DNA from: Bacillota bacterium | GTDB taxonomy: Bacteria; Bacillota; Dethiobacteria; Dethiobacterales; Dethiobacteraceae | Length of the DNA: 37,898 bases | Assembly (NCBI GenBank): GCA_012522335.1 | Contig: JAAYKP010000093.1 | Location: 1 to 37,898 of the forward strand | Direction of reading: 5' to 3' | In this document: positions 1 to 37,898 of the stretch, in pieces | How positions within the stretch are numbered: position 1 is the stretch's first letter | Layout of the letters: each line of letters starts with the position of its first letter | Program-made: the position numbers and the translations under genes | The notes under the pieces: generated by a model | Seen by the model: the letters and a program-made list of their open reading frames with translations, nothing else | Told to the model about the DNA's origin: nothing | Databases searched by the model: none

Positions 1-1148
1 CCGTTCAAGGTGTGGACAAATTCAGCTTTACCACCCTGCTCACGACGAAAACGAATACCGGCACGCCGCGCCTGGAAATCACCAAAGTTGCTGCAGGATG
101 AAATCTCACGGTAGGTATTATAGGAGGGAAGCCAGACTTCCAGGTCATATTTCTTTGCGGCCGCAAATCCTAAATCAGCCGTACACATGAGGACAGTCCG
201 GTAAGGCAGGCCCAAACGCTTCAGCACTTCTTCCGCATTTAATGTTAGCTTCTCCAATTCGTCCATCGAGTCTTCAGGCCGGACAAATTTTACTAATTCT
301 ACTTTGTTAAATTGATGCTGTCGGATTAAGCCGCGGGTGTCACGGCCATGGGCACCGGCTTCGGCGCGAAAGCAGGCGCTGTAAGCGACATAATAAAGCG
401 GCAGCTCTTCTGCTGACAAAATTTCTTCACGATGCAGATTAGTCACAGGCACTTCGGCAGTAGGAATTAAAAAGTAGTCAGTCTCGGCCACCCGGAAAAC
501 ATCTTCTTCAAATTTAGGCAGCTGGCCTGTACCGACCATACTGTGGCGGTGTACCATAAAGGGCGGAAATATTTCCGTATAACCGTGTTCTGTTGTATGC
601 AGATCCAGCATAAAGTTAATCAAAGCGCGTTCTAACTGTGCTCCCCAGCCCTTGTAAAAAGCAAAACGGGCTCCCGTCACTTTACCGGCACGCTCAAAAT
701 CAATAATATCTAAATTGGTGGCGATATCCCAATGGGGCTTTGGCGTAAAGTTAAACTGCGGTGGCTCGCCGACGTAGCGGACCGGCACATTATCATCTTC
801 ACTCTCGCCTACAGGCACAGATTCATCAGGGATGTTAGGCAGCGTTAACAGGATTTCCTGTAATGCTTGCTCCACTTCTCTTGTTTGTTGGTCCAATGTT
901 TTAATTTGCTGTGAAACGGCACGCATTTCTGCGATGACCGCACCGGCATCTTCTTTAGCCTTTTTCATGCGTGCTACTTCCGCCGAAACAATGTTGCGTT
1001 TATTTTTAAGCTGTTCCACTTCCCGCAGCAGATCACGCCGTCTGGTATCCAGTTCACTAAAACGGTCTACAGCTGCTGTTTCCCCCTTATCCTGCAGCGC
1101 TTTGCGCACCACATCCAAATTATCGCGCACAAATTTTAAATCTAGCAT
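1..1148 (-). CDS. serS: Seryl-tRNA synthetase, C-terminus cut by window edge
   Basis: Charges tRNA-Ser with serine in the cytoplasm. The reading frame is open from the ATG at 1148 to the window edge, giving about 382 residues of an expected 425 or so, so the last part of the catalytic domain is missing. The N-terminus ([10 protein letters not shown]) and the following charged stretch of about 100 residues form the long antiparallel coiled-coil arm that grips tRNA-Ser. The class II core follows, with motif 2 seen as [20 protein letters not shown]. The start is preceded by GGGAGG. The gene is expressed behind a serine T-box leader at 1188-1424, so it should be induced when uncharged tRNA-Ser accumulates. 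Confidence 0.97.
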
Positions 1149-1187
1149 TAACTCAGCCTCCCTCAATTACTGGTCTTTTTTTCTTGT

Positions 1188-1223
1188 AAAAAAAATAAAA
1201 CTCCTCCCGACAGGGACGAGTTT
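1188..1223 (-). terminator. Intrinsic terminator of the serS T-box
   Basis: On the minus strand, AAACTCGTCCC and GGGAGGAGTTT form a stem around a TGTC loop, followed by a long U-run. It lies directly after the T-box core, so it is the regulated attenuator of serS. Confidence 0.88.
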
Positions 1224-1424
1224 TGCTTCGCGGTACCACCCTGGTTGACCAATCATTGGCCCCCTCAACTGCGTAACGTGCAGGACGGAACAGACTACTC
1301 TGCTTTCGCCTGTTCACCTCCAGGCCGGAATTCACCTGCCGTCTTACCGGTTCACAGCACCACCGGCTCTCTGCAAAGAACGGAAAGGCTACTTTTGCCC
1401 TTCTTTGGTTTTACTCCTTTAGTA
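1188..1424 (-). promoter_or_regulatory. T-box leader of serS, UCC (serine) specifier
   Basis: The minus strand carries the T-box core AGGGTGGTACCGCG (1229-1242), which pairs with the acceptor end of uncharged tRNA. Upstream is a Stem I with the conserved AGAGAGCCGGTGG-type arm near 1350-1380 and a specifier loop reading GGTGAATTCCGGCC. Aligned with other T-boxes, the specifier is UCC, a serine codon, which matches the gene downstream. A terminator (1188-1223) sits between the T-box core and serS. Uncharged tRNA-Ser is expected to stabilise the antiterminator and switch serS on. Confidence 0.93.
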
Positions 1425-1429
1425 CTCAT

Positions 1430-1458
1430 AGTATACCCTTATCAATATAATAATGCAA
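1430..1458 (-). promoter_or_regulatory. SigA-type promoter for the serS T-box transcript
   Basis: TTGCAT (-35, 1453-1458) and TATACT (-10, 1430-1435) on the minus strand are 17 bases apart. Predicted transcription starts just before the T-box Stem I. Confidence 0.65.
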
Positions 1459-1511
1459 GCAATTTTCCGTGGTGTGACATACTAAAAATGCTATCTTCCA
1501 CTAATAAATAG

Positions 1512-1520
1512 TGATATAAT
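1512..1520 (+). promoter_or_regulatory. Extended -10 promoter for the GDT1-family gene
   Basis: TGATATAAT gives a TGnTATAAT extended -10 element; no good -35 is seen. It lies about 30 bases before the GTG start at 1550 and is divergent from the serS promoter. Confidence 0.5.
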
Positions 1521-1549
1521 TCACTTTGGGATGAGATTTAAAATAGGAT

Positions 1550-2122
1550 GTGAAAAATTTGCAGGCCTTTTTGATTGCCTTTGCCGCAACTTTATTTGCT
1601 GAGATGGGAGACAAAACACAATTAGTGACATTGACATTAGCTACACGTCATCCCCCTTTACGTGTACTGGCCGGATCATTAAGTGCCCTGGCGGCCATCA
1701 CCGGATTAGCTGTTTTATTGGGAGAATATTTGGCCCAGCTCTTTCCGCAAAAGTGGACAATGCTGGCCAGCGGTCTGTTCTTTATTGTAGTCGGCATCTT
1801 TTTGCTGCTGCAAAGGGAAGAAGCTGAGAATACTGAAGTCAGCAATACCGGACGCGGCATTGCTTTACAGACCTTTCTGATGGTTTTTTTGGCCGAATTG
1901 GGTGACAAAACACAACTAACAGCCATTGCGCTGACAGCCGCTTACAGCTCACCCACCGCCGTCTTCCTGGGAGCCATGGCAGGGCAGACAGTAAACCATA
2001 GTCTGGCGGCCTATCTTGGCGCGCGCTTTCTCTCCCGCCTGCCTGACCGCGCCATTAAAGTAGGCAGCGCCCTGCTCTTTATTCTTTTCGGTGCTATCTT
2101 TTTATACACTGCTTTACGCTAG
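1550..2122 (+). CDS. GDT1/TMEM165 (UPF0016) family cation transporter
   Basis: A 190-residue integral membrane protein with two homologous halves, each carrying the family signature: EMGDKTQL near residue 18 and ELGDKTQL near residue 116. The family consists of six-helix transporters, with manganese or calcium export shown for several members; the acidic Glu and Asp in each signature are thought to bind the cation. Manganese export is therefore the likely role here, but the substrate cannot be read from sequence. The start is uncertain: GTG at 1550 or TTG at 1559, with only a weak AGGA upstream. It is the only clear plus-strand gene left of the origin, so it is transcribed head-on to replication. 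No manganese (yybP-ykoY) riboswitch is visible in the short leader. Confidence 0.9.
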   Translation: MKNLQAFLIAFAATLFAEMGDKTQLVTLTLATRHPPLRVLAGSLSALAAITGLAVLLGEYLAQLFPQKWTMLASGLFFIVVGIFLLLQREEAENTEVSNTGRGIALQTFLMVFLAELGDKTQLTAIALTAAYSSPTAVFLGAMAGQTVNHSLAAYLGARFLSRLPDRAIKVGSALLFILFGAIFLYTALR

Positions 2123-2131
2123 TTTAAATTC

Positions 2132-2163
2132 AAAAAAAACTCAACCTTTGGTTGAGTTTTTTG
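2132..2163. terminator. Bidirectional terminator between convergent genes
   Basis: AAAACTCAACC-TTT-GGTTGAGTTTT is a near-perfect palindrome with A-runs on one side and T-runs on the other. It can end both the plus-strand GDT1-family transcript and the minus-strand argS transcript. Confidence 0.88.
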
Positions 2164-2171
2164 CTGCATAG

Positions 2172-3866
2172 CTACATTTCTTCGGGAGCCGCAATACCTA
2201 ATAAATACAAGCCGTTAACTAATACCTGCCGTACGGCATCAATCAAAGCCAAACGGGCATTGCGCAGCGGTCCTTCTGCCGTTAAAACCGGACATTGATG
2301 GTAAAAACGGTTAAATTCTGCTGCCAGGTCAACAACATAACGGGCCATAACAGAAGGCTTATAAGTAGTGGCTGCACGTTTGATTGTATCGGCAAAACGT
2401 GCCAGCATCCCAACTACTGCCTGCTCTTCATCTGTCGTCAGCAAGGAAGCATCATAATCGCCCGGCCAGTCTGCCGCTTTACGCAGTATACTGCAGATAC
2501 GGGCATGGGCATATTGCACATAGGGAGCAGTTTCACCGCTGAAATCCAGTACTTTATCCCAATCAAACTCGATATTTTTAATGCGATCATTACTTAAGTC
2601 CCCGAAGATGACGGCACCGATGCCAACCTGACGCGCAACTTCCCCTTTATTGACCAGGCCGGGGTTTTTCTCCTCAATAATCTTTGCTGCTAATTCAGTG
2701 GCTCGCTGCAGTACATCTTCCAGAAAAATCAATGTGCCTTGGCGGGTTGACATTTTCCCATCCTTATAACGAATTAAACCAAAAGGAACATGCACACACT
2801 TGTCAGCCCACGCGTAACCCATTTTCCGCAGCACAGCAAAGAGCTGCCGGAAATGGAGCGCCTGGTCTGCACCAACGACATAGAGCATCTGGGCGAAATT
2901 ATATTTTTGCTGACGATAAATGGCGGCACAAAGGTCACGGGTAGCATATAAAGTAGCACCATCCTGCTTGCGCAGCAGACAAGGCGGCATACCTTCCTCA
3001 CTTAAATCTACCACTAAGGCACCCTCTGATTCACTGGCTAAATCTTTTTCTGCCACTAAAGCAATCGTCTCATCCAGCATTTCATTGTAGAAACTTTCAC
3101 CGGAGTACGAATCAAACTCCACATCAAGAATCTGATAAATACGTTTAAATTCAGTTAAGCTTAAGGAGCGAAAGCGCTGCCATAACTCCCGTGCCTGCTG
3201 ATCACCGTCTTCCAGCTTCTTAAACCAACTGCGTGCTTCCTCATCTAACTGTGGATCAAGTTCAGCTTCTTGGTGAAAACGTACATATAATTCATATAAA
3301 TAATTAATCGGATCGGTCTGCAGCCGCTCTTCATTGCCCCATTTTAAATAGGCGACAATCAGTTTGCCGAACTGTGTGCCCCAATCGCCAAGGTGGTTAA
3401 TACCAATACAGCGGTAACCTAAGGCTTCGTACAAACGATATAAAGAGTGGCCGATTACCGTGGAACGTAAATGTCCCACGCCGAAGGGCTTGGCTATATT
3501 GGGCGCGGAAAAATCTATGACAATATTTTGACCTGCACCTATTTGCTGCTGTCCATATGCCCCTTTTTCCGACAGTACCTTCTCCACCGTTAACCGCGCT
3601 AACATTTTCCGGTTACAGTAAAAGTTTATATAGGGGCCCTTAGCTTCCACCCGCTCAAACAGTTCACTGCCGGCTAGTGATGCCACCAGCTCAGCGGCTA
3701 TTTTAGGCGGTGCCTGCCGCTTTTCCTTGGCTAATTTAAAACAAGGAAAGGCAAAATCCCCCAGGGCAGGGTTGGGCGGTGTTTCTAAATCTTCACTGAT
3801 TTGCTGCTCTTCCAGTGGAACATGGGGTAATAATAAACGAATAACTTCTTCCCGAAACGTCTGCAT
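2172..3866 (-). CDS. argS: Arginyl-tRNA synthetase
   Basis: Class I synthetase that charges tRNA-Arg. With the ATG at 3866 the protein has 564 residues, normal for the family. This start is chosen over upstream in-frame starts because AAAGAGG lies nine bases before it and the -10 of the promoter lies just upstream. The HIGH-equivalent motif reads FGVGHLRST after SAPNIAKP; a Gly in the first position is, from memory, common in Firmicute ArgRS. The KMSKS equivalent is KMSTR in DGKMSTRQG. The C-terminus has the all-helical anticodon-binding DALR domain and ends in LYLLGIAAPEEM. It is a single-gene transcript between a promoter at 3901-3929 and the terminator at 2132-2163. Confidence 0.97.
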   Translation of the reverse strand: MQTFREEVIRLLLPHVPLEEQQISEDLETPPNPALGDFAFPCFKLAKEKRQAPPKIAAELVASLAGSELFERVEAKGPYINFYCNRKMLARLTVEKVLSEKGAYGQQQIGAGQNIVIDFSAPNIAKPFGVGHLRSTVIGHSLYRLYEALGYRCIGINHLGDWGTQFGKLIVAYLKWGNEERLQTDPINYLYELYVRFHQEAELDPQLDEEARSWFKKLEDGDQQARELWQRFRSLSLTEFKRIYQILDVEFDSYSGESFYNEMLDETIALVAEKDLASESEGALVVDLSEEGMPPCLLRKQDGATLYATRDLCAAIYRQQKYNFAQMLYVVGADQALHFRQLFAVLRKMGYAWADKCVHVPFGLIRYKDGKMSTRQGTLIFLEDVLQRATELAAKIIEEKNPGLVNKGEVARQVGIGAVIFGDLSNDRIKNIEFDWDKVLDFSGETAPYVQYAHARICSILRKAADWPGDYDASLLTTDEEQAVVGMLARFADTIKRAATTYKPSVMARYVVDLAAEFNRFYHQCPVLTAEGPLRNARLALIDAVRQVLVNGLYLLGIAAPEEM

Positions 3867-3900
3867 CAAACAAGAACCTCTTTCTGCAATTATTGACATT

Positions 3901-3929
3901 ATTATATCCAAATACAGGGCACTCTGCAA
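3901..3929 (-). promoter_or_regulatory. SigA-type promoter for argS
   Basis: TTGCAG (3924-3929) and a perfect TATAAT (3901-3906) on the minus strand are separated by 17 bases, about 35 bases before the argS start codon. Confidence 0.7.
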
Positions 3930-3941
3930 GCAAGCCTTTGC

Positions 3942-3990
3942 TGATAAAAATCAAAGCGGCGCAGTACTTAAATTAAGCTGCGCCGCCTTT
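3942..3990 (-). terminator. Terminator downstream of the GerMN lipoprotein gene
   Basis: On the minus strand, AAGGCGGCGCAG and CTGCGCCGCTTT form a strong GC-rich stem with one bulged base, followed by GATTTTTATC. Confidence 0.8.
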
Positions 3991-3997
3991 CTGTCGT

Positions 3998-6049
3998 TTA
4001 GTTTTCCATATTGACATAGTAAGGACGGATAACCTTAACCTCCCAGGGCAAATAATGTTCCGCCTGTTTTGGTTTCGTTCCGTTGACAGTTATCTTGACG
4101 TTAGCATATGGTAAATTCTCTGCCAATGATAAAGCTAAGGCGTCACGGAGCATGGCTGCCCGGGCTGCTGCGGCAATTGATTGCGATATTATATCATTCA
4201 GTGAATTCGTCATATCAACGTAGATCACATTGTCAACAATCCTAACTGAGCGTAGGGTCAGCACTGTACCAAAAACCTCTGCATAACCTTTCAGGACGGC
4301 CTGCGCCACAGCCTCAGCCAAGTCATGCTCTTTCAGCGGCGCCATCTCTATGGCCTCAGGCCGCAGGTAATATTTACTTCCGGAGGCGCTGGGTAAAAAG
4401 AGCAGCCTTTCACCGCTTTTTTTAGTAAAGGGTTGGGGTGGAAACGGCTCGGTAATGTCGAGGCCTTCCTGCCCGAAAGAACCTCTCGCTTCTCCGGCGA
4501 TCGTAAATTGTATCTGTTCCACCGAGGGGATACTGCTGACAGTAAGAAGTAATGACTTTAAGACACCGGTTAAAAATGTACTGCCTGACATTTGGTTTAA
4601 CTGTTCTGATAAAGCTACTTCTACAATCCCATTGTCTACTTCTACCTTCACCTCTGTGTCTTTCGGGATCGTACGCAGCAAATCACTGCCCTGTGCCGGT
4701 CCGCGGATCAATTCTTGGATGCTGTCCCGTAACAGCGAATGGGAGCCCTTGACAGTACGCGTAACAGGAATTAAATACTGTGCCTGTAGATCATAAAAGA
4801 AAAGCGTTACATTGTTCTCCCCTTCCTGACGGCCAAAAATGACAGGTTGGTAATAATCAGTCAGCTTCTGCCCTTTAGCGGAGTTCACCGTCTCCGCTTT
4901 CTCATAGACATCTAAAAAATAAATGTTCCCATCATAGAGACCGATGACCAACGTACCTGACTTGGCAGCAAAGGCCATTTTTTGTGCCCTGCCGGTTACG
5001 TCTAAAATATTAATTACTTGTCCCTGCTGGTCGTAAACTGTAATTTTCGTCACATCCTCCTGGAATTGTCCCCAAGAGGCCACAATGATCCGACTGCCAT
5101 CGGCGGACACCAAAACATCCGCACCGACGGGCAGTGCTTTTTGCCACAGCTTTTCTCCTGCCATGTTTAAATAATGCAGATCCTGATGCTGTGTTGCCGG
5201 GTCAGTAATAATCACGCCAACATAGAGACCATTGTCCGCGACCTGCACTTGAGCGACTTCGCCGACCACTCTATACTCCCATATTTCTTCTGCATTATGG
5301 TCAATCCGGGATATATCGGCCGTAGAAGCGCTGATGATGTTCTGACCGCTGCTGTCAATACTAATATCCGTTCCTTTCTGCAGCTGCCACAGCAGTTCAC
5401 CTGCCGCGGAAAAAACACCAAAGTACGGAGTTTCATTTTCACGCCAATTGACAAAAATACGGTTATCCGTGGCTGTCACTTCTGTGGAAATAATAGTGCC
5501 CAGTTCTTGCTCCCACAGCACTTTGCAGCTCTTATCCAGCACTACCAGCCGATCCTGCTGCTCGCCGTCTGCATGCAGCACGGCAGCCATCAGGGAGCCA
5601 TCTTTGGCAACGGATAATTGTGTCAGCGGCGCATTAAACTGGCGGCTGGCCTTTTCTTTTTGATCGGGGCCCAGCAGCAGCAGCTGGCCGCCTTCAGTAG
5701 CCACAGCAATAAAACTGCCATCCGGTGCAATATAAGTCTGCAGCGGTATACTTGGCTGCTGCCGCTCCCAAACAGGCTTGCCGTTTTTTTGCAGCAGGTA
5801 TACCACTTTGGCCGCTGTACCGACAACAGTTAATGAGCCGTCTGCCGTAACAGAAATATCAGTAATCTGCACTTCACTGTTCTTAACATTAAATTGGCCG
5901 ACAGCAGGAGATTTTACTTCCTCTGCTCCGGCGACAATAGGATCGATGGGAGTCCCGCTGTTGGTAGCATATTGTGAAAAACAGCCTGTTAACAACAGTG
6001 CCAGCAGCACCATTGGCATAACTATGCTTGTTTTTGTGTATTTACCCAT
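3998..6049 (-). CDS. Lipoprotein with beta-propeller and two GerMN domains
   Basis: A predicted surface lipoprotein of 683 residues. Residues 1-23 form a lipoprotein signal with lipobox LLTGC (Cys23). Residues about 50-370 contain repeated GxxLW-type strands (NGKPVW, CKVLWEQ, GELLWQL, GEKLWQK), as in PQQ-like or WD-like propellers. Two GerMN domains follow, at about 410-510 (VTLFFYDLQAQYLIPVTRTV start) and 545-660 (RLLFLPSASGSKYYLR start). GerMN domains occur in the spore protein GerM and in LpqB-type lipoproteins, where propeller and GerMN are also combined. The start is ATG 6049, with GAGGTG seven bases before it. It lies 84 bases downstream of a histidine kinase gene but has its own promoter with direct repeats, so the neighbouring regulator may control it. 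Its function is unknown; a cell-envelope role is inference. Confidence 0.85.
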   Translation of the reverse strand: MGKYTKTSIVMPMVLLALLLTGCFSQYATNSGTPIDPIVAGAEEVKSPAVGQFNVKNSEVQITDISVTADGSLTVVGTAAKVVYLLQKNGKPVWERQQPSIPLQTYIAPDGSFIAVATEGGQLLLLGPDQKEKASRQFNAPLTQLSVAKDGSLMAAVLHADGEQQDRLVVLDKSCKVLWEQELGTIISTEVTATDNRIFVNWRENETPYFGVFSAAGELLWQLQKGTDISIDSSGQNIISASTADISRIDHNAEEIWEYRVVGEVAQVQVADNGLYVGVIITDPATQHQDLHYLNMAGEKLWQKALPVGADVLVSADGSRIIVASWGQFQEDVTKITVYDQQGQVINILDVTGRAQKMAFAAKSGTLVIGLYDGNIYFLDVYEKAETVNSAKGQKLTDYYQPVIFGRQEGENNVTLFFYDLQAQYLIPVTRTVKGSHSLLRDSIQELIRGPAQGSDLLRTIPKDTEVKVEVDNGIVEVALSEQLNQMSGSTFLTGVLKSLLLTVSSIPSVEQIQFTIAGEARGSFGQEGLDITEPFPPQPFTKKSGERLLFLPSASGSKYYLRPEAIEMAPLKEHDLAEAVAQAVLKGYAEVFGTVLTLRSVRIVDNVIYVDMTNSLNDIISQSIAAAARAAMLRDALALSLAENLPYANVKITVNGTKPKQAEHYLPWEVKVIRPYYVNMEN

Positions 6050-6080
6050 AATACACCTCAAATTGTAAGTCTGTAACTTC

Positions 6081-6133
6081 ATTATAACTGTAAATTACTG
6101 CTGTTTATTTAAGATTTCTTTAACTTTTGTTAA
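6081..6133 (-). promoter_or_regulatory. Promoter with PhoB/PhoP-like direct repeats
   Basis: On the minus strand TTAACA (6128-6133), TTAAAG (6118-6123) and TTAAAT (6107-6112) repeat at 10-11 base spacing. The last repeat overlaps the expected -35 position of a perfect TATAAT (6081-6086), and no consensus -35 is present. This is the layout of a promoter activated by an OmpR/PhoB-family regulator, and such a regulator is encoded immediately upstream. The repeats begin right after the kinase stop codon. Confidence 0.5.
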
Positions 6134-7561
6134 CTAAACCGGCGGCAGGGCAGCTTTAGGCAGTGTGACCACAAAGGTGGAACCGGTTCCCTGCAGTCCG
6201 CTTTCTACCCAAACCTGGCCGCCATGACGTTTAACTATCTCATAGACGATGGATAAACCTAAACCGGTACCGCCCTGCTCACGCGAGCGCGCCTTGTCCA
6301 CGCGATAGAAACGTTCAAATACTTTTTCGCGCTGTTCAGGTGGAATACCGATCCCTGTATCAGCAACGGTCAGCTTCAGCAAATCCGGCTCTTCACTCAG
6401 CTGTACCCAGATTTGACCGCCTGCCGGAGTATATTTAATCGCGTTATCAACCAAGTTAAAGACAATCTGTTTAATTTGGTGCAGCACGGCAAAGATCGGC
6501 GCAGCACTGGGCGGCAGTTCATAGCTAAAAGCAATATTCTTCGTCTGCGCTTTCTTTTCTAACATTTCCAGGGTTGTACGAATGGTAGGCACAATATCTG
6601 TCATCACCATGGTATCATCGGCCGCCACACGATCCAGCCTCGACAAGTCGAGCAATTCTTCAACTAAATGGATCAAGCGTCCTAACTCTTGGTCGATATC
6701 GGCTAAAAACTCTTCTTGTTCTGCCGGATCCAGATTATATTCACGCATTGATTTGATTAAAACATTTAACGAAGTCAGGGGGGTCCGCATTTCGTGCGAG
6801 GCATTGGCCACAAAGTCTTTTAACTGCCTGGTGGAAGCAGCTAACTGCTGGGCCATTTCGTTGAACTGCATTGTCAGGCGGCCAATTTCATCCTTAGTAG
6901 TCACCGGCACATGCTGGGCTAAATCACCCCGCTTCATCTGCTCGGCGGCTAAAGTTAAGGCTTTCACCGGTGAAGCCAGCTTTTGCGCAAAGTAACGGCC
7001 TAATAAGCTGGCCACAACTATGGCCAATAAGGTAGCGGCAATCAGGTAATTGCGGATATCCCTCTGCACCCCGTGAATATAAGCAAGGGAGGAAGCAGTA
7101 AAAACGGCACCGGTAACTTTACCTTCATACAGAACCGGCACCGCTACCTGCAGCACCCACTCACCGCTGGTCTCCGAATACTGCACACTCCAACTCTGCT
7201 CTTCTTCCTCTGCTAAAGCTGCGGCAATTTCCGGCCGCTCTAAATTCATGCCAACTAAACCGTCAACACGCTGACTATCCCCCAACACACGCTGCTTATG
7301 ATCTGTAATCAGGATACGGGCGCTGATTTGTCGGGAAAAATCAACAGCCACGTTTGATAAATCGGTAATATCCGGCGTGCTGGCCAATTTAGGGCCAACT
7401 ATGCCGCCAATTAAATTAGCGGCCCTGGTCATCGCTTCATATTGATAGGCAAAATAATACTGCTCTAATGTATTCAAAAGAAACAATGACGTTAACACCA
7501 ACACCACCACGATTAAAACAATATACGTGAAGGTTAGTTTGGTGTGAATACTATTAAGCAT
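6134..7561 (-). CDS. Membrane sensor histidine kinase
   Basis: A 475-residue kinase that senses an extracellular signal and phosphorylates the response regulator encoded before it. Two membrane helices (about 11-30 and 171-188) enclose an external domain of about 140 residues, probably PAS/Cache-like. A HAMP domain (190-242), a dimerisation domain with phospho-acceptor His256 in NASHEMRTPL, and an ATPase domain with the N box (NLVDNAIKYTP), DTGIGIP, FERFYRVD and GGTGLGLSIV follow. There is no cytoplasmic PAS domain between HAMP and His256, unlike Bacillus PhoR. The gene overlaps the regulator by 8 bases, so the two are translationally coupled. The stimulus cannot be told from sequence. Confidence 0.93.
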   Translation of the reverse strand: MLNSIHTKLTFTYIVLIVVVLVLTSLFLLNTLEQYYFAYQYEAMTRAANLIGGIVGPKLASTPDITDLSNVAVDFSRQISARILITDHKQRVLGDSQRVDGLVGMNLERPEIAAALAEEEEQSWSVQYSETSGEWVLQVAVPVLYEGKVTGAVFTASSLAYIHGVQRDIRNYLIAATLLAIVVASLLGRYFAQKLASPVKALTLAAEQMKRGDLAQHVPVTTKDEIGRLTMQFNEMAQQLAASTRQLKDFVANASHEMRTPLTSLNVLIKSMREYNLDPAEQEEFLADIDQELGRLIHLVEELLDLSRLDRVAADDTMVMTDIVPTIRTTLEMLEKKAQTKNIAFSYELPPSAAPIFAVLHQIKQIVFNLVDNAIKYTPAGGQIWVQLSEEPDLLKLTVADTGIGIPPEQREKVFERFYRVDKARSREQGGTGLGLSIVYEIVKRHGGQVWVESGLQGTGSTFVVTLPKAALPPV

Positions 7562-8252
7562 TTTTGCCCTCCCGGAACTTATAGCCTGCCCCCCACACCG
7601 TCAGGATCAGCTGTGGAGCAGCAGGATCCGGCTCTATTTTTTCACGCAGGTGACGAATATGCACATCTACTGTACGTGCATCACCGTAATAATCATATCC
7701 CCAAACATGCTCCAACAATTTTTCCCGGCTGAAGACACGGCCAGGATGGCTGGCCATCAGGCTGAGTAAAGCAAATTCTTTGCTGGTTAAATCAACTTCT
7801 TTGTCGCGCACACGCACTTTATGCTGGAAAAGATCAATTTCTAAATCCTGCAAACGGATAACTCGCATCCCGGCCGGATCTGCCGGTTGGGACCGGGCAC
7901 GGCGTAAAATAGCCTTAATACGCGCCACCAATTCCCGTGGATTAAAAGGTTTTGTCATATAATCATCGGCGCCAAGTTCCAAGCCTAGAATCTTATCAAT
8001 ATCATCGCTGCGTGCAGTTAACATAATTATGGGCACATCGCTGCTTTTTCGAATCTGGCGGCATACTTCAAAACCATCTACTTCCGGCAGCATTAAATCC
8101 AAAACGATTAAATCAGGTGTATGCTCCTGAAAAAGGCGCAGTGCTTCTGCACCGTCATATGCTACCAGCACTTCATTATGTTCTTTTTCCAGCGCGAATT
8201 TAAGTCCTTTAACAATAGTTTTTTCATCATCCACCACCAAGATTGTGGCCAT
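7554..8252 (-). CDS. OmpR/PhoB-family response regulator
   Basis: A 232-residue DNA-binding regulator. The receiver domain shows Asp8/Asp9, phospho-acceptor Asp52 in LIVLDLMLP, Thr79 and Lys101 in MTKPF. The C-terminal winged helix ends in the typical RTVDVHIRHLREKIEPDP and WGAGYKF segments. The start ATG is preceded by GGGAGGGG and abuts the stop codon of the upstream uracil-DNA glycosylase gene, so the three genes appear to form one operon. Its partner is the kinase at 6134-7561. A likely target is the lipoprotein promoter at 6081-6133, whose direct repeats suit a tandem winged-helix dimer. Confidence 0.94.
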   Translation of the reverse strand: MATILVVDDEKTIVKGLKFALEKEHNEVLVAYDGAEALRLFQEHTPDLIVLDLMLPEVDGFEVCRQIRKSSDVPIIMLTARSDDIDKILGLELGADDYMTKPFNPRELVARIKAILRRARSQPADPAGMRVIRLQDLEIDLFQHKVRVRDKEVDLTSKEFALLSLMASHPGRVFSREKLLEHVWGYDYYGDARTVDVHIRHLREKIEPDPAAPQLILTVWGAGYKFREGKNA

Positions 8253-8912
8253 TTAATCCCCTCCCTGTGAAAGTGAACGGTAGACATCACGCACCTTTTG
8301 TATATCATACCAAACCGGCCGTTTTTTTGATTGATCCCTCAGCAGGGCTGCCGGATGAAAAGTGGCCATTATCTTTCTCCCTTTTCGCTCCAGCCATTTT
8401 CCGCGTATTAAAGAAACACTGGCCTGCGGATCAATTAAAGCCTTGGTGGCAACTGCCCCCAAACATAAAATAATTTGCGGATTTAACAGTTCTATCTGCG
8501 CTAATAAATGCGGCAAACAGGTTTCAATTTCTTTGGCTGAGGGTGCCCGATTGCCGGGCGGGCGGCATTTTACTACATTGGTAATATAGACTTCCTCCCG
8601 GCTAATGTCAACAGAAGCCAGAATTTTGGTTAACAGTTTTCCTGCTGCCCCTACAAACGGCAGCCCTTGTGCGTCTTCTTCGGCCCCGGGCCCTTCACCC
8701 ACCAACAGCAGTTGAGCCTGCGTATTGCCTGTCCCAAAAACTACCTGACTGGCACCTGCCCTTAAGGGACAGCGTCGGCACTGCACTACAGTTTGGGCTA
8801 ATTCAGCTAAACTTGTATTCTGCACCGTCTGCTGCCGTACTGCTGCCGGTTCCGGCACTGCCGGATTTACCGTTGTCGGCGCTAAATAGTCAAACAAATA
8901 TTTTTCCTTCAT
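8253..8912 (-). CDS. Type 4 uracil-DNA glycosylase, Fe-S containing
   Basis: Removes uracil from DNA to start base excision repair after cytosine deamination. The 219-residue protein has the motif GEGPGAEED (72-80), the HPAALLR motif (His186) and four cysteines placed as 4Fe-4S ligands in family 4 enzymes: Cys45, Cys48, Cys116 and Cys132. About 40 N-terminal residues precede the first ligand and look unstructured, rich in Pro, Ala and Val. Similar domains are found in phage SPO1 polymerase-related proteins, but the ligand pattern favours the glycosylase. The start has AAGGTG seven bases upstream. It is the first gene of a run with the response regulator and kinase. Confidence 0.92.
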   Translation of the reverse strand: MKEKYLFDYLAPTTVNPAVPEPAAVRQQTVQNTSLAELAQTVVQCRRCPLRAGASQVVFGTGNTQAQLLLVGEGPGAEEDAQGLPFVGAAGKLLTKILASVDISREEVYITNVVKCRPPGNRAPSAKEIETCLPHLLAQIELLNPQIILCLGAVATKALIDPQASVSLIRGKWLERKGRKIMATFHPAALLRDQSKKRPVWYDIQKVRDVYRSLSQGGD

Positions 8913-9031
8913 GTTTGTTCACCTTATCATTATTTCCACAAGGAAACAATAACTCCTTTTTTCAATTAGTGCCAGGCAGCATGGGGAGAATATACAACAA
9001 TGTGTTCCTCATGATATAGTTGCTAAACAAT

Positions 9032-9087
9032 AAAAAAAGGAATGGCCGGAACCATTCCCTGAAGCGGGCAAAGAAAATTTGCCCGCT
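9032..9087 (-). terminator. Two consecutive hairpins ending pdxS
   Basis: Reading the minus strand after the pdxS stop, the first hairpin is AGCGGGCAAA-TTTTC-TTTGCCCGCT (9063-9087). A second, GGAATGGTTCCGGCCATTCC, follows with a T7 run (9032-9058). The second is a standard intrinsic terminator. Confidence 0.85.
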
Positions 9088-9099
9088 GTCTCTTTTGTT

Positions 9100-9984
9100 T
9101 TAGCAGCCCCGCTCCTGCATCCGTTCTTCCTGTTTAAGGGCGGAAATCTCTATACCCGGCATGGCCTCGCCCAGACCTTTGGAAACCTCAGCCAGAAAAG
9201 CAGGATCATCGTAATGTAAAGTAGCGTCCACAATTGCCCGTGCCCGCGCTGCCGGATCTTTAGATTTAAAGATCCCGGAGCCGACAAAAATACCATCGCA
9301 GCCCAGCTGCATCATCAGGGCAGCATCGGCAGGGGTAGCAATACCGCCGGCGGCTAAATTAGGCACAGGTAAGCGGCCGAGGCGTTTTACCTCCACTACC
9401 AGCTCATATGGAGCGCCAATATTTTTGGCAAAGCTCATCAGTTCTTCATCAGGTGTATTCTGTAACTTTCTGATTTCGCTCAGCACTTGGCGCATATGGC
9501 GTACGGCTTCTACCACATTGCCTGTACCCGGTTCCCCTTTGGTACGGATCATGGAAGCACCCTCACCGATCCGTCGCAGCGCTTCACCCAAGTTGCGGGC
9601 ACCACAGACAAAAGGTACCTTAAAGAGTTTTTTATTAATATGGAATTCTTCATCGGCCGGTGTCAGCACTTCACTTTCATCGATAAAATCTACACCCAGA
9701 GCCTCTAATATTTGTGCTTCCACAAAATGACCAATCCGCACTTTAGCCATCACAGGGATGCTGACAGCATCCAAAATACGCAAAACAACATCCGGATCTG
9801 CCATTCTGGCCACCCCACCGGCAGCACGAATATCTGCAGGAACACGTTCTAAGGCCATGACAGCAACGGCCCCGGCTGCTTCCGCAATTTTGGCCTGTTC
9901 CGGCGTGGTGACATCCATAATCACACCTTTATGATACACTGCAAATAAATCTGTTTTTTCCCACTTTCTTCCCTGTTCTGCCAT
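9100..9984 (-). CDS. pdxS: Pyridoxal 5'-phosphate synthase subunit PdxS
   Basis: Makes PLP from ribose 5-phosphate, glyceraldehyde 3-phosphate and ammonia in a dodecamer that normally carries the glutaminase PdxT. With ATG 9984 the protein has 294 residues and the catalytic residues fall at the numbers known from Bacillus: Asp24 in VIMDV, Lys81 in MAKVRIGH and Lys149 in [10 protein letters not shown]. This numbering and the GGAAAGGGG eight bases upstream favour this start over one six codons earlier. No pdxT follows: the gene is closed by two hairpins at 9032-9087. Either pdxT is elsewhere or the enzyme uses free ammonia. Confidence 0.97.
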
Positions 9985-10038
9985 TGCTATACCCCTTTCC
10001 AAACGAAAACCTTCCTTGAAAGATTAGCTTAATACCGT

Positions 10039-10067
10039 ATTTTACCATAACTCTTGACTGCGAACAA
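10039..10067 (-). promoter_or_regulatory. Candidate promoter for pdxS
   Basis: TTGTTC (10062-10067) and TAAAAT (10039-10044) on the minus strand have 17-base spacing and lie about 55 bases before the pdxS start. The match is moderate. Confidence 0.4.
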
Positions 10068-10077
10068 GAGTGTATGC

Positions 10078-11139
10078 TTACTCCTCCAGCTCAATACTGG
10101 TTTTTAGTGCTTCTTTCTGCCGGAAACGCTCCTCAGCTAACTGGATTAACTGCTGCAGTAGTTCCGTAAAGGGAAGACCGGTAGCCTCCCACATTTTAGG
10201 ATACATACTGATTTCCGTAAATCCTGGCATAGTATTAATTTCATTGATCCAGATCTTACCTGCAGCTTCATTAACAAACAAATCAACGCGCGCCAAGCCC
10301 GCACACGCTAAAACTTTAAACGTTTCTACTGCCAGATGGCGTATCTCGTCGATAATTTCGGGCGCCAGCTGCGCAGGAATAATAATACGGGAACGACCGT
10401 CGAGGTATTTAGCCTGGTAATCATAAAAATCATTACTGGGGATAATTTCACCCGGCAGTGAAGCCTGCGGTTCATCGTTGCCCAGCACACTGCATTCAAT
10501 CTCCCGGCCGGCGATAAATTTTTCGGCTATCACCCGCAGGTCGTACAATAAAGCCTCCTCAATAGCTTCCCTCAACTGCTGCTCATTATAAGCCTTGGAA
10601 ATGCCCACACTGGACCCAAGGTTGGCCGGTTTAATAAAACAGGGGAACCCAAGTTCTGCTTTAACTGCCGCCAGCCATTTGTCCGGCTCCTGCTGCCAGT
10701 CGAAAGCAGTAAACCATAAATAATCACCAACCGGTAAACCTGCTGCCTTTAAAGCAGCCTTCATTAAAATTTTATCCATGCCAATGGCGGAACCTGCTAC
10801 CCCGGCGCCGACATAGGGAATGCGGGCCAATTCCAGCAGACCCTGTACTGTACCGTCTTCCCCGTAAGTGCCGTGCAGTACGGGGAAAATTACATCAACT
10901 GTTACCAGATTGCCGGTCCGTTCACCGTCCAAAATATACAGGCCCTTCAGATCCGGATCAGGTAAGACGGTAACGCGGCTCCCGTTCAGCTGCCAAGAAC
11001 CTTCCTTGGTGATAAAGACAGGCAGAACTTCAAAATCCGGTAAACTTCTTAGTCCCTCCATAATGGCGGCTGCAGAACGCAAAGATACTTCGTGTTCGCC
11101 GGAACGTCCTCCATACAGGACAGCTATCTTCTTTTTCAT
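10078..11139 (-). CDS. ddl: D-alanine--D-alanine ligase
   Basis: ATP-grasp enzyme that makes the D-Ala-D-Ala dipeptide for peptidoglycan. The 353-residue protein starts MKKKIAVLYGGRSGEHEVSL, a family hallmark, with CTGGAGG upstream of the ATG. The omega-loop segment YDYQAKYLDG keeps the Lys-Tyr pair typical of D-Ala:D-Ala ligases rather than the His found in D-lactate-forming VanA types, so the precursor should end in D-Ala and the cell be vancomycin-sensitive by this criterion. The C-terminal NEINTMPGFTEISMYPKMW holds the metal-binding Glu and Asn. It lies between the EF-G paralogue and pdxS, each about 75-120 bases away. Confidence 0.96.
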   Translation of the reverse strand: MKKKIAVLYGGRSGEHEVSLRSAAAIMEGLRSLPDFEVLPVFITKEGSWQLNGSRVTVLPDPDLKGLYILDGERTGNLVTVDVIFPVLHGTYGEDGTVQGLLELARIPYVGAGVAGSAIGMDKILMKAALKAAGLPVGDYLWFTAFDWQQEPDKWLAAVKAELGFPCFIKPANLGSSVGISKAYNEQQLREAIEEALLYDLRVIAEKFIAGREIECSVLGNDEPQASLPGEIIPSNDFYDYQAKYLDGRSRIIIPAQLAPEIIDEIRHLAVETFKVLACAGLARVDLFVNEAAGKIWINEINTMPGFTEISMYPKMWEATGLPFTELLQQLIQLAEERFRQKEALKTSIELEE

Positions 11140-11206
11140 CTTAACCTCCAGACTGCTTGCTACTGCAGTTTATTCGCTAAAAAATCAAAGTATGAAACAG
11201 TTGCGA

Positions 11207-11233
11207 AAGAGCAAGCGCCCGGCGCTTGCTCTT
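11207..11233 (-). terminator. Hairpin after the EF-G paralogue
   Basis: A 13-base-pair stem (AAGAGCAAGCGCC with GGCGCTTGCTCTT) lies about 25 bases after the stop codon at 11257. The minus-strand T-run is short (TCTTTCGC). The plus side is followed by ATATTTTTG, so it would be more effective in the other direction, where no gene exists. Confidence 0.5.
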
Positions 11234-11256
11234 ATATTTTTGCGCTATGTGCACAT

Positions 11257-13338
11257 TTATGCCTCATCTTCTTTTTTGGCATCGGCAATAATCTGTTCAC
11301 TTAAATGTGCCGGCACATCCTCATAATGATCTTCTTTCATGGTGAAGCTGCCGCGTCCCTGGGTCATGGAGCGCAGATCAATGGCATACTTGAGCATTTC
11401 TGCCATGGGAACGTGTGCTTTAATTATCTGATTACCATTACTTTGTTCCATCCCCAGAATCCGGCCACGGCGGCTGTTCAGGTCGCCCATGATATCACCC
11501 ATAAACTGATCGGGCACGGTAACTTCAACATACATAATCGGCTCCAGGAGCACAGGATTAGCTTGTTCCATACCTTTCTTAAAGGCCAGACTGGCTGCTA
11601 TTTTAAAAGCCATTTCAGAGGAATCCACACTATGGTAGGAGCCGTCATAGAGGCTGGCTTTAATACCTACCACCGGATATCCTGCTAAGACACCGCTTTC
11701 CATTGCTTCGCGCAGACCTTTTTCCACTGCCGGAATATACTGCCGCGGTACCGCTCCACCAAAGATTTTGTCGACAAACTCAAAATCTTCACCTTCATGT
11801 AACGGTTCAAATTCAATCCAGACGTGACCATACTGCCCACGGCCACCGGACTGTTTCTTATGTTTACCTTCAACTTTGGCTGTACCGCGGATTGTTTCTT
11901 TATAAGGAACTTTAGGTAGGGTTAAATCAACCTCTACCCCAAATTTTTGGGCTAATTTACTGGTAATAATCTCCAGGTGTAATTCTCCCATCCCGGAAAT
12001 TAAAGTTTGTCTGGTTTCCGTATTGCGTTCCATGCGGAAGGTCGGATCCTCTTCTAAGAAACGGGCAAAGCCGGCGGCAACCTTTTCTTCATCACCCTGC
12101 TTTTTCGGTTCCACGGCAAAAGTTGTAACCGGCTGCGGAAAAGCAATGGGCGGGTATACAGTACATGACTGCTTCTCACATAAAGTATCTCCCGTTGTTG
12201 TTACCTGTAACTTGGCCACGGCGGCAATATCACCGGCCGTTACTTGATCGAGGTTAATCTGGTTTTTACCCAGCATGGTAAAGATCTGCCCTAACCGCTC
12301 ATCTTTCCTCTTGTTGGCATTATGAAGCTGGCTGTCTCCTTTTAAGATACCGCTGTATACTTTAAAGAAGGAGATTTTTCCGACGAAGGGGTCGGCAAAC
12401 GTTTTAAATACCAGTGCGGAAACAGTTCCCGCCGGGTCAATCTTAACTGAAACTTCTTCATTACTTTGCGGATCTATACCGGTAACCTCAGCAATATCTG
12501 CCGGTGAGGGGAAGGCAGACACAATGGTTTCCAATAAGGGCTGAGTACCAATGTTGGCTGTGGCAGCACCGCACAGCACAGGAATAATCTTACCGTTCAG
12601 TGTACCGATACGCAAACCGGAATTAACTTCTTCATCTGTTAACGGTTCCCCTTCCAGGTACTTTAACAGTAATTCATCATCACTTTCCGCAACTGCCTCG
12701 ATTAATTTTTCACGATACTCTTCTACCTCGTCGGCAAGTTCAGCAGGTATTTCTTCTTCATTCATTTGTTTGCCATCACCGCTAAAGGTATAAGCCTTCA
12801 TTTTAACCAGATCGACAATACCTCTGAATGAAGCTTCAGCACCAAGCGGCAGCTGCACCGGCACTACATTTAAACCAAAAAACTCCTGCAGCTGGGCAAA
12901 CACCTTACTGAAGTTAGCATTTTCTTTATCCATTCTGTTAACGAAAACCAAACGCGGCAGTTTGTTCTCGTCAGCATATTCCCAAACCTTTTCTGTACCC
13001 ACTTCCACGCCGGAAGTTGCAGAAACAACCACTACTGCAGCATCGGCGACGCGCAAGGCACTGGCAACATCACCAATAAAGTCAAAATAGCCTGGCGTAT
13101 CTAAAAGATTTATTTTTACGCCCTTCCATTCAACCGGGGCTAAGGCAGTATTAATGGTAAACTTTCTTTTTGTTTCTTCAGCATCAAAATCTGTTGTGGT
13201 TGTACCGGCGTCAACCTTACCCAAGCGACTGACAGCACCTGAAGTATAGATCATCGCTTCCGCGAGAGAAGTCTTACCCGCACCACTATGGGATATAAGG
13301 GCCACATTTCTAATCTTTTCTGTTGTATAATTTTTCAC
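11257..13338 (-). CDS. EF-G-like translational GTPase (paralogue)
   Basis: A 693-residue protein with the full EF-G layout: GTPase domain, domain II, and domains III-V. The start is GTG at 13338 with AAAGGAGG seven bases upstream; earlier in-frame starts lack a ribosome site. The P-loop reads SHSGAGKTS, G4 is NRMDKE, and G3 is DTPGYFDF, where Tyr84 replaces the histidine that activates water in EF-G and EF-Tu (DTPGH). Switch I also departs from the usual RGITI (RKFTI here). These are features of the EF-G-like paralogue family found beside true FusA in many Clostridia and other bacteria. The canonical fusA would be expected in the str operon, which is not in this window. Its exact role (translocation, recycling or regulation) is not known from sequence. 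Confidence 0.9.
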   Translation of the reverse strand: MKNYTTEKIRNVALISHSGAGKTSLAEAMIYTSGAVSRLGKVDAGTTTTDFDAEETKRKFTINTALAPVEWKGVKINLLDTPGYFDFIGDVASALRVADAAVVVVSATSGVEVGTEKVWEYADENKLPRLVFVNRMDKENANFSKVFAQLQEFFGLNVVPVQLPLGAEASFRGIVDLVKMKAYTFSGDGKQMNEEEIPAELADEVEEYREKLIEAVAESDDELLLKYLEGEPLTDEEVNSGLRIGTLNGKIIPVLCGAATANIGTQPLLETIVSAFPSPADIAEVTGIDPQSNEEVSVKIDPAGTVSALVFKTFADPFVGKISFFKVYSGILKGDSQLHNANKRKDERLGQIFTMLGKNQINLDQVTAGDIAAVAKLQVTTTGDTLCEKQSCTVYPPIAFPQPVTTFAVEPKKQGDEEKVAAGFARFLEEDPTFRMERNTETRQTLISGMGELHLEIITSKLAQKFGVEVDLTLPKVPYKETIRGTAKVEGKHKKQSGGRGQYGHVWIEFEPLHEGEDFEFVDKIFGGAVPRQYIPAVEKGLREAMESGVLAGYPVVGIKASLYDGSYHSVDSSEMAFKIAASLAFKKGMEQANPVLLEPIMYVEVTVPDQFMGDIMGDLNSRRGRILGMEQSNGNQIIKAHVPMAEMLKYAIDLRSMTQGRGSFTMKEDHYEDVPAHLSEQIIADAKKEDEA

Positions 13339-13392
13339 GCCAATGCCTCCTTTAAAGCTTTCCCCAAAAATAAGAACAATTGTGCAGAACAA

Positions 13393-13421
13393 GTATTAAA
13401 CTTCGACCTTCGTTTAGTCAA
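13393..13421 (-). promoter_or_regulatory. SigA-type promoter for the EF-G paralogue
   Basis: TTGACT (13416-13421) and TAATAC (13393-13398) on the minus strand are 17 bases apart, about 55 bases before the GTG start. Confidence 0.6.
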
Positions 13422-13484
13422 ATCCTGCTCAGACAGTTAATATTTCTCTTAGCCCTCTTTTTTATGTTAATGTTGGTAAAAATA

Positions 13485-13532
13485 ATAGAAAAAGGACGCT
13501 TCCGCTGTTCATCTTAGCAGGAAAGCGTCCTT
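13485..13532 (-). terminator. Terminator of the ilv-leuCD operon
   Basis: On the minus strand AAGGACGCTT and AAGCGTCCTT form a perfect 10-base-pair stem with a 21-base loop, followed by TTTCTATTATTTTT. It lies 16 bases after the leuD stop. Confidence 0.85.
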
Positions 13533-13547
13533 GCCTGTTTTTATTAG

Positions 13548-14039
13548 CTATTGCTGCTGCAGGCGCCACTGTACATAGCCAATGAGGCCGCCTTTATCCA
13601 TAATGTCCTGCATAAAGGAGGGAAAGGGCGCAGCCTGATAAGTTTCATCTTTTGTCAGATTGTAAATGGTTCCGCTATTTAAATCTACGCGCACCTCGTC
13701 ACCGGCAGCAATTTTTTCCGCCGCTTCCGGACATTCCAGAATGGGCAGACCGATATTGATGGCATTACGGTAAAAAATACGGGCAAAGGAATGAGCTATG
13801 ACACAGCTGATCCCGGCAGCTTTAATGGCCAGGGGAGCATGCTCCCGGGAGCTGCCGCAGCCAAAATTCTTTAACGCCACAATGATGTGACCGGGCTGCA
13901 CTTTTTGCGGGAAAGTCGGATCTGCATCCTCCATCACATGCTTGGCTAAGGCTTGTGGGTCAGAGGTATTTAAATAACGGGCAGGGATAATGGCATCTGT
14001 ATCAATATCGTCACCAAACTTCCACACCAAACCTTGCAT
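13548..14039 (-). CDS. leuD: 3-isopropylmalate dehydratase small subunit
   Basis: Small subunit of the aconitase-family enzyme that isomerises 2-isopropylmalate to 3-isopropylmalate in leucine synthesis. The 163-residue protein opens with [19 protein letters not shown] and has the swivel-domain loop [11 protein letters not shown], both family signatures. Length and sequence match the short LeuD type found in Clostridia and archaea, which is close to homoaconitase small subunits. It overlaps the leuC stop by one base (TAATG), implying coupled translation and 1:1 assembly. It is the last gene of the operon. Confidence 0.95.
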
Positions 14040-15301
14040 TACATTACCTCCTCAGGCGCAGAGATTTTACCGGTAACAGCACTGGCCGCTGCCACAGCAG
14101 GGTTAGCCAGATATACTTCACTACGGGGATGCCCCATCCGGCCCACAAAGTTGCGGTTAGTAGTGGCCACGGCCCGCTCGCCTTCAGCTAATACACCCAT
14201 ATGCCCGCCCAGGCAGGGACCGCAGGTCGGCGTTGAGACGACGGCTTCTGCTTCCAGGAAAATGTCTACCAACCCTTCCTGAATCGCCTGACGCAGGATA
14301 TTTTGGGTACCGGGGATAATAATGACCCGCACATTTTTCGCCACTTTTTTCCCTTTCATAATCTGGGCTGCCGTACGCAGGTCCTCTATTCGCCCATTGG
14401 TACAGGAGCCGATGACCACCTGATCTACGGTGATCTCCCCAACTTCGCTGATACCCCGTGTATTTTCCGGCAGATGGGGGAAGGCAACCTGTGGTTCAAT
14501 ATCTGCTCCCTCAAAGGTTATTACTTTTTCATACTCTGCATCTTCATCGGCATATACCGGGGTAAAATCGCGCTTAGCGCGTGCCGCGACATAATCAAAT
14601 GTTACCTGATCCGGGGCAATAATGCCGCATTTAGCGCCGGCTTCAATGGCCATATTACACATGGACAAGCGGCTGTCCATAGATAAGGCGGAAATCAGCT
14701 CCCCGGTAAATTCCATGGAGCGGTATAAAGCTCCGTCAACACCTATTTTACCGATTAAGTAAAGAATCAGATCCTTACCGCTGACCCAGGGCTGCAGCTG
14801 ACCGTTAAAAATAAACTTTAAGGTGGCAGGAACTTTAAACCAGGCTTCACCTATCGCCATGGCAGCAGCCATATCAGTACTGCCTACCCCGGTGGCTAAA
14901 GCGCCTAAAGCACCGTAAGTACAGGTATGGGAATCGGCACCGATAATAATTTCTCCCGGTAAAGCCAGGCCCATTTCCGGCAGCAAGGCATGTTCAATGC
15001 CCATCCGGCCTACTTCAAAATAATATGTGAGCTCCTGTTCCCGGGCAAAATCCCGCAGCAGCTTGGCCTGCTGGGCAGACTGAATATCTTTGTTAGGTGT
15101 AAAATGATCCGGTACCAGCGCAATCCGCTCTTGATCAAAAACTTTTTCCACACCAATACGGCGAAACTCTTTAATGGCGACAGGCGCAGTAATGTCGTTG
15201 CCTAACACCATATCTACCTTAGCATTGACTAATTCTCCCGGCTTCACAGTGGATTTGCCGGCATGACGTGCCAGAATCTTTTCCGCGATCGTCATCCCCA
15301 T
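14039..15301 (-). CDS. leuC: 3-isopropylmalate dehydratase large subunit
   Basis: Fe-S cluster subunit of isopropylmalate isomerase. The 420-residue protein is the shorter archaeal/clostridial type. Cluster ligands are visible as Cys in VIGSCTNGR and the pair in [33 protein letters not shown] is the substrate-binding signature. ATG 15301 follows GGGGGA; the second Met (residue 3) is an alternative. The closely related homoaconitase cannot be fully excluded, but the position behind ilv genes and a leucine T-box argues for leucine synthesis. leuA and leuB are not next to it. Confidence 0.94.
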
Positions 15302-15328
15302 TGTTTTTTCCCCCTTGCAAACAAGACT

Positions 15329-16330
15329 TTAAACTTCTTTGGCGTCAATCCAGGTCATCATACGGCGCAGTTTTTTGCCGACCTGCTCCAGCAGCTGCTC
15401 TTTCTCCATTCTGTCCACAGCTTTAAAGAAAGGCCTGTTGGCTTGGTTTTCCTGAATCCACTCCAGGGCAAACTTACCGGTCTGCACTTCATGCAGAATC
15501 TCTTTCATTTCCTGGCGCGTTGCTTCCGTAATGATGCGTTTGCCGCGGGTAAAATCACCGTATTGGGCTGTATCAGAAACTGAATAACGCATATATGATA
15601 AGCCGCCTTCATAAATCAGATCCACAATCAGCTTCATTTCATGCAGACATTCAAAATAAGCTATTTCCGGCTGGTAACCGGCTTCCACCAAAGTCTCAAA
15701 ACCTGCTTTAATCAATTCGGTCACGCCGCCACAAAGTACGGCTTGTTCACCGAACAGGTCTGTTTCTGTCTCCTCTTTAAAGGTAGTTTCAATGACGCCG
15801 GCACGAGTACTGCCGATACCCTTGGCATAAGCCAACCCTAATTCATGGGTTTTGCCGGAATAATCCTGATAAACCGCCAGCAGGGCAGGAACGCCGGCTC
15901 CTTCCTGATAAGTACGGCGCACTAAATGGCCCGGTCCCTTTGGTGCGACCATAAAGACATCCACATTTGCCGGGGGCACAATTTGTTGAAAATGAATATT
16001 AAAACCATGGGAAAAGCCTAAGGCGTCGCCTTCTTTGAGATGTGGCTTAATCTCTTGCTCATAAACCTGACGCTGTACTTCATCCGGCAGCAGGATTTGA
16101 ATCACATTGGCCGCCTGGGCTGCCTCTGCTACCGTCATCACCTGCAGCCCGGCCGCTTCCGCAGCGGCCCAGCTTTTACTGCCTTTACGCAGCCCCACAA
16201 TAACATTGACACCCGATTCCCGCAGGTTTTGTGCCTGGGCATGACCCTGGCTGCCGTATCCCAGTACAGCCACTGTCCGTCCCTTCAGCACATCTAAATT
16301 TGCATCATTATCATAAAACATTTTTGCCAT
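15329..16330 (-). CDS. ilvC: Ketol-acid reductoisomerase
   Basis: Second step of valine and isoleucine synthesis: Mg-dependent alkyl migration and NADPH reduction of acetolactate or acetohydroxybutyrate. The start is ATG 16330, preceded by GGGAGGAAC, giving 333 residues. In-frame upstream starts lie inside ilvN and are rejected. The Rossmann motif is [12 protein letters not shown], and the cofactor loop GLRKGSKSW has Ser51 and Ser53 where NADPH-type enzymes bind the 2'-phosphate. It is a class I (short) enzyme with one C-terminal knotted domain. The first 20 bases overlap the 3' end of ilvN. Confidence 0.97.
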
Positions 16331-16835
16331 TTTTCTGTTCCTCCCCATTTTTTGTAGTTTTAGCACCGCGCAGTAAAGCAATTTTTCCTGTGCGCACCAC
16401 TTCCAGGATACCGTAAGGCGCCAGCAGCAGTTGAATTGCCTGCAGCTTTTCCTCATTCCCGGTAACCTCAATGATTAAAGAATTAAGGGCCACATCTACT
16501 ACTTTTGCCCGGAAAGTCTCTACTATGTGCTGAATCTCGGCACGAGTGGCTGCGGTAGCTTTTACCTTAATCAGCAGCAGTTCCCGATGAACGGAGGGCT
16601 CCACTGTTAAATTGGATATTTTCAGCACATTGATCAGCTTATGCAGTTGTTTTTCCACCTGCTCCAGCGTCCGTTCATCTGCTTCGACTTCGATGGTCAT
16701 GCGGGAAATACCGGGATCCTGCGTTCTGCCTACCGCCAAACTTTCAATATTAAAACCGCGGCGGGCAAATAAACCGGCTACCCGCACCAGCACACCCGGT
16801 TTATCTTCCACCAAAACGGCTAAAACATGCTTCAT
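16311..16835 (-). CDS. ilvN: Acetolactate synthase small (regulatory) subunit
   Basis: Regulatory subunit that binds valine and activates the catalytic subunit. The 174-residue protein begins with an ACT domain ([20 protein letters not shown], then [16 protein letters not shown]), followed by the second conserved domain ending in [14 protein letters not shown]. The last 15 or so residues are Lys/Glu/Asn-rich and poorly conserved. It overlaps ilvB by 4 bases (ATGA), typical of coupled translation of the two subunits, and overlaps ilvC at its 3' end. The symbol ilvH is also used for this type. Confidence 0.96.
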
Positions 16836-18511
16836 GCTTCATTCCCCCTTACCATCTCACTAATACCGCTGTTAGGCGGCACCATGGGGAAAACATTTTC
16901 CTCTGCTCTGACATGAAAATCGATGACTACCGGACCCGGTGTGGCCAGTGCTTTTTCAATGGCCGGGACGACCTCCCGTGGTTTCTGCACCCGCAGCCCC
17001 ACGGCACCAAAAGCTTCTGCCAGTTTGACAAAATCGGGGCTCTGCTGCAAATCAACAGACGCGTAACGACCACCATAAAACATTTCCTGCCACTGACGCA
17101 CCATGCCCAAATAATGATTATTAATAATGGCCACTTTTACCGGCAGTTGATAAGCTACCGCTGTTGCCAGCTCCTGCAGATTCATCTGGAAACTGCCGTC
17201 TCCGGCAATACAAAAAACTGTTTGCCCCGGAGCGCCAATTTGTACCCCTAAGGAGGCGGGAAAACCATAACCCATCGTTCCTAAGCCGCCGGAACTAATA
17301 AAGGCACGCGGTTTTTTAAATAAGTAATACTGCGCAGCCCACATCTGGTGCTGGCCCACTTCTGTGGCAATGAGCGCCTCACCCTCGGTTACCTGATAAA
17401 TTGATTCAATCACATATTGTGGTAAGACCTCAGCATCTTCCGCCTGTACATAGGTGAGGGGAGCCTGCCGGCGCCACTGGGCAATCTTTTCCAGCCACGC
17501 TTCATGGGTCTTTCCTTTCACCTTCTGCACCAAGGACGTCAAAACCCGGGTCACATCACCGACAATGGGGATATCCACACTGACATTCTTACCGATTTCT
17601 GCCGGGTCGATATCAATATGGATAATTTTGGCCGTGCGGGCAAAATGGCTTAACTTGCCTGTGACCCGATCATCAAATCTTGCTCCGACAGCAATAATTA
17701 AATCTGACTCATGTACAGCCATATTGGCATAGTAAGTACCGTGCATGCCCAGCATACCTAATGATAAAGGATGAGTGCCGGGGAAACCGCCGAGCCCCAT
17801 GAGGGTAGTAGTAACAGGAATATTAGCCTTCTCGGCCAATTCCAGCAGCAATTGCTGGGCACCTGAAATCACAACACCCCCGCCGGCATAAATAACCGGT
17901 TTTTCTGCCTGGGCAATGGCCTGGGCTGCCCTGTTAATCTGCACAGGGTGACCGTCAAGGGTCGGATTATAGCCGGGGATATTTACTGTCGACGGGTACT
18001 TAAACTCCCCTGCCGCTACCTGGACATCAGTGGGCAAATCTATCAGTACAGGTCCCGGACGTCCTGTTTTGGCGAGATAAAAGGCTTCTTTAATAATTCT
18101 GGGCAGTTCATTAACATCCGTAACCAAATAATTATGTTTAGTTACAGGTTGGGTAATACCAAAGATGTCTGCCTCCTGAAAAGCATCAGTCCCAATCAGC
18201 GTTGTGGCAACCTGACCGGTAAAGACCACCAGGGGAACAGAATCCATATAAGCATTAGCCAGTCCCGTCACCAGGTTAGTCGCTCCCGGTCCGGAAGTAG
18301 TAAAAACTACTCCTGCTTTGCCTGTGACCCGGGCATAACCGTCAGCCGCATGGATGGCCCCCTGTTCATGTCGGGAAAGATAATGCTGAATGCTGCTGTC
18401 ATAAAAAGCATCATACAGATTTAATACTTTGCCGCCGGGATAGCCAAAAATCACATCAACTTCTTCCGCCTGCAGTGCGGCCACAATCATTTCTGCACCT
18501 GTCATTTTCAT
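16832..18511 (-). CDS. ilvB: Acetolactate synthase large (catalytic) subunit
   Basis: Thiamine diphosphate and FAD enzyme that joins two pyruvates, or pyruvate and 2-ketobutyrate, in the first shared step of branched-chain synthesis. The 559-residue length is normal. The catalytic Glu49 is in [17 protein letters not shown]. The TPP motif runs from GDGSF to NN near residue 430-460, followed by [12 protein letters not shown], which marks the anabolic form rather than catabolic AlsS. It overlaps ilvD and ilvN by 4 bases each. Confidence 0.97.
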
Positions 18512-20181
18512 GTTACGTCAACCTCCCTGAAGACGGCTCCTGTATTGGCACTGGTTACTTGACGCGCATAGCGTGCCAGATAACCTGTAGTAATTTTCGG
18601 CTGCGGCTGCTTTAAATTAGCCAGGCGCTGCTGCAGTTCTTCTTCACTAACAAGCAGTTCTAATTTGCGGGCCGGTATGTCGATGGCGATGAGATCTCCT
18701 TCCTCTACCACGGCAATGGGCCCACCCTCCATGGCCTCAGGGGAAACGTGACCGATGGAAGCGCCGCGCGTGGCACCGGAAAAACGGCCATCGGTAATTA
18801 ATGCCACATCTTTATCCAGACCCATACCGGCGACGGCGGAAGTAGGCGTCAGCATCTCCCGCATGCCGGGCCCGCCTTTCGGCCCCTCATAGCGGATCAC
18901 AATAACATCTCCCGCCTTGATTTTGCCGCCATAAATAGCTGCAACCGCCTCTTCCTCAGAATTGAAAACCCGGGCCGGCCCTGTTTTTTGCATCATTTCC
19001 GGTGCCACTGCGCCTTGTTTCACCACGGCACCGTTTGGTGCTAAATTACCCCATAAGACGGCAATACCACCGGTAGTACTATAAGGATTGGTAAAAGGCC
19101 GAATCACATTTTCATCAAGTATTTTTGCTTCTGCCAGCTGTTCACCGATGGTGCGCCCGCTTACGGTTAAGCAGCCGGTATCAACTAAATCTTTTTCCGC
19201 CAGCCGTTTGAGCACCGCCTGCACGCCGCCGGCCGCAGCTAAATCTTCAATATGGTCAGCACCGGCCGGTGCCAACTTACACAGTTGTGGTGTCCGCTCA
19301 CTAATGGCCTGGATATCATCTAAAGCTAGAGTTATTCCTGCCTCATGGGCAATGGCCGGTAGATGCAGCACCGTATTGGTCGAACAGCCTAAAGCCATAT
19401 CCAGGGTAAGAGCATTGGCAAAGGCTGCCGGGGTCAAAACTTTTGCCGGGGTCAGTTCATCACGCACAGCCTGCATCACGGTAATGCCTGCTTTTTTAGC
19501 TAAACGTACCCTGGCCGCTGCCACCGCCGGTACAGTGCCGTTACCCGGCAAACCCATGCCTAAAGCTTCTGTAATACAGTTCATGGAGTTTGCTGTAAAC
19601 ATCCCGGAGCAGGAACCACAGCCCGGGCAGGCACTTTCTTCTAATTCCTGCAGCTCTGCGGCCGTCATGGTGCCGGCTTTCACCCGGCCGACGGCCTCAA
19701 ACAGACTGTTTAAATCTGCCGGTTGCCCCTGAAAACGACCGGCCAGCATGGGACCGCCGCTGACAAAAACAGCCGGTAGATTTAAGCGCGCGGCTGCCAT
19801 CAGCATTCCCGGCACAATTTTGTCACAGTTAGGAATAAAAACTAAACCATCCAGTGGGTGCGCCTGCACCATTACTTCAATGCTATCGGCAATTAATTCC
19901 CGACTGGCCAAAGAATAGTGCATGCCCTGGTGATTCATGGCTAAACCGTCACAAACTCCGATGGTAAAAAACTCTAAGGGCGTACCACCGGCCAGGCGCA
20001 CTCCCTCCTTCACAGCCGCAGAAATTTGATGCAGATGTTTATGTCCGGGCACAAAATCATTAGCTGAATTGACAATGCCAATCAGGGGTCTTTCCATTTC
20101 CTCTTTAACCCAACCCATGGCATATAATAAAGAACGATGGGGAGCACGCGTTACCCCTTTTTTCATCACATCACTGCGCAT
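18508..20181 (-). CDS. ilvD: Dihydroxy-acid dehydratase
   Basis: Third step of valine and isoleucine synthesis: dehydration of dihydroxy acids to keto acids with an oxygen-sensitive Fe-S cluster. The 557-residue protein has cluster ligands in NCDKIVPGM and [11 protein letters not shown], and ends with the usual [17 protein letters not shown]. The ATG at 20181 has AGGAGG seven bases upstream. It overlaps ilvB by 4 bases and follows ilvE by 17 bases. Confidence 0.97.
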
Positions 20182-20198
20182 AGTTCTTCCTCCTATTG

Positions 20199-21089
20199 TT
20201 AAGCTAACTCATCCGGATAAACAGGTTCCCCCTCAGTGCCGACCACAGCCCGGAAACGAGCAATTAAGTCCCGCGTCACTGCACCGGGCTGACCATCACC
20301 TATCTGCCGGCCGTCCACTTCGATCACAGGAATTACTTCTGCCGCTGTACCGGTAAGGAAGCATTCATCAGCCACATATAGTTCATGCCGGGTGAAGGGT
20401 CTTTCTAAGACGGTGTAACCGGCGGCGGCAGCCAGTTCCATAATCACTTCTCTGGTAATACCGGGCAGTGCGCCAACATACGAAGGTGGTGTAATCACTT
20501 GTTTCTTTTTCACGATAAAGATATTATCACCGGTGCCTTCAGCTATATAGCCCTGCGCGTTTAGCATCACCGCTTCCATGACACCGGCGCGGTTAGCCTC
20601 AATCTTGACCAGAATATTATTTAAGTAGTTAAGTGACTTAATCTGTGGATCCAGGGCATCAGGCGCATTGCGCCGTGTCGCTACCGTAATCACGGAGAGA
20701 CCTTTCTCATATAATTCCTGCGGATAAAGGCTAATGGAGCTGGCAATAATCACCGTGGTTGGCTTTTCACATTTACGTGGGTCTAAACCTAAATCTCCTT
20801 TGCCGCGGGAAACTACCGCCCTAATATAGGCATCCTGCAGTTTATTGGCGCGGATAGTCTGCAAAATTGCTTCTTTCATTTCCTCATAGCTTTCAGGAAT
20901 TGTCAGCAGAATCGATTTGGCCGAATCATAAAAACGCACTAAATGTTCATCAAGACGAAAAACTCTGCCCTTGTACGAACGAATCCCCTCAAAGACACCG
21001 TCACCATAGAGAAAGCCGTGATCAAAAACAGAAATCTTTGCTTCCTCTTCCGGGACATACTGACCGTTTAGATAAATAATCCTACTCAT
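20199..21089 (-). CDS. ilvE: Branched-chain amino acid aminotransferase
   Basis: PLP enzyme that transaminates the keto acids to valine, isoleucine and leucine. ATG 21089 ([20 protein letters not shown]) is preceded by AAGGAGG; the upstream start at 21113 lacks one. The protein has 296 residues. The Schiff-base lysine is Lys151 in [25 protein letters not shown] and EGTGDNIF are fold type IV signatures. D-amino acid aminotransferase belongs to the same fold, but length and operon favour IlvE. It is the first gene of the operon, behind a leucine T-box and two further hairpins. Confidence 0.94.
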
Positions 21090-21136
21090 AACAATTCCTC
21101 CTTGTAAAATCAATAATCAGCTTTTAATATACGAAA

Positions 21137-21159
21137 AGCGTGCTTCCCCTAAGCATGCT
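21137..21159 (-). other. Second hairpin in the ilvE leader
   Basis: Minus strand AGCATGCTT-AGGGG-AAGCACGCT forms a 9-base stem with one A-C mismatch, followed by TTTTCGTATA. It resembles the hairpin at 21215-21246 (shared GCACGCTTTTC-N-TATA). It lies 48 bases before the ilvE start. It may be a weak terminator or an RNA-processing site. Confidence 0.5.
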
Positions 21160-21214
21160 CTTCCTCATCTGCATGTTGATAATGCTATGTAATTGTTCAG
21201 AAACGTATAAGAAA

Positions 21215-21246
21215 AGCGTGCTGCCGCCCCATCACTAATGCACGCT
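21215..21246 (-). other. First hairpin in the ilvE leader
   Basis: Minus strand AGCGTGC and GCACGCT pair perfectly over 7 bases around an 18-base loop, followed by TTTTCTTATACG. Its 3' arm and tail are nearly identical to those of the hairpin at 21137-21159, suggesting a duplication. It lies about 60 bases after the T-box terminator. Confidence 0.5.
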
Positions 21247-21299
21247 GTCCATACCGCTAAATACAGGTAAAGCTGCTTAGAGCTGTCTGTAGGTATAAA

Positions 21300-21577
21300 A
21301 AAGGGTAAAAAAAATCCTTTACACCCTCTACAGGTAAGGGGCGAAAGGATTACTTACGCGGTACCACCCTTATTCTCTGGCTCTGCCAGACTCTGGTTCC
21401 TCACATTAACGGGGAGGAGCCGGCATCACTTACTTGCCGTATGGCTTTCAGCTTGCAGCTTAGAGGTGAGTTTCTCCTACGCCGTTTACCGGTTCACAGC
21501 CACCACCGGCTCTCTGCAAAACCAACGCAGAATACTCTTCCTCTTCATTGCTTTTATCACAGCTTCTAAAAAATTTG
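21300..21577 (-). promoter_or_regulatory. T-box leader of the ilv-leu operon, CUC (leucine) specifier
   Basis: The T-box core AGGGTGGTACCGCG lies at 21357-21370 on the minus strand. Stem I shows AGAGAGCCGGTGG near 21510, nearly identical to that of the serS leader. The specifier loop reads GGAGAAACTCACCTC; aligned with the serS leader, the specifier is CUC, read by tRNA-Leu(GAG). A terminator at 21306-21351 follows the core. The operon should therefore respond to leucine starvation, although most of its genes also make valine and isoleucine. Confidence 0.9.
21306..21351 (-). terminator. Intrinsic terminator of the ilv T-box
   Basis: AATCCTTT pairs with AAAGGATT at the base of a longer stem on the minus strand and is followed by a T8 run. 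It is the regulated attenuator of this T-box. Confidence 0.85.
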
Positions 21578-21583
21578 AGTTTT

Positions 21584-21612
21584 ATTATATCTAACACCAA
21601 GTCGCTTGTCAA
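21584..21612 (-). promoter_or_regulatory. Consensus SigA promoter of the ilv-leu operon
   Basis: TTGACA (21607-21612) and TATAAT (21584-21589) on the minus strand, both perfect, with 17-base spacing. Transcription should start just before the T-box. Confidence 0.88.
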
Positions 21613-21651
21613 GCAAGTTGTGCGGTATTTTTTAAAAAAATGCCTGACAAT

Positions 21652-21882
21652 TTATGATAATAAATCCACTAACTTCTTCACATCGTACCCTGTCACTATT
21701 TCCTCACCGACAATCACTGTCGGAATAACGGTCTGACGCGATTTACTGATCATGCGGTGGCGTGCCTCAGGATTTTCCTCGACATTATATTCCACATAAT
21801 CAAGCTGTTTGACGGAAAGAAACTCTTTCACCCGCTGACAATAGCTTCAGCCATGTGCCGTATATAACTCAATCTGCTGCAA
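21652..21882 (-). CDS. Selenocysteine-containing glutaredoxin-like protein (in-frame UGA)
   Basis: A 76-residue thiol-redox protein of the glutaredoxin/NrdH fold. Translation runs MQQIELYTAHG, then UGA (21847-21849), then SYCQRVKEFLSVKQLDYVEY, and ends at the TAA at 21652. The UGA falls exactly where the first Cys of the CxxC active site belongs, so the site would be Sec12-Ser-Tyr-Cys15. The rest is intact, including the cis-Pro segment TVIPTVIVGEE (Pro54) and the GYD motif near the C-terminus. The start must be TTG 21882: an in-frame TAG directly precedes it, and AAGGAGG lies about nine bases upstream. A hairpin right after the UGA fits a bacterial SECIS. Likely role: reduction of disulfides or peroxides with high reactivity. 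The alternative is a point-mutated pseudogene, but no other lesion is seen. It stands alone between the ilv promoter and ribU. Confidence 0.82.
21802..21847 (-). promoter_or_regulatory. Candidate bacterial SECIS element
   Basis: On the minus strand GAAAG-AGTTT-CTTTC (21815-21829) makes an apical hairpin with a G in the loop at 21823, 24 bases after the UGA. A bulged U (21830) and a G-C pair extend it. An outer helix AAGCU/AGCUU (21843-21847 with 21802-21806) begins at the UGA itself. Loop G, bulged U and distance fit known SelB-binding hairpins. The structure was drawn by eye. Confidence 0.55.
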
Positions 21883-22051
21883 CTATGCTCGCCTCCTTTT
21901 ACTGCTATCTTTCAACAGCAGGAAGCACTTTATACTACATGACAATTATTAACACGACAGCGGTAAAAACTAAAAAATAGTAAGCAACGGCTGCCGACGG
22001 CATCGCTGTCAGCAAATAAAAAGCAGTGCGGGATTGAGCCGTCTGCCAACT

Positions 22052-22088
22052 AAAAAAAACCTTATTTGCCGGACAGCAAATAAGGTTT
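22052..22088 (-). terminator. Terminator downstream of ribU
   Basis: Minus strand AAACCTTATTTGC-TGTCCG-GCAAATAAGGTTT is a perfect 13-base-pair stem followed by TTTTTAG. It separates ribU from the glutaredoxin gene, so that gene needs its own promoter. From 21893 to 22051 only a weak TATAAA and no convincing -35 is seen. Confidence 0.88.
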
Positions 22089-22139
22089 ACAAAAAAATCA
22101 GATAGATGTTTAAAAAAATTACTTTATAAGATTTAAGCA

Positions 22140-22168
22140 GCGTGACAAGGAACCGTCCCCTGTCACGC
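22140..22168. repeat. REP-like palindrome after ribU
   Basis: GCGTGACA and TGTCACGC flank AGGAACCGTCCCC to give an imperfect palindrome two bases from the ribU stop. The GGGGACGGTTCC core with TGTCAC arms resembles a short repeat I know from many Firmicute genomes, where related units sit near REP-associated transposases. Only one copy is present here. Confidence 0.45.
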
Positions 22169-22170
22169 GG

Positions 22171-22731
22171 TTATGCTTCTTTTGCTTCAGCCATCTCCAG
22201 CCGCAGTACTCTGGCAACCGGTTTGTAGACAGCAAAGGTAATTATACTGTTGGCACCGGCTTTAATTAAATTAAAGGGAATAATTGTCGGCAGCAGCATG
22301 GCCATTACTACTTCACGGGGAGCACCCATAAATTTGACAGTAAAAATCAAATTAAGGGGAATCATGGTTAAAGTCATGGCAATTGAACCCACAATCAAAC
22401 TGGCCACTGCGCCGGCGCGGGAAGTAAATTTACGGTAAATGCTGCCGGCCACTAACACAAAAGCTCCTGTAGCCACAATATGCATCAGTGCGCCGATCCA
22501 GCCGCTGCCGGCCGAAACGGTGGCCGCCTGAAGCAGGGAAACAACAATTGTTAAGATCAGGCCGCTCCAGGGACCGAATAAAAAGGTACCAATCAGAATA
22601 GGTACATCGGCCATATCATACTCCAGAAAGGGAGCGGAGGGAAAAATAGGGAAACGTACCAAATACACCAATAATACCGATAACGCCGCCAACATCGCCA
22701 AGTTTACCATTTGCCTCACATTATTTTTCAT
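22171..22731 (-). CDS. ribU: Riboflavin ECF transporter S component
   Basis: Substrate-binding membrane subunit of an energy-coupling-factor transporter; it works with the EcfA, EcfA' and EcfT module encoded elsewhere. The 186-residue protein has about six hydrophobic helices. It shows the RibU-type segments FLEYDMADVPILIGTFLFGP and SGWIGALMHIVATGAF, and an N-terminal LAMLAALSVLL that carries the Ala motif for docking to EcfT. The ATG is preceded by AGGAGG. The FMN riboswitch upstream confirms a flavin substrate: uptake is shut off when FMN is plentiful. Confidence 0.94.
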   Translation of the reverse strand: MKNNVRQMVNLAMLAALSVLLVYLVRFPIFPSAPFLEYDMADVPILIGTFLFGPWSGLILTIVVSLLQAATVSAGSGWIGALMHIVATGAFVLVAGSIYRKFTSRAGAVASLIVGSIAMTLTMIPLNLIFTVKFMGAPREVVMAMLLPTIIPFNLIKAGANSIITFAVYKPVARVLRLEMAEAKEA

Positions 22732-22811
22732 GTCACTTTTGCCTCCTATGGATTATTGATGCCTGGAAACAGGTGTCCTGCAAAACTAACTGACAGTTTG
22801 CAGGGTGGAAG

Positions 22812-22839
22812 CAAAAATGCCCCCGTAGTTCGGGGGCAT
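22812..22839 (-). terminator. Expression-platform terminator of the FMN riboswitch
   Basis: Minus strand ATGCCCCCG-AACTA-CGGGGGCAT followed by TTTTGC forms a GC-rich terminator between the aptamer and ribU, as expected for FMN-triggered early termination. Confidence 0.85.
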
Positions 22840-22874
22840 GATGAATACATACGGTTAACCGCAGTAACCGTTCA

Positions 22875-23004
<130 letters not shown>

Positions 23005-23010
23005 AATTCT

Positions 23011-23040
23011 ATTATATAGTGTCCAAATTTAAACTGTCAA
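23011..23040 (-). promoter_or_regulatory. Consensus promoter of the riboswitch-ribU transcript
   Basis: TTGACA (23035-23040) and TATAAT (23011-23016) on the minus strand, both perfect, with 18-base spacing and placed just before the aptamer. Confidence 0.85.
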
Positions 23041-23065
23041 TATAAAAATTCGACACATTTTCCTG

Positions 23066-24394
23066 CTAAGGGTTAGCCCACTGTGCCGCCTGTTCGCCGG
23101 CAATTTTGGCACTGACCACTGCTTCCGTTAAAAATAATTCCGGCAGCGCCTGCCTGCCGTGTAAACCCTCCGTCAGTTCGCCGGCGGCATATAAGCCCGG
23201 CAGTGCACCCTGCTGCCCCATCACATTATAAAACTCATTCACCGTTAATCCCCCTGCGGTAAGGGCTACTAAACTGATTTCGGCAGCTGCATATGGCGGC
23301 TGTAAAGCTTTTACCTGTTCCGCCACTACTGACGGATGGCTTTTTAACAGCGCCGCCAGTAGATCTACGTTGGCCACCGTTGCTGTTTTAATCTGCCGGG
23401 CCAGGGGACTTCCCTGACCGGCTACGGCCATGACAGTTCCCCCCGCTTTGAGCAGTATCTTGGTCAGATTATCTCCTGACAGCAGCTGACCGCTTTGCGT
23501 AAACAGCAGAGCTTGTTCCCAGGCTAACTGCTCCACCGGGGAGCCATCCTCTGCTAACACCGGCTGCAGCAGCACCTGCGACAAATTCTTTGTTTGCGCC
23601 CCTGCGGCCTGGGCTAACTCTAAGCCTATGCCATGATGACCGCCTTCTAAACGTGGCCGAACGCCGCTGAGACCTGCATAATCCTGCAGCAGTTCCTCAT
23701 TACCGGCAAATCCACCGTCGGCTAACACAACAGCTCGGGCGGAAATCTCCTCTTCCTCTCCTTCCGCCGTACGTACCACTAACCCGGTGATCCGCCGCTC
23801 CTGCTGTTTAAGCCGCAGCGGCAGCCAGTCCTTTTCTACCCTGACCCGTTCCGGCAGCATTGCCGTCACCTGCCGGCGCAGTGCAGATAAAGTGTTAGCC
23901 GGCACACGATGAAAAGCATGATTAAGGTTCCCTTTATTGATCAGCTCCAGTCCGGTCAAACTTTCCAGCCAGAACAGGCTTTCTGCCGACTGCAGACAGA
24001 AATTTAAAATTTGCGCATAGTTGCCGGCTTCACCGCCCCGTCGGTAGATTTCCAGGGCCATTGTTTCCGGCAGATAAACATGTTCTGTCTCCGCAGCCGG
24101 CGCAGACTTTTCTGCCAGCCAAAAAACAGGCAGATAGGGCGGTAACAGCGGCTGCTCCGTATTCTGCAGATCAAGGTAGAGTACATCTGCTGCTTGTTGG
24201 GCCGCCGCCAGGGCGGTAAGTTCACCAACTAAACCACTGCCCACCACCACTATATCCACACTGACCGGCAGTGGTGGATAAGTTGGTGTTGCCGGAGAAA
24301 AGGAAAAACGGATTAACAGTACAACCAGGAGAGAAAAAAGCAGTAAGCCGGTCAAAATTGTGGAGTGCAGCTCGTTTTTTTGTGATCGAGACAT
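23066..24394 (-). CDS. Membrane-anchored FAD-binding protein, fumarate reductase-like
   Basis: A 442-residue flavoprotein of the FAD_binding_2 family. An N-terminal membrane helix (about 13-31) and a Pro-rich linker precede the dinucleotide fold VDIVVVGSGLVGE (Gly52, Gly54, Gly57). VVLADGGFAGN (222-232) and LYAAGELTEGLHG (401-413) are the family's other flavin contacts. The active-site His of the usual HPT motif is replaced (QPV, 277-279) and the catalytic Arg of the TTRD-type segment is not seen near 305-315, so fumarate reduction is unlikely. No FMN-attachment domain or heme motif is present. It follows gyrA by 12 bases with only a weak ribosome site, and is followed by the riboswitch promoter. 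With the N-terminus inside, the flavin domain would lie outside the cell. Function unknown. Confidence 0.82.
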   Translation of the reverse strand: MSRSQKNELHSTILTGLLLFSLLVVLLIRFSFSPATPTYPPLPVSVDIVVVGSGLVGELTALAAAQQAADVLYLDLQNTEQPLLPPYLPVFWLAEKSAPAAETEHVYLPETMALEIYRRGGEAGNYAQILNFCLQSAESLFWLESLTGLELINKGNLNHAFHRVPANTLSALRRQVTAMLPERVRVEKDWLPLRLKQQERRITGLVVRTAEGEEEEISARAVVLADGGFAGNEELLQDYAGLSGVRPRLEGGHHGIGLELAQAAGAQTKNLSQVLLQPVLAEDGSPVEQLAWEQALLFTQSGQLLSGDNLTKILLKAGGTVMAVAGQGSPLARQIKTATVANVDLLAALLKSHPSVVAEQVKALQPPYAAAEISLVALTAGGLTVNEFYNVMGQQGALPGLYAAGELTEGLHGRQALPELFLTEAVVSAKIAGEQAAQWANP

Positions 24395-24406
24395 CTCAAC
24401 ACCAGC

Positions 24407-26854
24407 CTAGGCATCACTTTCATCAGCAACTACACGTGCCAGGCTGACAACACGGTCACCTTCATCTAAACGAATCAGTGTTACTCCCTGTGCATAGCGG
24501 CCCTGTTGTGAAATTTCTGCGGCATCCTGCCTGATCACAATACCGCCGGCAGTAATAATCATCACTTCATCACCGGGCCGGACTACCCTGGCACCAACTA
24601 CTGCCCCATTCTTCTCCAGGACGCGAATAGTATAAACGCCTTTACCGCCTCGGCCCTGCGTACGATATTCCCTGAAAGCCGTGCGTTTGCCAAAGCCGTT
24701 TGCTGTCACCACCAGCAGTTCACTGTCCCGCTCTAAATGGGGATGTACTACTTCCATGGCAATCACCTGGTCATCTTTATCCAGGCTGATTCCTTTTACA
24801 CCATAAGCATTACGTCCCATGGAGCGCACATCTTCTTCGCTGAAGCGAATTGCGTAGCCGTTTTCTGTTATTAACACGACCTGGTGTTTGCCGTCAGTCA
24901 GCCGGACATCAATTAATTCATCATTGTCACGTAGAGAAATGGCAATAATGCCGCTGGCGCGGGCATTAGCAAACTCTTCCAGAGCAGTTTTTTTCACCAC
25001 GCCCTGCCGTGTTGCCATAAACATATATTGACCTTCTGTCCCGTCCCGTACCGGGATCACAGCAGTAATTTTTTCCCCCGGCTCCACTGCCATCAGGTTA
25101 ACAATGGCTGTACCCCGGGCCTGACGACTTGCTTCCGGAATCTCAAATACTTTTTTCCGGTACATTTTGCCGCGATCAGTAAAGCAGCAGAGATAAGCAT
25201 GGGTAGAGGCTACAAAGACATGCTCGACAAAATCGTCACCTCTGGTCTGCATGGCGGTCACGCCTCGGCCGCCGCGCCGCTGCGTTTTATAAGTATCTGC
25301 CGGCAGACGCTTAATGTAACCCCTATGGGTCAAAGTCACCACCATATCTTCTTCGGCAATCAAATCTTCAATTAAAAAATCGTCTTCACTGGCTACTATT
25401 TTTGTACGTCTTTCATCGCCATATTTTTCACGAATCTGCAGCTGTTCATCTTTAATAATCTGCAGCAGTAACCTTTCATTGGCCAAAATTTCTTGATAAT
25501 AAGCTATCTTTTTGATTAACTCTAAATACTCTTCTTCCAGCTTTTCCCGCTCCAGCCCTGTTAGTTTTTGCAGGCGCATATCCAAAATGGCCTTGGCCTG
25601 AATTTCGCTGAGCTGAAAATTATTCATCAACCCCTGCCGGGCAATTTCTACAGTCCGGGAAGAGCGAATGAGCTTAATCACGGCATCGAGATTATCGATG
25701 GCAATGCGCAGCCCTTCTAAAATGTGGGCCCTTTCTTCCGCTTTCCGTAATTCATACTGGGTGCGGCGGGTTACCACATCTTTTTGGTGTTCCAGGTAAT
25801 GGCTCAGCATTTGTCGTAAATTAAGCACTTTAGGCTTGTCCTTCACCAAAGCCAGCATAATAATACCAAAAGTTTGCTGCAGCTGTGTATATTTAAACAG
25901 CTGGTTCAAGACCACCTGCCCGTTGGCATCTCTTCTTAATTCAATCACAATCCGCAGACCATTGCGGTCCGATTCATCCCGTAAATCGGTAATACCTTCG
26001 ATTTTTTTACTGCGGACCAATTCTGCTATTTTTTCAATTGTTTTCGCCTTATTTACCTGATAGGGCAGTTCCGTCACCACAATACGTGACTTGCCGTTTT
26101 CCAGATGTTCAATCTGTGTCTGTGCCCTGATTTTAATAATACCGCGGCCTGTACGGTAAGCTGTACGGATACCCTCGCGACCCATAATAAGGCCGCCGGT
26201 GGGAAAATCAGGACCGCTGATCAGTTTTAAAATTTCCTGATCTTCACAGTGCGGATGATCAATTAAATATACCAGCGCATCAATTACTTCACGCAAATTG
26301 TGAGGTGGGATATTAGTAGCCATGCCCACGGCAATCCCGGCAGAGCCATTAACTAACAGATTGGGAAAACGGGACGGCAGGACAACCGGTTCCTGCAAAG
26401 TATCGTCAAAGTTAGGCCTAAAATCAATGGTATCTTTTTGAATATCGGCCAGCATTTCAGTGGCTATTTTCGCCATTCTCACTTCTGTATAGCGCATGGC
26501 TGCCGGTGGATCTCCATCAACAGAACCGAAGTTGCCGTGACCGTCAACCAGTGGATAACGAATAGAAAAATCCTGCGCTAAGCGCACCATGGCATCATAA
26601 ACGGCTGAATCGCCATGTGGATGATATTTACCCAGTACTTCACCAACAATACGTGCTGATTTTTTATGTGGTCTATCCGGCCACATCGTTAACTCATACA
26701 TGGAATACAGAATGCGCCGGTGTACCGGTTTTAAACCGTCCCGTACATCAGGTAGGGCACGGCTGACGATCACACTCATGGCGTAATCAATAAAAGAATC
26801 TTTTACCTCTTCATGGATGGCAATGGGTACTATTTTACCATGCGTAAAATTCAT
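24407..26854 (-). CDS. gyrA: DNA gyrase subunit A
   Basis: Breakage-reunion subunit of gyrase, which adds negative supercoils. The 815-residue protein keeps E. coli numbering at the N-terminus: catalytic Tyr122 in [11 protein letters not shown], and Ser83 and Asp87 in [11 protein letters not shown], so the quinolone-resistance region is wild type. The C-terminal pinwheel has six blades; the GyrA box is seen as the RGGRGV/RGGKGV-type repeats ([11 protein letters not shown]). The ATG follows AAAGGAGGTG. It is 15 bases downstream of gyrB. Confidence 0.98.
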
Positions 26855-26869
26855 TTCGACCCACCTCCT

Positions 26870-28870
<2,001 letters not shown>

Positions 28871-28941
28871 TTAAACAAGCGTGTTTACAGACTGTCTCTA
28901 TAGCTGCACGCTGTAGTTATCAGCTTCTTTTTATCCTTATT

Positions 28942-29190
28942 TTACTTTTCTGCCGCCGTCAAGTTATTTGTCTGAAAGCGTTTCTTTAAAGTCCCCGCTG
29001 CTATCGGCGAAAAAAGGACACCATCATTGGTTACGAGAAAGGTTTTTATCTCCTCTTTACTCAGATCAGTAATTTTGGGCGCTGACTGTAAAAATTCCTT
29101 ATTACATTGTTTTTCCTGTAGTCGGATATCAAAAATCCCAATAATATCTTTGCCCGCTACGATGCGGGAACCGCCGATGTGTAAAAACAA
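28942..29190 (-). CDS. remB: RemB-like extracellular matrix regulator (DUF370)
   Basis: Small DNA-binding-type protein of the RemA/RemB (DUF370) family. In Bacillus subtilis the recF-gyrB linked member (YaaB/RemB) helps activate matrix genes. The start is TTG 29190 (MFLHIGGSRIV), seven bases after GGGGAGG, giving 82 residues; a start further upstream would run through the ribosome site. Family landmarks are the LHIG start, KDIIGIFDI, and SPIAAGTLKKR. Its place between recF/DUF721 and gyrB is conserved in Firmicutes and supports the call. Target genes here are unknown. Confidence 0.85.
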   Translation of the reverse strand: MFLHIGGSRIVAGKDIIGIFDIRLQEKQCNKEFLQSAPKITDLSKEEIKTFLVTNDGVLFSPIAAGTLKKRFQTNNLTAAEK

Positions 29191-29235
29191 AATAAAACCT
29201 CCCCTAACCAAATTTTTCTGGTCTGCATAACTATT

Positions 29236-29802
29236 CTACCCATTTTCCTTTGTTTTACAGCTCAAGCAAAATGTTTCGCGCGCAGTCTGAATTAGCGGCA
29301 GACCGCACTGCTTACAGCTGGGACTGCCTTGCTTTATTACCCATTTTTGATACTTTTTCTGAGCCATAAACAGTGTACGCATACTATTTTGTAAATCCAG
29401 CGGTAAGTCAGTCCCGGCAAAAGCTGCTTCAATACTGCTCAGTTCCTGCTGCTCCAAGCTTATCTGCCGCCAGTTCCGGTTACCACCCTGATTATCTTTT
29501 TTTACCTGCGGCTGCTGCAGCTTTCCCACCTGAAAACGCACATCTTTTAAAACTCTCGTTTTGACAGCACGCTGCAGCTTACGCATGATGTGGCGTTTTT
29601 GTAAGGTAAGATGCTGTGCCCACACTGAATCGCAGACACGTACCAGCAGTATGCCGTTCTCAAAAGCAAAGGCTTCAGTTTTCCTGGCAATCACTTCCCC
29701 CACAACTTCACTCCAGGCGTCAATCAGCAGCTGCCCTTTGATCTTTTTGGCGGAAGGCAGACGGTTTAATGTTTGCTCAAGAATTTGCGCTATGGGTATC
29801 AT
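29236..29802 (-). CDS. DUF721 protein with C-terminal zinc ribbon (DciA-like)
   Basis: A 188-residue protein. Residues about 5-95 match the DUF721 domain (WSEVVGEVIARKTEAFAFEN, then ILLVRVCDSVWAQHLTLQKR). This domain defines DciA, which helps load the replicative helicase in bacteria without DnaC or DnaI, and its gene sits next to recF in Actinobacteria too. The C-terminus adds CKQCGLPLIQ and FCLSC, a four-cysteine zinc ribbon. The gene starts at ATG 29802 inside the end of recF (26-base overlap). A replication role is inferred from family and position; it is not shown by sequence alone. Confidence 0.8.
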   Translation of the reverse strand: MIPIAQILEQTLNRLPSAKKIKGQLLIDAWSEVVGEVIARKTEAFAFENGILLVRVCDSVWAQHLTLQKRHIMRKLQRAVKTRVLKDVRFQVGKLQQPQVKKDNQGGNRNWRQISLEQQELSSIEAAFAGTDLPLDLQNSMRTLFMAQKKYQKWVIKQGSPSCKQCGLPLIQTARETFCLSCKTKENG

Positions 29803-30910
29803 TCAGCCTCACCCTTCCCCTCTCTACCGTGAACAGTTTGCCTCGGTTCTGCATTAAACCCAACTTTTCCGCAGCCGTACCGGTGATGATTGTCTGCACT
29901 TTTTCTTCAATGGCAGCTACTAACAGCTGACGGCGCTGCTGATCAAGTTCTGAAAAAACATCATCTAAAAGCAGAATCGGAAACTCTCCGCTTTCACTTT
30001 TGATAAATTCAATTTCTGCCAGTTTTAAGGCCAACATCAAAGTACGCTGCTGTCCCTGTGACGCGTAAAGACGGGCGTTTTTTTCATTAATGGCAAACAA
30101 GATATCATCGCGGTGGGGACCCAGCAAAGTTTGCCCCAACCTACATTCCGCGGCAGCCTGTTTCTCTAAAGCCTGGGCAAACAAAGCCTCCAAATTTGTG
30201 TTTGGCGCAGTTACCTCCTCACCAAGGCTGGAAAGGTAGTGGACAGTCAGTGTTTCTTTCCTGCCGGTCAGACTGCGGTGTGCTAAACGTGCCAGTAAAC
30301 CTAAACGGTGTATGGCAAACTTTCTTTTAGCCATCACCTTACTGCCTTGCTTAACTAACTGTTCATTCCAGCTTGCCAGCTCCGCGGAATGCAGTATTTT
30401 TGCGCCTTGAGTTTTTAACAGCTGGTTGCGTTGGCGCAATATTTGCTGATAGCGGCTTAAATCCTGCTCGTACAGGGGTGAGATTTTACCGATTAATTCA
30501 TCAAAAAATTTACGCCGCAGCTGCGGAGAACCTTTAACAACAGCCAAATCTTCCGGCGTAAATAAGACAGGAATTATTCTCCCCACATACTCAGTACGTG
30601 ATAATTCTACTCCGTTACAAAAATATTTTTTCTTTTTTGTCTGCAGGTCGTAGCTGAGGCGCAGCTTCTGCCGCTGCTGCTGCAGCTGTATACCTACCTG
30701 CACCGTACAGGCTTCACTTCCCCAGCGTACCAGTTCTTCTTCATTCCGGGTGCGAAAGGAACGTCCTAAAGCCGCATAATTGATCGCTTCCAAAAGGTTA
30801 GTTTTGCCCTGCGCATTAGCTCCCACAAAAATGTTTAAATAGGCATCCAGTGCCAGTTCTATATACTGGTAATTGCGGAAGTTGTGTAACACAAGAGTTT
30901 CAACACGCAA
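29777..30910 (-). CDS. recF: DNA replication and repair protein RecF
   Basis: SMC-like ATPase that loads RecA at gaps with RecO and RecR. The 377-residue protein has Walker A GANAQGKTN (30-38), the signature near GQQRTLMLALKLAE, and Walker B PILLLDDVFSELD. It begins MRVETLVLHNFRNY, the family's typical start. It follows dnaN by 22 bases and overlaps the DUF721 gene, so it is probably in the dnaA-dnaN transcript. Confidence 0.97.
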   Translation of the reverse strand: MRVETLVLHNFRNYQYIELALDAYLNIFVGANAQGKTNLLEAINYAALGRSFRTRNEEELVRWGSEACTVQVGIQLQQQRQKLRLSYDLQTKKKKYFCNGVELSRTEYVGRIIPVLFTPEDLAVVKGSPQLRRKFFDELIGKISPLYEQDLSRYQQILRQRNQLLKTQGAKILHSAELASWNEQLVKQGSKVMAKRKFAIHRLGLLARLAHRSLTGRKETLTVHYLSSLGEEVTAPNTNLEALFAQALEKQAAAECRLGQTLLGPHRDDILFAINEKNARLYASQGQQRTLMLALKLAEIEFIKSESGEFPILLLDDVFSELDQQRRQLLVAAIEEKVQTIITGTAAEKLGLMQNRGKLFTVERGRVRLNDTHSANS

Positions 30911-30932
30911 AATACTGCTCCTTTGCTCAATA

Positions 30933-32036
30933 CTAGCTAATTCTTACCGGTAGAACAAGATATAAGTAATTATCAGCCAAGGAATCCTTCAGAATAAAGG
31001 GTTGATTGGGTCCCGTTATTTCAATCAGACACTGTTCACCCTCAACAATTTTCAGCATGTCCAGTATAAAACGAGCATTAAAGGCAATTTCTACCCCTTC
31101 CCCCGTTAACTCAAGGGGCACCACTTCCTGTATTTTACCGTATTTAGAAGCAGCACGAATCACCATTGCCTCGTGATTAAGGGAAAAGCGTAAAACATGA
31201 TTGCTTCCCTCTGCTAACAGTGAAGCTCTTTCTACCGCTTGTGTAAAAGCTGCTGTGTCCAGGACAGCGGTACCGATAAAAGATTTGGGAATGACGCGGT
31301 TGATCTGAGGATAGTTTTCATCTATTAAACGTGAAGAAATACAGGTATTACGACAGTAAAGAAACAGTTGGTTTTGTATCACTGCCGCTTCAATGATTGC
31401 TTCCTCATCTGTTATGACCCGCAGTACCTCCTGCAGATTTTTTCCCGGAACCAGAAAATCTGCCGTGCTATTGCTCTGCACAGTACAGCTGGTGGTAGCT
31501 AAACGAAAGGTATCGGAAGCAGCTAACGTCAGGGTTTCATGAGCTAAGGAAAAGAATACACCAACAAAGGCCGGTTTTCCTTCATCGTGGGAAACGGCAA
31601 ATAAAGTTTGCCTTAAGGCACGGCGCAAATCTGCCGCTTTAATTTTAAAACTGCATTGTGCCAATTCAGGCTGTTGTTCAGGAAAAAGCGGATAATCTTC
31701 TGCGCTGAGGCCGTAAATCTGAAATTCAGCCGGGGGGCTGGAAATTAAAGTAGCGAAATTTTCAGGGTTAATCTCAAGCTCCACAGTATCTCCCGGCAGA
31801 TGGCGGATAATCTCAACGATTTTCCCCGGTAAAACAACTTTACCAGTCTCGCGGTGTGGTGCTGTAAAGTAAGTTTGTATACCTAACTCCAGATTGGTGG
31901 CAGTTAAAGTGATTTTTTCACCGTCACCTTCCAACAGAACACCTTCCAGGACAGGATTAACACTTCTGACCGGAATAGCTTTGGCCACAACCTGCAGATG
32001 ATCAGACAAAAGTTGCTTCGGAATAGAAAGACGCAC
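30933..32036 (-). CDS. dnaN: DNA polymerase III sliding clamp (beta subunit)
   Basis: Ring-shaped processivity clamp for the replicative polymerase and other DNA enzymes. The 367-residue protein has the three repeated clamp domains and ends in the conserved YLVLPVRIS, which forms part of the partner-binding pocket. The start is GTG 32036 (MRLSIPKQLL), preceded by GGGGTG. The gap to dnaA (312 bases) contains the unwinding region of the origin. A TATAAG near 32064-32069 might be a dnaN -10, but no convincing -35 is seen. Confidence 0.97.
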   Translation of the reverse strand: MRLSIPKQLLSDHLQVVAKAIPVRSVNPVLEGVLLEGDGEKITLTATNLELGIQTYFTAPHRETGKVVLPGKIVEIIRHLPGDTVELEINPENFATLISSPPAEFQIYGLSAEDYPLFPEQQPELAQCSFKIKAADLRRALRQTLFAVSHDEGKPAFVGVFFSLAHETLTLAASDTFRLATTSCTVQSNSTADFLVPGKNLQEVLRVITDEEAIIEAAVIQNQLFLYCRNTCISSRLIDENYPQINRVIPKSFIGTAVLDTAAFTQAVERASLLAEGSNHVLRFSLNHEAMVIRAASKYGKIQEVVPLELTGEGVEIAFNARFILDMLKIVEGEQCLIEITGPNQPFILKDSLADNYLYLVLPVRIS

Positions 32037-32139
32037 TGAAAAACACCCCGTTTTTTGTTTTTTCTTATATTGAAAAAATGCTGTCTCAAAAAAATTTAAG
32101 CAAAAAATCTAACTGGCCGGCATAAATAACTACTATCTG

Positions 32140-32354
32140 CATATATATATTATTTTTAGTAGATTTAGTATTAGGGGTTGGGGATAGTGGGCATAACTAA
32201 GTTAAAGCCAGGCCGCATCAGCTTTGAGCGTTGTGGATAAGGGTGGGGATAAGGCAGGACAGCTTATCCACTGCATCCACAGCAGTAAAAAATTTATCAA
32301 ATAATCCAGAGTCAATCAACAAAATATACGCAAGTTATCCACATGTTATCAACA
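32140..32354. other. oriC, dnaA-dnaN side: DnaA boxes and unwinding region
   Basis: DnaA boxes are at 32232-32240 (TGTGGATAA), 32264-32272 (TTATCCACT), 32335-32343 (TTATCCACA) and 32346-32354 (TTATCAACA). A degenerate box, TGGGGATAG, is at 32179-32187 in a GC-rich stretch. Next come TAG trinucleotides (32157-32174) and an AT tract (32140-32156). From dnaA towards dnaN the order is boxes, GC cluster, trios, AT tract, as in the Bacillus subtilis unwinding site. Confidence 0.85.
32157..32174 (+). other. DnaA-trio-like element
   Basis: The plus strand reads TAG-TAG-ATT-TAG-TAT-TAG. Read 3' to 5' from the DnaA boxes this is GAT-TAT-GAT-TTA-GAT-GAT, matching the known DnaA-trio pattern onto which a DnaA filament extends to melt the origin. 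Confidence 0.6.
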
Positions 32355-33716
32355 ACTGTTAATTTTTTCAGTCAGCTGGTCCACAATACTCTGCAGTTGT
32401 CGGTTTTTCTTCAGATCAATCGTAATTTTTTTGTGAGCATGCATCACGGTTGTATGATCCCGCCCACCAAATTCTTCACCTATTTTCGGCAAAGAGGAAT
32501 CAGTAAGTTCCCGTGCTAAATACATGGCGATTTGCCGCGGCAAAGCAACATTTTTCGTGCGCTTCTTCGCTTTCAGTTCATCTACCCTGAGGGCAAAATG
32601 TTCCGCCGTTACTTTTTGTATTTTTTCAATGGTGATGATTTTTGGTTTTTCGTACGCAGCAATAATACTCTGCAGTGTTTCCTGGGCTAAGGGAACATCA
32701 ATTTTACGTTTTGTTAAGGAGGAATAAGCAATAACCCGAATAAATGCTCCTTCCAGTTCACGAATATTAGTAACAATATTGTTGGCAATGTAAAGAATTA
32801 CATCATCATCCATACTGATATTTTCGGAACTGGCTTTTTTACGTAAAATAGCAATACGGGTTTCCAGGTCAGGAGGCTGAATATCAGTGATTAATCCCCA
32901 TTCAAAGCGGGAACGCAAACGATCTTCCAGGGTAGGTATTTCTTTTGGCGGTCGGTCACTGGAGATGATTATTTGCTTGTTGCTTTCATGTAGAGCATTA
33001 AAGGTATGAAAAAATTCTTCCTGTGTTGTTTCTTTTCCCGCCAAAAATTGAATATCATCAATTAAGAGCACATCAATGGTACGGTATTTATTGCGGAAGG
33101 CCTCGGTTTTATTATCACGAATGGAATTAATAAATTCGTTTGTAAACTTCTCTGAGGAAAGATACATTACCCGGTAAGAAGGCGTGTTGTTGATAACATG
33201 ATGACCGATGGCATGCATGAGGTGTGTTTTACCGAGACCGACACCGCCATAAATGAAAAGAGGATTATAAGCTCGTGCCGGTGCTTCGGAAACGGCCAAG
33301 GCTGCCGCATGGGCAAAACGGTTGCTGTTACCGATCACAAACGTATCAAATGTATATTTGGGGTTTAGCCATGCTGTGGATAATGGTACAGAATGAACAG
33401 GAGCAGCCGGCGGTGAAGTCACCGTCTCCTCTTGCGTAAAAATTGTTTGTTCATCTTCGTTAACAGGTGGCGTCACAAAGTGAACACGAAAGTTTTCGTT
33501 CCCCACTACCTCCTGCAGGGCACTGGTAATTAAATCAGCATAACGGCCCTGTACCCAATCTTTAGTAAATTCATTAGGTACGCTGATAACTAATGAATCA
33601 TCGTTAATAGAAACAGGTTTTGTTGTTTTTAACCAAGTTTCAAAACTCGGTTTACTCATTTTTTCTTCAATTTGATCCAGGGTAGCCTGCCAGATATCCA
33701 GCAGTTGATAATCCAT
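32349..33716 (-). CDS. dnaA: Chromosomal replication initiator DnaA
   Basis: AAA+ ATPase that binds DnaA boxes and opens the origin. The start is ATG 33716 with AAGGAGG eight bases upstream ([10 protein letters not shown]), giving 455 residues; an upstream in-frame Met lacks a ribosome site. Domain I is at about 1-80 and a variable linker at 85-115. The AAA+ domain has Walker A GGVGLGKT (157-164) and Walker [11 protein letters not shown]. The C-terminal DNA-binding domain carries the signature [15 protein letters not shown]. Boxes lie on both sides of the gene, one just upstream of its promoter, suggesting autoregulation. Confidence 0.98.
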
Positions 33717-33824
33717 TACATGATCCTCCTTAAAAAGGCTGCATTTACAGTTGCCGGCTGCCAACCCTTACTGCGGCATAGCTGAACAAAGCTGCCAAGG
33801 CAAATTTGCGCAGCTTAGAGCAAC

Positions 33825-33853
33825 ATTTTATCATCACTGCAGAAAGTTATTAA
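33825..33853 (-). promoter_or_regulatory. Candidate dnaA promoter
   Basis: On the minus strand TTAATA (33848-33853) and an extended -10 TGATAAAAT (TAAAAT at 33825-33830) have 17-base spacing, about 100 bases before the dnaA start. A perfect DnaA box (33858-33866) touches the upstream side, a good position for self-repression. Confidence 0.5.
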
Positions 33854-33857
33854 GAAT

Positions 33858-34048
33858 TTATCCACAGATTACAGCTGGCAAAAGGCTAAATAATTAGCCT
33901 AAAAGCAGACTTATCCACATTTTTGCCCCCTTGTCCACATAATCTGTGGATAATATGTAAAAAAGCCGCATAATAGGGCTTTAATTTAGCATAAAACAGC
34001 AGTTTTTCAACAGAGCTGACAAAAAAGTTATCCACAACTTTATTCACA
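33858..34048. other. oriC, dnaA-rpmH side: DnaA box cluster
   Basis: Boxes: TTATCCACA at 33858-33866, 33911-33919 and 34028-34036; TGTGGATAA at 33945-33953; near matches TTGTCCACA (33931-33939) and TTATTCACA (34040-34048). From 34049 to 34320 the gap is AT-rich and holds no gene I can support. Confidence 0.88.
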
Positions 34049-34320
34049 ACTGTAGTCATAACGGCTGTTAGTGCACACTGCTGTGAGCTGAAGATATTTT
34101 AATAAAAAATAACCCAGATATGTATAATTTGTAAAAATTTTACTTTTATAAGGTTAATGTGATAACCACTAGCTGCAGGGTACAGCATAGCAGTTAAAAA
34201 AAGAGACTTATAAATATCGCCAGGTTACCATTCTTATCTTAACAAAATCTGGCGCCTGCCGCAATAGTGATTGTTGCTGAATGCCGCTGGACAGGGGGGA
34301 TAGGGGTGCAGTATCTTCCC

Positions 34321-34349
34321 TTGACAGTAAAAGATGGAGAAGTTATAAT
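34321..34349 (+). promoter_or_regulatory. Consensus SigA promoter of rpmH
   Basis: Perfect TTGACA (34321-34326) and TATAAT (34344-34349) with 17-base spacing. The transcript has a leader of about 150 bases before rpmH, including a 10-base tandem repeat, AAAGCGCACT, at 34434-34453. Confidence 0.9.
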
Positions 34350-34510
34350 CGTTTTGATATGGGGTTTTACACTGTTGAGAAAATAGCTGCACAAATCGCG
34401 GATGCGGCGGAAGAGATCTCGGCAGCCAGTAGGAAAGCGCACTAAAGCGCACTGGAAAAAAGAACTTACCCATCTATGTTTACTGCTAACTGAAACAGGA
34501 GGTGTAATTA

Positions 34511-34645
34511 ATGAAGCGCACATACCAACCAAAAGTTAGAAAAAGAAAAAAACTGCATGGTTTCCGGAAACGGATGTCTACTGCAGCCGGACGTTTGGTA
34601 ATCAAAAGAAGAAGGGCTAAAGGGAGAAAGAGACTATCGGCATAA
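34511..34645 (+). CDS. rpmH: Ribosomal protein L34
   Basis: A 44-residue, very basic protein of the large ribosomal subunit, [20 protein letters not shown] at the start and ending in KGRKRLSA. Length and sequence match bacterial L34. AGGAGG lies about nine bases before the ATG. It heads the conserved rpmH-rnpA-yidD-yidC-jag order and is separated from rnpA by 14 bases. A consensus promoter upstream suits its high expression. Confidence 0.98.
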
Positions 34646-34659
34646 AGCGGGTAGGAACA

Positions 34660-35007
34660 GTGAAAAAGAACGGTCGTATCCGTAAAAACAGTGAATACCA
34701 GCGTGTTTTTGCTCAGGGCAGCTCCACAGCAACCAAAGCACTTGTTCTTTATCAGCTGCCAAACACCGGTAATATTAATCGTACTGGTTTTATTGTCAGT
34801 AAAAAAATAGGTAATGCGGTTACGCGTAATCGCATTAGAAGATTGCTCAGGGAGGCTTACCGTTTGTATGCTGCAGATTTAGTGCAGGGAAGGGACCTAG
34901 TATTCATTGCCAGAACCCGGGCAGCTAATTTTGATTATCAACAGGCCGCCACAGCAATGAAGCAGATTTTAAAGAAAGGCGGTCTGTTTTCAGTTAAAAG
35001 CAATTAA
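34660..35007 (+). CDS. rnpA: Ribonuclease P protein component
   Basis: Protein subunit that helps the RNase P RNA cleave 5' leaders from pre-tRNAs. The 115-residue protein starts at a GTG (34660) with TAGGA just upstream. The signature RNR motif is [18 protein letters not shown]. The start [20 protein letters not shown] is typical. Co-transcribed with rpmH; yidD follows after 19 bases. Confidence 0.97.
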
Positions 35008-35026
35008 GAAAGATACAGGTGAGGGT

Positions 35027-35260
35027 ATGAAACGGCTGCTGCTTTTTTTGCTCCGCTGTTACAGAAAATTTTTGTCACCTCTTAAAAAACCCAGTTGTCG
35101 TTTTACACCAACCTGTTCACAATATGCCATGGAGGCAATTGAGCAGTATGGCGCTGCTAAAGGGGTGTGGCTGACGCTTAAACGCTTAAGTCGCTGTCAC
35201 CCTTTCCACCCCGGCGGGTATGATCCAGTGGATGAACACGAAAAGGAGGCCAAGGAATGA
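35027..35260 (+). CDS. yidD: Membrane protein insertion efficiency factor YidD
   Basis: A 77-residue protein that assists YidC-dependent insertion at the inner face of the membrane. The N-terminus is an amphipathic/hydrophobic helix ([16 protein letters not shown]) and the family core is [19 protein letters not shown], followed by [12 protein letters not shown]. It overlaps yidC by 4 bases (ATGA). Confidence 0.95.
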
Positions 35261-35928
35261 TTGCGGCCATTATAGATGTCTTAAATTCTATGTTACTGGC
35301 AATAAATGATTTTACGCACAATTACGGATTATCTATCATTGTTTTGACAATCCTGGTGCGCTTAATTATGTGGCCCTTAATGAGTAAGCAGTTGGCTTCA
35401 GCCAAAGCGATGCAGGAGATACAGCCTGAACTGAAAAAGATTCAGGAAAAGTATAAGCATGATACAGAAAAATTAAATCAGGCGACAATGGAGTTATGGC
35501 AAAAACATAAAATTAACCCGGCTGCAGGCTGCCTGCCGCTGTTGATTCAGCTGCCCATTTTATTTGCCATGTTTAGGATGCTGCAGTCACCACCAACCAT
35601 TGATCCGCAGCAGTATTTTCTCTTGGGTATAGATATGCGTGTCGCTCTGCAGACAACGGTAGAAGGAGCGACAGTCTGGCAGCAGCATCCAGGTTACTGG
35701 ATTTTAGTGCTCCTATCCGGAGCGACTACTTTTCTGCAGCAAAAACTAACCATGACGGATCCATCACAAAAAATGATGATGGCAGTGATGCCGCTGATGC
35801 TTCTCTATTTCAGTCTGCGTTTTCCTGCAGGTTTGGTACTCTACTGGGTTGTTAACAATTTGCTCTCCCTGGCGCAGCATTTGTTAATTCATCGACAACC
35901 AGCGAAGGGAGCGGTACAGGAACAATGA
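35257..35928 (+). CDS. yidC: Membrane protein insertase YidC/Oxa1
   Basis: Inserts and folds membrane proteins, alone or with Sec. At 223 residues it is the short Gram-positive form without the periplasmic P1 domain. Unlike most Bacillus SpoIIIJ/YqjG proteins it shows no lipobox: it begins [19 protein letters not shown]. The groove arginine is Arg35 in [11 protein letters not shown], a cytoplasmic coiled-coil hairpin spans about 45-90, and four more helices follow. It overlaps yidD and jag by 4 bases each. Confidence 0.95.
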
Positions 35929-36545
35929 AAGTTGTAGAAGCAACAGGCAGGACAGTAGAAGAAGCAACACAAAAGGCTTTAGCGGAGATTGACCTACCCA
36001 TTGAACGGGTAAAGGTAGAGGTGGTTACCGAACCTAGTGCAGGTCTTTTTGGTTTGATCGGTTCAAAACAGGCTCGTGTTCGTCTGACAGAAAAAATTAG
36101 CCCGGCTCTGTTTATGTGTGATTTTTTAGAACAAATGATTGCCAGAATGGGATTAACCGCTGAGGTTGAAGTCGAGCAGACAGAAGAAATCTTAAAATTA
36201 AGTGTGAATGGCAGCAAGATGGGCATACTAATCGGGAAACGTGGACAGACCCTGAATGCTCTGCAGTATCTGTTAAGTGTAATTTATCATAAAAAGTTTC
36301 CTGGACAGGATGGGCGCCTGCTCCTCGATGTGGAAAACTATCGTGAGAAAAGAGAAGAAACTTTGCGTACTTTAGCGCAAAATTTGGCCAAAAAGGCTGT
36401 CCGTACGCAGAGAGAAGTTGTGCTGGAGCCCATGACTCCACAGGAAAGACGTATTATCCATACAGCACTCCAGGAGCATACTTCAGTAACGACTTATAGT
36501 CAAGGTAGTGAGCCGTATCGTAAAGTTGTGATTGCGCCAAAATAA
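35925..36545 (+). CDS. jag: RNA-binding protein Jag (KhpB/EloR)
   Basis: A 206-residue protein with the Jag N-terminal domain (about 1-52, including EPSAGLFGLIGSKQARVRL), a KH domain (about 75-150, GxxG loop in LIGKRGQTLNALQYL) and an R3H domain near the C-terminus (MTPQERRIIHTALQEH). In streptococci the homologue EloR/KhpB controls cell elongation with KhpA. Linked to yidC in most Firmicutes. A strong terminator follows directly. Confidence 0.95.
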   Translation: MKVVEATGRTVEEATQKALAEIDLPIERVKVEVVTEPSAGLFGLIGSKQARVRLTEKISPALFMCDFLEQMIARMGLTAEVEVEQTEEILKLSVNGSKMGILIGKRGQTLNALQYLLSVIYHKKFPGQDGRLLLDVENYREKREETLRTLAQNLAKKAVRTQREVVLEPMTPQERRIIHTALQEHTSVTTYSQGSEPYRKVVIAPK

Positions 36546-36580
36546 AAAGCAGCCGCCGCCTCTCGGGCGGCGGCTTTTTT
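36545..36580 (+). terminator. Terminator of the rpmH-jag operon
   Basis: GCCGCCGCC-TCTCG-GGCGGCGGC with a T6 run, six bases after the jag stop: a 9-base-pair all-GC stem. Confidence 0.93.
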
Positions 36581-36668
36581 CAACTTAGTCAATAATCTGA
36601 CGGCACAAACATTTTGGCTGCAGTGTCTAAGACAGGAAAATGCAGTTAGGCCTGAAAGGGGAAAAAGC

Positions 36669-37898
36669 ATGTTTGAAGATACAATCGCCGCTATTTCCAC
36701 CCCACCGGGAGAAGGTGGAATTGGCATTGTCCGCATCAGCGGACCAAGGGCCGAAGAAATCGGTTTACAGATTTTTCGTTTTGCCAAGCAGCCTGACAAG
36801 CCGGTCAGTCATCGTCTTTATTATGGTCAAGTTATTAATCCTCACAATCAGCAGTTGATTGATGAAGCATTGATTTCCTTTATGCGTGCTCCCCATACCT
36901 TTACCCGGGAAGATGTGGTGGAAGTCAACTGCCACGGTGGCATTTTGCCCTTAAGTAAAACTTTAGAAGTTGTTTTGGCTGCCGGCGCGCGTCTGGCTGA
37001 ACCGGGTGAATTTACGCAGCGGGCTTTTCTTAACGGTCGTATTGATTTAGCCCAGGCGGAAGCCGTCATTCAGGTAATACGGGCTAAAACGGAAGCTGCC
37101 ATGCAGGTCGGGGTCAGGCAGCTGACAGGCCGTCTTTCGCAGGAAGTAGCTGCTGTGAGAAAAGATTTATTGGCTGTGCTGGCGCAGGCTGAAGCATCCA
37201 TTGATTTTCCCGAGCATCAGGATGTGGAAGATTTAACCCGGGAAGAAATTGCTGACCGTACCCAACAAGCAGTGGCTAAACTGGAGCGGCTGCTGTCCAC
37301 GGCGGATCAGGGCAGGATTCTGCGCGAAGGGCTCAGAACTGCCATTGTAGGCCTGCCGAATGTGGGTAAAAGTTCGCTGCTTAATGCTCTGCTGCGGGAA
37401 CAGCGGGCTATTGTGACGGCTATACCGGGCACGACACGGGATGTGCTGGAGGAAAGCATTAATCTGGGCGGAATCGCCCTGACTGTGCTTGATACGGCAG
37501 GCATTCGTGAAACACCGGATGAAATAGAAAGAATCGGTGTGGAGTTAAGTCATGCTGCCATGGCCAAAGCTGATCTCGTTTTATTTGTAGTTGATGTTAC
37601 AGAAGGACTTAATGAGGAAAATAAATTAATTCTGCAGGCAATTAATGATAAACCCTGTATTGTCATTGCCAATAAGATTGATTTATTGGCGGAGCCGCAA
37701 ACTGTACTTTCTGACCTGGAAAAGCAGCTGGCACCGCTGCCGCTGGTGCCTATGTCTGTTTTACATCAGCAGGGTTTACAGGAGTTAGAAGAGACAATTA
37801 TCCGCTATGTCTTTAAGGGAGCAGTAACGGCACCTGAATCGGTGCTGGTGACTACAACGAGGCATAAAAACGCGCTGCAAAAAGCGCGCCAGGCTTTA
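36669..37898 (+). CDS. mnmE: tRNA modification GTPase MnmE, C-terminus cut by window edge
   Basis: Works with MnmG to install the 5-carboxymethylaminomethyl group on wobble uridine 34 of certain tRNAs. The frame is open from ATG 36669 (MFEDTIAAISTPPGEGGIGI) to the edge, 410 residues of about 460. The N-terminal folate-binding domain covers about 1-118. In the inserted G domain G1 is GLPNVGKSS (228-236), Thr255-Thr256 lie in PGTTRD, G3 is DTAG (275-278) and G4 NKID (335-338). The C-terminal CxGK motif would lie past the edge. AAAGGGG precedes the start. A separate transcript from jag is likely because a terminator lies between them. Confidence 0.97.
   Translation, partial: MFEDTIAAISTPPGEGGIGIVRISGPRAEEIGLQIFRFAKQPDKPVSHRLYYGQVINPHNQQLIDEALISFMRAPHTFTREDVVEVNCHGGILPLSKTLEVVLAAGARLAEPGEFTQRAFLNGRIDLAQAEAVIQVIRAKTEAAMQVGVRQLTGRLSQEVAAVRKDLLAVLAQAEASIDFPEHQDVEDLTREEIADRTQQAVAKLERLLSTADQGRILREGLRTAIVGLPNVGKSSLLNALLREQRAIVTAIPGTTRDVLEESINLGGIALTVLDTAGIRETPDEIERIGVELSHAAMAKADLVLFVVDVTEGLNEENKLILQAINDKPCIVIANKIDLLAEPQTVLSDLEKQLAPLPLVPMSVLHQQGLQELEETIIRYVFKGAVTAPESVLVTTTRHKNALQKARQAL

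Follow-up and report, generated by a model that had tools for sequence, protein, structure and literature searches.

A glutaredoxin gene with an in-frame UGA at its first active-site position in a Dethiobacteraceae bacterium: a probable selenoprotein with a putative SECIS hairpin

A single UGA codon within a short glutaredoxin-like gene (grx) of a Dethiobacteraceae bacterium raises the question of whether the gene is broken, wrongly sequenced, or translated with selenocysteine (Sec) at its redox centre. We analyzed the 37,898-nucleotide stretch of DNA that carries the gene (hereafter, the window) together with the genome that holds it and related genomes. The features concerned are the following.

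21652..21882, minus strand: grx, predicted selenoprotein gene of 76 aa with TTG start and TAA stop (translation with TGA as U; PF00462; orthologues in six other species)
21847..21849, minus strand: UGA codon 12, predicted Sec, first position of the U-S-Y-C active site (same codon in six Sec orthologues; Sec machinery)
21892..21898, minus strand: Shine-Dalgarno sequence AAGGAGG with a 9-nt spacer to the TTG (sequence; relatives' starts are preceded by similar purine-rich sites)
21814..21830, minus strand: putative bSECIS hairpin within the coding sequence, GAAAG/CUUUC with a closing A-U and the loop GUU (codons 18-22 invariant in 7/7; compensated pairs)
22057..22088, minus strand: terminator-like hairpin with a T tail between ribU and grx (pattern scan, 14-pair stem)

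The sequence bore out an earlier sequence-only reading of the locus in its coordinates and frame, the TTG start, the TAG and AAGGAGG before it, and the UGA at 21849-21847. The gene ends with TAA at 21654-21652 on the minus strand, and inspection of the frame found one internal stop, the TGA at codon 12. The TTG start is sound because an in-frame TAG lies directly 5' of it, the AAGGAGG site precedes it, and the homologous start codon is ATG in four relatives; between the TAG and the UGA, TTG is the only usable start codon. The same reading had expected automatic annotation to miss the gene or call it broken. One refinement applies here: a standard gene caller could still report a 59-residue open reading frame (ORF) from the GTG at codon 18, and the gene might then be annotated in truncated form instead of being missed altogether.

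The translated protein carries the active site LYTAHG-U-SYC, the cis-proline loop TVIPT and a GYD motif. Residues 4-63 matched PF00462 in Pfam with 56 bits (E 4.6e-15), where the cut-off is 22.9. We utilized AlphaFold2 to model the protein from the single sequence with Cys at residue 12 (mean pLDDT 73). The model showed the order b-a-b-a-b-b-a of glutaredoxins, and residue 12 stands immediately ahead of helix 1. Foldseek retrieved glutaredoxins at TM 0.7-0.8; the matches included BC3987, dithiol cGrx1, glutaredoxin 3 and NrdH structures. Pro54 and Thr55 were invariant in alignment A1. The predicted fold thus matches the dithiol glutaredoxin class.

Insertion of Sec needs its own machinery, and the window's genome, a draft of 2.0 Mb in 169 contigs listed as 99% complete, contains all four components that the earlier reading had named as a check. 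Profile searches placed selA (585 bits), selB (381 bits) and selD (369 bits) over their curated cut-offs, the three genes lying adjacent in one cluster on a single contig (C128). A tRNA-Sec on contig C88 also scored over its curated cut-off (71.5 bits), and ARAGORN called it tRNA-SeC with anticodon tca (UCA). An in-frame TGA is found in selD as well, and a strong hairpin, GGCACAG-GUG-CUGUGCC, lies behind it. We dropped the co-occurrence of SelB as a test of the TGA: 24 of 27 relatives scored over the selB cut-off, those lacking the gene and the Cys-bearing genome G009 included, and the test has no power when nearly all relatives have SelB with or without the gene.

We then compared the gene across species. 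Six other species of the family have TGA at exactly the homologous codon, with 50-67% protein identity to the window's grx, and this TGA recurs in independent public assemblies of other species. In a class-wide search that gave 24 homologous places at E <= 1e-14, 19 of these had one TGA. The UGA at codon 12 aligned with Cys in three homologues (L032, L037 and L038) and in PDB homologues; with no other in-frame stop in the gene, the claim that its only stop sits at the redox cysteine position was upheld. After the UGA, the window's grx differed from its Sec orthologues by pn 0.21-0.33 against ps 0.70-1.00. Synonymous sites near saturation beside a conserved protein show purifying selection 3' of the TGA and argue strongly against decay or a sequencing error. 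Gene order around grx, gyrB-gyrA-FAD oxidoreductase-(ribU)-grx-(ilv/leu operon)-fusA, was kept at four orthologous loci (L023, L024, L025 and L028), while the contigs of L026 and L027 are too short to display more than a part of the neighbourhood. The same gyrB-gyrA...grx...fusA neighbourhood surrounds a Cys orthologue (L081). A tree of Sec and Cys forms required at least three changes by parsimony; it was poorly supported and suggested a direction for L032/L033 only.

The terminator-like hairpin between ribU and grx is no more than suggestive of a separate grx transcription unit, as the pattern scan found one such element against 1.0 expected in shuffles. Several other elements lie in the window. 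Two T-box leaders occur on the minus strand (21334-21557 and 1209-1414), and one of them precedes ilvE-led ilv/leu genes and has a perfect TTGACA-17-TATAAT promoter match at 21612-21584. An FMN riboswitch (22875-23006, minus strand) lies upstream of a RibU-like ECF transporter gene (22171-22731). The palindromic element GTGACAGGGGACGGTTCCTTGTCACGC is found at about 22138-22167, its core once in the window; we take it to resemble the REP-like repeats tied to IS200-type transposases.

A bacterial selenoprotein gene would also be expected to hold a SECIS element, and a candidate was found just after the UGA. The segment GUGAAAGAGUUUCUUUC (21831-21815), which begins at the 16th base after the UGA and occurs exactly once in the window, was invariant in 7/7 Sec orthologues, whereas the flanking codons varied. 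Codons 18-22, GTG-AAA-GAG-TTT-CTT, were identical in 7/7 Sec orthologues, rare synonymous codons included; Leu22 was CTT in all seven, a codon that makes up 7.6% of Leu codons in the window's genes. Most pairs of Sec orthologues are near synonymous saturation. Under independence, the chance that five other lineages match the window at all five codons is ~2e-12, and that five lineages share any one codon set is 4.6e-8, figures that kinship makes optimistic. Across 15 Sec homologues, 91% of cells paired, and in distant members both sides of the stem had changed together from A-U to G-C at columns 23/33 (L069) and from U-A to C-G at columns 20/36 (L071); as many double changes were reached in 4 of 500 shuffles.

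The published bSECIS model asks for a loop G/U, a stem, a set spacing and a minimum free energy of <= -7.5 kcal/mol. The grx hairpin has the loop, stem and spacing of the model: its apical loop of 5 nt, AGUUU, has G second and U third and is separated from the UGA by 22 nt. In this species, however, the stem is weak and rich in A-U, and the isolated stem-loop, at -3.9 kcal/mol, misses the energy of the model. The minimum-energy fold of 51 nt reached -8.6 kcal/mol in a different pairing register, and the hairpin region of the window showed no thermodynamic excess over shuffles (z = -0.17). We therefore rejected simple thermodynamic support, which is absent in this species (z -0.17), and the case for a SECIS element rests on conservation and compensation. 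The thermodynamic weakness of the hairpin is the main soft spot of the analysis.

These comparisons bear directly on the other ways in which the UGA could be explained. Decaying genes are usually recognized by a stop within a conserved domain, and a nonsense mutation at the active-site Cys might have inactivated grx; given the identical TGA in six other species with 50-67% identity to this protein, the conserved protein downstream, the syntenic locus and the lack of any further lesion, we regard a pseudogene as extremely improbable. An error of sequencing or assembly, with TGC or TGT as the real codon, deserves a thought in a draft of 169 contigs, where TGA is one base from either codon. It would have to be repeated in independent assemblies of other species, and the Sec machinery and the SECIS-like constraint predict TGA, leaving such an error with hardly any probability. 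A conserved protein despite nearly saturated synonymous sites, a recurrent TGA and shared synteny are together not what decay or error would be expected to leave.

The frame is open across the UGA, which would also suit a reading of the codon as a standard amino acid (Trp, Cys or another) without selenium, through a code change or programmed readthrough. However, TGA ends 5 of 23 genes in the window and so acts as a stop in this genome, a tRNA-Sec (UCA) and SelB are present, and the UGA is always aligned with the redox Cys; we give this reading next to no credence. The UGA could instead serve mainly as a selenium-dependent termination switch, with either a short peptide or, starting from the GTG at codon 18, the 59-aa ORF as its product. 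That GTG follows soon after the UGA, and termination is expected to compete with Sec insertion under low selenium. Yet the GTG has no clear Shine-Dalgarno site upstream, a protein begun there would be without strand 1 and the two active-site residues, and Leu6, Tyr7 and their surroundings 5' of the UGA are conserved, all of which makes a switch as the main role exceedingly unlikely.

With the same stop in six relatives and a complete Sec machinery, the gene almost certainly encodes a Sec glutaredoxin. We hold it to be a genuine Sec-containing oxidoreductase of glutaredoxin fold and short YruB/NrdH-like type, with Sec insertion at residue 12 directed by SelB and the hairpin, and we do so with very high confidence. 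The proposal of a probable selenoprotein made from the sequence alone is thus strengthened by the machinery, the recurrent TGA and the purifying selection, and a SECIS-like hairpin has been added to it. The analysis shows the structure of the gene, its conserved UGA, the machinery, the selection on the protein, the conservation of the RNA, the synteny and the fold class; that Sec is actually inserted, and what the protein catalyzes, on which substrate and with which electron donor, is inferred. SelB with Sec-tRNA(Sec) would bind the intragenic hairpin, whose first base is roughly the 17th past the UGA, and Sec would be inserted at residue 12 during translation. From knowledge of the family, the Sec12 selenolate would attack a target disulfide and the Cys15 thiol of U-S-Y-C would resolve the intermediate, which would make the protein a fast disulfide reductant in an anaerobe.

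For its electrons the protein may well depend on a flavin enzyme of the thioredoxin-reductase type, or on some other small thiol, and not on glutathione of the cell's own making. A profile search of the genome with PF04262 found no glutamate-cysteine ligase of that type, and none of its proteins passed the TIGR01292 cut-off for thioredoxin reductase, the best being a 294-aa frame with 191 bits. The one other PF00462 match in the genome (contig C118) was rejected as a second true glutaredoxin because it is a Spx/ArsC-like protein; the Sec protein therefore appears to be the sole ordinary glutaredoxin of the genome. A Sec MsrA is reported for Alkaliphilus oremlandii in the titles of cited works. 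We rejected such a partner here, as the sole MsrA match (contig C3, 5986-6432) lies within a 360-aa open frame without an in-frame stop.

The relatives also include Cys forms. In G009, the syntenic grx locus has TGT for TGA while the genome retains a full SelB, and it has GTC for GTG and CTC for CTT, two synonymous changes that disrupt two pairs of the stem. Of the two class-level Cys homologues, L037 has lost the loop G through GAG to GAA and L038 has kept the whole hairpin. This pattern fits a hairpin that came under relaxed constraint once Sec had been lost, although three sequences are few. We lean towards a history in which Sec was replaced by Cys at the G009 locus and the stem was eroded by synonymous changes only, within a lineage-specific expansion of Sec glutaredoxins that share a common SECIS. 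If this is true, nature has run at the G009 locus a before-and-after test of what holds a bacterial SECIS in place.

Three relatives carry a further set of glutaredoxin-like genes that have an in-frame TGA: L077 (G002:C30:65052-65273), L078 (G009:C2:37028-37249) and L079 (G011:C67:31998-32216). Their active site is GKY-U-GxC or similar, and the hairpin GUGAAAGAGUUYCUUUCAC follows the TGA as it does in grx; the one member scanned against NCBIfam matched under the cut-off. Elsewhere in the class, five Sec glutaredoxin-like genes (L072-L075 and L080) have T-U-PHC and a different but analogous hairpin, for example GCGAAGG-UGUA-CCUUCGC.

Sec glutaredoxins of this branch have probably been recorded too seldom, because standard annotation would truncate or drop the gene and the tested NCBI family models score it below their cut-offs. 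Since hosts that use Sec have related forms of the protein, with Sec or with Cys, at a single locus, the contribution of selenium to glutaredoxin becomes testable, and the same lineage allows a test of how a SECIS that has lost its use decays.

Finally, we placed the protein among known families. The best NCBIfam match was GlrX_YruB (TIGR02196), over 72 residues at E 1.2e-20; the two share a short length of 74-76 aa, but the window's protein, with 73.8 bits, fell short of the curated cut-off (88.55), whereas the Cys homologue L037 passed it with 100.4 bits. The UXX-star families (NF041212, NF041114, NF041211 and NF047338) are likewise short and glutaredoxin-like with Sec at the first active-site position. 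The protein fell under every curated cut-off of these models (55.2 bits against 66 for NF041212, E 6.2e-15), and it keeps the resolving Cys (UxxC); for UXX-star family 1 the listed motif is UxxT. The cGrx1 structure 7c10 was among the best matches both by sequence and by fold, and we take this dithiol protein to be the Cys form of the A. oremlandii selenoprotein. It is ~33% identical to the window's protein and has PHC after the Sec/Cys position, where SYC stands here. Among the papers covered by our search, we met no earlier report of a Sec glutaredoxin from this Dethiobacteria-like lineage. Glutaredoxin with UxxC is, however, a listed selenoprotein family (PMC1794560, PMC9312934, PMC13188914), in agreement with the initial remark that Sec glutaredoxins are known but rare, and the gene is thus a new member rather than a new class. 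The window's protein shares with the Sec glutaredoxin of Alkaliphilus (Clostridium) oremlandii the glutaredoxin fold, UxxC, an anaerobic Firmicute host and the SelA/B/D system, and is a well-supported addition to this established class.
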